A stretch of 64,000 bases of DNA, from NCBI RefSeq assembly GCF_039830145.1, contig NZ_CP156082.1, forward strand, positions 80,001 through 144,000, given 5' to 3'. Both the position numbers and the translations under genes were made by a program. Every line of letters starts with the position of its first letter. Position 1 is the first letter of the stretch. Below the pieces are notes generated by a model. The model ran no database searches. It was not told where the DNA came from and saw only the letters and a list, made by a program, of their open reading frames with translations. This document shows, piece after piece, positions 1-64,000 of the stretch. The stretch is from Croceibacterium sp. TMG7-5b_MA50 (lineage in GTDB: Bacteria; Pseudomonadota; Alphaproteobacteria; Sphingomonadales; Sphingomonadaceae).

Positions 1-35
1 TCGATGGCGCGCGCAAGCAGGGCATCGATTAGACC
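1..35. other. left edge, possible end of a convergent gene
   Basis: The first 35 bases are too short to assign. On the plus strand one frame reads the residues DGARKQGID and stops at TAG (30-32), which could be the last codons of a gene arriving from the left and converging on rnhA. On the minus strand an ATG (24-26) just downstream of rnhA could instead open another gene. Neither can be decided from this window. Confidence 0.2.
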
Positions 36-482
36 TTACCCCGTTCTCCGCCCTGCCACTTCGGCGGCGGCGCTGGCGAGGCGGTCCGCTCGTTCGTTCT
101 CCGGGTGTCCAGCATGCCCCTTCACCCATTGCCAATCGATCTTGTGCGTGGCCGTCGCCGTGGCAAGTTCGCGCCAGAGGTCGGCGTTCAGCACCGGCTT
201 CTTCTGCGAGTTGATCCAGTTGTTGCGGCGCCAGCCGTGGATCCACTTGGTGATGCCGTCGATCACGTATTTGCTGTCGGTGCTCAGCGTCACCGCGCAT
301 GGCTGCGTCAGCGCGGTCAGCGCCTGAATCGCCGCGGTCAGTTCCATGCGGTTGTTGGTGGTCTGCGCCTCCCCCCCGCTCAGTTCCTTCTCGTGTTCTC
401 CCATGCGCAGGATCGCGCCCCAGCCGCCCGGCCCGGGATTTCCCTTGCATGCGCCGTCGGTGAAGATCTCGACCTGCTTCAT
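36..482 (-). CDS. rnhA: ribonuclease HI
   Basis: Endonuclease that cuts the RNA strand of RNA-DNA hybrids (Okazaki primers, R-loops) in the cytoplasm. At 148 aa it has the usual length. The four metal-binding acidic residues are visible: D9 in [15 protein letters not shown]47 in [10 protein letters not shown]69 in STDSKYV and D133 in the ERADRLA helix, with the mobile H123 in KGHAGH. The ATG overlaps the thrB stop by 4 nt, so the two are probably translationally coupled. It is the last gene of an ispH-thrB-rnhA run. Confidence 0.97.
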
Positions 483-1444
483 ACGGCGAACACCTGTTCG
501 CCATGCTGCTGGTAGAAGGCCAAGCGACGGGCAAAATCCATCGGGTCCTTGCGCGTCACCAGCGCGTCGGCCGGCGTGTTGAGCCAGTCATATGCGCGCG
601 TCGCCATGAACCGCACGGCTGCACCACGGGCGAGTACCGGCAACGCCGCCGTCTCGGCAGGCGTAAGGGGCCCATAACCTGAAAGCAGCTCGGCGGAGAC
701 TTCGGCGCGGAATGCACCATCCTTCTCGAAGCACCAGGCGCTGTGGGTCACCGCCAGATCATAAGCCGTGATGTCGCGGCACGCGAAGTAGAAGTCGATC
801 AGCCCGCTGACGGCGTTGTTCAGCAGCAGGACGTTGTCTGGAAACAGGTCAGCATGAATGACCGACCGGGGCAGATGGTGCGGCCAGGCGGCCTCCAGGA
901 AGGCCAGCTCCCCCGCAACCAGCGCAGGCAGTGCCGGGTCGATGCTGGCGAGGCCGTCCGCCCCGCAGCCGTCGAACAGCTCGCGCCATTGCGGCAGCGA
1001 CAGGCTGTTGGCGCGATGGCCGGAGAAGTCCGCGGCGTGGCGATGCAATCCGGCGAGCGCCGCGCCGACGGCGTGTGCCTGCGCTGAGGTCGGTCGGTCG
1101 ACGGAGATGCCGGGCAGGAACTCGATCAGCGCCACGGCCTTGCCGCCAACGAGGCGGAAGGACGCTCCGGCCCGATCGTGGATCGTGCGCGGCACCGGGC
1201 TGCCCTTTGCGGCCAGATGATCCAGCAGGTCCAGGAAGAATGGCAGCTCGGCCACGTCCATCCGCTGTTCGTACATGGTCAGGATGAAGCGTGCCCCTGC
1301 TCCATCCGAACCTGTGGTTTCGATGAGCCAGTTGGAATTGCTGACGCCCTCGGCAATGCCCTTGGCGCTGATCAGCGTGCCGACATCGTATTCGCCGATC
1401 AGCGCGGCCAGCTCGTGCGCGGCCAGCGTGGTGTAGACAGCCAT
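479..1444 (-). CDS. thrB: homoserine kinase, APH-fold type
   Basis: Phosphorylates homoserine to O-phosphohomoserine, the substrate of threonine synthase; thrC lies far away at 55281. The 321 aa protein belongs to the aminoglycoside-phosphotransferase-like ThrB family of proteobacteria, not the GHMP type. The N-terminus carries the [11 protein letters not shown] nucleotide-binding segment, and the catalytic loop reads [13 protein letters not shown] followed by GLIDFYFA. The start is 16 nt after the ispH stop and the end overlaps rnhA by 4 nt. Confidence 0.95.
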
Positions 1445-1460
1445 GATGGTTTGCCGGTTG

Positions 1461-2438
1461 TCAGGCGGTAAGCTGGCGCGGCAGCTTGAAGATCATCGTC
1501 TCCTGCGCCGTCTCCACCTGCCGTTCCTCCACCTGACGCCATGCGGCAAGCTGGTCGACCACCTCCCGCACCAGCAGTTCCGGGGCGCTGGCACCGGCGG
1601 TGACGCCGATCGTGCCGACACCTTCCAGCCAGGCCGGGTCGATCTCGTGAGCGCGCTGGATCAGCCGAGCGGGTGTGCCGCAGCGTTCCGCCACCTCCAC
1701 CAGCCGCACGGAGTTGGAGGAATTCGGCGCGCCGATCACCAGCACCAGATCGCATGACGGTGCGATCGCCTTGACCGAATTCTGGCGGTTGGAGGTGGCG
1801 TAGCAGATATCCTCCCCCCGCGGTCCCATGATGTCGGGGTACTTGACCTTCAGCGCCTCGACCACCTTGGCCGTGTCATCGACCGACAGGGTGGTCTGCG
1901 TCAGGAAGGACAGGGGCTGGCCGGCGGGCAGGTCCAGCGCGGCGACATCTTCCTCCGTCTCCACCAGCGTCATGCGGCCTTCCGGTACCTGGCCGAACGT
2001 GCCGATCACCTCCGGATGGCCGCGATGGCCGATGAAGATGATATGGCGCCCATCCTTGACCTGGCGTTCGGCCTGGCGGTGGACCTTGCTGACCAGCGGG
2101 CAGGTGGCGTCCAGCCAGATCATGTTGCGGCGGGTCGCCTCCTCCGGCACGCTCTTGGGCACGCCGTGCGCGCTGAACACCACGGGCGCATCCAGCGGCA
2201 CCTCGTCCAGTTCCTCCACGAAGACGGCACCTTTGGCCCGCAGGCCATCCACCACGAAGCGGTTGTGCACGATCTCGTGCCGGACATAGACAGGGGCGCC
2301 GAAACGTTCGATCGCCTTTTCAACGATCTCGATCGCGCGATCGACGCCGGCGCAGAAACCGCGCGGGGCGGCGATCAGCACCTGCAGGGGCAGCTTGTCG
2401 GCGACCGGAGCAGCCTGGGCCTGAAAGGGAGCGTTCAT
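1461..2438 (-). CDS. ispH: 4-hydroxy-3-methylbut-2-enyl diphosphate reductase
   Basis: Last step of the MEP isoprenoid pathway: reduces HMBPP to isopentenyl and dimethylallyl diphosphate with an oxygen-sensitive iron-sulfur cluster. The 325 aa protein shows cluster cysteines in [15 protein letters not shown] (C29), [13 protein letters not shown] and [12 protein letters not shown], plus the substrate loop NSSNSVRL. The first 16 residues are a variable tail. First gene of the ispH-thrB-rnhA group; its promoter must lie in the 76 nt shared with the divergent lipoprotein gene at 2515. Confidence 0.96.
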
Positions 2439-2514
2439 GCCCCCGGCTGTAGCGGTTGCTGGCCAAGGGGGAAAGGGCTAGGGCCGCGCCTCGATGTTGC
2501 ACAAGGATCGCCGC

Positions 2515-3165
2515 ATGACGTTTCGCCGGCCTGCCATTGCCGTTCTTGCCGCCGCCATCGCGCTGACGGGCTGCCGGTCGGAGGGCGATCTGGTGGTGGA
2601 CAGTGGCGTCGGCATCACCGCGCTGCGCACCGTGTGCCCGGCGGTGGGCATTCCAGACTATACCGGCAACGTCACGATGTTCTCCCCGGCGGAGGCGCGC
2701 ACCGCCGATGCGCTGGACCTGACCGCCGCCATCACCAACCTGCGCAGCAGCTGCAACGATGCGGGCGACCAGGTCTATACGCAGGCGACCTTCGATGTGG
2801 TGGCGCAGCGCCGTAACATGCAGGGTGCCCGGACGGTGGAGCTGCCCTATTTCTCCACCGTGATGCGTGGTGGCAGTGCCGTCACGGCGAAGCGCGTCGG
2901 TACGGTCGTGCTGCAGTTCGCCGATGGCGAGGCGCGCGCCCAGGCGCAGGGTGTCGCGAGCGGGACGGTCAGCCGGGAAGCTGCCACGCTGCCTGACGAC
3001 ATTCGTCGGGAGATCACCCGGCGGCGCGATCCGGGCGATGAATCCGCCGCGATCGATCCGCTGACGCGGCCGGAAGTGCGTGCCGCGGTGGCACGTGCCA
3101 CATTCGAATTGCTGGTCGGCTTCCAGCTGACGCAAGATCAACTGGCGTACAACGCCACGCGGTAA
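2515..3165 (+). CDS. putative lipoprotein of unknown function
   Basis: A 216 aa protein with a lipoprotein signal: basic start TFRRPA, a hydrophobic stretch and a lipobox ending LTGC at about residue 20, so it is predicted to be lipidated and anchored in the envelope. The rest is soluble and resembles no family I can name. The ATG at 2515 is preferred over the in-frame ATG at 2494 because it gives a normal signal peptide. It stands alone between divergent ispH and downstream argS (51 nt gap). Function unknown. Confidence 0.8.
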   Translation: MTFRRPAIAVLAAAIALTGCRSEGDLVVDSGVGITALRTVCPAVGIPDYTGNVTMFSPAEARTADALDLTAAITNLRSSCNDAGDQVYTQATFDVVAQRRNMQGARTVELPYFSTVMRGGSAVTAKRVGTVVLQFADGEARAQAQGVASGTVSREAATLPDDIRREITRRRDPGDESAAIDPLTRPEVRAAVARATFELLVGFQLTQDQLAYNATR

Positions 3166-3216
3166 GCGGTCGCTGCCGCTAGGCGAACGGGGGCAAACCG
3201 GCTAACGGCGCGCCCC

Positions 3217-4959
3217 ATGGCCGACCATCAGACACTTTATACCGCTTTCGCTGCCCGCATCGACGCCGCGCTTGGCGCGCTTGAGATGGAGGGCGCGCTG
3301 CCGCCCCATGTCAGCCGCGCCAATGTAAGCCTGGAGCCGCCGCGCGATCCCGCGCATGGCGATCTTGCCACCAATGCCGCCATGGTGCTGGCGAAGGCTG
3401 CCAAGACCAATCCGCGCGCGCTGGCCGAACGGATCGTGGAGAAGCTGGCGGGCGATCCGCTGCTGATCGGGGCGGAGATCGCCGGGCCCGGCTTCATCAA
3501 CCTGCGTCTGGCCAATCGCAACTGGGTGGCAGAACTGCAGGCGATCGCCACCCTTGGCGCCGATTACGGCCGCAGCGCGAAGGGCGCCGGGCGGCGGGTG
3601 AACATCGAATATGTCAGCGCCAATCCCACTGGTCCCATGCATATGGGCCATTGCCGCGGCGCGGTGGTGGGCGATGCGTTGGCCGCGCTGCTGGAATTCG
3701 GCGGGCATCAGGTCACGCGCGAATATTACGTCAACGATGCGGGTGCGCAGGTGCAGACGCTCGCCCGCTCCGCCCACCTGCGTTACCGCGAGGCTTTAGG
3801 GCAGGAAATCGGCGAGATCCCGGCAGGCCTCTATCCGGGCGAATATCTGAAGCCGGTGGGCGAGGCGCTGGCGACCGAGTTCGGCGACCGCTTCGCCGAT
3901 GCGGACGAGGGCGAGTGGCTCGACCTGTTTCGGGAACGCAGCGTCGCCGCGATGATGGACATGATCCGCAGCGACCTGGCGCAGCTCGGCATCCACCATG
4001 CTGTCTTCGCCAGTGAGGCGGAGCTGCAGCGCGCGGGCAAGCCGGCGGCGGCGGAGGCCTGGCTGCGCGAGCACGATCTGGTGTTCGACGGTGAACTGGA
4101 AGCGCCCAAGGGCAAGACGCCCGAGGATTGGGAGCCGGTCGAGCTGCCGCTGTTCCGCTCCACCCGGTTCGGTGACGATCAGGACCGGCCGATCCGCAAG
4201 AGCGATGGCAGCTGGACCTATTTCGGTGCCGACCTCGCCTATCACATGCAGAAGGCGGCCGAGGCGGACGAGCTGATCGACATCTGGGGCGCAGATCATG
4301 CCGGCACCGTGAAGCGGATCAAGGCGGCGGTCGAGGCGCTGGCGGAAGGCGAAGGTCGGCCAATCCCGTTCGACGTCAAGCTAGTGCAGATGGTCGCGCT
4401 GCTGCGCAATGGCGAGCCGGTGAAGATGTCCAAGCGGTCGGGCAACTTCGTGACGCTGGCCGAGGTGGTGGAGGAGGTGGGCAAGGACGTGGTCCGCTTC
4501 ACCATGCTGACCCGCAAGCCGGAGGCGCAGATGGAATTCGACTTCGCCAAGGTGGTGGAGGCGTCGAAGGACAATCCGGTGTTCTACGTCCAGTATGCGC
4601 ATGCCCGGATCAGCTCCACACTGCGCAAGGCGGCGGCACAGGGGCTGGCGCCGGATGATGCCGCGCTGGACCGACTGGGCCAGCCGGAATCGACGCTGGT
4701 GAAGCAGGCGGCGCAGTTCCCGCGCGAGGTGGAGGCTGCCGCCTCCGCGCGCGAGCCGCACCGGATCGCCTTCTACCTCTATGACCTTGCCGCCGCGTTC
4801 CACGCCTTCTGGAACATGGGTAATGATGATCCGGCTCTCCGCATCATCACCGAAGATGCCGCGCTGACGCAGGCACGGCTATTCCTCGCCACGCAGATCG
4901 GGCAGGTTGTCAGGAACGGCCTGGCGCTGCTGGGCGTGGAGGCGGTGGAGGAGCTGTAA
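3217..4959 (+). CDS. argS: arginyl-tRNA synthetase
   Basis: Class I aminoacyl-tRNA synthetase charging tRNA-Arg. The 580 aa protein has the usual length: an N-terminal Add1 domain (about 1-110), a Rossmann catalytic domain with the HIGH-type signature in NPTGPMHMGHCRGA (near residue 140), the KMSKRSG loop near residue 407, and a C-terminal anticodon-binding helical domain with DALR-like features. First gene of a plus-strand run with the SPOR protein, cytochrome b561 and nagZ at spacings of 5-14 nt. Confidence 0.98.
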   Translation: MADHQTLYTAFAARIDAALGALEMEGALPPHVSRANVSLEPPRDPAHGDLATNAAMVLAKAAKTNPRALAERIVEKLAGDPLLIGAEIAGPGFINLRLANRNWVAELQAIATLGADYGRSAKGAGRRVNIEYVSANPTGPMHMGHCRGAVVGDALAALLEFGGHQVTREYYVNDAGAQVQTLARSAHLRYREALGQEIGEIPAGLYPGEYLKPVGEALATEFGDRFADADEGEWLDLFRERSVAAMMDMIRSDLAQLGIHHAVFASEAELQRAGKPAAAEAWLREHDLVFDGELEAPKGKTPEDWEPVELPLFRSTRFGDDQDRPIRKSDGSWTYFGADLAYHMQKAAEADELIDIWGADHAGTVKRIKAAVEALAEGEGRPIPFDVKLVQMVALLRNGEPVKMSKRSGNFVTLAEVVEEVGKDVVRFTMLTRKPEAQMEFDFAKVVEASKDNPVFYVQYAHARISSTLRKAAAQGLAPDDAALDRLGQPESTLVKQAAQFPREVEAAASAREPHRIAFYLYDLAAAFHAFWNMGNDDPALRIITEDAALTQARLFLATQIGQVVRNGLALLGVEAVEEL

Positions 4960-4964
4960 CGATC

Positions 4965-5588
4965 ATGGCCCGTAACGGCTTCGGCGAGGAGGACGACACG
5001 CTGCGCCTCTCGCTGGAGGACGAGCAGCATCCCTGGCTCGACGGCGACGAGGACGAGGACACCGGGATCGATCCCGCGCGCCTCGCCCGTGCGGCTCTGG
5101 CGACGCTGGTCGTACTGGTGGGCCTGGGTGTGCTGGGCTGGTGGCTGCTGGTCGGACCGGGCGAGGCGGCGCCGGAAGCCGACGGCAGCGTGATCGAGGC
5201 GCCGGAGGGGCCGTACAAGGTCCGCCCCGACAATCCGGGCGGGCGCACGGTGGAAGGGACGGGCGACACCAGTTTCCAGGTGGCGGAAGGGCGCCGGGTG
5301 GAGGCACGGATCGATCGCACCCGCGCGCCTGACACCCCGCCGCCCGCGGCCGGGCTGGTCGGCGTGCAGATCGGCGCCTATCCCAGCAAGGAGACGGCGG
5401 AGGCGGCATGGCAGCAGATGGCCATGCGGCTGGCGGTGCTGCAGGGCCGCAGCCACCGTGTCGTCGAAGGCCGGGTGGACAGCGGCGTGATCTGGTGGCT
5501 GCAGGCGGTCGCCGGCTCCGCCGCGGAGGCGGCGGCACTGTGCGGGGCGTTGCGCCGCGAAGGTGGCGATTGTCAGGTGAAGCGCTGA
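4965..5588 (+). CDS. SPOR-domain inner-membrane protein
   Basis: A 207 aa bitopic protein: an acidic cytoplasmic tail (about 1-40), one membrane helix (about residues 44-63, rich in L, V and W), an acidic linker and a C-terminal SPOR domain (about 125-205, from GVQIGAYPSKETAEAAW). SPOR domains bind denuded glycan strands at the septum, so a role in division or peptidoglycan handling is likely. The start is 5 nt after argS, and nagZ two genes downstream fits a cell-wall theme. Confidence 0.85.
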   Translation: MARNGFGEEDDTLRLSLEDEQHPWLDGDEDEDTGIDPARLARAALATLVVLVGLGVLGWWLLVGPGEAAPEADGSVIEAPEGPYKVRPDNPGGRTVEGTGDTSFQVAEGRRVEARIDRTRAPDTPPPAAGLVGVQIGAYPSKETAEAAWQQMAMRLAVLQGRSHRVVEGRVDSGVIWWLQAVAGSAAEAAALCGALRREGGDCQVKR

Positions 5589-5602
5589 GGGAGGGCGTGG
5601 TT

Positions 5603-6145
5603 ATGCAGGTGCGTGACAGCAGGCAGGGTTACGGGATCGTCAGCCGCACGTTGCATTGGGCCATGGCGCTGTTGTTCGTGCTGCAGTTCACCAGCGCGAT
5701 GCTGCACCTGCTGGCGGATGAGAGCCCGGCGGCGAACATGCTGTGGCCCTGGCACTTCCAGGTCGGATTCACACTCTGGTGGCTGGTGCTGCTGCGCGGG
5801 ACTTGGGCGCTCCTCAACTTCCGCAACCGCCCGCCGCATGACGGGCCGGGCCTGCTGGCCCGTGCGGCTACGGCGGGGCACCTGGCGCTGTATGGGTTGA
5901 TGGTGATCGTGCCGACGCTGGCGCTGCTGCGCGCCGTTGGGCGCGGGCGCGGGGTGCAATTGTACGGTATCCAGTGGGTCGGCCCGGGGGCGGAGCAGCC
6001 GGACTTGGCCGCCCCGGCCAACCTGGCGCACGGCACGCTCGGCTGGGTGCTGCTGTCGCTGATCGTCGGCCATGTCTGTTTCGCCCTGTGGCATGGCTTT
6101 GTGCGCCGGGACGGCACGCTGTCGCGCATGTGGCGTAGGCGGTGA
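5603..6145 (+). CDS. cytochrome b561 family protein
   Basis: A 180 aa integral membrane protein with four predicted helices and the histidines expected to ligate two b haems: H in SRTLHWAMALL, the HF pair in WPWHFQVGFTLWW, H in GHLALYG and H in SLIVGHVCFALWH. The family passes electrons between quinol and periplasmic acceptors such as superoxide or small redox proteins. The ATG at 5603 was chosen for its GAGGG ribosome site and because the protein then opens with the standard Q/R-x-Y-G entry before helix 1. Confidence 0.88.
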   Translation: MQVRDSRQGYGIVSRTLHWAMALLFVLQFTSAMLHLLADESPAANMLWPWHFQVGFTLWWLVLLRGTWALLNFRNRPPHDGPGLLARAATAGHLALYGLMVIVPTLALLRAVGRGRGVQLYGIQWVGPGAEQPDLAAPANLAHGTLGWVLLSLIVGHVCFALWHGFVRRDGTLSRMWRRR

Positions 6146-6152
6146 TGCGGCG

Positions 6153-7163
6153 ATGACACCGGCAATCTTCAGTCCGGCCGGCCTGACCCTGTCGGCGGAG
6201 GAGCGGGCCTTCTTTCGCGACGCGGACCCAGCCGGCTACATCCTGTTTGGCCGCAACGTGGAAAGCCGCGAGCAGCTGCGGGCGCTGACGGACGAGCTGC
6301 GCGACCTGCATGGGCGGGAACGGCTGCTGATCTCCATCGATCAGGAAGGCGGCCGCGTCGCGCGGATGAAGCCGCCGGTCTGGGATGCCTATCCGACAGG
6401 GCAGGCCTTCGCCGATCTGTGGCAGGTCGCGCCCTCCAGCGCGATCGAGGCGGCGCGCTGCAATGGCGCGCTGCTGGGCCTCGATCTGGCGGAAGCGGGG
6501 ATCAATGTCGATTACACCCCGCTGCTCGACGTGCGCGAGCCGGGCGCGCATGATGTGATCGGCGACCGCGCGCTGGGGACCGAGCCCATGCAGGTGGCGG
6601 CGCTGGGCCGCGCGGTGCTGGACGGTCTGGCCGCCGCGGGTGTTGCCGGCTGCATCAAGCATATGCCCGGCCACGGCCGCGCAGGTGCGGACAGCCACAA
6701 GGAGTTACCGACCGTCACCGCAGACGTGGAGGAACTGGCGCGCGACCTCGCCCCGTTTCGCACGCTGGCCACCCGCGCGCGCATCGGCATGACCGCGCAT
6801 GTCCGCTACACCGCATGGGACGATGCCAATCCCGGCACGCTGTCGCGGGCCGTGGTGCAGGACATCATCCGTGGGGAAATCGGCTTTGCCGGCCTGCTGC
6901 TGACCGACGACCTCGACATGCAGGCGCTGAGCGGCACGGTGCCGGAACGTGCGCTGGCCGCGTACAATGCCGGCTGCGACCTGGCGCTGAACTGCTGGGC
7001 GAAGATGGGCGACATGCAGGGCATCGCCAACCTGCTGCCCGCGATGGACGATGGCCGCCTGGCTCGGCTCGATGCTGCGCTCGCGGTTGTTGACGCCGCC
7101 GAACCGCTCGACCGGGCACAACTGAAGGAAACGCGCGACGCGCTGCTGCGGATCGCAGCGTGA
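6153..7163 (+). CDS. nagZ: beta-N-acetylhexosaminidase
   Basis: GH3 cytoplasmic enzyme that removes GlcNAc from GlcNAc-anhydroMurNAc (peptides) during peptidoglycan recycling. The 336 aa protein has the NagZ signatures: LISIDQEGGRVARMK, the GCIKHMPGHGRAGADSH catalytic H/D loop and LLTDDLDMQAL with the nucleophile aspartate. The ATG at 6153 is 7 nt after the cytochrome b561 stop. The gene ends in a GTGA overlap with scpA, the conserved nagZ-scpA-scpB arrangement of sphingomonads. Confidence 0.95.
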   Translation: MTPAIFSPAGLTLSAEERAFFRDADPAGYILFGRNVESREQLRALTDELRDLHGRERLLISIDQEGGRVARMKPPVWDAYPTGQAFADLWQVAPSSAIEAARCNGALLGLDLAEAGINVDYTPLLDVREPGAHDVIGDRALGTEPMQVAALGRAVLDGLAAAGVAGCIKHMPGHGRAGADSHKELPTVTADVEELARDLAPFRTLATRARIGMTAHVRYTAWDDANPGTLSRAVVQDIIRGEIGFAGLLLTDDLDMQALSGTVPERALAAYNAGCDLALNCWAKMGDMQGIANLLPAMDDGRLARLDAALAVVDAAEPLDRAQLKETRDALLRIAA

Positions 7164-7933
7164 GCACGCCCGACCTGTTCACCCCTGCCGCCCCGGCGGA
7201 GGCGGACAAGCTGCATCTGGAACTCGACGGGTGGGAAGGGCCGCTGGACCTGCTGCTCGATCTCGCCCGGCGGCAGAAGGTGGATCTCAGGCAGATCTCC
7301 ATCCTCGCCTTGGTCGATCAATACCTTGCCTTCATCGAAGGCGAGCGGCTGCGGCTGGAACTGGCGGCCGATTACCTGGTGATGGCCGCCTGGCTGGCCT
7401 ATCTCAAATCCGCGTTGCTCCTGCCGAAGGAAGAGCAGCCCGATCCCGATCCGGAGGAACTGGCGCTACGCCTGCAAATGCGGCTGCAGCGGCTGGCGGC
7501 AATGCGGGAGGCAGCCGCGCGGCTGATGGCGCGCGACCGGCTGGGCCGCGACGTCTTTGCCCGCGGTGCGCCCGAAGGCTTGCGGCTGGACCGGCAGACA
7601 CGGTGGCAATGCGACTGGTTCGAACTGGTCCGGTCGTATGGCGCGGTGCAGCTACGCACCCGTCCGGTGGTCCACATGGTGCGCGAGCGACCGGTCATGA
7701 CACTCGATTCCGCGCTGGAGCGGGTGTCGGCGATGCTTGGCATCACGCTGGACTGGATCGAATTGCGCGAGTTCCTGCCTGCGCCGCAAGCCGAATGGAC
7801 CGAACCCCGTCTGCGCCGCTCGGCACTTGCCAGCAGCTTCGTCGCTGCGTTGGAACTGGCCAAGCAGGGGCGGGCGCAATTGCGGCAGGACGTGACTTTT
7901 GGCCCGCTGCACCTGCGGCGGCGGCTGGCGTGA
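7160..7933 (+). CDS. scpA: segregation and condensation protein A
   Basis: Kleisin subunit of the SMC-ScpAB condensin complex that organises and segregates the chromosome. At 257 aa it shows the ScpA opening LDGWEGPLDLLLDLARRQKVD with the LVDQYLAFIE segment, and a C-terminal winged-helix region (about 170-250). The GTG start overlaps the nagZ stop by 4 nt, and the stop overlaps the GTG of scpB in the same way. No smc gene is in the window. Confidence 0.95.
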   Translation: MSTPDLFTPAAPAEADKLHLELDGWEGPLDLLLDLARRQKVDLRQISILALVDQYLAFIEGERLRLELAADYLVMAAWLAYLKSALLLPKEEQPDPDPEELALRLQMRLQRLAAMREAAARLMARDRLGRDVFARGAPEGLRLDRQTRWQCDWFELVRSYGAVQLRTRPVVHMVRERPVMTLDSALERVSAMLGITLDWIELREFLPAPQAEWTEPRLRRSALASSFVAALELAKQGRAQLRQDVTFGPLHLRRRLA

Positions 7934-8505
7934 ACGAGGCGCCCGACGATCTCGCCCGCGCGCTGGAGGCGGCGCTGTTCGCGGCCGAGCAGCCGATGAG
8001 CGTGGAGCAACTCTCGCAATTGCTGAACGGGGCCGCGGTGCTGCCGGCGCTGCGCGCACTGGCGACGGACTATGCCGATCGCGGCATCCACCTGGTGGAG
8101 CGGGGCGGCCGGTGGCATTTTCAAACCGCCCCTGACCTCGCGCATCTGCTGCGCCGCACGCGCGAGCAGCCCCGCCGCCTCAGCCGCGCCGCCACGGAGG
8201 TGCTGGCGATCGTCGCCTATCACGAGCCGGTCAGCCGCGCGCAGATCGAGGCGATCCGCGGCGTGCAGACGGCCAAGGGCACGCTGGACGTGCTGCTGGA
8301 GGCGGGCTGGGTCCGGGTCGCCGGCCGGCGTGACGTGCCGGGGCGCCCGGTGATCTACGCCACGACGCCTGATTTCCTTGCCCATTTCGGCCTTGCCAGC
8401 CGGCGCGACTTGCCGGGGGTGGAGGAACTGCGGGCCGCGGGGCTGCTCGATCCCGTGGACGAGGCGATGGAGGCTTTACTGGAAAAGGGTGGGGAAAGCG
8501 CCTAG
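7930..8505 (+). CDS. scpB: segregation and condensation protein B
   Basis: A 191 aa ScpB with two winged-helix domains that binds ScpA in the condensin complex. Visible features are ALEAALFAAEQPMSVEQL at the start and the central LAIVAYHEPVSRAQIEAIRG segment diagnostic of ScpB. The GTG start at 7930 lies in a 4 nt GTGA overlap with scpA. Much longer readings of this frame upstream are just the other frame of scpA. tatA follows after 30 nt. Confidence 0.94.
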   Translation: MNEAPDDLARALEAALFAAEQPMSVEQLSQLLNGAAVLPALRALATDYADRGIHLVERGGRWHFQTAPDLAHLLRRTREQPRRLSRAATEVLAIVAYHEPVSRAQIEAIRGVQTAKGTLDVLLEAGWVRVAGRRDVPGRPVIYATTPDFLAHFGLASRRDLPGVEELRAAGLLDPVDEAMEALLEKGGESA

Positions 8506-8535
8506 ACTCCGCCAAACGCTACGGAGTTTTCCATT

Positions 8536-8793
8536 GTGAGCCTCGGACCTTTCCAGATCCTGATCATCGCGCTTGTCATTCTGGTGCTGTTCGGCCGTGG
8601 CCGGATCAGCGAGATGATGGGCGATTTCGGCAAGGGGGTGAAGAGCTTCCGCCAGGGGCTGAGCGAGGAGGACGCCAAGACCGATCCGCCCGCATCGCCC
8701 CAGCGCATCGAAGGCCCGGTCACCCGCACGGCGACGCCTGCCACCCCCAACGAAACTGTGGTCGAAGCGCCGGCCGACAAGACATCCGTCTGA
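8536..8793 (+). CDS. tatA: Sec-independent translocase subunit TatA
   Basis: Small pore-forming subunit of the twin-arginine translocase that exports folded proteins. At 85 aa it has the family layout: a short periplasmic N-terminus, one membrane helix (about residues 4-20), the FG hinge in VLFGRGRISEM, an amphipathic helix with DFGKGVKSFRQGL, and a charged flexible tail. It starts with GTG. Order scpB-tatA-tatB-tatC, all on the same strand. Confidence 0.95.
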   Translation: MSLGPFQILIIALVILVLFGRGRISEMMGDFGKGVKSFRQGLSEEDAKTDPPASPQRIEGPVTRTATPATPNETVVEAPADKTSV

Positions 8794-8817
8794 TAGCGGC
8801 AGGCGGAGGGTAGCGGC

Positions 8818-9288
8818 GTGCTGGATATTGGCGCCACCGAATTGCTGCTGATCGTGGTCGTGGCGGTGGTCGTCATCGGCCCGAAGGACCTGCCGCTGGC
8901 CCTGCGCACCGCGGGCAAGTGGATCGGCCAGATGCGCCGCCTCTCCAACCATTTCCGCGCTGGCTTCGACGCCATGATCCGCGAGGCGGAGATGGCGGAG
9001 ATGGAGAAGAAGTGGCGCGAGCAGAACGAGAAGATCATGCAGGCGCAGTCCGGCAGCGCCGGCACCGGCGCGGAAAGTGCCGTCGGAACTGATGCCGGCA
9101 CGACGCAGGCGGTCGAGGCTCAGCCGATCAGCGACAATGCGCCCAGGCCGGAACTGCCGGCACCTTCACCAGCAGCAGCAGCGGTATCGCCGCCGCCGCC
9201 GCCGGCTCCGGCCCCGATCGAGCCCCCGCCCACGCCCGAGCCCGCCCCCGCGGTGGCGGACCCCGCGCCACAGGAGCAACGGGCATGA
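8818..9288 (+). CDS. tatB: Sec-independent translocase subunit TatB
   Basis: Signal-peptide receptor partner of TatC. The 156 aa protein has an N-terminal membrane helix ending in the IGPKDLPLALR motif typical of TatB (E/G-P-x-L hinge), an amphipathic helix (about 28-80) rich in M, E and K, and a long proline/alanine-rich tail (about 105-155) that is probably disordered. The GTG start is 24 nt after tatA and the end overlaps tatC by 4 nt. Confidence 0.94.
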   Translation: MLDIGATELLLIVVVAVVVIGPKDLPLALRTAGKWIGQMRRLSNHFRAGFDAMIREAEMAEMEKKWREQNEKIMQAQSGSAGTGAESAVGTDAGTTQAVEAQPISDNAPRPELPAPSPAAAAVSPPPPPAPAPIEPPPTPEPAPAVADPAPQEQRA

Positions 9289-10109
9289 AGCCGATGAAGC
9301 CGTTCTCCATCAAGGATATCGACGACACGCAGGCGCCGCTGCTCGATCACCTGATCGAACTGCGGACCCGCCTGCTGCGCGCGATCATGGCGCTGACCGT
9401 CGCTTTTGCCTTCAGCCTGTACTTCGCGGACGACATCTTTGAATTGCTGGTGCGCCCGCTGGCGGTCGCCTTCCCCGAAGGGCAGGGCCGGCTGGTCTAC
9501 ACCAAGCTGTACGAGGCGTTCTTCGTCGAGATCAAGGTAGCGCTGTTCGCCGCCTTCTTCCTCAGCTTCCCGATCATCGCCAACCAATTGTGGGCGTTCA
9601 TCGCGCCGGGCCTGTATGCGCGGGAGAAGAAGGCGTTCCTGCCGTTCCTGATCGCCACCCCCATCCTGTTCGCGATGGGCGCGTCGCTGGCCTATTTCAT
9701 GGTGATGCCGACCGCGTTTCGCTGGTTCCTGGGCTTCCAGGGGGTGACCGCCGGCCTGCAGCAGGAGGCACTGCCGGCGATGGGCGAGTATCTCGATCTC
9801 GTGATGCGGTTCATCCTGGCGTTCGGGATCAGTTTCCTGCTGCCGGTGCTGCTGATGCTGCTGAACCGCGCCGGTCTCGTGACCCGGGCGCAGCTGGCGA
9901 CCTCGCGCCGCTACATCATTGTCGGCATCACCATCGTCGCGGCGATCATCACCCCGCCGGACGTGGTCAGTCAGTTGATGCTGGCGATCCCGCTATGGTT
10001 CCTGTTCGAGGCGACCATGCTGCTGATGAAGGTGTACGAGAAGCGTGACGCGGCCGAGCAGGCCGCGCGCATCGCGGAGGAACGGCTGGAGCAGCAGGCG
10101 GCAGAATAG
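9285..10109 (+). CDS. tatC: Sec-independent translocase subunit TatC
   Basis: Multi-spanning core of the Tat receptor complex that recognises twin-arginine signals. The 274 aa protein has six predicted membrane helices and the TatC landmarks: LLDHLIELRTRLLR at the cytoplasmic N-terminus, FF-E-I-K in the first loop region, and the FLPFLIATPILFAMG and SRRYIIVGITIVAAIITPPDVVSQ segments. It ends 6 nt before the convergent amidohydrolase gene. The window itself holds likely Tat clients (see 57660). Confidence 0.96.
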   Translation: MKPMKPFSIKDIDDTQAPLLDHLIELRTRLLRAIMALTVAFAFSLYFADDIFELLVRPLAVAFPEGQGRLVYTKLYEAFFVEIKVALFAAFFLSFPIIANQLWAFIAPGLYAREKKAFLPFLIATPILFAMGASLAYFMVMPTAFRWFLGFQGVTAGLQQEALPAMGEYLDLVMRFILAFGISFLLPVLLMLLNRAGLVTRAQLATSRRYIIVGITIVAAIITPPDVVSQLMLAIPLWFLFEATMLLMKVYEKRDAAEQAARIAEERLEQQAAE

Positions 10110-10115
10110 CGCCGC

Positions 10116-11816
10116 CTACCGGCCCGGCCCATCGGGCGCGGCCGGCTCTTCCGCGCCGAACACCTTGCGGCCGTTGATCCAGGTTTCCAGCACGCGCACC
10201 TGCCGCAGTTCCTCCGGGCTCGCCATCAGCGGGTCACGGTCGATCACCACGAAGTCTGCCCGCAGTCCTTCCGCCAACTGGCCGAAGCGGCGTTCGGCGA
10301 AACCGGCATAGGCGGCGCCAGCGGTATAGGCGGCAAGCGCCTGTTCCCGGCTGATCGCCTCCTGCGGCTGCCAGCCGCCGAAGGGCTGCCCATCGGGTCC
10401 GGTGCGGCTGATCGCTGCGGCGATACCCTGGAACGGCAATGGCTGTTCCACCGGCGCATCCGACCCGAAGGCGAGCGGCCCGCCGGCCTCCAGGATGGAG
10501 CGCCAAGCATAGGCGCCTGCCAACCGGTCCGGCCCCAGCCGCGCTTCCGCCATGGTGCGGTCGGATGGCTGGTGCTGCGGCTGCATGGAAGCGATCGTGC
10601 CGTTCTGGCCGAAGCGGGTGATGTCCGCCAAGTCGACCACCTGCGCATGCTCGATCCGCCAACGCCGGTCGCCTGGATAGTCGCGCGACAATTCGGCGAT
10701 GGCGTCCAGCGCCTCCTTGTTGGCCCGGTCGCCGATGGCGTGGATGGCCACCTGGAACTCGTCCATCGCCGCGCGGCTCATCAGGTTGCGCAATTGCGTG
10801 CCGTCGAGCAGCGGCAGGCCACGATTGTCCGGATCATCGGCGTAGGGCGCGTTCAGCAGCGCGCCGCGCGATCCCAGTGCGCCATCCAGGAACAGCTTGA
10901 TACCGTTCAGCCGCAGCTTGTCGTCATACAGCCAGACGGTCGGCGCCGGCCCGCCGATCAGCACCATGGCATCGACATTGGCGGCGTAGGCCATCACCCG
11001 GATATCCAACCGGCCGGAATCGCCTGCCCGGCGGAAGGTCATCCAGTCCTCCACGCTGGTGCCCATGTCGGCGACGGCGGTGACACCGCCCCGCAGCAGC
11101 ACGCGCTGCGCCTCGTACAGGGCCAGGTCGCGGTCGGACGGGCGGGGCGGGGGTACCTTGCTGTCCACCAGCGCGGTCGCGGCGTCGACCAGCACGCCGG
11201 CCGGGGCATGGCCACCCGCCAGCCGTTCGATGCGGCCGCCGGAGGGATCCACGCTTTCGGCAGTGACGCCCGCTGCCGCCAGCGCCAGCGAATTGCCCCA
11301 GCCGGCATGGCCATCGGCGCGGGCGAGCCATACCGGACGGTCAGGCACGACCGCGTCCAGCTCCGCCGCGGTGGGGAAGCGACCGAGGTTCCAGCGCTCC
11401 TGGTTCCAACCGCGCCCGATCAGCCATGGCTGGTCCGGGTTGGCTGCGGCATAGGCGGCCAACTTGTCCAGCGCTTGTTGCAGGCTGTCCGTGTCGGACA
11501 GGTCCAGCGTCAATTGCGCCAGGCCCAGGCCCATCAGGTGCAGATGGCCATCGATCAGGCCGGGGATGACCGTGCGCCCGCGGCCGTCCTGCCGGTAGTC
11601 GACCCGTTCGGGTGCCTTGTCCCGGCGGCCGAGCAGGCGCACGATCTTGCCGTCATCGCCGATCACCATGGCCCGGAAGCGGGTGACTTCACCCTCCCGG
11701 TCGACGGAGATGCCGTTGATGTTCTCCACCAGCGTGTCCGCCAGTGCCGGCACGGCAGTGGTCGCCAGCAATGCGGCGGCGAACATGGCGCCGGTGCGCA
11801 GGAGAGGGCGCCTCAT
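10116..11816 (-). CDS. exported amidohydrolase, YtcJ-like
   Basis: A 566 aa metal-dependent amidohydrolase with a signal peptide (about residues 1-26, cleavage near PALA-DT). Metal-site motifs are clear: PGLIDGHLHLMG (HxH), AIHAIGDRAN, WRIEHAQ and FGSDAPVE, plus KLFLDGALGSRGA, which is typical of the YtcJ/NfdA branch. It probably hydrolyses amide or formamide substrates in the periplasm; the actual substrate cannot be told. Its start overlaps the stop of the upstream dehydrogenase by 4 nt, so the two form an operon. Confidence 0.88.
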   Translation of the reverse strand: MRRPLLRTGAMFAAALLATTAVPALADTLVENINGISVDREGEVTRFRAMVIGDDGKIVRLLGRRDKAPERVDYRQDGRGRTVIPGLIDGHLHLMGLGLAQLTLDLSDTDSLQQALDKLAAYAAANPDQPWLIGRGWNQERWNLGRFPTAAELDAVVPDRPVWLARADGHAGWGNSLALAAAGVTAESVDPSGGRIERLAGGHAPAGVLVDAATALVDSKVPPPRPSDRDLALYEAQRVLLRGGVTAVADMGTSVEDWMTFRRAGDSGRLDIRVMAYAANVDAMVLIGGPAPTVWLYDDKLRLNGIKLFLDGALGSRGALLNAPYADDPDNRGLPLLDGTQLRNLMSRAAMDEFQVAIHAIGDRANKEALDAIAELSRDYPGDRRWRIEHAQVVDLADITRFGQNGTIASMQPQHQPSDRTMAEARLGPDRLAGAYAWRSILEAGGPLAFGSDAPVEQPLPFQGIAAAISRTGPDGQPFGGWQPQEAISREQALAAYTAGAAYAGFAERRFGQLAEGLRADFVVIDRDPLMASPEELRQVRVLETWINGRKVFGAEEPAAPDGPGR

Positions 11817-12706
11817 CGGGCGACCTCCGGCAGGTGGCGGACCAGCGCGCTGGTGTCCTGCCGCCCGCCTCCCGCCGCCTGCACCCCGGCGTAGAGCTGA
11901 TCCACCAGGGCGGTCACCGGCAACGGCTGCCCCGCCGCGTTCGCGGTGGCGAGCGCGATGGCGAGATCCTTGCGCATCCAGTCGATCGCGAAGCCGAAAT
12001 CGAACTCGCCCGCAGCCATGGTGGTCCAGCGGTTTTCCATCTGCCAGCTCTGCGCCGCGCCGCCGCCGATAGCCTGCAGTACCTTGTCCATCGCCAGTCC
12101 CTGTCCCTGTGCGAAGCGGACCGCTTCCGACAGTCCGGCAAGCGTGCCGGCAATGCAGATCTGGTTTGCCGCCTTGGCGCTCTGCCCAGCACCCGCATCA
12201 CCAATGTGGACGATACGCGCGGCATAGGCCTGCAACACCGTTTCCGCGCGTTCCATGGCTTCCGCCGTGCCGCCGCACATGATCGACAGCTTGCCGTTCT
12301 CCGCGCCTGCCTGTCCGCCGGAAACCGGAGCATCTAGCGCCAGCAGGCCTCGGCCTTCAGCCTCGCTCGCGATGCGTTGCGCGGTGGCCGGGGATACGGT
12401 GGTGTGATCCACGAACAACGCCCCGGGCCGCATGGCCGCCAGGGCTCCTCCGGCGCCGAGCACCACCTCGACCAGGTCGGCATCGTTGCCAACGCAGGTC
12501 AGCACCACATCCGCATTCTGCACAGCCTCCTGCACGGAGGGTGCCGTCGCGACATCGGCATCGGCATGGCGTTCTGCCCAGGCTTGCGCCCGGCTTGCGG
12601 TCCGGTTCCACACAACTACGCGGTGGCCGGCGCGGGCGAGATGCCCCGCCATCGGCGCGCCCATAACACCCAGGCCCAGGAAGGCGATCGCAAGCTGTTC
12701 GGTCAT
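11813..12706 (-). CDS. NAD(P)-dependent beta-hydroxyacid dehydrogenase
   Basis: A 297 aa member of the 3-hydroxyisobutyrate/6-phosphogluconate dehydrogenase family. It has a Rossmann fold with FLGLGVMGAPMAGHLARAGH at residues 7-26, the substrate loop DAPVSGGQAGAENGKLSIMCGG and the catalytic lysine in GAGQSAKAANQI. Possible substrates are tartronate semialdehyde, 3-hydroxyisobutyrate or related acids. The ATG at 12706 (before TEQLAIAFLG) was chosen over an upstream frame extension. It overlaps the amidohydrolase gene by 4 nt and is divergent from ilvA. Confidence 0.87.
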   Translation of the reverse strand: MTEQLAIAFLGLGVMGAPMAGHLARAGHRVVVWNRTASRAQAWAERHADADVATAPSVQEAVQNADVVLTCVGNDADLVEVVLGAGGALAAMRPGALFVDHTTVSPATAQRIASEAEGRGLLALDAPVSGGQAGAENGKLSIMCGGTAEAMERAETVLQAYAARIVHIGDAGAGQSAKAANQICIAGTLAGLSEAVRFAQGQGLAMDKVLQAIGGGAAQSWQMENRWTTMAAGEFDFGFAIDWMRKDLAIALATANAAGQPLPVTALVDQLYAGVQAAGGGRQDTSALVRHLPEVAR

Positions 12707-12796
12707 GATCCCGCCAATGCCGCCTGCGGCCCGGCAAAGCAACGATTGCAGGCGGCCGGTTTGCAGCGCGTCCGAAACGGGCTACGCGCAGGCGCC

Positions 12797-14032
12797 ATGG
12801 ACAGTGCAGACCTGCTCGACGCGACGCTGACGCTTGCTGATGTGGAAGGCGCCGCCGCCCGCATCGCCGGCGCGGTGGTGCGCACGCCCACGCATTACAG
12901 CCGCACCCTGTCGCAGATTACCGGCGCGAACATCTGGCTGAAGTTCGAAAACCACCAGTTCACCGCAGCCTACAAGGAGCGGGGCGCGCTCAACGCCCTG
13001 CTGCAGCTTGATCCGGCAAAGGCGTCGCGCGGTGTGATCACCGCAAGTGCTGGCAACCATGCGCAAGGGCTGTCGTACCACGGCACGCGTTTGGGCGTGC
13101 CGGTTACGATCGTCATGCCGCGCACCACACCGACCGTGAAGATCATGCAGACCGAACAGGTCGGCGGCACGGTGGTGCTGGAAGGTGAGACCTTCGACGA
13201 AGCCAAGGCGCACGCCCACCTGCTGGAAAAGGAACTGGGGCTCACCTTCGTCCACCCGTTCGATCATCCGCACATCGCCGCCGGGCAGGGCACCGTCGCA
13301 CTGGAGATGCTGGCCGATGCGCCGGAGATCGACTGCATCGTCACTCCGATCGGCGGCGGCGGGCTGATCTCTGGCATGGGGACCGTCGCCAAGGCGCAGG
13401 GCCGCCCGATCGAGGTGGTCGGTGTGCAGGCCGAACTCTATCCCTCGATGTATGCCCGCCTGAGGGGCGAAACCATGCCGAGCGGCGGCGACACCCTGGC
13501 GGAAGGCATCGCGGTCAAGGAGCCGGGCGATTTCACCAGCAAGGTGATCGCAGAGGTCGTCGACGACATCCTGCTGGTATCTGAGTCGGACCTGGAACGG
13601 GCGGTCGCGCTGCTGCTGCAGATCGAAAAGACGGTGGTAGAGGGGGCGGGCGCCGCCGGTCTTGCGGCGGTGCTAGCGCATCCCGAACGGTTCGCCGGGC
13701 GCACGCTGGGGCTGGTGCTGTGCGGCGGCAACATCGATACGCGGCTGCTGACCAACGTGCTGCTGCGCGATCTCGCCCGATCCGGCCGGATCGCGCGCCT
13801 CCGCATCACGCTGCAGGACCGGCCGGGCGCGTTGTACAAGGTGATGCGCGAATTCGATGCGCACAACGTCAACATCCTGGAGATCTACCACCAGCGCATC
13901 TTCACCACCCTGCCGGCCAAGGGGCTGATCACCGACATCGAGTGCGAGGCGCGGGATCGTAGCCAGATCGAACGGCTGGTCACGGCACTGGAAGGGCGCG
14001 GCTACTTGGTGGCACCGGTGGAACTCAATTGA
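12797..14032 (+). CDS. ilvA: threonine ammonia-lyase
   Basis: PLP enzyme deaminating threonine to 2-oxobutyrate, feeding isoleucine synthesis. The 411 aa protein has a fold type II catalytic domain (about 1-325) with the PLP lysine in QFTAAYKERGALNALL, the SAGNHAQGLSYHG loop and a glycine-rich TPIGGGGLISG phosphate loop, followed by a C-terminal ACT domain (about 330-410, LRITLQDRPGALYKVM) of the short TdcB-with-ACT type. The start codon precedes DSADLLDATL; the gene is divergent from the dehydrogenase. Confidence 0.93.
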   Translation: MDSADLLDATLTLADVEGAAARIAGAVVRTPTHYSRTLSQITGANIWLKFENHQFTAAYKERGALNALLQLDPAKASRGVITASAGNHAQGLSYHGTRLGVPVTIVMPRTTPTVKIMQTEQVGGTVVLEGETFDEAKAHAHLLEKELGLTFVHPFDHPHIAAGQGTVALEMLADAPEIDCIVTPIGGGGLISGMGTVAKAQGRPIEVVGVQAELYPSMYARLRGETMPSGGDTLAEGIAVKEPGDFTSKVIAEVVDDILLVSESDLERAVALLLQIEKTVVEGAGAAGLAAVLAHPERFAGRTLGLVLCGGNIDTRLLTNVLLRDLARSGRIARLRITLQDRPGALYKVMREFDAHNVNILEIYHQRIFTTLPAKGLITDIECEARDRSQIERLVTALEGRGYLVAPVELN

Positions 14033-14145
14033 TCCGCAGGGGGACAGCCTTATTCGCACAAGGCGGTTTTCAGCGGGCTCGTTAATCCCTACGTTCTAGA
14101 GGTCGAGACCCGCAACCCGTCCGCTCAAGAGAGTATGCCCGGCAC

Positions 14146-15000
14146 GTGACCGCTCCTGTGCGCTTCCCCCGGTTCTTCGTGACCACGCCGGCGCCGTGCC
14201 CGTACCTGCCCGGTCGGACGGAGCGGAAGGTGTTCACCGAGCTGAAGGGACCGCAGGCGGACGCGCTGAACGATGCGTTGAGCCGCATCGGCTTCCGCCG
14301 CAGTCAGACGGTCGCCTACCGCCCGAGCTGCCTGGATTGCCGCGCCTGTGTCTCGGTACGTGTAGTCGCCACCGAGTTCCGCCCCTCCACCACGCAGAAG
14401 CGGGCGCTGAAGCGCAATAGCGATCTGGTCGCCACGGAATGTCGGCCATGGGCCACGGCGGAGCAGTTCGAATTGCTGCAGCGATACCTCGCAACCCGGC
14501 ATCCCGGCGGCGGCATGGCGGCGATGGACGAGGTCGATTTCGCCGACATGGTCGAGCATACGACCGTGACCAGCAGCATGATCGAATACCGCGAACCTGG
14601 TTCGGACGGCCGCCCCGGCCGGCTGGTCGGCGCCTGCCTGACGGACCGGCAAGGCGACGGGTTGTCGATGATCTACAGCTTCTACGAGCCGGAGGATGAC
14701 GGCCGCGCGGGTCTGGGCAATTACATCATCCTGGACCATATCCGGCGCGCCGGGGCGGAGAGTCTGCGGTACGTCTACCTGGGCTACTGGGTCGATGGAT
14801 CGCGCCGGATGCAGTACAAGATCCGGTACCGGCCATTGGAACGGCTGGAGGCGACCGGCTGGGTCCGCTTCGGAGAGGTGGAGCAGGCGGCGCTGATCGC
14901 CGGGATCACCGCTGGTCCTGCACGAGAAGAGGGGCGCGTCCTGAGCGGGGAGAGCAAGGACGGCGCCCCGGGTGTCCAGCAGACCTACAAGCTCGGCTGA
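14146..15000 (+). CDS. bpt: leucyl/aspartyl-type arginyl-protein transferase (Bpt/Ate)
   Basis: Transfers an aminoacyl group from tRNA to the N-terminus of proteins carrying acidic residues, marking them for ClpS-ClpAP degradation (N-degron pathway). The 284 aa protein shows the N-terminal [17 protein letters not shown] and the cysteine cluster [16 protein letters not shown], then an acetyltransferase-like C-domain ([21 protein letters not shown]). It starts at GTG 14146, which overlaps the TGA of a four-codon mini-frame beginning at ATG 14135. The gene ends in a gap holding one of the three tandem repeats. Confidence 0.93.
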
Positions 15001-15006
15001 CGGTCG

Positions 15007-15030
15007 GAAGTTTACACTAAGTGGACACCT
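15007..15030 (+). repeat. tandem direct-repeat motif, copy A
   Basis: Two half-sites of the form AGTKKACAC start 11 bp apart (at 15009 and 15020), with flanking GA and a final CT. Closely matching copies occur at 46905-46929 (minus) and 60950-60973. This copy sits in the 45 nt between the convergent bpt and lysozyme genes, so it is not an obvious promoter. It may be a binding site for an unknown protein. Confidence 0.6.
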
Positions 15031-15045
15031 TAATCGCGTCCGCCG

Positions 15046-15654
15046 TCACGCGATGTTGCCGTCACGATAGAGCGCCGCCTCCGCCGTGCGCCGCCGGGTG
15101 AGACCCGCCATCACCCGCCCGCCGGCCCGGTTCCAGCGGGCGAACTGCGCCGCCGCCGCCGCATGATCGCCCGCCCGGTGCAGCCGCAGCAGGGTGGAGG
15201 TCTCCAGCGCGCGGACACCGATATTGTAGGCGAGGCTGACCAGCGCATCGAACTGCGCCGGGCTGGTCGGCGTTTCCCCCAGCATGGTGTCGACCTGTTC
15301 CGCGAATTCCGCCACATGCCCGGCGAAGCGGGCATCGCAGCGCGCCTGCGTCCACACGGTGCCGGGCGCGATCGCCGTGCCGTTCTCATCGGTGGTGCTG
15401 CCCCAGCCGATCGTCCACGGTGCGCCGCCGGTGCCGGGATCGGGATAGGCCTCGATACTGCCGTCGGTCCGCCGCCTGGCGCAGCCTTCGAACACCTGGA
15501 TCAGTTGCAATCCCGCTTCGCCGATTGCGCGCGGCGCTGCTGTTTCGAGCGCGAGCGCATTGTCGATCGCACTGTCCAGCCTGGTCACTTCGGCATGGGA
15601 GAACCCTCGCCCCAGCATGCCACGCACTGCATCGAAGATCATCTTCCGGTCCAT
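15046..15654 (-). CDS. GH24 lysozyme
   Basis: A 202 aa muramidase-like protein. Residues about 40-200 form a T4/R21-type lysozyme domain: catalytic E56 in LIQVFEGCAR, D72 in AYPDPGTGG and T81 in PWTIGWGS, followed by SPAQFDALVSLAYNIGV and GGRVMAGLTRRRTAE, both typical of the family. The first 40 residues are a helical N-terminal part without a clear signal peptide. No holin, spanin or other phage gene is nearby, so it is either a domesticated phage endolysin or a resident autolysin. The ATG at 15654 (MDRKMIF) was chosen over an upstream extension. Confidence 0.85.
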   Translation of the reverse strand: MDRKMIFDAVRGMLGRGFSHAEVTRLDSAIDNALALETAAPRAIGEAGLQLIQVFEGCARRRTDGSIEAYPDPGTGGAPWTIGWGSTTDENGTAIAPGTVWTQARCDARFAGHVAEFAEQVDTMLGETPTSPAQFDALVSLAYNIGVRALETSTLLRLHRAGDHAAAAAQFARWNRAGGRVMAGLTRRRTAEAALYRDGNIA

Positions 15655-15750
15655 GTTCCGTCCTCGTTGGAGTCTGCCGGGCAGGGCATAGGAACAGCGG
15701 CCGAGTGTAGGAAAATGGTTTGTCTTGCGACGGAGAAGAACCACGTTGGC

Positions 15751-15785
15751 AAAAAAAGGGCGCCCGGATCGTTCCGGACGCCCCT
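15751..15785 (-). terminator. rho-independent terminator of glnA
   Basis: Read on the minus strand, a GC-rich stem (GGGCGTCCGGA pairing with TCCGGGCGCCC, loop ACGA) is followed by seven T residues. It lies 24 nt after the glnA stop, as expected for the end of the glnBA transcript. Confidence 0.8.
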
Positions 15786-15808
15786 TCTTTGTCGCTGACA
15801 GAGCCTGA

Positions 15809-17218
15809 TCAGGCGCTGTAGTACATGTCGAATTCGACCGCGCTCGGCGTGGTCTCGAAGCGCATCACTTCAGGCCACTTCAGCTCGGCATAGGCTTCGA
15901 TCTGGTCCTTGGTGAACACGTCGCCGCGCAGCAGGAACTCGTGATCGGCCATCAGCGAATCGAGCGCCTCACGCAGGGACCCGCACACGGTGGGAACCTG
16001 GGCCAGCTCTGCCGGGGGCAGGTCGTACAGGTTCTTGTCCATCGGCTCGCCCGGGTGGATGCGGTTCTGGATGCCGTCCAGGCCCGCCATCAGCAGCGCG
16101 GCGTAGCACAGGTACGGGTTCGCCATCGCGTCGGGGAAGCGGAACTCCACGCGCTTGCTCTTCTCGCCCGAACCGTAGGGGATACGGCAGGAGGCGGAGC
16201 GGTTGCGGGCGGAGTAAGCCAGCAGCACCGGCGCCTCGAAGCCCGGCACCAGCCGCTTGTAGCTGTTGGTAGTCGGGTTGGTGAAGGCGTTCAGTGCCTT
16301 GGCATGCTTGATGACGCCGCCGATGAAATACAGGCAGGTGTCCGACAGGCCGGCATAGCCGTTGCCGGCGAAGGTCGGCTTGCCGTTATCCCAGATCGAG
16401 ATGTGGGTGTGCATGCCCGAACCGTTATCGTCCTTGATCGGTTTGGGCATGAAGGTCGCCGTCTTGCCGTAGGCGTGGGCGACCATGTGGACCACATACT
16501 TGTAGATCTGCATGCGGTCGGCAGTCTGCACCAGCGTGCCGAAGGTCAGGCCCAGTTCGTGCTGCGCGGCGGCCACCTCGTGGTGGTGCTTGTCGCAGGG
16601 CAGGCCCATTTCCAGCATGGTCGAAACCATCTCGGCGCGGATGTCGACGCCGCTGTCGACCGGCGCGACCGGGAAATAGCCGCCCTTGGCGCGCGGGCGG
16701 TGGCCCATATTGCCGGCGTCGAGCTCGGTGTTGGTGTTGGTCGGCAGCTCGATATCGTCGATCTTGAAGCCCGAACCGGCATAACCGTCTTCGAACCGGA
16801 CATCGTCGAACATGAAGAATTCGGCTTCCGGGCCGACATAGACGGTGTCGCCCAGGCCCAGGCTCTTCATGTAGTTCTCGGCGCGCTTCGCCGTGGTGCG
16901 CGGGTCACGCGAATACCATTCGCCGGTCGACGGTTCGACGATGTCGCAGAACACGATCATCATGGAGGTGGCGCTGAACGGGTCCATGTAGACCTCGGTC
17001 AGGTCGGGCTTCAGCACCATGTCCGATTCGTTGATGACCTTCCACCCTTCGATGGAGGAGCCGTCGAACATCAGGCCTTCTTCCAGCTGATCCTCGTCCA
17101 GGGCGCCGGCGACCATGGTCAGGTGCTGCCACTTGCCCTTGGGGTCGGTGAACCGCAGATCGACCCACTCGATCTCCTCGTCCTTGATCCGCTTCACGAT
17201 TTCCGATGCAGTGGGCAT
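15809..17218 (-). CDS. glnA: glutamine synthetase type I
   Basis: Makes glutamine from glutamate, ammonia and ATP; it is the main ammonia-assimilating enzyme. The 469 aa protein has the beta-grasp N-domain and the catalytic barrel with [26 protein letters not shown] and the [18 protein letters not shown] ammonia-site segment. The adenylylation tyrosine is in [12 protein letters not shown], so activity is probably controlled by GlnE. It lies 68 nt downstream of glnB in the same direction and ends at a strong terminator, so it is likely co-transcribed from the sigma-54-type site at 17737. Confidence 0.98.
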
Positions 17219-17286
17219 GGCGTTCCTTCCTTTGACGCTGGATGGGTGTTGCTGGCGTGGCGGACTGCTGCCGCCGCGCCGGAAAT

Positions 17287-17841
<555 letters not shown>

Positions 17842-17918
17842 TTACGAACACGTAAGTGCCCGATTCTCGGCAAACATTGCCTATATGGAAGGCACCTGCC
17901 CTTTTTTTCAGCAGGGGA

Positions 17919-18845
17919 TCACAGGCGCAGACCGGCACCTTCTTGAAGACCGGCCATCAGGTTCAGCGACTGGATCGCCGCCCCGCTCGCACCCTTGCCG
18001 AGGTTGTCGAGCAGCGCGAACAGCCGCACCTGCGCACCGTCGGGCGAGGCGAAGACATGCAACATTAGCCGGTCGCTTCCCGCGGCCGAGGCGCGCAGCA
18101 GCAGCTCGGCCGGGTCAGCGTCAGCCACCATCACGACCGGGCTGCCGGCGTAGAAGCCGGCCAGTTCCGCCCGCAGCGCCGCCGCATCCGCGGCACCGGA
18201 CATTGCGGACAGGGGCAGGGGCACCTCAACCGCCATGCCGCGATGCGCCGCGATCACTGCGGGCGAGAACACCGGATCATGGCGCAGCCCGCCGTGAACC
18301 CGCATCTCCCCCAGATGCTTGTGCCCCATCGCCAGGCCATAGCCGCGCCAGGCGATGTCGCCATCATCCTCGAACCGCTCGATCAGGGCCTTGCCGCCGC
18401 CCGAATAGCCGGAGACCGCGTTGACGGTGTAGGGCCAGTCCGCCGGCAGCAATCCGGCGCGCACCAGTGGCGCGACCAGCGCAAGGAAGCCGGTGGGGTA
18501 GCAACCGGGATTGCTGACGCGGGCGGCTGTCGCCACCTGATCGCGCCCGACCAGTTCCGGAAAGCCGTAGGTCCAGCCCGGCGCCGTGCGGAACGCGGTG
18601 GAGGCATCGATGACCCGCGTGCCACTGTCAGGCTGGATCAGGGCCACCGCCTCGCGCGCGGCGTCATCCGGCAGGCACAGGATGGCAAAGTCGGCGGCGT
18701 TCAGCGCGTGTGCGCGGGCGGCGGCATCCTTGCGCCGGTCGCCTTCCAGCACCAGCAACTCGAACTCGGGCCGGGGGGCCAGCCGCTCCACGATCTCCAG
18801 CCCGGTGGTGCCGGCGGCGCCATCGACGAAGACGGTTGCGGCCAT
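17919..18845 (-). CDS. argC: N-acetyl-gamma-glutamyl-phosphate reductase, type 2
   Basis: Third step of arginine synthesis: NADPH-dependent reduction of N-acetylglutamyl phosphate to the semialdehyde. The 308 aa protein matches the shorter type 2 ArgC, opening with FVDGAAGTTGLEIVERL (Rossmann loop) and carrying the catalytic cysteine in RVSNPGCYPTGFLALVAPL, then NAVSGYSGGGKALIE. The start at 18845 follows the family N-terminus. It shares one base (TGATG) with the stop of the upstream SH3 gene, so the two are coupled. Confidence 0.95.
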   Translation of the reverse strand: MAATVFVDGAAGTTGLEIVERLAPRPEFELLVLEGDRRKDAAARAHALNAADFAILCLPDDAAREAVALIQPDSGTRVIDASTAFRTAPGWTYGFPELVGRDQVATAARVSNPGCYPTGFLALVAPLVRAGLLPADWPYTVNAVSGYSGGGKALIERFEDDGDIAWRGYGLAMGHKHLGEMRVHGGLRHDPVFSPAVIAAHRGMAVEVPLPLSAMSGAADAAALRAELAGFYAGSPVVMVADADPAELLLRASAAGSDRLMLHVFASPDGAQVRLFALLDNLGKGASGAAIQSLNLMAGLQEGAGLRL

Positions 18846-19204
18846 CAGGGCAGTACCTCCAGCCGATCGAGCCGGACGTAGCCGACCGGGCCGTCCAGCG
18901 ACATGCAGCCCCAGGCCCACGCCCCGCTGACCTCCAGCACCTCGAAACTGTCGCCTTCCATCAGCGTACACAATTCCTCGCCGCCATACGGCTGGCCCAG
19001 CAGCGGGGCCCCGCCCGGCAACACGGTGCGCGGCTGCGGCACGGCGTAGTGCGGCACGAAGAATCGACCGGCCAGCGCGATGTGGGCAAGGTCGCCCCGC
19101 AGCGGTACGGAAGGGGCGGGACGCTCCACCGGGCCGGTCAGCGTGTACGGGCCATGATTGCGCAGGGCGCCGGGCGCGCCGTCAGTGTCCTCTATCGCGG
19201 GCAT
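18845..19204 (-). CDS. small SH3-domain protein
   Basis: A 119 aa protein without signal peptide or membrane helix. The C-terminal half (about 65-119) looks like a bacterial SH3 domain, with LMEGDSFEVLEVSGAWAWG and a closing VGYVRLDRLEVLP typical of SH3b folds. The N-terminal part (about 15-60, HIALAGRFFVPHYAVP) may be a second, degenerate module. Such proteins usually bind peptidoglycan or peptides, often next to NlpC/P60 hydrolases, and here it lies beside an M17 peptidase gene. Exact role unknown. Confidence 0.7.
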   Translation of the reverse strand: MPAIEDTDGAPGALRNHGPYTLTGPVERPAPSVPLRGDLAHIALAGRFFVPHYAVPQPRTVLPGGAPLLGQPYGGEELCTLMEGDSFEVLEVSGAWAWGCMSLDGPVGYVRLDRLEVLP

Positions 19205-19247
19205 GGCGCGGGCGCTTACCCGCCCCCCGCCGGAACGGCAAGCGGCC

Positions 19248-20657
19248 TCAACCGAACCGCGCCTGCAGCATGTGCCATGCGGCCCGAAGGCCTAGCGCCT
19301 CACCGCCGCGGGGGCGACCCGGCCGGGCGGCGGGGTTCCAGGCGAAGGTGTCGAAATGCGCCCAGTCTATCGGCTGGCCGGCGGCATCCTTCCCCACGAA
19401 GCGGTCGAGGAACAGCGCAGCGGTGATCGCCCCGGCGAAGCCGTTGCTGGTGGCGTTGTTGGTATCGGCGATGTCGGACTTCAGCCCCTCGGCATAAGGC
19501 TGGTGCAGCGGTAGGCGCCAGACCGGATCGTCCTCCGCCCGCCCGGCCGCCAGCAATGCGTCCGCCGTGGCATCTTCCCGCGCGAACAATGCCGGCAGGT
19601 CCGGGCCGAGCGCCACCCGCGCCGCGCCGGTCAGGGTGGCGAAATCGAGGATCAGCTGCGGGTTTTCCTCGCTGGCGCGGGTCAGCGCGTCGCCCAGGAT
19701 CAGGCGCCCCTCGGCATCGGTATTGCCGATCTCGACGCTCAGCCCCTTGCGGCTGCGCAGCACGTCGCCCGGGCGGAAGGAATTGCCGGCGATGGCGTTC
19801 TCCACTGCCGGCACTAGGCAGTGCAGGCGCACGTCCAGCCCGCGTTCCATCACCAGTTGCGCCAGCGCCAGGGCATGCGCGGCGCCGCCCATGTCCTTCT
19901 TCATGAGGAGCATGCCGGCGGACGGCTTGATGTCGAGGCCACCCGAATCGAAGCACACCCCCTTGCCGACAAGCGCCAGCACCGGCGCGTCGGCGCGGCC
20001 CCCCGGAAGACTCCAGGTCAGGTGCAGCAGGCGCGGCGCATGGTGGCGGGCGGCGGCGCGGCCGACGGCGTGCACCATCGGGTACTCCGCCTCCAGCGTC
20101 TCCCCGCGAGTCACCTGCAGCTGTGCACGGTGCTCTCCGGCGATCCGTTCGGCCACCTCCTCCAGCGCGGCGGGGCCCATGTCCTCCGCCGGGGTGTTCA
20201 CGAGGTCGCGGACCAGCGCCACCGCCCGTGCCTCCGCCAAAGCGGGTTCGATGGCGGCAGCATCGCCGGTGAGCAGGATGCGCGGGCCTTCGGCAGCGGA
20301 GTCCTGGCGGTAGCGGTCGAAGCGGTATTGCGCGGTCTGCCAGCCGAGCAGCGCGCGGCCGGCGCCGGCACCCTCCAGCCGGTAGGTGCCGGCGGGCAGC
20401 GCCTCTGCCAGTTTCGCCAGGCACCAGCTGGTCGGCTGCACCGGATCGGCAACCCCGCCAAGCGCCTGCCAGGTCTCGCCATCGGGCAGGATGGCGGTCT
20501 GGCCGGCCTTGCCGGTGAAGCGCTGCGCGGAAAGGGCCGCACGCTGGGGACCGCTGAGAGTGCCGGCGAAACCGGCAAAGCCTTCGACGGTTGTCAGGCG
20601 GAGGGAGGTTGCCGTCTGGCCGCGATCCGGCTGGATCAATTCGATGTTCATGCCCAT
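19248..20657 (-). CDS. leucyl aminopeptidase family protein (M17)
   Basis: A 469 aa cytoplasmic di-zinc aminopeptidase. The catalytic C-domain is complete: VGKGVCFDSGGLDIKPSAG (metal-binding and active-site lysine segment), KKDMGGAAHALAL, and the family signature NTDAEGRLILGDAL. The N-terminal 150 residues are divergent, as in the PepB-like subgroup, so substrate preference is open. The ATG at 20657 is chosen (a second at 20651 is possible). Divergent from the lipoprotein at 20707; the SH3 gene follows after 43 nt. Confidence 0.92.
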   Translation of the reverse strand: MGMNIELIQPDRGQTATSLRLTTVEGFAGFAGTLSGPQRAALSAQRFTGKAGQTAILPDGETWQALGGVADPVQPTSWCLAKLAEALPAGTYRLEGAGAGRALLGWQTAQYRFDRYRQDSAAEGPRILLTGDAAAIEPALAEARAVALVRDLVNTPAEDMGPAALEEVAERIAGEHRAQLQVTRGETLEAEYPMVHAVGRAAARHHAPRLLHLTWSLPGGRADAPVLALVGKGVCFDSGGLDIKPSAGMLLMKKDMGGAAHALALAQLVMERGLDVRLHCLVPAVENAIAGNSFRPGDVLRSRKGLSVEIGNTDAEGRLILGDALTRASEENPQLILDFATLTGAARVALGPDLPALFAREDATADALLAAGRAEDDPVWRLPLHQPYAEGLKSDIADTNNATSNGFAGAITAALFLDRFVGKDAAGQPIDWAHFDTFAWNPAARPGRPRGGEALGLRAAWHMLQARFG

Positions 20658-20706
20658 ACAAAGTCCCGCTTGCCTGTTTGCGCGAGGTTTGGAAAGGTTG
20701 CCCGTG

Positions 20707-21561
20707 ATGCGTCTGGTTCTCCTGCTTGCCTGTGCCGCGGCGCTTGCCGGCTGCACCGGTTCTGCCGACGGGCAGGAAGAAGGGCAGGCCGCCGCGCCCG
20801 CGCCTGCCGCCTCCGCCTCGGGGATCGTGGCGTCACCGAGTCCTCAGCCAACCGAAACCGGCCTTGCCGCGCGCGACGCCGCCGGTGCGCGCAGCGTGTC
20901 GGAAGAGACCGACGATTACCTGTTCACCTACAGCTATCCGACCAAGGCGGGTGCCATCCCGGCGCTGGGCGACTGGCTGGACGGGGAGCTGGAGGAACGC
21001 CGGAGCGAGCTTGCGCGGGAAGCGGCGCAGGCGCGGCGGGAGGCGCGGGCCGACGGGTTCCCGTACAACAAGCACAGCTACCAGGCGGAATGGAAGGTCG
21101 TCGCCGACATTCCCGGCTGGTTGAGCATGTCCAACGAGTTCAGCACCTACAGCGGCGGCGCCCATGGCATCTACGGCGTGAACTCGCTGCTCTGGGACAA
21201 GAGCGCCAATGAGGCGATGGACGCGATCCAGCTGTTCGCATCGGCGAAGGCGCTGGAAGACGCGCTGGGCGATCGGTTCTGCGACGGGCTGGACAAGGCG
21301 CGGGAGGCGCGCCGCGGCACGCCGGTGGACCGCGATGCCGACGATCCGTTCAACGACTGCCCCGGTATCGACGAACTGACCGTGCTGGTCGGGTCCGGTG
21401 GCGGGCGCCGCTTCGACCGGCTGACGCTGTATGCCGGCCCGTATGTGGCGGGACCTTATGCCGAAGGGGACTTCCGCGTGAACCTGCCCGTGGACCAGGC
21501 GGTCATGGATGCGGTCAAGCCGCGTTACCGCGACAGCTTCGCGGCTCGCAATCGGGCATAA
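20707..21561 (+). CDS. DUF4163/DUF3298 lipoprotein
   Basis: A 284 aa predicted lipoprotein with signal MRLVLLLACAAALAGC (lipobox LAGC at residue 16). After a low-complexity A/P linker comes a DUF4163-like domain (TDDYLFTYSYPTKAGAIPALGDWLDG) and a DUF3298-like domain with NEFSTYSGGAHGIYGVNSLLWD, the architecture of the RsiV/PdaC accessory region. RsiV-type domains bind lysozyme in Gram-positives, but the role in proteobacteria is unknown. It precedes map by 19 nt in the same direction. Confidence 0.82.
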   Translation: MRLVLLLACAAALAGCTGSADGQEEGQAAAPAPAASASGIVASPSPQPTETGLAARDAAGARSVSEETDDYLFTYSYPTKAGAIPALGDWLDGELEERRSELAREAAQARREARADGFPYNKHSYQAEWKVVADIPGWLSMSNEFSTYSGGAHGIYGVNSLLWDKSANEAMDAIQLFASAKALEDALGDRFCDGLDKAREARRGTPVDRDADDPFNDCPGIDELTVLVGSGGGRRFDRLTLYAGPYVAGPYAEGDFRVNLPVDQAVMDAVKPRYRDSFAARNRA

Positions 21562-21580
21562 GCGCCGCTATATCGCGGCG

Positions 21581-22408
21581 ATGACGCAATATCAGCATAT
21601 CGAGGCGGACGAGACCGTCTATCGCGACGGAACCATCAAGCTGCACGGGCCGGACGGGTTTGCCGGCATGCGCCGCGCCGGGCGGCTGGCGGCCGAGATC
21701 CTCGACGCGATCGGCGAGCATGTGCGTCCCGGCGTCACCACGGCGGAGCTCGACACCCGCATCCGGGAGATGATGCTGGATGGCGGCGCGGTGCCGGCGA
21801 CGCTTGGCTATCGCGGCTACACCCACTCCTCCTGCATCTCCATCAACCACGTCGTCTGCCACGGCATCCCGTCGTCCAAGGCGCTGAAGGATGGCGACAT
21901 CCTCAACATCGACGTGACGCCGCTGCTGGACGGCTGGCATGGCGACAGCAGCCGGATGTATGTGGCGGGCGAGGCGTCGATCAAGGCGCGCAAGCTGATC
22001 GAGGTCACCTATGAGTGCCTGATGATCGGCATTGAACAGGCCCGCCCCGGCGCCCGGCTGGGCGACATCGGCGCTGCGATCCAGGCCCATGCGGAAGGGC
22101 ACCGCTACGGCGTGGTGCGGGATTTCTGCGGCCACGGCGTCGGCCGGCTGTTCCATGACGCGCCCGAGGTCGTCCATGCCGCCCGCGCCGGCACCGGGCC
22201 GGAGCTGAAGGCAGGCATGATCTTCACCATCGAGCCGATGATCAATTACGGTCGCCCGGCGGTGAAGGTGCTGAACGACGGCTGGACCGCCGTGACGAGG
22301 GACAAGAGTCTGTCCGCGCAGTTCGAGCATTCGATCGGCATTACCGACAATGGCTGCGAGATCTTCACCGGCAGCCCGGCCGGTATCGAGAAGCCGGTTT
22401 TCGCCTAG
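21581..22408 (+). CDS. map: methionine aminopeptidase, type I
   Basis: Removes the initiator methionine from new proteins. The 275 aa protein has the five metal ligands in context: D in LNIDVTPLLDGWHGDSSRM (both aspartates), H in CGHGVGRLFHDAPEV, E in FTIEPMINYG and E in SAQFEHSIGITD. Start ATG 21581 is preceded by the DUF4163 lipoprotein gene. The last 4 nt overlap the end of the convergent ccmB gene. Confidence 0.96.
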   Translation: MTQYQHIEADETVYRDGTIKLHGPDGFAGMRRAGRLAAEILDAIGEHVRPGVTTAELDTRIREMMLDGGAVPATLGYRGYTHSSCISINHVVCHGIPSSKALKDGDILNIDVTPLLDGWHGDSSRMYVAGEASIKARKLIEVTYECLMIGIEQARPGARLGDIGAAIQAHAEGHRYGVVRDFCGHGVGRLFHDAPEVVHAARAGTGPELKAGMIFTIEPMINYGRPAVKVLNDGWTAVTRDKSLSAQFEHSIGITDNGCEIFTGSPAGIEKPVFA

Positions 22409-23079
22409 AAGTCGCGAGCGGCCCGGACCGCCGCGCCTGCGGCAAACGGCGTCAACGCCACCAGCCCGAGGCTGACTGCTCCGCATAAAGCCAGTCCGCT
22501 TTGGGCGATGCCGCTGCCATCCCCGGTCGCCAGCGCTCCCGCGCCGAACACCAGCAGTGGCACCGCCAGCGGGATCAGCAGCAGGCCAGCCAGCGCGGTG
22601 CCACCGCTGCGCAGCCCCAGCGTCAGCGCCGCGATCAGCACTCCGGTCGCGGCTAACCCCGGCGTGCCGGCCAGCAGGCCCAGTTCGACAATCGCCAGCG
22701 TCCGCCCATCCAGCCCCAGCAGCGCGGCGGCGGGCAGGGTCGCCAGCATCAAGGGCGGCCCGATGCTGAGCCAGTGGGCCAGCAGGCGAGAGGCGATCAC
22801 CGCCTCCTCGCTGAGGCCGCGCAGGGTCCATTGGTCGAAGAAGCCAGTGTGGTAGTCAGGCGCGAGCAGGCGATCCAGCGGCAGGATGGCGGCGAGCAGC
22901 GCGGCGACCCAGACGATCCCCCCGCCGCTCCGCGCCAGCAGATCCGGATCCGGCCCCACGGCAAAGGGGTACAGCATGGCGACCGCCAGGAAGAACAGCA
23001 GCGGCAGCAACGTGCCGCCCCGCCGCCCCGGCAGCAGCGCTGCCAGATCGCGCCTCAGCAGTGTCCACAACATGCTCAT
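22405..23079 (-). CDS. ccmB: haem exporter subunit CcmB
   Basis: Membrane subunit of the CcmAB ABC transporter in System I cytochrome c maturation; it works with CcmC-E to release haem-loaded CcmE. The 224 aa protein has six predicted helices and the CcmB opening LLRRDLAALLPGRRGGTLLPLLFFLAV, with FFDQWTLRGLSEEAVIASRL as the conserved cytoplasmic loop. It overlaps ccmA by 4 nt. No ccmC or ccmE is in the window. Confidence 0.93.
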   Translation of the reverse strand: MSMLWTLLRRDLAALLPGRRGGTLLPLLFFLAVAMLYPFAVGPDPDLLARSGGGIVWVAALLAAILPLDRLLAPDYHTGFFDQWTLRGLSEEAVIASRLLAHWLSIGPPLMLATLPAAALLGLDGRTLAIVELGLLAGTPGLAATGVLIAALTLGLRSGGTALAGLLLIPLAVPLLVFGAGALATGDGSGIAQSGLALCGAVSLGLVALTPFAAGAAVRAARDF

Positions 23080-23648
23080 GACGGGTGTGCCCGCAGGTCG
23101 AGCACGGTGGCGCCCGGCAGGGCGATGGGCTGGTGGCTGGCCAGCAGCACGGCGCCACCGGCCATGCGGAACTCCGCCACCAGCTCCTCCACCAGCGCAA
23201 CGCCACTCGTGTCGAGGCCGTTCAGCGGCTCGTCCAGCAGCCAGATATCCGCGCCTTGACCTATCAGGCGCGCCAGCCCGGCACGCTTGCGTTGCCCGGT
23301 GGAAAGATACCGCACCGGCACTTCGGCGAGCGCATCGAGCCCGAGCCGCTCCAACGGCATGACCCCCCGATCAAGCCGCCGCCAGAAACCGAGAGCGCGG
23401 CCGAGCGGCTGATCCTCGTCCAGCGCGACAGCGGCGTCCAGCAACGCGATCGAGCCGCGCCGCTCCACGATACCGACGAAGGGGCGCAGCAGGCCGGCGA
23501 CGATCCGCAACAGGCTGGTCTTGCCGATGCCGTTGGGGCCGGCGAGCTGCAATGCCTGCCCGGGATGCACGGCCAGGTCCACCGGACCCCACAGCAGGCG
23601 GTCACCCCGGCGGCATACCAGCCCGTGCCCTGTGATCCCGCCCTGCAT
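23076..23648 (-). CDS. ccmA: haem exporter ATPase CcmA
   Basis: ATPase of the CcmAB complex, 190 aa. Walker A is GPNGIGKTSLLRI, the ABC signature LSTGQRKRAGLARL and Walker B IWLLDEPLNGLD. The ATG at 23648 gives the family-like start GGITGHGLVCRRGDRLL; an in-frame ATG at 23693 would add 15 residues, and no strong ribosome site separates the two. Divergent from the lipoprotein at 23743, overlapping ccmB by 4 nt. Confidence 0.93.
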   Translation of the reverse strand: MQGGITGHGLVCRRGDRLLWGPVDLAVHPGQALQLAGPNGIGKTSLLRIVAGLLRPFVGIVERRGSIALLDAAVALDEDQPLGRALGFWRRLDRGVMPLERLGLDALAEVPVRYLSTGQRKRAGLARLIGQGADIWLLDEPLNGLDTSGVALVEELVAEFRMAGGAVLLASHQPIALPGATVLDLRAHPS

Positions 23649-23742
23649 CGGCAGCGGGGATAAGCGATCCGTCGCCGGCCGCCAAATGTTCATCGCGCGT
23701 CTTGCCTGCAACGCTATGATCATGGACGCAAGGAGCCTGTCC

Positions 23743-24174
23743 ATGATCCGCCAAGCCGCCATTGCCTGCCTGCTGCTCGCCGCCTGTACCGGGGAGGCCG
23801 ACAATCGCCTGCCGGGCGGCGAGGACACGCGCCCCTATGCCGGCATCGCCCCTGCCGAAACGCTGCGCTTCATCGGCACCGAACCGTTCTGGGGCGGGGA
23901 GGTCAGCCGGGCGGGCCTGCGCTTCAGCGACATCGATGACCAGCAGGGCCGCACCGTAGCGGCCACCTTCTTCCGCGGGCGGGGCGGGGCAAGCTGGTCG
24001 GGCGAGCTGGACGGCGCGCCGTTCACCCTGCTGGCAAGCGAGGGGGAGTGCAGCGACGGCATGTCGGACCGCACCTATCCCTACAGCGTCACCGTCGAAC
24101 GCGGCGAGCAGCTGCTGTCTGGCTGCGGCTGGACAGAAGCGCGACCATTCACGGAGCCGGAAGGCGAGGGCTGA
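23743..24174 (+). CDS. small lipoprotein, COG3650-like
   Basis: A 143 aa predicted lipoprotein: signal MIRQAAIACLLLAAC with the lipobox LLAAC at about residue 15. The mature part holds LRFIGTEPFWGGEVSRAGLRF, reminiscent of COG3650-type lipoproteins (heat-shock HslJ/YbaY-like region); this link is tentative. An AGGAG ribosome site 7 nt upstream fixes the start at 23743 rather than at the ATG 21 nt earlier. It converges on gatB with a 4 nt gap. Confidence 0.75.
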   Translation: MIRQAAIACLLLAACTGEADNRLPGGEDTRPYAGIAPAETLRFIGTEPFWGGEVSRAGLRFSDIDDQQGRTVAATFFRGRGGASWSGELDGAPFTLLASEGECSDGMSDRTYPYSVTVERGEQLLSGCGWTEARPFTEPEGEG

Positions 24175-24178
24175 GGCT

Positions 24179-25681
24179 CTAGCCCAGCTTCGCCTTCAGC
24201 ACCTCGTTCACCACCTGCGGGTTGGCCTTGCCGGCCGTGGCCTTCATCGTCTGCCCGACGAAGAAGCCGAACAGCGCCTGCTTGCCGCCGCGATATTGTT
24301 CAACCTTGTCGGCATTCGCCGCCAGGATCGCGTCCGCCGCCGCCTCGATCGCACCGCTGTCCGATTCCTGCTTCAGCCCCTCACGCTCCACGATCGCGCC
24401 CGGCGCGTCGCCGGTGGCGATCATGGTCTCCAGCACCTGCTTGGCGATGGAGCCGGAGATGGTCCCGCCACCCACCAGCGCCAGCAGCTCCGCCCCGCTC
24501 TCCGCCGTGATCGCGCCATCGTCCAATGCGCGGCCCGCCTTGTTCAGCGCGCCCATCAGTTCGGACAGCAGCCAGTTGGCCGCCTGCTTGGCGACTTCGG
24601 CCGGCTGCTTGTTCTGCGCGGTGGCGCTTGCCAGCAGCAGCGCCTCAAACCAGCGGGCGGTCTCGACCTCCGCAGTCAGCACCTGCGCGTTGTACTCGCT
24701 GAGCCCCAGCTCCTCGATATAGCGGCGCCGCTTGGCATCGGGCAGTTCGGGCAGCGAATCGCGGCACTCGTCGAGGAACGCCTGGTCCAGTTCCAGCGGC
24801 AGCAGGTCCGGATCAGGAAAGTAGCGGTAATCATGCGCGTCTTCCTTGGAGCGCATCGACCGCGTGGTGCCGGTGCCCGGATCGAACAGTCGCGTTTCCT
24901 GCACCACGGTGCCGCCATCTTCGATCAGGTCGACCTGGCGACGGGCCTCATGCTCAATCGTGGCCATGACGAAGCGGACGGAGTTGACGTTCTTCGTCTC
25001 CGTCCGCGTGCCGAACGGCTCGCCGGCTTTACGGACGGAGACGTTGACGTCCGCCCGCATCGATCCTTCCTCCATGTTGCCGTCGCACGAACCGACATAG
25101 CGCAGGATGGCGCGCAGCTTGCGCACATAGGCGCCGGCCTCCGCCGGGCTGCGCATGTCCGGGCGGCTGACGATCTCCATCAGGGCAACGCCGCTGCGAT
25201 TGAGGTCGACATAGGACATGGTCGGGTGCTGGTCGTGCATCAGCTTGCCCGCATCCTGCTCCACATGGATGCGCTCGATCCCGATCACCTTGTCGGCCGG
25301 AATGCCGGCCTTCTCGTCCGCATCGATCGTCAGCGATCCCTCGCCCACCAGCGGATGATATAGCTGGCTGATCTGATAGCCCTGCGGCAGGTCGGCATAG
25401 AAGTAGTTCTTGCGATCGAAACGGCTCCACCGGTTGATCTGCGCGTCGATCGCCATGCCGGTACGCACCGCCTGCCGGATGCATTCGCGGTTGGGCACCG
25501 GCAGCATGCCGGGCATCGCCGCATCGACCAGGCTGACCTGCGCATTCGGCTCCGCCCCGAAGGCGGTGGCCGCGCCGGAGAACAGCTTGGCATTGGAAGT
25601 GACCTGGGCGTGGACCTCGAGGCCGATCACGACCTCCCAGTCCCCGGTGGCGCCATGGATGCGGTAGGTGGAGTCAGTCAT
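24179..25681 (-). CDS. gatB: aspartyl/glutamyl-tRNA amidotransferase subunit B
   Basis: Kinase/activation subunit of GatCAB, which converts mischarged Glu-tRNA-Gln and Asp-tRNA-Asn to the amides. The 500 aa protein opens with [22 protein letters not shown] and shows the catalytic-domain segments [16 protein letters not shown] and [18 protein letters not shown], with a C-terminal YqeY/GatB tail domain (about 355-500). It is separated from gatA by an unrelated acyltransferase gene. Confidence 0.97.
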
Positions 25682-25723
25682 GCCGTGCGCGATACCGCCA
25701 CCCGCGCGGCTTGGAAAGCGGCC

Positions 25724-26877
25724 TCAGATGGTCAGCGCCTCCCGCTCCGCCGCGCCCGCGCCCCAGCGGCGCGCATGATCGCGCGACCAACGGCGGGCGG
25801 GCTCCTCGAGCCAGCGGAAGCTGACGGCCGACAGGGCGATGGTGAGCGCGATCAGTGCCAGCGACACCAGCGTCTCCGCCCCATTGCTCAGCGCCAGCGT
25901 GCCGATGCCGCCCGGCGTGGGTCGCGCGGCCACGAGGTCGGGGCGGCCCAGCGCAGTCAGCACCGCCGGTCCGGCGCGCGTCACCGGGGCAATCAGCAGC
26001 ATGTGGAGCATGTAGATGGAATAGGACAGCGTACCGAGCGCGATCATCGGGCGCAGTTGCAACAGGCGGCTGATCCAGCCCTTGTCGCGCGCGAAGACCA
26101 GCACGATCAACGCGAACAGCGCGGAGGTGAGCAGCAGCGTCAGACCGCCCAGCGGCATCGCCGCCAGCAGCCAGACCAGTGCGGCCAGGCATGCAGCCTC
26201 CAGCGCCGTCAACAGGGCAGGGTGGAGATGCGGGTGCCAGTGGCGATGCAGCCAGTGGCAGCCGACCCCCAGGGAGAAGCCGAGGATGCCACGCTGCAGC
26301 AGCCGACCCACCGGCGGATAATTGATGCCCAGCACCAACAGCGCAATGGTCGCGCTCATCAGCAGAACGGCTATCGCAAGGCCGCGTCGCCCGGTCCCGA
26401 ACAGCATGGCGGCGATGGCATACAGGACGATCTCGACCGAGATCGACCAGCTGACCGGCGCATAAGGGTTGTTGGCACCCGTGTCGAACCCGTCGAGCAG
26501 CAGCAGCCCACGCATGAACAGCCACGGATCGCCCGGCCGCCCCAGGGTTCCGACGACGTAGAACCACTGGAATGCACTGGCCACCAGCACCGCGGCCAGA
26601 TGCAGCGGCACCACCCGGCCCAGGCGTAACGCCATGAACTGCCGCCGGCTGAACCCTTGCGCCAGCCGCTCGCCATAGCTGGCGGCGATGACGAAGCCTG
26701 ACAGCACGAAGAAGAAATCGACCATCAGCCAGCCATTGCGCAAGAATGGCAGACCCGCGATCCAGCCGAACGGCCCCATGTGGAACAGCATGACGGCCAC
26801 GGCCGCGACACCGCGCAACGAATCAAGAGCGACGAACCGCCCGCCATCCGGCAGACGGGCGAGCGCCGCGCGGCTGG

Positions 26878-26887
<10 letters not shown>
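25724..26887 (-). CDS. acyltransferase-3 family membrane protein
   Basis: A 387 aa multi-pass protein with about ten predicted helices. It has the family opening [19 protein letters not shown] (R-G and the catalytic-type histidine), [19 protein letters not shown] and a C-terminal WLEEPARRW. Members O-acylate exported sugars such as O-antigen, exopolysaccharide or glycolipids. The GTG start overlaps the gatA stop by 10 nt and gatB follows after 42 nt, so it is embedded in the gat operon. No sugar-pathway partner is adjacent. Confidence 0.88.
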
Positions 26888-28377
<1,490 letters not shown>

Positions 28378-28384
28378 GATAGAC

Positions 28385-28687
28385 CTATTCGATAACCTTG
28401 GGCACGCCGAAGAAGCCGTGCTCCGCCGCCGGGGCATTGGCCAGCACTGCGTCGCGCACGCCGCCGCCGGTCAGCGGATCGGCGTCCACCACATCGTCCC
28501 GCAGGCGCAGCGATTGCGGGATCACGGCGGTCATCGGCTCCACGCCGGTGACATCCACCTGGCCCAGCTGCTCCACGAAGGAGAGGATGCCGTTCAGTTC
28601 GGGCACCATCCTGTCCAGCGCGGCATCGTCCATGCGGATGCGCGCGAGCGAGGCGATCTTGGCGACGGTTGCCTTGTCGACGGACAT
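28385..28687 (-). CDS. gatC: aspartyl/glutamyl-tRNA amidotransferase subunit C
   Basis: A 100 aa stabilising subunit that wraps around GatA and GatB. It has the family N-terminus [19 protein letters not shown], the middle [21 protein letters not shown] and the C-terminal strand-forming [19 protein letters not shown]. Order FKBP-gatC-gatA-acyltransferase-gatB on one strand with short gaps. Confidence 0.96.
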
Positions 28688-28699
28688 GCGCGCGCCTGC

Positions 28700-29278
28700 T
28701 TACTGGCCGGCGGGCGGGGCGGAGGGAGCAGCCGGCGGGCCGCCGGGCATCTGCCCCTGCATCATCATCTGCTGCTGCAGCGCCTGGATGCGGCCTTCGA
28801 CCTCCGCCCGGCTCATGAAGTCGTTCAGCGTCACTTCGAACACCAGATCGCTGTTCGGCGGGATCGGCGCGCCCGGCGGCGGCGTCTCGCCATAGGCGAG
28901 CGCGGCCGGGATCTCGAGCCGGTAACGTCCACCCTTCTGCATCTGCTGCAGGCCCTGCAGGAAGCCGGGGATCAGCTGGCCATCCTCCAGCAGCATGGGC
29001 GTGCCGGCGGGCAGCATGCCGGGCGGGAAGGGGGAGGGCTGCGACCGGTCGAACTCGGTCCCGTCGGCCAGCTTGCCGACATAATCGACGAACACGACGT
29101 CCCCCGTCGCCGGTGTGCCACCGGTGCCGGCGGCGATCTGCGTCACGGACACGCCCTGCGGCGCCGCGGCCCAGGCAACGCCGGCCGCCAGCAGGATAAC
29201 CAGCACGACGCCGATCCACAGCTTCGCAAGGGAGCCCTTGGCGATGGGCTGCAACGGTACGCGGGTGATCTCGGTCAT
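28700..29278 (-). CDS. membrane-anchored FKBP-type prolyl isomerase
   Basis: A 192 aa protein with a cytoplasmic N-tail (about 1-18), one membrane helix or uncleaved signal (about 19-39) and an FKBP domain (about 55-155). The domain shows VFVDYVGKLADGTEFDRS, the substrate-pocket run LIPGFLQGLQQMQKGG and IPAALAYGETPP. A glutamine/methionine- and proline-rich tail (about 160-192) follows. It probably folds periplasmic proteins. It lies 12 nt upstream of gatC, an arrangement seen in sphingomonads. Confidence 0.9.
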   Translation of the reverse strand: MTEITRVPLQPIAKGSLAKLWIGVVLVILLAAGVAWAAAPQGVSVTQIAAGTGGTPATGDVVFVDYVGKLADGTEFDRSQPSPFPPGMLPAGTPMLLEDGQLIPGFLQGLQQMQKGGRYRLEIPAALAYGETPPPGAPIPPNSDLVFEVTLNDFMSRAEVEGRIQALQQQMMMQGQMPGGPPAAPSAPPAGQ

Positions 29279-29291
29279 CGGATGGCAGGTC

Positions 29292-29334
29292 CTGAAAAGC
29301 GAAGGGGCGCGAAGGTGATCCCTTGCGCGCCCCC
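29292..29334 (-). terminator. probable terminator after rpsU
   Basis: Read on the minus strand, GGGGCGCG and CGCGCCCC arms with an inner AAGG/CCTT extension form a stem of about 12 bp with one bulged base, followed by the T-rich run TTCGCTTTT. It lies 70 nt after the rpsU stop and just before the FKBP start, so it would separate rpsU from the FKBP-gat operon. Confidence 0.5.
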
Positions 29335-29404
29335 TTGGCCCGGAATGTGGCGACCTGCAAGCGGCGAGGTGGTGCCCCCGCCGGCCGCCAGCATGTGCGA
29401 CGGC

Positions 29405-29611
29405 TTACTTGACGCCGTCACGCTCCGCCCGCTTGCGCTCCATCTTGCGGGCGCGGCGGACAGCGGCCGCCTTCTCGCGGGCGCGCTTCTCGCTCGGCTT
29501 CTCGTAATGGCGGCGCAGCTTCATCTCGCGATACACGCCTTCACGCTGCAGCTTCTTCTTGAGCGCGCGCAGGGCCTGCTCCACATTGTTCTCGCGGACG
29601 ATGATCTGCAT
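29405..29611 (-). CDS. rpsU: 30S ribosomal protein S21
   Basis: A 68 aa basic protein of the small ribosomal subunit involved in start-site recognition. The family sequence is clear: [20 protein letters not shown], then [20 protein letters not shown] and a lysine/arginine-rich C-terminus. The start at 29611 is certain from the family; the frame continues open upstream for 61 codons without coding character. Alphaproteobacterial S21 commonly stands as a single gene, as here. Confidence 0.97.
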
Positions 29612-29792
29612 AAAAGTAACGCCACCTCTTTCGTCTGACCTCCCCTGCCAGGCTGCGGCGGGGAGCCAAAAATGATGAAGGAGCCGAATCTGCACGCAGT
29701 TCCGGCGCAAAATGTGCCGGGCGCTTATCGCAGATCGCCACAACAGGCAAGCCGCCGTGCCGTGCCGATGACCAGCCCCCATGGCTCCGGGC

Positions 29793-29823
29793 AAAAAAAG
29801 ACCCGATCGTCACCGACCGGGCC
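29793..29823 (-). terminator. terminator downstream of cysH
   Basis: On the minus strand the arms CCCGGTCG and CGATCGGG pair with one mismatch around a short loop and are followed by GTC and seven T residues. It lies about 120 nt after the cysH stop and probably ends the sulfate-assimilation transcript. Confidence 0.7.
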
Positions 29824-29905
29824 TTGGAAAGTTTGGGAGAGGATGCCTGAAAGGCCTGTCCCGTATGGCTGTGGATCGCGATTCGATATAGCGCATAAAT
29901 CGCAT

Positions 29906-29932
29906 GGTGTGTTGCGTCGGGCGCAACACACC
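29906..29932 (-). repeat. perfect 11 bp inverted repeat after cysH
   Basis: GGTGTGTTGCG (29906-29916) and its exact complement (29922-29932) are separated by 5 nt, 14 nt beyond the cysH stop. No T run follows on either strand, so it does not look like an intrinsic terminator. It could stabilise the cys mRNA 3' end or be a dyad operator. Confidence 0.6.
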
Positions 29933-29945
29933 AACCCTGCGCACG

Positions 29946-30740
29946 TCAGAATGCGGGTTCGTACCCCGGTGGCAGTTCGTCATCCTTGTCTTCCAACCCG
30001 CTGGCGGCGGGATTGTTGGACGAATGGATGCCGCATTCTGTCTTGTTCCAGCCGCGCCACCGTCCGGCTCGGGGGTCCTCCCCCTCCGCAACCGGGCTGG
30101 TGCACGGTTCGCACCCCACGGACAGGTAGCCTTGGCCTTCCAGCGGATGACGCGGCAGGTCATTGGTCGTGAACCAGGCGTCGAGGTCGGCCTTGGTCCA
30201 GTCGCCCAACGGATTGATCTTCAGCCGGCCATCCTCGATCTCGAACCGGGGCAGGTTCTGGCGGGTAGAGGACTGGAACGCCTTGCGGCCAGAGATCCAC
30301 GCATCGAGCCCCTGCTTCGCGCGGGCGAGCGGTTCCACCTTGCGGATGGCGCAGCACCCATCGGGGTCCCAGCCCCAGCGCAGCCCCGCCTCATCCTTGG
30401 TGGCGAGCACGGCGGGATCGGGCCGCACGACCCGGCTGTCGGTGAAGCCCAACCGCCCGATCAGCGTGTCGCGATAATCGAGCGTTTCCTTGAACATCTT
30501 CTGCGTGTCGACGAAGATCACCGGCACGGTCGGGTCCGCCTTTGCCACTAGGTCCAGCAGCACGGCGCTTTCCGTGCCGAAGGAGGAGACCACGGCGACG
30601 CGGCCCAGCGATCCCTCGGCAAACAGCTCCGCCAGCATCGTCTGTGCGTCGACGCCGGCAAAACGGGCGTTCAGCGCCTCAGCGTCGGCTTGCGTCCACG
30701 CCGGCGCGGTGTCGATGATGTCGCGGGCGCGGCTAGCCAT
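29946..30740 (-). CDS. cysH: assimilatory APS/PAPS reductase (iron-sulfur type)
   Basis: Reduces (phospho)adenylyl sulfate to sulfite with thioredoxin. The 264 aa protein has the nucleotide-binding VVSSFGTESAVLL loop and both cysteine pairs of the [4Fe-4S] class (DGCCAIRK and GCEPCTSP), which points to APS rather than PAPS as substrate. The catalytic cysteine is in NKTECGIH near the C-terminus. It overlaps the DUF934 gene by 8 nt and is the last gene of the cobA-DUF2849-cysI-ridA-DUF934-cysH operon. Confidence 0.95.
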   Translation of the reverse strand: MASRARDIIDTAPAWTQADAEALNARFAGVDAQTMLAELFAEGSLGRVAVVSSFGTESAVLLDLVAKADPTVPVIFVDTQKMFKETLDYRDTLIGRLGFTDSRVVRPDPAVLATKDEAGLRWGWDPDGCCAIRKVEPLARAKQGLDAWISGRKAFQSSTRQNLPRFEIEDGRLKINPLGDWTKADLDAWFTTNDLPRHPLEGQGYLSVGCEPCTSPVAEGEDPRAGRWRGWNKTECGIHSSNNPAASGLEDKDDELPPGYEPAF

Positions 30741-31218
30741 CGGTGCCACCCCCATGCCGCAGCGCCCAGATCGGCTGGCGCGCGTCGGCCGCGGCCTGGT
30801 ACACGTCCGGCCAAGTGGCGAAGGCACGCTCCGCATCCGCCACGTTCAGCGGCCGGGCGGGTGCGAAGCTGTCGAAGCCGCAGCGGCGCATATGGCTGAG
30901 CTGGTCGATCAGCACGTCGCCCACCGCGCGCAGTTCCCCGGCATAGCCCGCCTCGCGTAGGATACGCGCCGCCGAATAGCCGCGTCCGTCGCCGTAGACG
31001 GGGAAGTTCACCTCCACCAACTGGATGCGATCGAGGTGCGGCAGCAGGTCGCGGGCATCGTCGCCCGGCTCTATGCGGACGGCGCTGGCATTGGTCTGCC
31101 CGACGAAGGCATCGACCGTCACCGCCGGGTGATCGACCATCTCGTCATCGCGGAAGCGGAACTGCACATCGTCCAGACCGGCAAATTCGCTGTCGGTCGC
31201 GCTGATCGGCTCAACCAT
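30733..31218 (-). CDS. DUF934 sulfur-assimilation protein
   Basis: A 161 aa protein of the DUF934 family, found almost only between cysI and cysH in proteobacteria and thought to be an accessory factor in sulfite formation or reduction. Typical segments are VVEVNFP-like (IQLVEVNFPVYGDGRGYSAA), LREAGYAGELRAVGDVLIDQ and MRRCGFDSF. The ATG at 31218 overlaps ridA by 8 nt, and the stop overlaps cysH by 8 nt. The biochemical role is not established. Confidence 0.9.
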   Translation of the reverse strand: MVEPISATDSEFAGLDDVQFRFRDDEMVDHPAVTVDAFVGQTNASAVRIEPGDDARDLLPHLDRIQLVEVNFPVYGDGRGYSAARILREAGYAGELRAVGDVLIDQLSHMRRCGFDSFAPARPLNVADAERAFATWPDVYQAAADARQPIWALRHGGGTDG

Positions 31219-31615
31219 GGGCAGCCTCCTGCGGCAGCTTGGCAACCGCCTTGATCTCGAACCGGAAGCCCGCCAGCCAGTGCACCCCCGGGAAGGTCAG
31301 CGCGGGATAGGGCTTGCCTGGGAAGTATTCCCGCAGCACCGGCAGGATGGTGGGGAAGGCGCCTTCGGGATCGAGCGCGAACAGCGTCATATCGACCACA
31401 TCGTCGAAGGTGCGACCGGCTGCCTCCAGCACGTCACCCAGGTTTGCGAAAGCAAGACGTACCTCGTCCGCCAGTTCCGGCTCCGGCGTACCATCGGCGC
31501 GTGCGCCAACCTGGCCGGAGACGAACAGCAAGCCGCCTGCGCGCACCGCCGGGCTGTAGCCGTGCTCGTCGTACAAAGCGTGCGGGTTGGCAGGATAGAC
31601 GGTGTCACGCGCCAT
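31211..31615 (-). CDS. RidA family protein
   Basis: A 134 aa member of the YjgF/YER057c/UK114 family; archetypal RidA hydrolyses reactive enamines and imines formed by PLP enzymes. Family features are GLLFVSGQVGARADGT, LAFANLGDVLEAAGRTFDDVVDMT and PALTFPGVHWL. The expected active-site arginine region reads AGFRFEIKAVAKLP, where alignment of the arginine is shifted by one position, so activity is uncertain. It overlaps cysI by 11 nt and DUF934 by 8 nt, so it lies wholly inside the cys operon. Confidence 0.88.
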   Translation of the reverse strand: MARDTVYPANPHALYDEHGYSPAVRAGGLLFVSGQVGARADGTPEPELADEVRLAFANLGDVLEAAGRTFDDVVDMTLFALDPEGAFPTILPVLREYFPGKPYPALTFPGVHWLAGFRFEIKAVAKLPQEAAHG

Positions 31616-33242
31616 ACAGCGCCTCCTTGAACGGTTCCATGCCGATGCGGCGATAGGTGTCGAGGAAGCGCTCCCCCTCCTCCCGCCGGGCGAGATAGAC
31701 GTCGGTCGCCTTCTCCACCGCGTCGACCACGCCATCCTCGTCAAAACCGGGACCGGTGATCTTGCCGAGCGATACGTCCGCCGCCTCGCTGCCCCCCAGC
31801 AGCAACTGGTAGTTCTCGCGCCCCTTACGATCGACGCCCAGAATGCCGATGTGGCCGGCATGGTGGTGGCCGCAGGCATTGATGCAGCCGCTGATCTTCA
31901 GCTTCAGCTCGCCCAGTTTGTCGCCCTTGCCGCTGTCGGCGAAGCGCTGGCTGATCTTCTGCGCCACGGGGATCGCGCGCGCATTGGCGAGGCTGCAATA
32001 ATCGAGGCCGGGGCAGGCGATGATGTCGCCGATCCCGTCGAGGTTGGGCGTCGCCAGGTCCGCCGCGACCAGTTGCTGCCACAGCTCGAACAGGCGGCGG
32101 CGCTCGACATGCGGCAGGACGATGTTCTGCGCATGGGTCACGCGGCACTCGTCGAAGGAGAACTCCTTCGCCAGGTCCGCCATCAGGTGGATCTGCGCCG
32201 CCGTCGCGTCGCCCGGAATGCCGCCGACCGGCTTCAGGCTGATCGTGGCGGAGGTGTAGCCGGGCACGCGGTGCCGGTGCGTGTTCTGCCGCACCCATTG
32301 CGCGAACAGCTGGTCCGACAGGTCGATGTCATCGTTCAGGCCGGTGACGAAGGCCGGATCGGCGAAGAAGGTGCGGATGCGCTCAAGCTCCGCGAAAGGC
32401 GGCTCGACCCCGCTGTCCAGCAGGTGCTGGTATTCGACGTCGACCTGCTTCGCATATTCCTCCGCACCCATTTCGTGCAGCAGGATCTTGATCCGCGCCT
32501 TGTACTTGTTGTCGCGGCGACCGTAGCGGTTGTAGACCCTGAGGCACGCCTCCGCATAGGTGATCAGCCGGTCGAGCGGCACGAACTCACGCACCAGATG
32601 CGAAATCATCGGCGTGCGGCCCATGCCCCCGCCTACATAGAAGGCCGCGCCCAGCTCGCCCGCGTCATTGCGGTGGATGCGGATGCCGATGTCGTGCAGC
32701 CGCATCGCCGCGCGATCGGTCTCGCTGGCGATCACCGCGATCTTGAACTTGCGCGGCAGGTAGGTGAATTCCGGGTGGAAGCTCGACCACTGGCGCATCA
32801 GCTCCGCATAGGGGCGCGGGTCCGCCACCTCGTCCGCCGCGGCGCCGGCGAAATGGTCGGCGCTGATGTTGCGGATGCAATTGCCGCTGGTCTGGATGGC
32901 ATGCATCTCCACCGTGGCGAGATCGGCCAGGATGTCGGGCGTGTCCTCCAGCTTGATCCAGTTGTACTGGATGTTCTGCCGGGTAGTGAAGTGGCCGTAC
33001 CCGCGATCGTACTTGTCCGCGATCGTGCCCAGCATGTGCATCTGCGTGGAATTGAGCGTGCCATAGGGCACCGCCACGCGCAGCATGTAGGCGTGCAATT
33101 GCAGGTACAACCCGTTCATCAGCCTGAGCGGCTTGAACTGGTCCTCCGTCAACTGGCCATCCAGCCGGCGGCGCACCTGGTCGCGGAACTCGGCCACGCG
33201 GGCATCGACCATCTGCTGGTCGTAACGGTCATACTGGTACAT
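31605..33242 (-). CDS. cysI: nitrite/sulfite reductase haemoprotein
   Basis: A 545 aa siroheme/[4Fe-4S] reductase making six-electron reductions, here sulfite to sulfide by context. The cluster ligands lie in IIACPGLDYCSLANARAIP (C-x5-C) and KISGCINACGHHHAGHIGI (C-x3-C). Two ferredoxin-like half-domains with siroheme-binding arginines (TSGNCIRNIS; GYTSATISLKPVGGIPGD) are present. It shares one base with DUF2849 and overlaps ridA by 11 nt. No flavoprotein CysJ is present, so ferredoxin is the likely donor. Confidence 0.95.
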   Translation of the reverse strand: MYQYDRYDQQMVDARVAEFRDQVRRRLDGQLTEDQFKPLRLMNGLYLQLHAYMLRVAVPYGTLNSTQMHMLGTIADKYDRGYGHFTTRQNIQYNWIKLEDTPDILADLATVEMHAIQTSGNCIRNISADHFAGAAADEVADPRPYAELMRQWSSFHPEFTYLPRKFKIAVIASETDRAAMRLHDIGIRIHRNDAGELGAAFYVGGGMGRTPMISHLVREFVPLDRLITYAEACLRVYNRYGRRDNKYKARIKILLHEMGAEEYAKQVDVEYQHLLDSGVEPPFAELERIRTFFADPAFVTGLNDDIDLSDQLFAQWVRQNTHRHRVPGYTSATISLKPVGGIPGDATAAQIHLMADLAKEFSFDECRVTHAQNIVLPHVERRRLFELWQQLVAADLATPNLDGIGDIIACPGLDYCSLANARAIPVAQKISQRFADSGKGDKLGELKLKISGCINACGHHHAGHIGILGVDRKGRENYQLLLGGSEAADVSLGKITGPGFDEDGVVDAVEKATDVYLARREEGERFLDTYRRIGMEPFKEALYGA

Positions 33243-33541
33243 CAGATCACCCAGGTGCCGGCGGCGGGATCGGCCGGTCGCAAAGTCAGGTCGGTGCGCA
33301 CGGTGGGGCCGAGCGCGCGGATGCGGTCCTTGATGTGGGCGGGGCGCATGCGGCCATCCTCATCCCGTGTGGCCTCGATCGCGTAGGGCACGTTGACACG
33401 GCCTTCCGCCTCCTCGCGCGCGGCAATCACCGGCGCCTGGTCGCCCACGTCGCAGGCATCCTCCACGTGAAGCGACCAGCCGGTGCCGTCCCACCAGGTG
33501 ACGGCGCCGCTCTTCAGGTCGTTGCCGGTCAGGATCTTCAT
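33242..33541 (-). CDS. DUF2849 protein
   Basis: A 99 aa cytoplasmic protein of the DUF2849 family, usually encoded between cobA/cysG and cysI in alphaproteobacteria. It opens MKILTGNDLKSGAVTWWDGTGW and ends with ADPAAGTWVI. Its conserved position suggests a small partner of sulfite reductase or siroheme delivery, but nothing is proven. It overlaps cobA by 4 nt and cysI by 1 nt. Confidence 0.85.
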   Translation of the reverse strand: MKILTGNDLKSGAVTWWDGTGWSLHVEDACDVGDQAPVIAAREEAEGRVNVPYAIEATRDEDGRMRPAHIKDRIRALGPTVRTDLTLRPADPAAGTWVI

Positions 33542-34293
33542 GCTGCTGCTCCAAGGGCGGTGGTCACCAGCGCGGCATCGTCCGCGCGCGTCACCGCCCC
33601 GATAACGATCAGCGCGGGACTGACTACCCCCTGCTGCTCAACCAGATCGGGCAGACCCGCCAGCAGGCCGCGCAGCACGCGCATGGTCGGACGGGCGCCG
33701 TTCTCGATCACCGCCACGGCGGTATCGGGAGCAAGGCCGTCGGCCATCAGCTTGTCGGCGATGTGGGGCGCGGTCTTCACGCCCATGAAGATCACCAGCG
33801 TGCGGCCCGCACCGGCAAGGCCAGCCCAGTCCTGTTCCGCCAGCCCCTTGCACTGGCCGGCGACAAAGCTGACGATGCTGGCGTGGTCGCGGTGGGTCAG
33901 CGGGATCTGCGCGGCGGCGGCGGCACCCAGCGCGCTGGAGATGCCGGGCACCACCTGCACGGGAACGCCGGCAGCGCGGCAAGCTTCCGCCTCCTCGCCC
34001 CCCCGGCCGAAGATGAACGGATCGCCGCCCTTCAGCCGCACCACGTCCTGCCCGACGAGCGCATGCCGCACCAGCAGGGCGCTGATCTGGTCTTGCGGCA
34101 GCGTGTGGTGCGCGCGCCGCTTCGCCACATCCACCAGCAGCGCATCCGGGCGAGCGAGGGCGAGCACCGCCGGCTCCACCAGCCCGTCATGCACGATCAC
34201 CGCCGCCTGCCCGATCAGCCGCGCGGCGCGCAGCGTCAGCAGGTCCGGATCACCGGGGCCCGCGCCCACCAGAAAGACTGTGCCAATTGCCAT
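33538..34293 (-). CDS. cobA: uroporphyrinogen-III C-methyltransferase
   Basis: SAM-dependent enzyme converting uroporphyrinogen III to precorrin-2, the first step to siroheme (and cobalamin). The 251 aa protein has the SUMT signatures FLVGAGPGDPDLLTLRAARL, VRLKGGDPFIFGRGGEEAEA and PVQVVPGISSALGAAA. There is no fused dehydrogenase/ferrochelatase domain as in CysG, so those steps must be encoded elsewhere. It heads the cys operon, which fits siroheme supply for cysI; DUF2849 overlaps by 4 nt. Confidence 0.94.
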   Translation of the reverse strand: MAIGTVFLVGAGPGDPDLLTLRAARLIGQAAVIVHDGLVEPAVLALARPDALLVDVAKRRAHHTLPQDQISALLVRHALVGQDVVRLKGGDPFIFGRGGEEAEACRAAGVPVQVVPGISSALGAAAAAQIPLTHRDHASIVSFVAGQCKGLAEQDWAGLAGAGRTLVIFMGVKTAPHIADKLMADGLAPDTAVAVIENGARPTMRVLRGLLAGLPDLVEQQGVVSPALIVIGAVTRADDAALVTTALGAAA

Positions 34294-34355
34294 GGCGCCC
34301 AGATGCGCATGGCGGCGACATCATTCCAGCGAGAAACGATAGGGCAGGGGCTAGG

Positions 34356-35435
34356 TCAGCTTTCTCCGCGCTCGTCCGGCGCCGCCCCGCGACTCTCAAG
34401 CGCGGCGATCAAGCGCTGGAACTGCTCGCTGTCACGCAGATTCAGGTCGCGCTGCGGGAAGGGCACTTCGATCCCGTTTTCGCGGAAGGTCAGCCACAGC
34501 CGCTTCAACACGTCCGACTTCACGTTGCCGACGCCCTCCTCCGGATCGACGATCCAGCAGTGGATGGTGAACAGCAGCCAGCTTTCGCCATAGTCGGACA
34601 GCCACACCGTCGGCGGCGGCGTGGTCAGCACGCGCTTGGCCCCCTTCGCCGCCGCCAGCATCAGCTCCTCCGCTTTCACGATGTCGCTGTTGTAGCTGAT
34701 GCCGACGGGGATCTGCACGCGCACGCGGCGGCTGGAATAGGACCAGTTCTCCACCTGATTGATCATCAGGTTCTCGTTGGGAATCAGGTACTCCTTTTCG
34801 TCCCGCGTGATGATGGAGACGGCGCGCACGCCGATCTTGCGGATCTGGCCGAAGGTCTCGTTGCCGGCCATGTCGGTGACGGCGATCACGTCGCCCGGCT
34901 TGATCGACCGGTCCATCAGCAGGATGATGCCGGCAATCAGGTTGCCGAAGGTCTTCTGCAGGCCGAAGCCGATGGCGAGGCCGAACGCGCCCGAGAACAC
35001 GGCCAAGGCGGTGAGATCGATGCCGAGCAGGTCGACGCCCATCAGGACGGCAGTGGTCCATACGACGATGGTGACGATCTTCTCGCCCAGCACCTCCTGC
35101 AAGGGGGTGAGGCGCGTTACCTTGCGCAGCAGGCGGTGGCCGAACTTGTTGCCCAGGCGCGCGGCGACGAACACGCCTACGATCACCAGCACCACCACCA
35201 GGAAGGTCCACAGCGAGAAGCGCGTATCGCCGACGGTGAAGCCGAATGCGTCCAACCGGGCGATGACCTCACCAACGGTGTCGCTGCGCGTCGTCACCGC
35301 GTCGCGTAGCGCCTCTGCCCCCACGAGGTCCTCAGGGGCGTCGGAGATGGTCGGGAGCGGCGAGGGTTGCGTCACCGGCACGTTGATGACGGGCGGCGCC
35401 ACGTCCACCGGGGCGTCGGTGGCGGTTGAGCTCAC
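34356..35435 (-). CDS. MscS-type mechanosensitive channel
   Basis: A 359 aa small-conductance mechanosensitive channel. After a proline-rich N-tail (about 1-65) there are three predicted helices; the pore helix matches MscS (AVFSGAFGLAIGFGLQKTFG), followed by the beta-domain (MDRSIKPGDVIAVTDMAG) and a C-terminal cytoplasmic domain (about 230-340). It probably relieves turgor on osmotic downshift. It overlaps metC by 4 nt and lies 62 nt before cobA, so it sits between sulfur genes. Confidence 0.9.
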   Translation of the reverse strand: MSSTATDAPVDVAPPVINVPVTQPSPLPTISDAPEDLVGAEALRDAVTTRSDTVGEVIARLDAFGFTVGDTRFSLWTFLVVVLVIVGVFVAARLGNKFGHRLLRKVTRLTPLQEVLGEKIVTIVVWTTAVLMGVDLLGIDLTALAVFSGAFGLAIGFGLQKTFGNLIAGIILLMDRSIKPGDVIAVTDMAGNETFGQIRKIGVRAVSIITRDEKEYLIPNENLMINQVENWSYSSRRVRVQIPVGISYNSDIVKAEELMLAAAKGAKRVLTTPPPTVWLSDYGESWLLFTIHCWIVDPEEGVGNVKSDVLKRLWLTFRENGIEVPFPQRDLNLRDSEQFQRLIAALESRGAAPDERGES

Positions 35436-36637
35436 GCCCGGTCCATCACCGCGAAGGCCTGGGCGAGATCCGCGATCAGGTCCGCCGGGTCCTCCAGCCC
35501 GATCGCGAGCCGCACGCCAAGCCGGTCCGCCGCGTCCCAGCCGGGCTTCGGCCAGGCGCTGGCCGTGCGGATACGTTGCGGATCGAGCGGAATGGCGAGG
35601 CTTTCGTAGCCGCCCCAGGAGAAGCCGATGCCGAACAGGCGCAAGGCATCGATCAGCCGGGTACGCGCGGCCACGTCACGGCCACGCAGCACGAAGGAGA
35701 ACAGCCCGCAGCCGCCGGTGAAATCGCGGCGCCACAGATCATGGCCGGTAGCCCCCGGCAACATCGGGCAGAGCACCTGCGCCACCTCGCTGCGCCCAGC
35801 CAGCCATTCGGCGATGGCAAGCGCGCTGGCGGTGGTCCGATCCAGCCGCAGCCCCATCGTCCGCAGCCCCCGAAGCGCCAGAGCCGCGTCGTCCGGGCTC
35901 ACCACCTGACCCAGGATCTGCGCGCGTTCGCGCAGCCGATCATGCACCGTGGCGGACGCGGTAACGGAGCCGAGCATGAGGTCGGAATGGCCACCGACAT
36001 GCTTGGTTAGCGCCAGGACGCTCGCATCCACGCCATGCGCCAGCGCGGCAAAACCGGTCGGGCCGGCCCAGGTATTGTCCAGCACGCTCCAGGCGCCATG
36101 CGCCCGGGCGATGGCGGCAAGTGCGGGCACGTCGCACACTTCCATCGTCAGGCTGCCGGGGCTTTCCAGCAGCACCACCTTCGTACGCGGGCAGAACGCC
36201 GCCTCGTAAGCGGCGAGGTCCAGCGGATCGAACCAGCGCGTCTCGATGCCGAGCGGCCGCAGCAGCTTGTCTGCCAGCGTGCGGCTTGGCTCATACGCGT
36301 TGTCGCTCATCAACAGCACGTCGCCCGCATTCAGCAGGCCCAGGAGCGCCCCACTGATGGCGGCCAGCCCGCTGGGGTAGAGCAGGGTGCCGGCGGCGCC
36401 CGGCTCGAGCCCGCTCAGCGCATCGCACAGCGCCCAGTGCGTCGGGCTGCCGCGCCGACCGTAATAGAAGTGGCCGTCCGCGTTGGGACGCCCCCGCGCA
36501 AGGTCGGCGCAATCGGCATAGAGATGCGTGGAGGAGCGCCAGACCGGCACGTTGACCACCGGCCCCGTCCATTCCGCCCGCCGCCCGGCCTGCACCAGCC
36601 GGGTGCCGAGGCGCGCATCGTCGACGGGGTCGCTCAT
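35432..36637 (-). CDS. metC: cystathionine beta-lyase
   Basis: PLP-dependent trans-sulfuration enzyme of the Cys/Met metabolism family, cleaving cystathionine to homocysteine, pyruvate and ammonia. The 401 aa protein shows RLVQAGRRAEWTGPVVNVPV at the start, the SYEPSR-type loop (DNAYEPSRTLAD), VLDNTWAGPTGF and the PLP lysine in SVLALTKHVGGHSDLMLGSV. A gamma-lyase or desulfhydrase role cannot be excluded. The start overlaps the sseA stop by 4 nt and the end overlaps mscS by 4 nt. Confidence 0.9.
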   Translation of the reverse strand: MSDPVDDARLGTRLVQAGRRAEWTGPVVNVPVWRSSTHLYADCADLARGRPNADGHFYYGRRGSPTHWALCDALSGLEPGAAGTLLYPSGLAAISGALLGLLNAGDVLLMSDNAYEPSRTLADKLLRPLGIETRWFDPLDLAAYEAAFCPRTKVVLLESPGSLTMEVCDVPALAAIARAHGAWSVLDNTWAGPTGFAALAHGVDASVLALTKHVGGHSDLMLGSVTASATVHDRLRERAQILGQVVSPDDAALALRGLRTMGLRLDRTTASALAIAEWLAGRSEVAQVLCPMLPGATGHDLWRRDFTGGCGLFSFVLRGRDVAARTRLIDALRLFGIGFSWGGYESLAIPLDPQRIRTASAWPKPGWDAADRLGVRLAIGLEDPADLIADLAQAFAVMDRA

Positions 36638-37473
36638 CCCGCAGCCTTCGGCGTGGCCGGGTCCGCGCCCCACTCGCTCCAGCTGCCGTCATACAGCGCG
36701 GTGTCGGTCTTGCCCGCCAGCCGCATGGCGAACAGCAGTGCCGCCGCCGTCACCCCGCTGCCGCAGGTCGTGACCACCGGGCGCGACCAGTCGATACCCG
36801 CCTCCTCGAACAAGGCGCGCAAGTCGGCCGGCGGCAGGTACGTGCCGTCGGCCGCGAACAGCGCCTTGTAGGGCAGGTTGCGCGATCCGGGGATGTGCCC
36901 GCCCGCAAGGTCGGGATTGGCTTCCGGCTCCTCCGCCATGAAGCGGGCGCGGCTGCGCGCGTCGAGCACCTGTTCGCCGCCCGTATCCAGGTTGGCCAGC
37001 ATGTCCCGCTTGCTGCGCACAATCATGTCGCCGTCCGATGGCCGCCAATCGCCCGCACCCTGCGGGGAAGGCGCGCCAGCTTCCAATGGCCGGCCTTCCG
37101 CGCGCCACTTCGGCAGGCCGCCATCCAGGATCGCCACGTCGGCGAAGCCATGCTGGCGGAACATGAACCATGCGCGCGCGGCGGTCCTGATATCGCTGTC
37201 GTCGTACAGCACCACGCGGGTGCTGGCGCTGATGCCAAGATTGGCTAGGCGACGGGCGAACTGGTCGGCGCCGGGCAGGGCCGCGGGCACCGGGCTGGCG
37301 CGATCGGTCAGCGTCGGCAAATCGAGGAAGCGCGCGCCCGGAATATGCCCGGCGGCAAATTCGGCGACAGGGTCGCGGTTGGCGGCGGGCAGGTGGGCGG
37401 AGGCGTCCAGCACCACCAGCCCGTGCGTGCCCGCATTCTCGGCCAGCCAGCCGGTGGAAACGAGTTGGTCCAT
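36634..37473 (-). CDS. sseA: 3-mercaptopyruvate sulfurtransferase
   Basis: Two-rhodanese-domain enzyme of 279 aa that moves sulfur from 3-mercaptopyruvate or thiosulfate to thiols or cyanide. The N-domain has FAAGHIPGARFLDLP, the inter-domain region DGGLPKWRAEGRP, and the C-domain active loop is CGSGVTA, the mercaptopyruvate-type loop. The ATG at 37473 was chosen; a TTG at 37491 would add 6 residues. The coupling to metC suggests a shared role in sulfur amino acid turnover. Confidence 0.92.
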   Translation of the reverse strand: MDQLVSTGWLAENAGTHGLVVLDASAHLPAANRDPVAEFAAGHIPGARFLDLPTLTDRASPVPAALPGADQFARRLANLGISASTRVVLYDDSDIRTAARAWFMFRQHGFADVAILDGGLPKWRAEGRPLEAGAPSPQGAGDWRPSDGDMIVRSKRDMLANLDTGGEQVLDARSRARFMAEEPEANPDLAGGHIPGSRNLPYKALFAADGTYLPPADLRALFEEAGIDWSRPVVTTCGSGVTAAALLFAMRLAGKTDTALYDGSWSEWGADPATPKAAG

Positions 37474-37514
37474 GCCGGGCTGCGTACCCAATGGCGGCGA
37501 CGCGGTAAACCGGT

Positions 37515-38717
37515 TCAGGGCAGCGCCCGCGCGGCGAGCGGCGCCACCACGCGCGGCCCGCCGTCCAGCCGCACGGGCTGTACCTGACCGTTCTGTCCTG
37601 GCGGGCCCACCAGCACGGTGGCGGTCCGGCGGCCATGACCCTCCGCCGCGAAGGCCAGCCGCAGCAGCGGCACGAACAACGCCGCCTGTCCCTGGCGGAT
37701 CGCCGGCGCCTCCGCCAGCGGCAGGCGCAGGTCCGCGGTGATCGCGTGCTGTTCACCGGGGCCGAGCAGCGGCAGGCGCACGATCTCGCGCGCGCCGGCG
37801 GCAGGGCCACCCAGTTGCTCTGCCGTCGACAGCGCGCCATGCGCGCCGGTGAGGTCGGCCGTGACCGTAAAGTCGCGCAACGGCTCCGCCCCTTCGTTCA
37901 CCAGCGTCAAGCGGCAGGCGAGCGCCGCATTCATCAGCGACAGGCTGAGCCGCTCCGGCACGATCTCCAGGTCCAGGCCGGTGAGCGGCGGCAAAGCGGC
38001 GGGGGTGGGCGGCGCAGGCAGTGGCGGTGCAGGTGATGGGGCAGGCACCGGCACAGGCGCCGGCACAGGCGTTGGCCGCGGTGGGGCGGCTGTCGGCACA
38101 GGTATCGGACGGGGCGCTGGGGCAGGCGGGGCCTCGTCGCCGCGGCGCTTCCTGCGGCGTAGCACCAGCAGCAACGCGCCCCCGGCAATTGCCGCCGCCA
38201 GCGCTATCCAGCCGAGCGCGGTAATGCCGCTCCCGTTTCCGTCCTGCGGCGGGGGCGTCGCGGTCGCCTGCTGCAGAGGCGCGGGCGTCTGCGCAGGTGA
38301 TACGGGAACCGGTGTCGCGGATTGCGGAGGCGCGGGCATCGGACCCACTGGCGCCACGGTCGATGGGGCAGCACTGTCCGGCTGCGCCTGCGGCGTCGGC
38401 GTCCTCGGTGTTGGCCTGCTTGCAGCCGTAGGTGCCGGTGTCGGTCTGGGTGTCGCCGACGGCGTCGGCGCGGCGGCTGGCGGCACGACCAGCGGCGGCG
38501 CAGCGCTCGGCGTCGTTACCGGGGGGCTTGCGGATGGGGAGGCGGACGGGCGCGTGCCGGGCAGATCGGGCGCGACCGGCCCTTCCTGTTCTGGGCCGGT
38601 CGGTGTGGGGGACGGGCGCGATGGCGGCAGACGGAAATCCTGCGGCGCGGTTTGCGCTACGGCGCTTGCCCCCAGCAACAGCCATGCCGTCAGGCTGCCC
38701 GCTGATACCTTCTTCAT
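37515..38717 (-). CDS. proline-rich single-span protein with Ig-like C-domain
   Basis: A 400 aa protein of unknown function. It has a signal peptide (about 1-22, ending AVAQ-TAP), a periplasmic region of about 130 residues made almost only of P, A, T, S and Q, one membrane helix (about 148-168, GITALGWIALAAAIAGGALLLV), an RRRKRR stop-transfer, a second proline-rich linker (about 180-240), and a folded C-terminal domain (about 245-380) that looks like an immunoglobulin-type beta domain. By the positive-inside rule the last domain is cytoplasmic. ATG 38717 or 38729 could be the start. Confidence 0.72.
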   Translation of the reverse strand: MKKVSAGSLTAWLLLGASAVAQTAPQDFRLPPSRPSPTPTGPEQEGPVAPDLPGTRPSASPSASPPVTTPSAAPPLVVPPAAAPTPSATPRPTPAPTAASRPTPRTPTPQAQPDSAAPSTVAPVGPMPAPPQSATPVPVSPAQTPAPLQQATATPPPQDGNGSGITALGWIALAAAIAGGALLLVLRRRKRRGDEAPPAPAPRPIPVPTAAPPRPTPVPAPVPVPAPSPAPPLPAPPTPAALPPLTGLDLEIVPERLSLSLMNAALACRLTLVNEGAEPLRDFTVTADLTGAHGALSTAEQLGGPAAGAREIVRLPLLGPGEQHAITADLRLPLAEAPAIRQGQAALFVPLLRLAFAAEGHGRRTATVLVGPPGQNGQVQPVRLDGGPRVVAPLAARALP

Positions 38718-38818
38718 ACCCCTGTCCATTCCTGCCGCATGGCGCATGTGGCTGAACGCCTTGTGAACCAACGGCGCCGCCTCTTGTCAGCGGCGGCGGC
38801 GCGGGGCAGGGCCCCGTC

Positions 38819-39268
38819 ATGACCGAACCGATGTTCCTGGGGCAGTCAACGCCTCTGCCCGCGTCTCCTGAAGAAGCGCGGCTCGACTACGTGCCCAATC
38901 CGCGGGTGGGGGAGATGTTCTGCGTGCGCTTCGCCGCGCCGGAATTCACCAGCCTGTGCCCCGTAACAGGGCAGCCGGATTTCGCGCATCTGGTGATCGA
39001 CTATCTGCCGGGTGAGACGATCGTCGAATCAAAGAGTCTCAAGCTGTTCCTCGGCTCGTTCCGCAATCATTGCGGCTTTCACGAGGATGTGACCGTCGGC
39101 ATCGGCCGCCGCCTGTTCGACGAGATGCGCCCGCAATGGCTGCGGATCGGCGGATACTGGTACCCGCGTGGCGGCATTCCGATCGATGTCTTCTGGCAGA
39201 GCGATGCGCCCCCGGCCGCGTTGTGGCTGCCCGATCAGGGCGTCGCCCCATATCGCGGCCGGGGGTAG
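38819..39268 (+). CDS. queF: 7-cyano-7-deazaguanine reductase
   Basis: NADPH-dependent reduction of preQ0 to preQ1 in queuosine tRNA modification. The 149 aa protein is the short (unimodular) QueF type. The catalytic C47 is in [14 protein letters not shown]54 follows, and the QueF motif ESKSLKLFL lies at about 70-78 with GFHED at 86-90. Divergent from the proline-rich protein gene, and its stop is 7 nt from the end of the entericidin-like gene. Confidence 0.95.
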
Positions 39269-39275
39269 CGGCGGG

Positions 39276-39404
39276 TCAGATTTCCCGTTCGACTTCACGG
39301 CTGGCGGACTGCAGGTCCTCGCCCGCGCCGGACACGGTGTTGCAGGCTGCGGTTGCCATGGTGAGGACGGCCAGGGTGGCGAGGGTTGCTGCACGCAGGG
39401 TCAT
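39276..39404 (-). CDS. entericidin-like small lipoprotein
   Basis: A 42 aa peptide too short for most gene finders but well supported. It has a lipoprotein signal (TLRAATLATLAVLTMATAAC, lipobox ending TAAC), then the entericidin-family sequence NTVSGAGEDLQSASREVER. Entericidins are membrane lipoproteins linked to stress or bacteriolysis. A GGGAG ribosome site lies 7 nt before ATG 39404, and a near-perfect EcfG promoter lies upstream at 39438-39462. Confidence 0.85.
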   Translation of the reverse strand: MTLRAATLATLAVLTMATAACNTVSGAGEDLQSASREVEREI

Positions 39405-39437
39405 AATAGATCTCCCGAAGGGTTTCAGTGCCCTGCC

Positions 39438-39462
39438 AACGCCGGCCTTGTAGCTGCGTTCC
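39438..39462 (-). promoter_or_regulatory. candidate EcfG (general stress) promoter
   Basis: The minus strand reads GGAAC, 16 nt, CGTT, which is the exact alphaproteobacterial sigma-EcfG consensus (GGAAC-N16/17-CGTT). The -10 element ends about 34 nt upstream of the entericidin start codon, giving a short leader with a good ribosome site. This implies control of the peptide by the PhyR-NepR-EcfG cascade. Confidence 0.7.
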
Positions 39463-39556
39463 CCGGCAGACACATCCGCACCCCGCCTGTGCGGTAAACG
39501 GGCAACAATACAGGCGACCGACGCCGGCTGATGGCGTCATCAATCCCGGCGCGGCG

Positions 39557-40207
39557 TCACATGTCGAATCCGCTGTCGAGCAGGTATTCGATCTTCCCCC
39601 ATCCACTGGGGCTGAGCTGCAGGAACGGATCACGCGCCGTCACCCGCTCCACCAATTGCCTTTGCTCCAGCAGCTCAAGCCAATGCCTGACTGCGCTAGG
39701 CGCGATGACGGCGGTGTCGCTGATCGTCGCCACCGTGGCGACGCGCCCCTCGGCTTCGGCCAGGTAGACCTGCAGCAGGATCAGCCAGGCGAAATCGGAA
39801 AACAGATCCTCGCCCAGTTGCAGCCGCCTGCGCTGCAGCAGCCCGTCTTCCAGCCGCGCCGCCCGCCACAGACCCTCCGGGCCACGGCGCAGCGATCCGC
39901 AATCGATGAGCTGGATGGTCCCGATCAGCTTGCCCGCCTCCCCGCCCTGCAGGCGAGAGACCTGGACGTTCGCCCAGACGAACGATCCATCTGGCCTGAC
40001 GTAGCGCTTGCGGATGGTGGATGCACCATCCTCGGCCCGCAGGCTGGCGACGGCGATAACGTTGCGGGTGCAATCGTCCGGGTGGGTCAGCGCCGCGAAA
40101 CTTACCCCGACGAGTTCATGGACCTCCCGATGCATGATCTCGCAAACCTGCGAATCGACGGACAGGAGGTTGCCATACTGGTCCGCCAGCGAATGCCCGA
40201 TCAGCAC
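39557..40207 (-). CDS. PAS domain / winged-helix regulator
   Basis: A 216 aa protein: an N-terminal PAS domain (about 1-108; IGHSLADQYGNLLSVD, FAALTHPDDCTRN and RKRYVRPDGSFVWANVQVSRL match the PAS core and PAC strand), then a MarR-like winged helix (about 130-210; VATISDTAVIAPSAVRHWLELLEQRQLVERV is the HTH plus wing). It has no kinase or output enzyme domain, so it should be a ligand- or redox-sensing DNA-binding protein. The GTG at 40207 is the only plausible in-frame start; a strong ribosome site instead precedes a 7-codon mini-frame at 40224. Confidence 0.78.
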   Translation of the reverse strand: MLIGHSLADQYGNLLSVDSQVCEIMHREVHELVGVSFAALTHPDDCTRNVIAVASLRAEDGASTIRKRYVRPDGSFVWANVQVSRLQGGEAGKLIGTIQLIDCGSLRRGPEGLWRAARLEDGLLQRRRLQLGEDLFSDFAWLILLQVYLAEAEGRVATVATISDTAVIAPSAVRHWLELLEQRQLVERVTARDPFLQLSPSGWGKIEYLLDSGFDM

Positions 40208-40453
40208 GGCACGGCGTCCGTCATGACTTCCTCGTGGTGTTAAGCGTTATCATTATGAGCAAACTTACGACTTTGCACAAGCATCATGCTCGGCAAATGC
40301 TTAGCCGCCCGTCGAGCCATGGCAAGCCGGCCAGGCTCCTTCCGGTTCGATGGTCCTTGACCGGACATGAAGGGCAAAGGGATGGTGCGCCGGTGCGAGT
40401 GCAACCCGACCCAAGCACTTGCGCGCTCAAGCAGCGCGACAGCGCCGCAGAAG

Positions 40454-40529
<76 letters not shown>

Positions 40530-40558
40530 CTGCACGAGTGTGCGGATCGCCTAATGCG

Positions 40559-41440
40559 TCAGGGCACGCCGAAGGTCCAGCCTTCGGTTGCGGCAAGATG
40601 CGGGCTCATCGCGGGCGGATGCCACAATGCGGGATCGTCCGCCGCCTGCCGTAGCCATGCCGCGGCGAGCAGCGCGTCCGCCGCATGGTCCGTCACCGGC
40701 CCGGTGGCTGGTATCGGCGGGCTGTCGAACTCTAGAAGCGCTGCGTTCAGCGCCGCCATGTCACGCATCTTGGACCGGCCGGTGGTACGCCCGGCCGCCA
40801 GCGCCGGAATGGCGGTGTAGATCTCCACCACCACCGATCCTGCCGTCGGCAGCGGATCAACCGGCCAGACCGGCAGCGACGGGGGCAGCCGGTGCAGCAG
40901 GCGCATGCCCGCAAGACTCGCCTTGCCGACCTGCGCCGCGCCGACCAGATTGAAGTTGGATGTCGGGCGACAGCCGAGACGATCGGCCTGCGCGCCTTCC
41001 GTCACTCGCAACCGGCCGCGGCGATGCCCGGTGCCGGGCAGATGGAACAGGTCACCCTCACGCCCGCCGACCCGGCGGAAATGCCGGCTCGCCTCCGGAT
41101 GGTCGACGAAGCTGCCGACGCCGAGATGCGGCTCATTGGCGCAGATCGCCTCCACCAGCGTCCACAGCGCACGGGCATCCGGCGGACTGTCACGCCAGCC
41201 GGGAAAGAAGGCGCCGCAATCCGCGAACGGCAGCGATATGCCGAGATCAAGGCCGACCAGCGTCGCGGGCGGCAGGTCGGCCACCAGCCAGTCGAGCACC
41301 TCGATCCGCGACCATCTGTGACCGGGACGGAGCAATGCGGGGGCACCATCCGCTCCCGCCAGCGCGACCGCGATGCCGCCCTGCCGTTCCCCGGCAGCGC
41401 CCGACCAGTCGATCGCGGCGAAGTGGCGGAAACGGCTCAT
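40559..41440 (-). CDS. uncharacterised RNase H-fold-like protein
   Basis: A 293 aa protein. The opening FRHFAAIDWSGAAGERQGGIAVAL and the later VVVEIYTAIPAL and DHAADALLAAAWLR segments give the D...E...D pattern of DUF429-like RNase H-fold proteins, where the first aspartate (AAIDWSG) and the aspartates of the C-terminal DHAADAL would bind metal. Function unknown. It shares one base with rarA upstream, so co-expression with that recombination factor is likely. Confidence 0.65.
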   Translation of the reverse strand: MSRFRHFAAIDWSGAAGERQGGIAVALAGADGAPALLRPGHRWSRIEVLDWLVADLPPATLVGLDLGISLPFADCGAFFPGWRDSPPDARALWTLVEAICANEPHLGVGSFVDHPEASRHFRRVGGREGDLFHLPGTGHRRGRLRVTEGAQADRLGCRPTSNFNLVGAAQVGKASLAGMRLLHRLPPSLPVWPVDPLPTAGSVVVEIYTAIPALAAGRTTGRSKMRDMAALNAALLEFDSPPIPATGPVTDHAADALLAAAWLRQAADDPALWHPPAMSPHLAATEGWTFGVP

Positions 41441-42762
41441 CAGCCGCGCAATTCGTCACGCCGTCGGCTCCACCACGCCATGCGCTCCTTCACCTGCCGC
41501 TCGAACCCGCGTTCCACCGGGCGGTAGAAGTCCTGCGCCGGCAGGTCGTCCGGCCAGTAATCCGCGCCGGAGAAGCCGCCCTCGACATCATGGTCGTAGG
41601 CGTAGTCCTTGCCGTAGCCGATCTGCTTCATCAGCTTGGTGGGCGCGTTCAGGATGGTGGCGGGCGGCTGCAGGCTGCCGGTCTCCCGCGCGGCCTTCCA
41701 CGCCGCCTTCATCGCGGCATAGGCGGCGTTCGACTTGGGGGCGGTCGCGCAATACAGGCACGCTTGCACGATCGCCAGCTCGCCCTCGGGAGACCCGAGA
41801 AACTGGTACGCCTCCTTCGCGGCGATGCATTGCTGCAAGGCCTGCGGATCGGCGAGGCCGATGTCCTCGCTGGCGAAGCGGGTGATCCGGCGCAGCACAT
41901 ACAGCGGCTCCTCCCCCGCGGTGAGCATCCGGGCGAGGTAGTACAACGCCGCCTGCGGGTCCGACCCGCGCAGCGACTTATGCAGGGCGGAGATGAGGTT
42001 GTAATGCCCGTCCCGGTCCTTGTCATACACCGCCACACGCCGCTGCAGGAACGCACCCAGCGCCGCGGGGTCCAGCGGTTCGGTCAGCCGCGCGGCATAC
42101 AGCGTCTCCGCCTGGTTCAGCAGGAAGCGACCGTCGCCATCCGCGCTGGCGACCAGCGCGGCGCGCGCATCCTCCGTCACCGGCAACGGCCCTTCCAGCG
42201 CCTCCGCCCGGTCCAGCAGCCGGCCGAGCGCATCGGCGCCGAGGCGATGCAGGATCAGCACCTGCGCGCGGCTCAGCAGCGCGGCGTTCAATTCGAAGCT
42301 CGGGTTCTCCGTCGTGGCGCCGACCAACGTCACCGTGCCCCCTTCGACGAAGGGCAGGAAGCCGTCCTGCTGCGCGCGATTGAAACGGTGGATCTCATCC
42401 ACGAACAGCAGCGTGCGCTGCCCCGCCGCCCGTGCGCGATCCGCCTCCGCGAACGCCTTCTTCAGGTCTGCCACGCCGGAGAAGACCGCGCTCACCGCAT
42501 GGTACCGCATCCCGGTCGCATCGGCGAGCAGGCGGGCGATACTGGTCTTGCCCGTGCCCGGCGGCCCCCACAGCACCATGCTGGACAGGCGCCCGGCGGC
42601 GACCATGCGGCCGATCGGCCCCTCGGGCCCGGTCAGATGCTCCTGCCCGATGATCTCGGCCAGCGTCCGCGGCCGCAGCCGGTCCGCCAGCGGGGCATCG
42701 GCGGCGGGCTCGTCGGGAACGGGGTTCGGGTCGGGATCGGGGGCGAACAGGTCAGGCATCAC
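41440..42762 (-). CDS. rarA: replication-associated recombination protein A
   Basis: AAA+ ATPase (RarA/MgsA/WRNIP1 family) acting at stalled replication forks. The 440 aa protein has Walker A in LWGPPGTGKTSIARLLA, Walker B in LLFVDEIHRFNRAQQ, sensor 1 in VGATTENPSFELN and the C-terminal oligomerisation domain (about 260-440, HYNLISALHKSLRGSDPQAAL). It shares one base with the downstream RNase H-like gene, and ruvX lies 24 nt upstream. Confidence 0.96.
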   Translation of the reverse strand: MMPDLFAPDPDPNPVPDEPAADAPLADRLRPRTLAEIIGQEHLTGPEGPIGRMVAAGRLSSMVLWGPPGTGKTSIARLLADATGMRYHAVSAVFSGVADLKKAFAEADRARAAGQRTLLFVDEIHRFNRAQQDGFLPFVEGGTVTLVGATTENPSFELNAALLSRAQVLILHRLGADALGRLLDRAEALEGPLPVTEDARAALVASADGDGRFLLNQAETLYAARLTEPLDPAALGAFLQRRVAVYDKDRDGHYNLISALHKSLRGSDPQAALYYLARMLTAGEEPLYVLRRITRFASEDIGLADPQALQQCIAAKEAYQFLGSPEGELAIVQACLYCATAPKSNAAYAAMKAAWKAARETGSLQPPATILNAPTKLMKQIGYGKDYAYDHDVEGGFSGADYWPDDLPAQDFYRPVERGFERQVKERMAWWSRRRDELRG

Positions 42763-42786
42763 GCCCGGTGATATAGGTCGCAGGCG

Positions 42787-43269
42787 CTAATCCAGCCAGC
42801 CGCCCGCCAGCCGGTCGATCGCCGCCTGCAGGATGATCGCGGCCGCATGCGAATCGATCCGGTCCGCCCGCTTGGCCCGGCTCATGTCCTGCGCGATCAT
42901 TGCCCGTTCGGCGCTCTGGGTGGACCAGCGTTCGTCCCACAGCAGGATGGGCCGCTCCAGACCTGCGCAATTGCGGGCGAAGGCGCGAGTCGCCTGCACC
43001 CGCGGCCCGGCGCTGCCATCCATGTTGAGCGGCAGGCCAAGCACCAATCCCGCGACCTGGCGCCGGGTGACGAGGTCGCCAAGCACGGCCAGGTCGCGGC
43101 TGAACTTGCCGCGCGGCAGCGTGGTTGCCGCGGTGGCGTAGGTCCATCCGGCATCGCAGAATGCGGTCCCGATCGTCTTGGTGCCGAGGTCCAGCCCCAG
43201 CAGCACGCCGCCCTGCGGCAGCGCATCGGCGAAGGCGCGCGCCTCTTCGGTGATCAGCGTGTCTGCCAT
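42787..43269 (-). CDS. ruvX: RuvX/YqgF pre-16S rRNA nuclease
   Basis: A 160 aa RNase H-fold protein of the YqgF family, implicated in 16S rRNA 5' maturation and proposed as a Holliday junction resolvase. Catalytic residues sit in LLGLDLGTKTIGTAFCD (D), LVLGLPLNMDGSAG (the family GxPxxxxG motif), LWDERWSTQSAERAMI (E) and RIDSHAAAIILQ (D). The ATG at 43269 overlaps the upstream DUF3089 gene by 16 nt, and rarA follows 24 nt downstream. Confidence 0.92.
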   Translation of the reverse strand: MADTLITEEARAFADALPQGGVLLGLDLGTKTIGTAFCDAGWTYATAATTLPRGKFSRDLAVLGDLVTRRQVAGLVLGLPLNMDGSAGPRVQATRAFARNCAGLERPILLWDERWSTQSAERAMIAQDMSRAKRADRIDSHAAAIILQAAIDRLAGGWLD

Positions 43270-44366
43270 GCACTCACGCGGCGCACCACGTCCTCCCTGA
43301 GGTTCCGCCAGAACAGCGGTATGTCGTAGACGTGGTAATTGTTGCCCGGCAGCACGTATGGGCCAAGCTCCGGCGGATCGCCGATCAGCAGGATGCCGCT
43401 GGCATCGCACCGCGCGGGGACTGCGCCCGCCACCAGCGCGCCATCGGCCAGCGACTCCTCCGGCACCAGCGTGCCCAGATTGGCGGTCGCCGGCGCCTCG
43501 CCGCCGACCTGCCCGGTGAGCGGGTTGCTGCACAAGATCGGGCTGTCGCCGCGCGGCTCCCCGTCATAGCCGGGGCTGGCGGCATAGGTGCGCAGCAGGT
43601 CGCCAGGGTCAGCCGGCTCGGCGAAGCTCGACCAGCTGACGATGCAGCCGGCATCGCCCGGCCCAGCGCAGGCTGGCAGCGGCAGCGCCGGCAGGTCATG
43701 CGCGACGGAGATCGGCCAGCCGATCGCGTAGACCGCCGCGATGCGATCGGCGGCCGGTGTGCCCGCCACCTCTTCCCGCAGCAGGCGCAGCAGGTGCAGC
43801 GCGCCCTGGCTGTGGCCCGCCAGCACGATCGGCCGGTTCGGGTCGGCCTCTGCCAGGAACACGGCGAAGGCCTGCGCCACGTCGGCATATGCGGCGTCGA
43901 TCGCGCGCTGTCCATCGGGCGCATCGGTCAGGAACGCGCCGAAGGTCGCCTGCCGGTACTTGGGGGCCCACAGTTCCGCCGCGCGGTTGAAGGGACTGGC
44001 AAGGCCGCGCACGAAGGTCCGCGCGCGGGTCTGGCTCTGTGCGTCATCCAGGGCTGCGTTCCAGCTCGTCCGTTCCAGGAAGCTGGTCGGGTGGACGAAG
44101 AACACGGCGAAGGGCAGGTCCTCTTCCTGCGGAACCCCGGCGGGCAGCCACCGTGCCGGGTCCGTGTCGCGCCGGATGCCGGGGCGCGCCAGCCACATGG
44201 TGGGATCGGTGTAGGCTGTCCGGGCGAGCGGTGCCTGCGCCTGGAAGCCGTCGGTGGGGATGAAGGCGACCCGCGCCAGATCGCTGCCCCAGATCCGCAG
44301 GGCGAACAGCACGCCGGCCCCCAGCACGATGATCCCGGCCATGACATACAGGAACTTACGCGCCAC
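43254..44366 (-). CDS. DUF3089 alpha/beta-hydrolase
   Basis: A 370 aa protein with an N-terminal membrane anchor or uncleaved signal (about 5-25) and a DUF3089 lipase-like domain. The nucleophile elbow is IVLAGHSQGALHLL, and PFAVFFVHPTSFLERTSWN near residue 90 is typical of this family. The substrate is unknown. The GTG start at 44366 has a GGAG site 6-10 nt upstream and overlaps the transporter gene by 11 nt; an ATG eight codons later is an alternative. Confidence 0.85.
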   Translation of the reverse strand: MARKFLYVMAGIIVLGAGVLFALRIWGSDLARVAFIPTDGFQAQAPLARTAYTDPTMWLARPGIRRDTDPARWLPAGVPQEEDLPFAVFFVHPTSFLERTSWNAALDDAQSQTRARTFVRGLASPFNRAAELWAPKYRQATFGAFLTDAPDGQRAIDAAYADVAQAFAVFLAEADPNRPIVLAGHSQGALHLLRLLREEVAGTPAADRIAAVYAIGWPISVAHDLPALPLPACAGPGDAGCIVSWSSFAEPADPGDLLRTYAASPGYDGEPRGDSPILCSNPLTGQVGGEAPATANLGTLVPEESLADGALVAGAVPARCDASGILLIGDPPELGPYVLPGNNYHVYDIPLFWRNLREDVVRRVSAWQTR

Positions 44367-45483
44367 CCGGCAACTCCGTCGTGCCCGCCATGCGCGCCTG
44401 CAACCGTTCGCTGCGGCGTTCCAGCGCGACCTTGATCATCGCCATCAGCGGATCGGCCAGAAACAGGCCCAGGATGCCGAACAGGATTCCCATCACCAGC
44501 TGCGCCGCCAGCACCAGCGCGGGCGCGAGGTCGACCGTCTTGCGGGCGATCACCGGCACCACGACATAGCCGTCGAACACCTGCACGACGACGTAGACCG
44601 CGATGGTGTACAGCCCCATGTCGACCCCGCCGGAAAAGCCGACCAGCACCATCAGCAGGCCGGACACGATTGCGCCGACATTGGGCAGGAACGCCAGCAG
44701 ACCCGTCAGGATGCCCAGCAACGCCGCCATCGGCACGCCCCAGAAGGCGAGCAGCGCGTAGGTCAGCACTCCTTCGAACACCATGCCGATCAGCCGCCCG
44801 GCCAGCAGCCGGCGCATGGTGGTGGCCATGCGTACCATGGTGACGTGGAAGTCGCCGCGCTGCTCCGCCGGCAGCATCCAGCCCAGCCCGCGTTCGTACA
44901 GGCGCGGCTCCAGCGCGACATACAGGCCGATGATCAGGATCAGGAACAGGGTGGTGAGCCCGCCCACGAACCCGCCTATGTAGCGGGTGACGAGGCTCAC
45001 CCCGTTCATCAGCTGGCCGGCCATGTTCTGCACAGTCGACAGGTCGATGGCGACTCCCCGGTTCTGCAACCAGGCCAGGGTGCGGATACCCTGCTGCTGC
45101 ACCAGCGTCGGTAGCTGCGCCGCCTCCTGCGAGATCTGCGATCCGGTGAAGTAGAACAGCCAGGTGAAGAACGCGATCGACAGCAGCAGGACGATCAGGA
45201 TGCGCAGGGTACGGCCGACCGGCAGCACCCGGCCCAGCAGGCGCGCCCCGCCATCGATCAGTGCGGCGAAGACCAGCCCACCGAATATCACCAGGATCGA
45301 TTGGGAAATATAGACGAACAGCACCGCCAGCCCGACCACCACGACCCAGGCGATCGCCCGTTGCACCTCCAGCCGGATGGCCGGGTTCAGGATGCGGGCC
45401 GGGCTGGGGCGCTGATCAGGATCGCTGTCGGGCCCGGTGTCGATGTTGTCGGTCACGGCAGCGCGACGCGCAGGTGACCCCAT
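44356..45483 (-). CDS. AI-2E (PerM) family transporter
   Basis: A 375 aa membrane protein with about eight helices of the AI-2E/PerM family (named for AI-2 export; many members are sodium/proton antiporters or of unknown role). Typical segments are AFLPNVGAIVSGLLMVLVGF and KTVDLAPALVLAAQLVMGIL in the last helices. The start could be ATG 45483 or GTG 45456. It lies 13 nt after the acpS-lepB frame and overlaps the DUF3089 gene by 11 nt. Confidence 0.87.
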   Translation of the reverse strand: MGSPARRAAVTDNIDTGPDSDPDQRPSPARILNPAIRLEVQRAIAWVVVVGLAVLFVYISQSILVIFGGLVFAALIDGGARLLGRVLPVGRTLRILIVLLLSIAFFTWLFYFTGSQISQEAAQLPTLVQQQGIRTLAWLQNRGVAIDLSTVQNMAGQLMNGVSLVTRYIGGFVGGLTTLFLILIIGLYVALEPRLYERGLGWMLPAEQRGDFHVTMVRMATTMRRLLAGRLIGMVFEGVLTYALLAFWGVPMAALLGILTGLLAFLPNVGAIVSGLLMVLVGFSGGVDMGLYTIAVYVVVQVFDGYVVVPVIARKTVDLAPALVLAAQLVMGILFGILGLFLADPLMAMIKVALERRSERLQARMAGTTELPGGA

Positions 45484-45496
45484 CGTTCCCACGCCG

Positions 45497-46786
45497 TCAC
45501 GGCGCGTCGCGTTCCGGCCTGAGGGAGGCGAGCGCCCGCCCATCGCGCAGGGCGGCCGGCCATGTCAGCGGGTTCCAGCTTTCGCTGCCGTCGAGGGAGA
45601 AGGTCACGATCTCCGCCCGACCACCGACATCGGCGATCGGCACCGGTCCGCCCAGCCCGTTGCCGAACGGCGCGGCATCGGCACGGCTGTCCGCCGAATG
45701 ATCGCGATTGTCGCCCATCAGGAACACATGATCCGCTGGCACCGTGATCTCCGGCCGGTTGTCCAGCCAGCCGTCGGGATTGTCGTCGAGCACCAGGTAA
45801 CTGGCCCCGTTGGGCAGCGTCTCGCGGTAGGTCGGCGGCTCATATACCTGCCGTCCGTCGGACAGCGTCTGGCGATACCGCTCGAACGGGGCGAGGCACG
45901 GCGTCCCCTCGCATAGCTGCGCATCGGCCACCGGGATGCGCGCGGGCGGGACCATCTCCTGCGGCACCACCTCCCCGTTCAGGATGATCCGCCCGTCGGC
46001 CACCGCGATCCGGTCGCCGGGCAGGGCGACGACCCGCTTGATGTAATCCTCGTTGCTGCCGGGCGGGACGACGATCACGATGTCGCCATATTGCGGCGTC
46101 GCCGGCATGATCCGGGTGGCGGAGCGCGGCAGCAGGTGAAAGCTCGCCGACACCCAGCTCCAGCCATAAGGATACTTGCTGACGATCAGCCGGTCGCCGA
46201 CCTGCAGGTTGGGCAGCATGGAGATGGACGGGATGTAGAACGGCTTCGCCACCAGGCTGTGGAACGCCAGCACCGCCAGCAGCATCAGCGCAAGTCCGCG
46301 CAGTTCCGCCAGCCAGTTGATGCGCGCCTTCGCAGTCTGGGCGGGCGGGTCGGTGACAGGCGGGACCATGCTGTCAGTCGGGGCGGAGCTCATGCGGGCT
46401 TCCAGGATCACGAAGGCTTGCGCCCATGGATGATCGTCGGTGAGGGTGAGATGAACATGCACGACGTGGCCGGTCGGCGTCAGTTCCGCCAGCCGCGCGG
46501 CGGCACCGCCGGTCAGGGCCAGAGTGGGCGCGCCGCCGGGCAGGTTCACGACGCCGATGTCCTTCATCCACACGCCGCGATAGAAGCCGGTGCCCACCGC
46601 CTTGCTGAAGGCCTCCTTGGCCGCGAACCGCTTCGCGTAGGTGCCGGCGCGGGTGTAGGGGCGCCGGGCGGCCTTGGCGCGTTCCACATCGGTGAAGCAG
46701 CGCTGCTCGAACCGATCGCCATGCCGGTCGAGCGCGGCCTGGATGCGCTCGATATTGCACAGGTCGGAACCAAGGCCGATGATCAC
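45497..46786 (-). CDS. fused holo-ACP synthase / signal peptidase I
   Basis: One uninterrupted 429 aa frame. Residues 1-131 are a full AcpS ([12 protein letters not shown] with metal ligand D8; [15 protein letters not shown] with E58), which adds phosphopantetheine to acyl-carrier protein. Residues about 160-429 are a full type I signal peptidase: membrane helix 161-178, nucleophile S189 in [10 protein letters not shown], general base K250 in [13 protein letters not shown], and box E in [12 protein letters not shown]. No stop separates them. An internal ATG (residue 132, base 46393) with a GGAAG site 5 nt upstream could also start lepB alone (298 aa). In the fusion the AcpS part would stay cytoplasmic, which fits LepB topology. 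Confidence 0.9.
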
Positions 46787-46904
46787 GCGCGCCCGCCCGC
46801 CGCCATGCCGGAAAGTGCTTTCCTACAGGCCCGCCGCATGGCCTTGCATGGGAGATGACCGGTTGCACCGCCGCAGATGATTCGACCCCGCCGCTGGCTG
46901 AGGG

Positions 46905-46929
46905 AGGTGTCAACTTTGTGTAAACTTTC
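46905..46929 (-). repeat. tandem direct-repeat motif, copy B
   Basis: On the minus strand the two half-sites AGTTTACAC and AGTTGACAC start 11 bp apart, matching copies at 15007 and 60950. It lies between the pdxJ stop and the acpS-lepB start (about 120 nt upstream of that start), the only one of the three copies positioned to act on a downstream gene. Confidence 0.6.
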
Positions 46930-46943
46930 GCGCGCCGGTGCGG

Positions 46944-47684
46944 TCATCGCGCATCGTCCATCAGCTCGCGCATCTGCCTGACGGCCTGCTCCAGCCCCAC
47001 GAACACCGCCTCGCCGACAAGGTAGTGGCCAATGTTCAGCTCGGCGAGCTGCGGGATGGCGGCGATCGGCTGGACATTGTCGTAGGTCAGGCCGTGGCCC
47101 GCATGCGGCTCGATACCGTTCTTGGCGGCAAGCGCGGCCATGTCCGCCACCCGCCGCAGCTCGGCGGGCAGGGTGTCGGGGCCGGCGTGGGCATATTCGC
47201 CGGTATGGAACTCCACCACCGGTGCGGAAAGCCGCATGGCGGCTTCCAGCTGGCGTTCCTCCGGCGCGATGAACAGGCTGACGCGGATACCGGCATCCAG
47301 CAGCCGGCCGACGATCGGCGCCAGCCGGTTGTGCTGCCCGGCGGCATCGAGGCCACCTTCCGTCGTGCGCTCCTCCCGCCGTTCCGGCACCAGGCAGGCG
47401 GCATGGGGCCGATGGGCGAGGGCGATGGCGACCATCTCCTCCGTCGCGGCCATCTCCAGGTTCAGCGGCAGGTCGGTCGCATCCTGGATGCGACGCAGGT
47501 CGTCGTCGCGGATATGGCGGCGATCTTCCCGCAGATGCGCGGTGATGCCGTCGCCGCCCACGCGGGCGACGATTTCCGCCGCGCGGACCGGATCGGGGTG
47601 GGCGCCGCCACGGGCGTTGCGGATGGTGGCGACGTGGTCGATGTTGACCCCCAGCCGCAGCCGCCCGGCGCCGCCCGGTGCCAT
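46944..47684 (-). CDS. pdxJ: pyridoxine 5'-phosphate synthase
   Basis: Ring-closing enzyme of vitamin B6 synthesis joining 1-deoxyxylulose 5-phosphate and 3-amino-1-phosphohydroxyacetone phosphate. The 246 aa TIM barrel opens [18 protein letters not shown], with [11 protein letters not shown], catalytic E/H segments ([22 protein letters not shown]) and the C-terminal [16 protein letters not shown] phosphate site. It shares one base with the stop of pyrE, and acpS-lepB follows after 157 nt containing repeat copy B. Confidence 0.96.
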
Positions 47685-48262
47685 CAGGCGCGGCTGCCCG
47701 GCTTGGTGACGGGCTTGGCCGCCAGTTCGGGCGGCAGCTCTTCGGGGGCGTAGGTCGGGAAGTTGATCTCCACCAACGGGTAGAACGGCACGCCCAGGTC
47801 CACGGTGCCGCCCGACCGGTCGACCAGCGCGACCTCCGCCAGGACCTCGCCGCCTGCGGCAACGACCGCCTTCATCGCCTCCCGGCTGCTGAGGCCGGTG
47901 GTGACCACATCCTCCACCATCAGCACCCGCGCCCCCGGGTCGATGGTGAAGCCGCGGCGCAGTTCGAATGTGCCTTCCGGCCGCTCCAGGAAGATCGCGT
48001 CACGTTCCAGCGTGCGGCCGACCTCGTGCCCGATGATGAGCCCGCCCATTGCGGGGGAGACGACCACGTCGATCCGCGCCCGCAGGTCGCGCGGCAGCTT
48101 CTGCACCAGTGCCCGGGCCAGCCGGCCGGCACGGTCCGCGTTCATCAGCACGCGGGCGCATTGCAGGTACCAGGCGCTGTGACGGCCACTCGACAGGCGG
48201 AAGTGCCCCTCCAGCAAGGCGTGGCTGGCGCGGAATTCGGCAAGCACCTCGTCATCGGTCAT
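47684..48262 (-). CDS. pyrE: orotate phosphoribosyltransferase
   Basis: Makes OMP from orotate and PRPP in pyrimidine synthesis. The 192 aa protein opens [20 protein letters not shown] with the [15 protein letters not shown] segment, and has the PRPP-binding signature [18 protein letters not shown]. The ATG at 48262 fits the family; an ATG six codons upstream is possible. pdxJ overlaps by one base. Divergent from coxB across 192 nt that must hold both promoters. Confidence 0.95.
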
Positions 48263-48454
48263 GGTCGGCAACCTGTCCCCCATCAGCCGCGCCCGCAGGT
48301 ATGCGAAGGCGTGAAGCGCCACCCGTAGAAGCGCTTGGCACAGGGGGCAAGCGGGCGCAGCACCCGTCGGCGGCACAGTGCACAGGGCCGTTGCCTTCGC
48401 TGCGGATTGCTGCCAGTTTGCAACGATTAGTTGGCGTTATTACAGACCGGCGGG

Positions 48455-49591
48455 ATGATGGATCTGGGCATTTTCGGATTGCGGCGGCACGATCGCCTTT
48501 GGCCGCTGGTGGCAGCGCTGGCACTGGGCGGCGGGGCCGTTCCGGCCTTGGCTGCCGTCCCGGCGACTGAGCCTGGCGCCGCGGTGACGAGTGTGGAGGA
48601 TACGCAGTCCCCCAATGTCGCCAATGACGCCGTGCCCCCCGCCGCCGCGGCGGATGCGTCCACCACCGATGCGACCGCGGGGGAACAGGCGGGCGGCGGT
48701 TACACGCCGCTCGGGCCCGAATGGATCAAGGGGCAGCCGACACCCGGCGCCATGACCTTCCAGCAGCAGTACTCGCCCACTGGGCATTACGCGCTGTGGA
48801 TGCACGATGCGATTCTGATGCCGCTGATCACCGCAATCAGCTTGGTAGTGCTGGTCCTGCTGCTGTGGGTGGTCGCCCGCTTCAACCGGCGCGCCAATGC
48901 GGTGCCCAGCCGTACTAGCCACAACACCCTGATCGAGGTGATCTGGACGCTGGTGCCGGTGCTGATCCTGGTCGGCATTGCCGTCCCGTCCATCACCCTG
49001 CTGTCGCGCCAGTACCGCAGCCCGCCGGAAGATGCGCTGACGGTGAAGGTCACCGGTTATCAGTGGTATTGGGGTTATTCCTACCCGGACAATGGCGGGT
49101 TCGAGGTCATCAGTAACATGATGGACGAAGGCGAGGCGATCGCCCGTGGCGAGCCTGCGCAGCTGGCGGTGGACAACCGCATGGTGGTGCCGGTGGGCGA
49201 GCCCATCCGCATCCAGACCAACGGCGCGGACGTCATCCATTCCTTCGCCGTGCCCAGCCTGTGGTTCAAGATCGACGCGGTGCCCGGCCGCCTGAACGAA
49301 CGGGTGCTGACCATCGACGAGCCCGGCATCTATTACGGCCAGTGCTCCGAGCTATGCGGCGCGCGTCATGGCTACATGCCGATCGCGGTGGAGGCGGTGC
49401 CCCGTCCCCAGTTCGAGGCGTGGCTGCTGTCCAAGGGCGGTACGTTGAGCAACGGAACGAGTGAGGGTGCCGCCACCCCTGTATTGTCGCCCCCGCAGGA
49501 ACCCGAAAGCGGCGTGGAAGGCGCGCCTGGCGCCGGCGCCCCGCCGACGGAAGAGACCGCACCCGGCACTCCGGTGCCCGAGGCCGCGTGA
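48455..49591 (+). CDS. coxB: cytochrome c oxidase subunit II
   Basis: Copper-A subunit of an aa3-type oxidase that receives electrons from cytochrome c. The 378 aa protein has a signal peptide (about 1-33), two membrane helices (about 110-165), and a periplasmic cupredoxin domain with the CuA site QCSELCGARHGYMPI, the upstream H in DVIHSFAVPSLWFK, and the aromatic patch YQWYWGYSY. A 50-residue acidic/proline tail follows. The ATG at 48455 (or 48458) follows a GGCGGG site. First gene of the cox cluster; ctaD follows after 55 nt. Confidence 0.97.
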   Translation: MMDLGIFGLRRHDRLWPLVAALALGGGAVPALAAVPATEPGAAVTSVEDTQSPNVANDAVPPAAAADASTTDATAGEQAGGGYTPLGPEWIKGQPTPGAMTFQQQYSPTGHYALWMHDAILMPLITAISLVVLVLLLWVVARFNRRANAVPSRTSHNTLIEVIWTLVPVLILVGIAVPSITLLSRQYRSPPEDALTVKVTGYQWYWGYSYPDNGGFEVISNMMDEGEAIARGEPAQLAVDNRMVVPVGEPIRIQTNGADVIHSFAVPSLWFKIDAVPGRLNERVLTIDEPGIYYGQCSELCGARHGYMPIAVEAVPRPQFEAWLLSKGGTLSNGTSEGAATPVLSPPQEPESGVEGAPGAGAPPTEETAPGTPVPEAA

Positions 49592-49646
49592 TGACCCGCG
49601 CCGCCGCCACCCCATTTGCTGAACACGCTGGCAGGACCTGCTGACC

Positions 49647-51386
49647 ATGGCCACCACCGCCCCCGCCTCTGGCAGCGCCTTCCAGGCGCATCACGACGAT
49701 CACGCGCATCACCATGACGCCGATCACAAGCCGCCGTTCTTCCAGCGCTGGTTCATGTCCACGAACCACAAGGACATCGGCACGCTGTACCTGATCTTCG
49801 CCATCTGCGCCGGGATCATCGGCGGCGCGGTGTCGGGCATCATGCGCATGGAACTGGCGGAACCGGGCATCCAGTACCTTGGCTGGTGGGTCGAGTTCCT
49901 GGGCGGCGGCCCGGCCGACTTCGACAAGAACGGCCATATGTGGAACGTGCTGATCAGCGCGCACGGCCTCATCATGGTGTTCTTCATGGTCATGCCGGCC
50001 ATGATCGGCGGCTTCGGCAACTGGTTCGTGCCACTAATGATCGGCGCGCCCGACATGGCGTTCCCGCGCATGAACAATATCAGCTTCTGGCTGACCGTGG
50101 CGGGCTTCTGCTCGCTGATGTTCAGCGCCTTCGTGCCCGGCGGCACCGGTCTTGGCGCGGGCACCGGCTGGACGGTCTATGCTCCGCTGTCGACCAGCGG
50201 CAGCGTCGGCCCCGCAGTCGATTTCGCGATCTTCTCTCTGCACTTGGCTGGCGCAGGCTCGATCATGGGCGCGATCAACTTCATCACCACCATCTTCAAC
50301 ATGCGCGCACCGGGCATGACGCTGCACAAGATGCCTCTGTTTGTGTGGTCCGTGCTCGTCACCGCGTTCCTGCTGCTGCTGGCGCTGCCGGTGCTGGCCG
50401 CGGCGATCACCATGCTGATCACCGACCGCAATTTCGGCACCACCTTCTTCGATCAGGCAGGCGGCGGCGACCCGGTGCTGTACCAGCACCTGTTCTGGTT
50501 CTTCGGTCATCCGGAAGTGTACATCATGATCCTGCCGGGCTTCGGCATGATCAGCCAGATCGTCGCGACCTTCAGCCGCAAGCCGGTGTTCGGCTATCTC
50601 GGCATGGCCTACGCCATGGTGGCGATCGGCGTGGTCGGGTTCATCGTGTGGGCGCACCACATGTATACGACCGGCCTCGACGTGAACACGAAGATGTACT
50701 TCACCGCCGCCACCATGCTGATCGCGGTGCCGACCGGCGTGAAGATCTTCAGCTGGATCGCGACGATGTGGGGCGGCAGCCTGGAGTTCAAGTCGCCCAT
50801 GGTGTGGGCGCTGGGCTTCATCTTCCTGTTCACCGTCGGCGGCGTCACCGGCGTGGTGCTGGCCAATGGCGGCGTGGACGACAATCTGCACGACACCTAC
50901 TACGTCGTCGCGCACTTCCACTACGTGCTGTCGATGGGCGCGGTGTTCTCCATGTTCGCCGCCTTCTACTACTGGTTCCCGAAGATGAGCGGCCGCTGGC
51001 ATTCGGAACTGCTGGCCCACATCCACTTCTGGGGCTTCTTCGTGGGCGTGAACGTGATCTTCTTCCCCATGCACTTCCTGGGCATGAACGGGATGCCGCG
51101 CCGCTACCCCGACTACACGCCGGCTTTCGCCTACTGGAACGAGATCGCGTCCACCGGCTACCACATCATGGCGGCATCGATGCTGGTGTTCTTCATCAAC
51201 ATCGCCTGGGCGCTGGTCGCCGGGCGCAAGGCGGAAGGCAATTACTGGGGCGAGGGGGCGACCACGCTGGAATGGACGCTGTCCAGCCCGCCGCCGTTCC
51301 ACCAGTACGAAACCTTGCCGGTGATCGAGAGCCACCACGACTACCACAACCACATCGGTGCGCCCGGCTCCGCGCCGGCGCACTGA
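49647..51386 (+). CDS. ctaD: cytochrome c oxidase subunit I
   Basis: Catalytic haem a-a3/CuB subunit, 579 aa with twelve helices. CuB/haem ligands are in [15 protein letters not shown] (H and the D-channel glutamate), [12 protein letters not shown] (two H) and [14 protein letters not shown] (two H); the K-channel lysine is in [16 protein letters not shown]. The E in HPEVYI places it in the A1 family, and the cytoplasmic N-terminus is histidine-rich. A minus-strand gene (51409) separates it from ctaB. Confidence 0.98.
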
Positions 51387-51408
51387 GGCGGATGGCGGGG
51401 GCCGGTGC

Positions 51409-52083
51409 CTAGTGGCGGATGAACAACGCCACGGAGACGGTATGGCCGATCCGCGTCGTGCCCGCGCCGTCCACCAGTTGGTTGAGGTAGCCCGCCTCAA
51501 CGGTGGACGCGCCGGGCAGCGGCAGTTCGGCGCCCACGAAGGTGCGCAACTGGTCAAACCCGCCACGCGCGCCCCAATCGGTATCGTTCAGCGCCACGAA
51601 CCCCTCGATGGAGCCGAGCAGCGCCGGCCCGCCCGCCTCGTCCAGCGCATGTTCGTAACGGATCATCTGTCGCAGCCGGAAACCCGTATCGTCGCCCACC
51701 TCGTTCCAGCGCTGTTCGAATCGGGTGCGGGATTGCCATTCCCGCGCGCCCCGCTGGATGGTCCAGCTCACCTGCTGGAACGATCGGTCCTCGTCCCGAG
51801 AACCGCCGCCCGCCACCGGCTGCAGCACGCGGGCATAGCCTTGGTACACCGTGACGTCCTGCGACACCGCCACGCCGATCGCCGGCCGCAGCAATATCTG
51901 CGATACGCGCGACAGGTCGTCCGTGACGCGCGGTTGCACCTCCGCGAAATAGACGAGGTCGCCGGTGACCCTGCCGAGCACCGTCAGGTTGCCCCAGGCC
52001 TGCAGGTCGTGGCTGGTTTGCGCATGGGCGGGCAGGGCGGCACAGCCGGCGGCGGCGGCGAGCAGAATGGCATGGATACGCAT
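51409..52083 (-). CDS. DUF2490 outer-membrane-like protein
   Basis: A 224 aa exported protein of the DUF2490 family, with a signal peptide (about 1-23, [10 protein letters not shown]) followed by alternating beta-strand sequence ([48 protein letters not shown]) and a terminal VSVALFIRH aromatic-ending strand expected of an outer-membrane barrel. Function unknown. It lies opposite to the cox genes between ctaD and ctaB. Confidence 0.82.
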
Positions 52084-52171
52084 GGCCGCCGGTAGAGCAG
52101 TATCGGCAGGCCCGCGCAACGCGGGCGGCGGGCGGTTGGCCCCGGCGCCGCTCGGCGCTATAGGCCCGGCC

Positions 52172-53095
52172 ATGTCCACGGTCTCCAACCCTCCGGTGTC
52201 CGCATCGGCCGTGCAACTACCTGCCGACTGGCGCGACTTCGTTGCCCTGACCAAGCCGCGCGTGATGAGCCTGGTGGTGTTCACCGGCCTGTGCGGCCTG
52301 CTGGCCGCGCCCGGCAGCATCAACCCCGTGCTGGGCTTCGCCGCCATCCTGTGCATCGCGCTGGGCGCCGGCGGTGCCGCGGCGCTGAACCAGTGGTGGG
52401 AAGCGGATATTGACGCGTTGATGAAGCGCACGTCCCGGCGCCCGCTGCCGACCGGCCGCATGGCCCGGACCGATGCGCGCGATTTTGGCGTGGCGCTGTC
52501 GTGCATCTCCGTCGGCATCATGGGCCTTGCCATCCATTGGTTGGCCGCGGCAGTGTTGGCCGTCTCGATCGTGTATTATGCGGTGGTCTATACGATCTGG
52601 CTGAAGCCGCGCACGCCCCAGAACATCGTCATCGGCGGCGGCGCCGGCGCCTTCCCGCCGCTGATCGGCTGGATCGCGGTGACGGGCGAGATCACCGCCA
52701 TGCCGGTACTCCTGTTCGCAATCATCTTCCTGTGGACACCGCCGCACTTCTGGGCACTGGCGCTGTTCGTGCGCAGCGATTACGCCAATGCCGGCATTCC
52801 GATGCTGCCCGTTGTCGCGGGGCAAGCCGCTACACGGCGGCAGATCCTGATCTACACACTGGTGCTGCTGCCGGTGACGCTGGCGCCGTGGGCGATCGGC
52901 GGCACGGGGGCGATCTACGGTATCGCGGCGCTGGCACTGTCGGCGGCATTCACCGTGCTGGCGCTGCCGGTCGCCTTCCGCCGCAGCGGCGCGGACGATC
53001 CGATGCGGCCGGAAAAGCGGTTGTTCGGCTTCTCGATCATCTACTTGTTCGCGTTGTTCGGCGCGCTGGTCGCGGACCGGATGCTGCTGGCATGA
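52172..53095 (+). CDS. ctaB: protohaem IX farnesyltransferase (haem O synthase)
   Basis: Attaches farnesyl to haem b to make haem O, the precursor of haem A for the oxidase. The 307 aa UbiA-type membrane protein has nine predicted helices, [20 protein letters not shown], the diphosphate-binding [21 protein letters not shown] and the loop [21 protein letters not shown]. The start is divergent from DUF2490 with 88 nt between; the end overlaps the small 42 aa gene by 4 nt. Confidence 0.96.
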
Positions 53096-53220
53096 CGCCG
53101 GAGGAGCAGCAGGCGATCGAGCGGACCCGCCGCAACCGCAACCGCGCGTTGGGGCTGGCGCTGCTGGCCATGGTGGTGCTGTTCTACGCCATCACCTTCG
53201 TAAAGTTCGGCGCGGACTGA
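53092..53220 (+). CDS. CoxF-like small membrane protein
   Basis: A 42 aa protein with a basic N-terminal helix ([18 protein letters not shown]) and one membrane helix ([21 protein letters not shown]). Small proteins of this kind lie between ctaB and ctaG in many alphaproteobacteria and are thought to be oxidase assembly or subunit factors. ATGA overlap with ctaB and TGATG overlap with ctaG show tight coupling on both sides. Confidence 0.8.
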
Positions 53221-53783
53221 TGGCGAGTGTGCCGCTCCACCATCGCAACCGCCGCGTCGGGCTACTGGCGCTGCTCGCGGCCTGCGCCATGCTGGGCCTC
53301 GGTTTCGCCTCCGTGCCGCTATACCGGCTGTTCTGTCAGGTGACCGGCTTTGGCGGTACCACGCAGCGCGCCAGCCTGGCGGATGCCGACCTTGCCGCGC
53401 AGTTCGCCGCCAGCGGCGGCGCGCGCTCGTTCTCCATCCGCTTCGATGCCAACACCGCGCGCGACCTGCCGTGGCAGTTCCGCCCCCGCCAGGTGACCGA
53501 TCAGGTGGCGGTGGGCGAGCGCGACATGGCCATCTTCGAGGCGCGCAACGACAGCGACCAGCCGATCACCGGAACCGCCACCTTCAACGTGGAGCCGGAG
53601 CAAGCGGGCATCCACTTCAACAAGATCCAGTGCTTCTGCTTCACGGAACAGGTCCTGCAGCCGGGGCAGAGCGTCACCATGCCGGTGCTGTTCTTCGTCG
53701 ACCCCAAGGCGGCGGACGATCCGGCGATGCAGGGCGTCGAACAGATCACGCTGTCCTACACCTTCCACCGCAAGGATCAGTAG
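53220..53783 (+). CDS. ctaG: cytochrome c oxidase assembly protein CtaG (Cox11)
   Basis: Membrane-anchored periplasmic protein delivering copper to the CuB site. The 187 aa protein has one N-terminal helix (about 10-28), the RLFCQVTGFGGT segment and the copper-binding KIQCFCFTEQVL motif, with PVLFFVDPKAADDPAM near the end. It is coupled to the preceding small gene by a shared base and precedes coxC by 54 nt. Confidence 0.96.
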   Translation: MASVPLHHRNRRVGLLALLAACAMLGLGFASVPLYRLFCQVTGFGGTTQRASLADADLAAQFAASGGARSFSIRFDANTARDLPWQFRPRQVTDQVAVGERDMAIFEARNDSDQPITGTATFNVEPEQAGIHFNKIQCFCFTEQVLQPGQSVTMPVLFFVDPKAADDPAMQGVEQITLSYTFHRKDQ

Positions 53784-53837
53784 ACCCGGTGGAAACAGGG
53801 CATTAGACTGGCGGCAAGAACAGACAGGGATGAAGGC

Positions 53838-54659
53838 ATGGCCGGCGCGAAGAACCACGAATATCATATCCTGCCACCATCAATCTGGCCCTTCATGGGC
53901 TCGGCCAGCGCGCTCACCTTCACCAGCGGCATGGTGCTCTACATGCACGAGCTGCCGGCGGCAGGCGTGGTGTTGGGCCTCGGCATCGCGGGCCTGATCG
54001 CGACCTTCTACTTTTGGCTGGGATCCATCGTGCGCGAGGCGCAGGCGGGCGATCACACGCCGGTTGTGCAGCTGCACCTGCGGTACGGCATGATCACCTT
54101 CATCGCGTCGGAGGTGATGTTCTTCGTCGGCTGGTTCTGGGCGTGGTTCGACTTCTCGCTGTTCCCGTCCGAGCTGACGGAAGTTGTCGGCGGCGTATGG
54201 CCGCCCGCCGGCATCCATGCGGTGATGGACCCGTTCGCCCTGCCGCTGCTCAACACGCTGATCCTGCTGTGTTCGGGCACTACGGTCACCTGGGCGCACC
54301 ATTCGCTGATCCATGGTGATCGCGAAGGGCTGAAGACCGGCCTATGGCTGACGATCATCCTGGGCGTGCTGTTTTCCTTCGTGCAGTTCTACGAATACGC
54401 CCATGCGCCGTTCGAATTCGGCGGCAACACCTATTCCAGCGCCTTCTTCATGGCGACTGGGTTCCACGGCTTCCACGTGCTGGTCGGCACCATCTTCCTC
54501 GCCGTGTGCCTGCGCCGGACCTATCTCGGCCACTTCACCCCGCGCCAGCATTTCGGGTTCGAGGCGGCGGCCTGGTACTGGCACTTCGTGGACGTGGTAT
54601 GGCTGTTCCTGTTTATCACCGTCTATGTCTGGGGCGGCTGGGGCGCCGAATACCATTGA
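53838..54659 (+). CDS. coxC: cytochrome c oxidase subunit III
   Basis: Subunit III of the aa3 oxidase, 273 aa, seven helices. Family segments are HEYHILPPSIWPFMGSASAL, FIASEVMFFVGWFWAWFDFSL (with the lipid-site glutamate), ATGFHGFHVLVGTIFL and AAWYWHFVDVVWLFLF. A good GGGATGAAGG-type ribosome site precedes ATG 53838. The stop overlaps the SURF1 start (TGATG). Confidence 0.97.
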   Translation: MAGAKNHEYHILPPSIWPFMGSASALTFTSGMVLYMHELPAAGVVLGLGIAGLIATFYFWLGSIVREAQAGDHTPVVQLHLRYGMITFIASEVMFFVGWFWAWFDFSLFPSELTEVVGGVWPPAGIHAVMDPFALPLLNTLILLCSGTTVTWAHHSLIHGDREGLKTGLWLTIILGVLFSFVQFYEYAHAPFEFGGNTYSSAFFMATGFHGFHVLVGTIFLAVCLRRTYLGHFTPRQHFGFEAAAWYWHFVDVVWLFLFITVYVWGGWGAEYH

Positions 54660-55267
54660 TGCCGGCCGGGCGGCACCTGCCGCTGCTGCCGACGGTGCTG
54701 GTGCTGGCGGCGGTCGCCGCCATGCTGGCGCTGGGCGTGTGGCAATTGCGCCGTGCGGAGTGGAAGGAGGCACTGATCGCCCGCTACGCCGGTGCGGAAC
54801 GCCTGCCGCCAGTGGCCTGGCCGCGCGATGCGGCGGCGGCCGAGGCGGCGCTGTACCGGCCCGGCGGCTTCACCTGCGCGCAAGTGCTCGCCATTCGCGA
54901 AACCGCCGGCCGCTCCGCCAAGGGGCAGTCCGGCTGGGCGCATGTCGCCCGCTGCCGTCTGGACGAGGGCGGAGAGGCGGAGGTTGCGTTGGGCTGGTCG
55001 GCGGAACCCACGCCGCCCGTATGGACCGGGGGCACCGTCAGCGGCACGATCGCTCCGGCAGGGAATGGCGCCCGACTGGTGGCCGATCCGGCTGAGGCCG
55101 GGTTGCAACCCCTCGCCCGGCCGGACCCGCGCGCGCTGCCGAACAACCACCTGGCCTATGCCGGGCAATGGTTCTTCTTCGCCGCCACGGCGTTGGTCAT
55201 CTATGCGCTGGCGCTGCGCCGCCGACGCGCGCCGGCGGCGCTTGCCACCCTTGCCCCTCGCGGCTAG
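54659..55267 (+). CDS. SURF1 family oxidase assembly protein
   Basis: A 202 aa protein with the SURF1 layout: an N-terminal membrane helix (about 8-27, followed by LGVWQLRRAEWKEALIA), a periplasmic domain of about 140 residues, and a C-terminal helix (YAGQWFFFAATALVIYALALRRRR). SURF1 assists haem A insertion into subunit I. It overlaps coxC by one base; thrC follows after 13 nt and may share the transcript. Confidence 0.92.
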   Translation: MPAGRHLPLLPTVLVLAAVAAMLALGVWQLRRAEWKEALIARYAGAERLPPVAWPRDAAAAEAALYRPGGFTCAQVLAIRETAGRSAKGQSGWAHVARCRLDEGGEAEVALGWSAEPTPPVWTGGTVSGTIAPAGNGARLVADPAEAGLQPLARPDPRALPNNHLAYAGQWFFFAATALVIYALALRRRRAPAALATLAPRG

Positions 55268-55280
55268 GCGCGCGGGCACG

Positions 55281-56681
55281 ATGGACTACATCTCCACCCG
55301 CGGCGCCGCGCCCGCGCTCGACTTCGAACAGGTCACGCTGACCGGCCTTGCCGCTGACGGCGGGCTGTACCTGCCGCGGGAATGGCCACGCTTCACCGCG
55401 GCGCAGATCGCCGCGATGCGGGGGCTGCCCTATGCGGAGCTGGCGGTCAGGGTCATGCAGCCCTTCGTCGGCAATAGCCTCACCGAAGACAAGCTGCGCG
55501 ACCTGTGCACCCGCGCTTATGGCCGGTTTGACCACAAGGCCGTCACCCCGCTGCGCCAGCTGGACGAGCAGCATTGGCTGCTGGAACTGTTCCACGGCCC
55601 CACACTGGCGTTCAAGGACGTGGCGCTGCAATTGCTGGGCCGCCTGTTCGAGGAGTTCCTGAGCCGCCACGAAGGTCGCCTGACCATCGTCGGCGCGACC
55701 AGCGGCGATACCGGCAGCGCCGCGATCGACGCGGTGGCGGGCCGCGACAATGTCGAGATCTTCATGCTCCACCCGCAGGGCCGCGTCAGCGACGTGCAGC
55801 GGCGACAGATGACCACGGTGCTGGCGCCCAACGTCCACAACATCGCCATCGACGGCAGCTTCGACGATGCGCAGGCGATGGTGAAGCGGATGTTCGGCGA
55901 TGCGGCGGTCAACGGCCCGCTGCGGCTGGGCGCGGTGAACTCCATCAACTGGGCCCGGCTGATGGCGCAGGTGGTGTACTACTTCTACGCCGCGCTGCAG
56001 CTTGGCGCGCCGGACCGCGCCGTCGCCTTCAGCGTGCCGACCGGCAATTTCGGCGACGTGTTCGCCGGCCACGTGGCGGAGCGTATGGGCCTGCCGGTCG
56101 CCCGGCTGATCGTCGCCACCAACGTCAATGACATCCTGCACCGCGCGCTCAGCGCCGGCGATTACTCGGCGGGCCTCGTCACCGCCACTGCCGCCCCCAG
56201 CATGGATATCCAGGTGTCGAGCAATTTCGAACGCCTGCTGTTCGATTGCGGCGGGCGCGACGGCGCGCTGCTGGCGGAACAGATGCGTAGTTTTGAAAGT
56301 AGCCGCGCCATGCGCCTCACCAATGCACAGATCGAAGGCGCCGCGAAAGGCTTCGCGAGCTGCCGTGCGGACGAGATCGAGATGGCGCAGGCGATGGCCT
56401 GGGCCAAGGACCAATGCGGGGAACTGATCGACCCGCACACCGCGATCGGCCTCCATGCGGCGCTCGCTGCCGACCTGCCGGCACAAGTGCCGGTGGTGAC
56501 GCTGGCGACCGCGCACCCCGCCAAGTTCCGCGATGCGGTGGAGCGGGCGACCGGCCAGCGGCCCAGCCTGCCCAATCGCCTGGGTGACCTGTTCCAGCGG
56601 GAAGAGCGCTATACCGAGCTGCCCGGCACTTACGAGGCGGTCAGCGCCTACATCCTGCAGCACGCGCATCCGCACGGCTGA
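55281..56681 (+). CDS. thrC: threonine synthase
   Basis: PLP enzyme making threonine from O-phosphohomoserine supplied by ThrB. The 466 aa protein opens MDYISTRGAAPALDFEQV, has LFHGPTLAFKDVALQLLG with the PLP lysine, VGATSGDTGSAAIDA (phosphate loop), and VPTGNFGDVFAGHVAERMG. The start at 55281 is fixed by the family; the frame runs open further upstream inside SURF1. Separated from thrB in the window by 54 kb. Confidence 0.96.
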   Translation: MDYISTRGAAPALDFEQVTLTGLAADGGLYLPREWPRFTAAQIAAMRGLPYAELAVRVMQPFVGNSLTEDKLRDLCTRAYGRFDHKAVTPLRQLDEQHWLLELFHGPTLAFKDVALQLLGRLFEEFLSRHEGRLTIVGATSGDTGSAAIDAVAGRDNVEIFMLHPQGRVSDVQRRQMTTVLAPNVHNIAIDGSFDDAQAMVKRMFGDAAVNGPLRLGAVNSINWARLMAQVVYYFYAALQLGAPDRAVAFSVPTGNFGDVFAGHVAERMGLPVARLIVATNVNDILHRALSAGDYSAGLVTATAAPSMDIQVSSNFERLLFDCGGRDGALLAEQMRSFESSRAMRLTNAQIEGAAKGFASCRADEIEMAQAMAWAKDQCGELIDPHTAIGLHAALAADLPAQVPVVTLATAHPAKFRDAVERATGQRPSLPNRLGDLFQREERYTELPGTYEAVSAYILQHAHPHG

Positions 56682-56693
56682 GGTCGTGGGCTG

Positions 56694-57578
56694 ATGGAGG
56701 ATCTTCGTGAACAGCCGCTGTTGCTGGCCGGCGCCGGCTGGGACGATTACGCGCTGATCGACAGCGGCGGCGGGCGCAAGCTGGAACGCTACGGCCCGCA
56801 TCGCTTCGTCCGTCCCGAAGGACAGGCCCTGTGGCCACCCCGACACACGGACTGGCAGGCCGATGGGGAGTTCATCCCCGGATCGGATGAGGACGGCGGC
56901 GGGCGCTGGCAGTTCGCACGGGCCGTGCCGGCCAATGGCTGGCCGCTGTCGCGCGGTGACGTGCGCTTCACCGCGCAATGCACCCCATTCCGCCACCTCG
57001 CCTTCTTCCCCGACATGGCCCCGGTATGGGACTGGATGGATGGCCAGCTTGCCGGGCTTGACGCGGCGGAGACGCTTAACCTGTTCGGCTATACCGGTGT
57101 CGGCACCCTGTCGCTGTCCGCTCGTGGACCGGTGACGCATGTCGATGCCAGCAAGAAATCGGTCGCGCAGGCGCGCGCCAATGCGGCGCTGTCCGGCATG
57201 GAGGACAGGCCCATCCGCTGGCTGGTGGACGATGCCGCCAAATTTGCCGCGCGGGAAGTGCGCCGTGGGCGGCGCTATGACGGCATCATCCTCGATCCCC
57301 CCAAATTCGGGCGCGGCCCGGGTGGGGAGGTCTGGCGGCTGGAGGAGCATCTGCCGCCATTGCTGGCCGATTGCCGCCGGCTGCTGGATGCCGATAGCCG
57401 CTTCCTGTTCCTGACCGTCTACGCCGTGCGCATGTCCAGCCTGGCGTTAGGCGGCCTGCTGCACGGCCTGTTCGCCGACCTGCCCGGTATGGTGGAACAT
57501 GGCGACCTCGCCATGCGGGAGGCGGGGGAGGGCGGCCGTCTGCTGCCGACTGCCATCTTTGCGAGGTGGTCGCGCTAG
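56694..57578 (+). CDS. class I SAM methyltransferase, RlmI/RlmK-like
   Basis: A 294 aa protein with an N-terminal RNA-binding-like part (about 1-95) and a Rossmann methyltransferase domain: motif I NLFGYTGVGTLSLSA, motif II HVDASKKSVAQARANA and the catalytic-type YDGIILDPPKFGRGPGGEVW (DPPKF, as in 23S rRNA cytosine methyltransferases). The target base is not determinable. It follows thrC by 12 nt. Confidence 0.88.
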   Translation: MEDLREQPLLLAGAGWDDYALIDSGGGRKLERYGPHRFVRPEGQALWPPRHTDWQADGEFIPGSDEDGGGRWQFARAVPANGWPLSRGDVRFTAQCTPFRHLAFFPDMAPVWDWMDGQLAGLDAAETLNLFGYTGVGTLSLSARGPVTHVDASKKSVAQARANAALSGMEDRPIRWLVDDAAKFAAREVRRGRRYDGIILDPPKFGRGPGGEVWRLEEHLPPLLADCRRLLDADSRFLFLTVYAVRMSSLALGGLLHGLFADLPGMVEHGDLAMREAGEGGRLLPTAIFARWSR

Positions 57579-57659
57579 GGCACGCCAGGTTCGTCTTGCC
57601 TGGTGCGGCAAATACTCTCATTATGTGGTCTGATAATTCAGAACATGGGAGAGCACGGG

Positions 57660-59075
57660 ATGCTCACGTTCGACCGGCGCACGATGGTCAGTCTGTCTTG
57701 CCTGCTGCCGCTGGGCGGATGTGCCACGTTGGCGCGGCCGAGTGGCGGCACCGTGCAGTTGCGCCGGATAGCGGTGGAGGCGCCCTTCGCCATGCCGCCT
57801 GTCACCGCGCCGGATTTTGGCGCCTGCCCCCTATTCTCCATCACCGATCACGGCGCCAGTCAGCAGGACCAGCGCCGTACGCAGGCTGCGCTCGCCGCGG
57901 CCATCGCCGCAGCCAGCCGGGCCGGCGGCGGCACCGTGATCGTGCCGCCGGGCACCTGGCCGACCGGACCGGTCCATCTGCTAAGCAACGTGAACCTGCA
58001 TCTGGCGGATGGCGCGGTGCTGCTGTTCTCGGACGATCCCGCCGATTACCTGCCGGCGGTGCAGACCTCATGGGAGGGGATCGAATGCTTCAACTACTCG
58101 CCGCTGGTCTATGCCTTCGAAGCCGAGAACGTGGGCGTCACCGGCACGGGCACGCTGCAGGCGCGGCTCGATCGGTGGAGCGAATGGTACGATCGCCCAC
58201 CCGCGCACATGCAGGCGCTGGTCGAGCTCTACACCATGGCGCGTACCGGCGTGCCGGTGGATCAGCGGCAAATGGCGGTCGGGCAGAACCATCTGCGTCC
58301 CCATTTCATCCAGTTCAATCGCTGCCGCAACGTGCTGCTGGAAGGCATCAGGATCGAAGGCAGCCCGTTCTGGACGGTCCACCCGCTGTTATGCCGCGAC
58401 GTCACGATCCGGGGGATCAGCATACGCGCACATGGCCACAACAATGATGGTGTCGATCCTGAAATGAGCGAGAACGTCCTGATCGAGGATTGCATCTTCG
58501 ATCAGGGCGACGATGCCATCTCGGTCAAGTCGGGCCGCGACATGGATGCTTGGCGGCTGGCCGCGCCGTGCCGCAACGTGGTGGTGCGCAATTGCACGAT
58601 CCGTAACGGCCACCAGCTGATGGCGATCGGCAGCGAGCTGTCCGCCGGGATCGAGAACGTGCTGGTCGACAATTGCCATTTCACCGGCGACGGAAAGGGC
58701 GCGGATGGCTGGGCGGTGCCGATCAACAACCTGCTTTACGTGAAGACCAACGAACGGCGCGGCGGCTTTGTCCGCAACATCCACATGCGCCGGGTCAGCG
58801 CGACCACCATCCAGGGATCGGTGCTGGGTGTCGAAACCGACGTGCTGTACCAGTGGCGCACGCTGCTGCCGACATATGAGCGGCGGCTGACGCCCATCGA
58901 AGAGCTGCATGTCAGCGACGTCACCGTGCAGCAGGCCGGCCACGTTGTCCGTATCCTGGCGAAGGCGGAGCAGCCCGTCCGGGATGTGCGGCTGACCCGG
59001 GTAGAGGTCGCGCAGGTGGCCGGCGAACCGGCGATCCTGCAAAACGTGAACGGCTACGCCGCCGCCGCTGCCTGA
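57660..59075 (+). CDS. GH28 pectinase-like lipoprotein
   Basis: A 471 aa glycoside hydrolase family 28 protein. The N-terminus FDRRTMVSLSCLLPLGGC combines a twin-arginine pair with a lipobox, suggesting Tat export and lipid anchoring. The right-handed beta-helix has the catalytic-aspartate motifs NNDGVDPE and GDDAISVKSG, an NGHQLMAIGSE (the usual GHG is GHQ) and a basic LYVKTNERRGG. It probably cleaves galacturonan or another uronide. GGGAGAG 6 nt before ATG 57660 decides the start. No other pectin gene is near. It overlaps the acyltransferase gene end by 22 nt. Confidence 0.88.
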   Translation: MLTFDRRTMVSLSCLLPLGGCATLARPSGGTVQLRRIAVEAPFAMPPVTAPDFGACPLFSITDHGASQQDQRRTQAALAAAIAAASRAGGGTVIVPPGTWPTGPVHLLSNVNLHLADGAVLLFSDDPADYLPAVQTSWEGIECFNYSPLVYAFEAENVGVTGTGTLQARLDRWSEWYDRPPAHMQALVELYTMARTGVPVDQRQMAVGQNHLRPHFIQFNRCRNVLLEGIRIEGSPFWTVHPLLCRDVTIRGISIRAHGHNNDGVDPEMSENVLIEDCIFDQGDDAISVKSGRDMDAWRLAAPCRNVVVRNCTIRNGHQLMAIGSELSAGIENVLVDNCHFTGDGKGADGWAVPINNLLYVKTNERRGGFVRNIHMRRVSATTIQGSVLGVETDVLYQWRTLLPTYERRLTPIEELHVSDVTVQQAGHVVRILAKAEQPVRDVRLTRVEVAQVAGEPAILQNVNGYAAAAA

Positions 59076-60130
59076 AGGCGATATGGGAACAGGCGCTTCA
59101 GCCGGTTGCATGGCCGTTCCACCAGATGCCACGATGCGGCGCCAAACGCGATCGCCACCGGCGTGGTGATCAGGAACACGCGGAAGCCGGGATCGAGCAG
59201 GGTCGGATCGATATGGCTGACCAGCACCCAAGCGAACAGGTGCCAGATATACAGGCCGTAACTGACCCGCCCGACATATCGCACCGGCCCGCTGCCGAGC
59301 ACCGCGCCTGCCGGTCCGGGCAGGCCATGCCGCGCCGCCAGCACCAGGAAGGCCATGGGGATCACGCGCAGAAAGTCGTTCACCGCATAGGGCAGCGGAT
59401 GGAACACGTATTGGGCGCTAAGCACCGCAAGCGCGATCAGGCTGGCACCGCCAAGCCATTGCAGCAGATGCTGCCGCCCCCCATCGCCCGGTCGGTCGCG
59501 GACTGCCAGCGCCACCAGGCCGCCCAGCGCCAGCGCGTCCATCATGGCCGGCGTCAGCACGTCCTGCGGCGGCATGTCGGGCCAGATCAGCTCCATGAGG
59601 TGGCGGAACAGCAGGGCGGCCACGATCGTCGCCAGCATTGCCGCGCGCAGCCAGCGGCGCGGCAGCAGCAGGATCAGCAGCGGCCAACCTAGATAGAACT
59701 GCTCCTCCACCGCCAGCGTCCAGAGATGCACGGTGGCCCACGGCTCCCAATCGGGTTGGCGCGCGTACCACAGGTTGGACAGGAAGGTGGCGTGATACCA
59801 GATGGTTTCGCGCACCCCTTCCACCCTGAACGCCAGCCCCACGGCCAGCATCAGGTAATAGGTCGGGAACAGCCGCAGCACGCGTCGGGCATAGAACGCC
59901 GCCAGTGATGCGCCGATCCGGGCCGGGCGGCCCTCCGCATGCTCGTCCAGCAGGATGCCGGTGATCAGGAAGCCGCTCAGCACGAAGAACAGGCGGACGC
60001 CCAGGTGCCCGAACCATGACGATTGCAGCCAGTAATGCGTGATGAGGACACCCAGCACCGCGAAGCAGCGCAGCCCGTCCAGCTGCGGATAATGGGCCCG
60101 CGCATCCTGGTCTGCTGTCATTGTTCGCAT
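59054..60130 (-). CDS. acyltransferase-3 family membrane protein
   Basis: A 358 aa multi-pass O-acyltransferase with YPQLDGLRCFAVLGVLITHYW at the start (R and catalytic-type H), RLFFVLSGFLITGILLDEH and YYLMLAVGLAFRVEGV, and a C-terminal VERPCNRL. It modifies an exported glycan or lipid that cannot be named. The ATG at 60130 has an AGGGG site; ATG 60121 is an alternative. It is divergent from folB, and its 3' end overlaps that of GH28 by 22 nt. Confidence 0.86.
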   Translation of the reverse strand: MRTMTADQDARAHYPQLDGLRCFAVLGVLITHYWLQSSWFGHLGVRLFFVLSGFLITGILLDEHAEGRPARIGASLAAFYARRVLRLFPTYYLMLAVGLAFRVEGVRETIWYHATFLSNLWYARQPDWEPWATVHLWTLAVEEQFYLGWPLLILLLPRRWLRAAMLATIVAALLFRHLMELIWPDMPPQDVLTPAMMDALALGGLVALAVRDRPGDGGRQHLLQWLGGASLIALAVLSAQYVFHPLPYAVNDFLRVIPMAFLVLAARHGLPGPAGAVLGSGPVRYVGRVSYGLYIWHLFAWVLVSHIDPTLLDPGFRVFLITTPVAIAFGAASWHLVERPCNRLKRLFPYRLQAAAAA

Positions 60131-60227
60131 GGGCCCCTGCATCCTGGTGTCAGCTTGTCGGGCAAGCGGCTGTCCGGTGCAACCATGCGGGTGGACAGGG
60201 GCCGCGCGCTGCGCCATCGCGCGCACC

Positions 60228-60599
60228 ATGGCCGACCGACTGACGCTGGAGATCGCGGACTTCGTGCACGACGTGCACACCGGCATCTATTCGGAAGAGA
60301 CGGGCAAGCCGCAACCGCTGCGCTTCACCGTCAGCGTGGAGATGGTGCCCGCACCCCGGTACGAGCCGGATACCCCGCTGTCGGCCAGCAAGAACTACAT
60401 GGACCTGAAATTCGCCGCCTCCGCCGCATTGCCGGCGGGCGTGCACTTCACGCTGATCGAATCAGTCGCCGATCATGTGGCGGAAACACTGTTCGTCGCC
60501 GATGAGCGGGTGGCGGCGGTGACGGTCAAGATCGTCAAGCTGGCGCTGAGCGAGGCGGGCGAGCAGATCGGCATCACGCTGCACCGGGAACGGCGCTGA
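60228..60599 (+). CDS. folB: dihydroneopterin aldolase
   Basis: Folate-pathway enzyme converting dihydroneopterin to 6-hydroxymethyl-dihydropterin. The 123 aa protein has DFVHDVHTGIYSEETGKPQPL, the E in ESVADHVAETLF and the catalytic K in TVKIVKLAL. The ATG at 60228 gives a normal length. It shares one base (TGATG) with the next gene, a mini-SDR. Confidence 0.9.
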   Translation: MADRLTLEIADFVHDVHTGIYSEETGKPQPLRFTVSVEMVPAPRYEPDTPLSASKNYMDLKFAASAALPAGVHFTLIESVADHVAETLFVADERVAAVTVKIVKLALSEAGEQIGITLHRERR

Positions 60600-60919
60600 T
60601 GGGGCAGGTCGTGCTGGTGGCGACCGGCCTGCCGTCGTCGGCGCTCGATGCCGCGGCCGCCTTCCATGCCGAATACCTACCGCAGGCCCGCGCACTGCTG
60701 GCGAGCGGCGCGGACATCGCCATCCGGTTCGATCCAGCCGACCACCCCCATGGTGCCTGGCGCCTCGCCGCAGTGCAGGAACTGGCGCGGGAGGCCGCGC
60801 CGCTGCGGGTCAACGGCGTTGTGGGCGATGGTGGCGCCGGGACGGAGCAGGTCCTGGCCTGGTTCGCCGACGCGACGGCGATCACCGGGCAGATCCTGGC
60901 AGTGGAGATCCCGTCTTAG
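60599..60919 (+). CDS. mini short-chain dehydrogenase-like protein
   Basis: A 106 aa protein. Residues about 52-104 match the C-terminal half of SDR enzymes: AAVQELAREAAPLRVNGVVG resembles the substrate-loop entry, and VLAWFADATAITGQILAVE resembles the terminal ITGQ-x-L-x-V-D motif. The catalytic YxxxK is absent and the nucleotide-binding half is reduced to about 50 residues. Coupling to folB by a one-base overlap recalls folM, an SDR-type pterin reductase. It is probably a reduced, non-catalytic relative; function unknown. Confidence 0.65.
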   Translation: MGQVVLVATGLPSSALDAAAAFHAEYLPQARALLASGADIAIRFDPADHPHGAWRLAAVQELAREAAPLRVNGVVGDGGAGTEQVLAWFADATAITGQILAVEIPS

Positions 60920-60949
60920 CGAGTGCCTGAGCGGGCGGGGTTTGCGCTG

Positions 60950-60973
60950 GAAGTTGACACTAAGTTGACACCT
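60950..60973 (+). repeat. tandem direct-repeat motif, copy C
   Basis: AGTTGACAC half-sites start 11 bp apart (60952 and 60963) and are followed by CTCCCT, as in copy B. It lies in the 199 nt between the converging mini-SDR and TonB-like genes, 30 nt past the former's stop. The rest of that gap holds no gene or obvious terminator. Confidence 0.6.
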
Positions 60974-61118
60974 CCCTTGGTCCAACACAGCGGGTCGGCG
61001 ACACGCTGAACGGTCGGACGGAACGGGGCAGCGGGAGGGGCTGGCGAGGCATGGGCGTGCGATGGCAAATACGTCCGGTGTAGGACAGCGCCACCTTAGA
61101 AAACGCCCAGGTTAAGGA

Positions 61119-61943
61119 TTACCGTGGCGGCCGTGCCCCGGTCGAATACTGGATCCGGATCCGTACCCATTCGCCGACCTGTTCCTTGCCACCGATGCGT
61201 GGCGGGCGGACGCGGAACTGCCAGGCGGCGGCGAGCACCGCGCGCAACAGGTTCGATCCCGGTGGCTGTTCGGACAGGCCGACGCAATCCTCGACCCGAT
61301 ACCCCGCCACGGTGCGGCAGGTGATGAGGCCGTAGCCCGGACCGCTCGCAGTGGAGAGATATCCCGCCAACTCACTATCCGTCGGCTCCCGATACCAGCG
61401 CGCGGCGTACATCGGTTCGCCGTTTGGTGTGCTGCCGACCCGTTCGCTGTCGCCCGGCATGCCGTTGCCGGGGGGTGGCGCCGGCGGACCATAGACGGGG
61501 CCGGCGGGTGCGGCGGGTGCCCGAGGGCGCGGCGGCGCCGGCGGCTGCGGCGAGGGCAGGCGGAACGTGTCCGAACGCGGGATGATCAGCGCCGGCGGTG
61601 TAGGGGCAGGGCTGTCGAGGATCTCCGGCCGGGGCTGCACGTCCGGTGGGGTTGGCTGCGGCTGGGTTGCCGCTGCCTGCTGCGTTGGCTGGGGCTGGGG
61701 CTGGGTCTCCGGCGCCTGTTCAGGCTCGTCAACGGCTGGCTCCGGGCTCACGTCGAAGGAGGTAATCGCCGGTCCGTCCGGATCGCCCGGGCGGGTGATG
61801 CCGGTGCCGAGCGTCAGCAGGACGAGCAACAGCAGGAGCTCGATCCCCATCGCCACGCCGATGCCGATCGCGCGATCGCCCAGCCGGGCGCGCAGCGCGG
61901 CAAGCCGGCTGCGGGGTTGGGCGATGTCGGGGGATGCGACCAT
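61119..61943 (-). CDS. TonB-like proline-rich membrane protein
   Basis: A 274 aa protein with an N-terminal cytoplasmic tail (about 1-26), one membrane helix (about 27-47), a long periplasmic proline/glutamine-rich spacer (about 65-165) and a folded C-terminal part (about 170-270) that could be a TonB C-terminal-type domain (LLRAVLAAAWQFRVRPPRIGG). It resembles a non-canonical energy transducer or an envelope-spanning linker, but no ExbB/ExbD genes are adjacent, so the call is tentative. Confidence 0.65.
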   Translation of the reverse strand: MVASPDIAQPRSRLAALRARLGDRAIGIGVAMGIELLLLLVLLTLGTGITRPGDPDGPAITSFDVSPEPAVDEPEQAPETQPQPQPTQQAAATQPQPTPPDVQPRPEILDSPAPTPPALIIPRSDTFRLPSPQPPAPPRPRAPAAPAGPVYGPPAPPPGNGMPGDSERVGSTPNGEPMYAARWYREPTDSELAGYLSTASGPGYGLITCRTVAGYRVEDCVGLSEQPPGSNLLRAVLAAAWQFRVRPPRIGGKEQVGEWVRIRIQYSTGARPPR

Positions 61944-62003
61944 TGCCGCGGGTCTTAGCGGCGGGTGGCGATGAAACCAATCGCCGCCGCCACCGGATGC
62001 AAA

Positions 62004-62387
62004 TCAATGTGCGGCGTGCTGCTCCACCGCTTCCCGCAGAAGGTCGATCAGGTGATCGGGCGGGCACGGCTTAGTGCAGGCCAGCGCTCGCGGATAGCGC
62101 TGGTGGACCTCGCCCGGTGTGACATGACCGGAATGGAAGATGATCGGCACGCCCGCCTTGGTCAGCGCATCGGCGAGCGGAAACACTTCGCCATCGGCGG
62201 TGTAGACGTCGAGGATCGCCGCATCGGGCAGTTCCTGATCGATCGCCACGAAGGCGTGCTCCTTGTCAGCGAACGGCCCTTCCAGTTCGAAGCCGAGATC
62301 CCGGACCGTCTCCGACAGGTCCAGCGCGATAATGAACTCGTCTTCGACCACCAGAACCTTGGGCCGATCGCCATGCAACGTCGCCAT
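62004..62387 (-). CDS. single-domain response regulator
   Basis: A 127 aa receiver domain without output domain. The acidic pocket is KVLVVEDEFIIALDL, the phosphoacceptor D lies in AAILDVYTADGE, the conserved T/S switch in IIFHSGHV and K in ACTKPCPPDHL. No histidine kinase is adjacent, so it is an orphan. Free-standing receivers in sphingomonads often relay phosphoryl groups in stress or motility pathways. Confidence 0.9.
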   Translation of the reverse strand: MATLHGDRPKVLVVEDEFIIALDLSETVRDLGFELEGPFADKEHAFVAIDQELPDAAILDVYTADGEVFPLADALTKAGVPIIFHSGHVTPGEVHQRYPRALACTKPCPPDHLIDLLREAVEQHAAH

Positions 62388-62481
62388 GTTCGTTCTCCTG
62401 AGAGCCGTGATGGGCCCTTGTACTTGGGAAACGAACCGGGCGGGCGGGGCAATGGTTCCCCATTGTTAGCCCGCTAGGCAA

Positions 62482-63033
62482 TCACACGCGGCCGAACCGT
62501 TCCTCGTATCCGGTGATATTCCCGGCGGCGAGCAGGCGCGCCTGCGCCGGCCAGTCATCGCGCCGGATGCGACCCTGAAACCGGCCGAGCTGCGCATCCA
62601 CGCGGTCGATCTCCGCATCGTCCCAAGCGGCGATCTGGTCCAGCCGGGTGATGCCAAGCGCGTGCAGCTGATCGACCAGCTTGGGGCCGAGGCCCTTGAT
62701 GCGCAGCAGCTCGCTTTCAGTCGCAGGCGCCTCCACGGCTGTGGGGATCATGTCGGGCGGCGGCGGGGTGATGGCTGCGCCGGCGATCACCGCCTCTCCG
62801 ACGCCGGCCATGCCAGCGGGCGCGGCGGGGGGCAGCTCGCTCATCGCGGCGGCGGCGGGGGGCGCATCGATCAGCGCCTGGTTGCGGCGGGCGGGAGCCT
62901 CCGCCTCCGCCGGGTCACGCGCCAGGTCCACCCGCGTGCGGCGGTTGGCGGCACGGATCCACAGCAGCACCAGCACGGCCACGACCAGTGCGATGACGAC
63001 GAGCAGCCAATTGGCTTCGATCCATTGGGTCAT
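62482..63033 (-). CDS. membrane-anchored helix-hairpin-helix protein
   Basis: A 183 aa protein with one N-terminal membrane helix (about 7-27), a variable alanine/proline-rich linker (about 40-105) and a C-terminal helix-hairpin-helix-like domain (about 113-183; ELLRIKGLGPKLVDQLHALG, then LDQIAAWDDAEIDRVDAQLG). The domain resembles that fused to ribosomal L21 or NADH dehydrogenase subunits in other proteins. Partner unknown. The ATG at 63033 opens with TQWIEANWLL. Confidence 0.75.
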   Translation of the reverse strand: MTQWIEANWLLVVIALVVAVLVLLWIRAANRRTRVDLARDPAEAEAPARRNQALIDAPPAAAAMSELPPAAPAGMAGVGEAVIAGAAITPPPPDMIPTAVEAPATESELLRIKGLGPKLVDQLHALGITRLDQIAAWDDAEIDRVDAQLGRFQGRIRRDDWPAQARLLAAGNITGYEERFGRV

Positions 63034-63072
63034 GGCATGATCCTCTACGCCGGGCGCCGCCAAGCTGACAAG

Positions 63073-64000
63073 CTACAGCGGATCGGCCGGCCCGCGCAGG
63101 GGTTGGGGGCCGGGGGCATCGCTTGTCTCGCCCACATCTTCCTTGGCCAGCTTGCGGGTGAACAGCACCCGATCTTCCGGTCCGAAGCCGTAGCGCCAGA
63201 TAACCAACCCGTAGGCGCCCAGGATCGCGGGGATGCCGAACACCAACTCCGCCCATTCGGGCAGACGGATGGCGATCTGCCCGGCGGCCACCGCCGCCAG
63301 CGCGGCCCACACCAGCGCCCAGCGCCAATTGTTGACCATGTGCCCCAGGATGCGGCCGAGCAGCACCGCCTTCGCCAGCGATGCCGCCCCCAGCGCCACC
63401 ATCAGGCACGCCGCCGCCAACGCCGCCTGCCAGCTGGGCGGCAGGTTGTAGCGTTGCGCCACGATCATGGCGCCGACCGTCAGCACCCCCTGCAGCACGA
63501 TGGTGGCGATCGACAGCCACAGATTGCGCAGCCGCGCCACGTAGACGAGCGCGCTTTCCGCCACCACCGCCGTCGCCGCGACCACCTCGGCCAGCAGCAG
63601 GAAACCCAACGCGCCGTTGCCGCCGACAAAGCCGGGGCCGACGATGCCCATGATCGCTTCGCCCGGAATCCCCAGCGCGAGCGCCACGCCGGCCTGCGCG
63701 GCGGTGATCCAGAACCCGACCTGGCAGACCTGCCGGGCGATCGCGGCATAGTCCCGCTCCGCCAGCTTGCGGGTCAGCACAGGACCCAGGATCGGTTCGA
63801 AACTGGTCTTCAGCTTCTGTGGCAGGCTGGCGACCTGCTGCGCCACGTAATACACGCCCACGGCGGACGGGGCGGCGAACAGGCCGAGGACGAAGATGTC
63901 GAGCCGCCGCGTGCCCCATTCGATCGCGTCCGCCGCCGCCAGCGGGCTGCCGCGCGCGAGCAATCGGCGGCTGCGCGTCAGCGACGGGCGCCAGCCATGC
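63073..64000 (-). CDS. lipopolysaccharide/polysaccharide flippase, 5' part outside window
   Basis: The frame stays open to the right edge (first visible residues HGWRPSLTRSRRLL), so about 309 residues of a longer membrane protein are seen and the start is missing. It shows at least seven helices and the Wzx/MATE-like segments RRLDIFVLGLFAAPSAVGVYYVA and SFEPILGPVLTRKLAERDYA. It probably translocates a lipid-linked glycan. The stop is 39 nt upstream of the helix-hairpin-helix gene. Confidence 0.8.
   Translation of the reverse strand, partial: HGWRPSLTRSRRLLARGSPLAAADAIEWGTRRLDIFVLGLFAAPSAVGVYYVAQQVASLPQKLKTSFEPILGPVLTRKLAERDYAAIARQVCQVGFWITAAQAGVALALGIPGEAIMGIVGPGFVGGNGALGFLLLAEVVAATAVVAESALVYVARLRNLWLSIATIVLQGVLTVGAMIVAQRYNLPPSWQAALAAACLMVALGAASLAKAVLLGRILGHMVNNWRWALVWAALAAVAAGQIAIRLPEWAELVFGIPAILGAYGLVIWRYGFGPEDRVLFTRKLAKEDVGETSDAPGPQPLRGPADPL

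Follow-up and report, generated by a model that had tools for sequence, protein, structure and literature searches.

We find that acpS (holo-ACP synthase) and lepB (signal peptidase I), usually two separate genes, are joined in Croceibacterium sp. TMG7-5b_MA50 into one true in-frame fusion in the assembly as given. The window we analyzed is a stretch of 64,000 nucleotides (positions 80001–144000 of a 3,040,982-base contig), for which a sequence-only reading had claimed that the two genes share a single uninterrupted frame. This claim is confirmed: the frame continues for 429 codons without a stop (Table 1). The evidence for the fusion comes from the sequence of one genome, and we consider it most likely, with some reserve, that a recent 5-base deletion gave rise to a fused 429-residue product and that the change was tolerated as near-neutral rather than selected as a coupling.

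Extent and parts of the fused frame

The joined frame is not a product of chance, because neither gene is truncated and both are conserved, and because a single 5-nt deletion turns the C. mercuriale junction into that of the window. G+C by codon position is coding-like in both halves of the frame. The AcpS half scores above the curated cut-offs of PF01648 (51.1 bits vs 25) and TIGR00516 (72.7 bits vs 59.8), the latter being typed as an equivalog_domain, which allows for a domain inside a larger protein. Likewise, the LepB half exceeds the curated cut-offs of PF10502 (124 bits vs 22.9) and TIGR02227 (121.7 bits vs 47), and the signal peptidase I match covers residues 165–398 of the fusion. Since the AcpS half can be aligned up to residue 129 of 129 of the solved chain 3qmn_A, its end is not missing. 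Its C-terminus is not free as it is in relatives; with no stop, it runs on into LepB. A free end is usual for AcpS but does not belong to the definition of the family.

Table 1. Coordinates of the fused frame, its parts and its neighbors in the window, and of the second signal peptidase I gene with the genes that follow it at locus L002.
Feature	Position	Strand	Details and basis
Fused acpS-lepB open frame	45497..46786	−	GTG start at 46786, TGA stop at 45499-45497; 429 aa
AcpS domain, residues 1-131	46394..46786	−	Family matches; D8/E58/K62 present; alignment to 3qmn_A
5-nt deletion site, between residue 131 and the old lepB start codon	46393..46394	−	CCCCG in C. mercuriale; junction comparison
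In-frame ATG, residue 132	46391..46393	−	Aligns with the ATG that starts lepB within the ATGA overlap of genus relatives
GGAAG, weak Shine-Dalgarno-like stretch	46399..46403	−	Doubles as coding for part of AcpS Leu-Glu-Ala
Linker, residues 132-157	46316..46393	−	Residues 136-153 at pLDDT <50
Single membrane helix, residues 158-179	46250..46315	−	Predicted; top 19-residue hydropathy 2.0 at 162-180
Signal peptidase I catalytic part, residues 180-429	45500..46249	−	S189, K250, box E (GDNRDHS, 358-364) and family matches
pdxJ, upstream neighbor	46944..47684	−	Family match
Phosphoribosyltransferase, upstream, taken as pyrE	47684..48376	−	Family match
AI-2E family transporter, downstream neighbor	44356..45543	−	Family match
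Second signal peptidase I	L002:1453-2322	+	PF10502 match
rnc (ribonuclease III), start overlapped by the second lepB	L002:2259-2990	+	Pfam
Era-like frame after rnc	L002:2987-3817	+	Judged by eye

All of the residues that had been named from the letters of the sequence (D8, E58, S189, K250 and box E) were found; D8 and E58 in the AcpS half and S189 and K250 in the LepB half are unchanged across 21 aligned rows. We assume the usual catalytic roles for D8, E58 and K62 of the AcpS half and for S189, K250 and box E of the LepB half. On this footing the active-site motifs are intact and both halves look functional. Among the neighbors, the phosphoribosyltransferase is presumably pyrE, a name we gave it from the gene's place. 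The longest reading frame of the AI-2E transporter overlaps the end of lepB by 47 nt, and the real start of this gene is likely later than that of its longest frame.

PF01648, described as the phosphopantetheinyl transferase superfamily, has one match in the genome at an E-value threshold of 0.001, the fused AcpS. No second ACPS domain was found genome-wide at this threshold, below which a very divergent phosphopantetheinyl transferase could fall. PF10502 has two matches, the fused LepB and a paralogue 42% identical to it, which lies away from acpS in the order lepB-rnc-era. AcpS is the fusion partner without a detected spare copy, and LepB alone keeps its own start codon. The paralogue next to rnc and era probably carries general signal-peptide processing as well. 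With a single ACPS/Sfp-type domain found, one phosphopantetheinyl transferase may serve all the carrier proteins of the cell. Gene neighborhoods of era are the subject of a paper whose accessible text mentions acpS with lepB (PMC10582724).

The junction in relatives and its probable origin

The view that acpS and lepB are normally separate neighbors, also put forward in the sequence-only reading, holds at all other loci examined. Four other genomes of the genus (L003, L004, L007 and L008) keep acpS and lepB as two separate genes, whose stop and start codons overlap in a 4-nt ATGA. At these loci, as at L070 (C. mercuriale), L079 (C. ferulae), L093, L096 and L109 (C. soli), AcpS is 133 residues long and ends in a TGA that shares bases with the lepB ATG; several of the named loci come from the same genomes as L003, L004, L007 and L008. 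C. xixiisoli (L104) has the ATGA overlap with an AcpS of 134 residues, and in C. selenioxidans (L102) the overlap reads GTGA rather than ATGA.

The window junction is that of C. mercuriale minus CCCCG directly before the ATG, a loss with one possible placement, and the flanks of the missing block are identical to C. mercuriale over 15 bases before it and 14 after. Because five is 2 mod 3, the loss shifts the ATG into the acpS frame and the TGA out of it. Judging from the relatives, a recent five-base deletion probably struck right before the ATGA overlap of an ordinary acpS-lepB pair. It would have taken the stop from AcpS and brought lepB into frame with acpS, with the old LepB start becoming residue 132.

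We compared the junction across related Sphingomonadales and found genus relatives with overlapping but separate genes and no second case of the fusion. With the window's own left out, the 140 loci fetched, which were selected for their likeness to the fused protein, include 119 that are distinct at the junction. Besides the window, 0/119 carry a fused acpS-lepB, while the two genes are same-strand neighbors in all 119. At 78 of them the genes share a frame but are parted by a stop, a proportion that is inflated because the ranking of many loci went by single long matches; a further 32 have a 4-nt overlap (19 ATGA, 9 GTGA and 4 TTGA) and nine have another arrangement. We rejected a conserved Sphingomonadales fusion family because none of the 119 loci is fused and the same-frame loci keep their stop between the genes.

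Many Sphingomonas relatives (L069, L072–L074, L077, L081 and others) have acpS and lepB in the same frame with one TGA between them and a TTG or GTG codon right after it. Readthrough of this one stop would yield an equal fusion at these loci.

Whole-genome searches with the fused protein were made in overlapping samples, each of which counts the window's genome. They gave matches in 58 of 59 near genomes, in 385 of 397 genomes of the family (E 1e-60), in 212 of 296 of the order (E 1e-59), in 37 of 385 of the class (E 1e-50) and in 26 of 398 of the phylum (E 1e-50). Among the matches listed for the near genomes, the family and the order, none other than the window is full length and free of stops. 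Nor did the class and phylum samples hold another such match at E 1e-50, a threshold below which a fusion of distant sequence would fall. The fusion looks like a recent one-off accident and not like a conserved system.

Pairwise dN/dS, which spans mostly pre-fusion time and cannot date the fusion, is 0.17 for AcpS and 0.16 for LepB between the window and C. mercuriale, 0.15 for both between the window and C. ferulae, and 0.16 (AcpS) and 0.13 (LepB) between C. mercuriale and C. ferulae. Against the more distant L093, values are 0.25–0.37 for the window and its relatives alike. AcpS identity is even among the window, C. mercuriale and C. ferulae (116, 116 and 117 of 130). For LepB, the window is identical to C. 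mercuriale at 234/272 positions and to C. ferulae at 233/271, and those two are identical to each other at 252/271. The extra divergence of the window LepB would fit either a lineage that branches outside the other two species or faster evolution since the fusion.

Predicted translation and membrane placement of the product

Ribosomes that start at the acpS GTG would have to read on, making one 429-residue protein. It is predicted to consist, in order, of an AcpS in the cytoplasm, about 25 residues of flexible linker, a single membrane helix and a signal-peptidase domain outside the inner membrane. AcpS enzymes are trimers with shared active sites and are normally soluble, and signal peptidase I has an N-terminal membrane helix and a catalytic domain outside the inner membrane. 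Our single-chain model of the fusion is of middling quality (mean pLDDT 74.4, pTM 0.54). In it the AcpS half is folded, with pLDDT of 73–92 per ten-residue block up to residue 130, most of the linker is disordered, and a membrane helix follows (Table 1); the LepB half is less certain, with residues 179–187 and 200–226 at pLDDT <50. Given the usual orientation of LepB, the modelled linker permits a cytoplasmic AcpS together with a LepB across the membrane. With this as the only ACPS domain found in the genome, acyl carrier protein would be activated either by a membrane-tethered AcpS or by an AcpS later cut off the linker.

The sequence-only reading had also pointed to the in-frame ATG at 46393, with GGAAG ending 5 nt before it, and had proposed that the locus could make a fusion, a free LepB or both. 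The ATG and the GGAAG are both present and both products are conceivable with the ATG in frame, but the GGAAG consists of Leu-Glu-Ala codons of AcpS, and it recurs in C. mercuriale and C. ferulae, where it lies farther from the start. Computed pairing before the ATG with the 16S tail is weak at −3.8 kcal/mol; the lepB genes of five relatives give −3.6 to −5.9 kcal/mol and the acpS start gives −7.2. On these grounds (weak pairing, AcpS codons, presence in relatives), we rejected the view that the GGAAG serves as a strong, dedicated ribosome site. Now that the stop from which ribosomes would pass on to the ATG is missing, free LepB would probably be minor; it is possible, not assured. Because AcpS has no separate stop, free AcpS needs cleavage, and no AcpS paralogue was detected.

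We infer that lepB in the relatives would depend on ribosomes ending at the acpS stop. In the accessible part of a study of E. coli genes that overlap by 4 nt, four of five pairs were coupled, three of them strongly, and bioF (fully) and menH (nearly 40%) were initiated without coupling (PMC6728339). By analogy with bioF and menH, free LepB could be made in quantity.

While it is possible that the sole holo-ACP synthase is a permanent membrane protein through LepB, with all ACP activated at the membrane surface, we put this forward tentatively and give it somewhat less than even weight. Another reading is that the frame is indeed joined but that the linker is cut soon after synthesis, which frees AcpS, and that LepB is also started at 46393, so that the fusion is short-lived. 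Quick cleavage would suit the predicted disorder of residues 136–153, and it would suit the finding of a sole ACPS domain, since a poorly working fusion would favor release; separate products would suit the old lepB ATG, kept in frame behind its GGAAG. Against a free LepB start stands the weakness of this ribosome site, and we regard this short-lived fusion as unlikely.

It is also conceivable that the joined frame stems from a mistake in sequencing or assembly, or from a mutation found only in the sequenced culture, with acpS and lepB separate in the living strain. Adding a net two bases (mod 3) ahead of the ATG would bring the ATGA overlap back, and a gain of one would give acpS a TGA after six further codons. 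The missing block does sit in a C-rich stretch of the relatives, but a 5-base loss relative to C. mercuriale between identical flanks is unlike a single-base homopolymer slip. The comparison set has one genome per species and one strain of the source; this genome is in two contigs and is 100% complete. A frameshift test of a 464-kb stretch, in which 298 ORFs (104,097 codons) have a counterpart in 1.99 Mb of C. mercuriale, flagged 6 of these as frameshift-like, and the reverse test flagged 5 of 276, the fused locus included each time. That a few other genes were flagged as well would agree with an error, yet the outcome does not point to an assembly full of frameshifts. It supersedes a smaller one on 400 kb of C. 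mercuriale, which flagged 3 of 87 ORFs and, in reverse, 2 of 83. One of the five other flagged ORFs was inspected in the forward test and one of four in the reverse; both look like upstream ORF extensions, the reverse one judged by eye. Sequence error is an unlikely cause of the joined frame, and we consider it quite improbable that the living strain has separate genes.

Flagged ORFs of 551 and 906 aa were rejected as further fusions because their other-frame parts look like upstream extensions. The 551-codon ORF (window 12377–14032, plus strand) has a PALP (threonine-dehydratase-like) domain from residue 165 on; the part before it matches no family, and the C. mercuriale counterpart of that part is read in another frame.

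The proposal, made from the sequence alone, that the fusion is a selected device tying ACP activation, and hence lipid synthesis, to protein export at the inner membrane is very improbable: both domains look functional and the genes are neighbors at every locus picked by likeness to the fused protein, but no second genome with the fusion appeared among the matches listed, hence the proposal has no comparative support, one deletion suffices as an explanation, and no work on a link of this kind was found in the accessible literature.

Known relatives of the two halves and what the fusion means

We return to the reading we favor, a tolerated recent fusion. The ordinary Sphingomonadales pair, as in C. 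mercuriale and C. ferulae, has the same genes in the same order and on the same strand as the window; there, AcpS ends after residue 133 at a TGA overlapping the lepB ATG, whereas the fusion has no stop. Stand-alone bacterial AcpS (TIGR00516; PDB 3qmn, 5vbx) resembles the fusion over its full length to the last strand, catalytic residues included, and to this the fusion adds 298 residues with a predicted membrane helix. With signal peptidase I (TIGR02227; PDB 1t7d, 1b12) the fusion shares the Ser/Lys pair and box E, and a membrane helix is predicted ahead of them, but where that enzyme has a short N-terminal tail, the fusion has a whole enzyme. Fungal fatty acid synthase (PDB 4v58) also carries a phosphopantetheinyl transferase, an ACPS-fold domain, within a larger protein, although the match is weak (E 6.9e-06) and lies close to the end of a chain of 1878 residues. 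This domain is fused to the synthase that it serves; unlike the window fusion, 4v58 has no membrane anchor or protease. No description of an AcpS-LepB fusion was found in the accessible open-licence literature. The parts are ordinary and their combination was not found in that literature; it is a natural two-gene fusion, not a system.

Should the joined frame be an error, or its product be quickly cleaved, it would be a mere curiosity. Otherwise, the locus neatly illustrates how one small deletion can turn an ATGA overlap into a gene fusion, and it offers a cheap test of whether a downstream gene can do without translational coupling. If the fused product is real, a normally soluble AcpS with no detected paralogue works while tied to a membrane protease. 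If permanent tethering is true, it would be a natural experiment in which AcpS needs neither a free C-terminus nor free diffusion.
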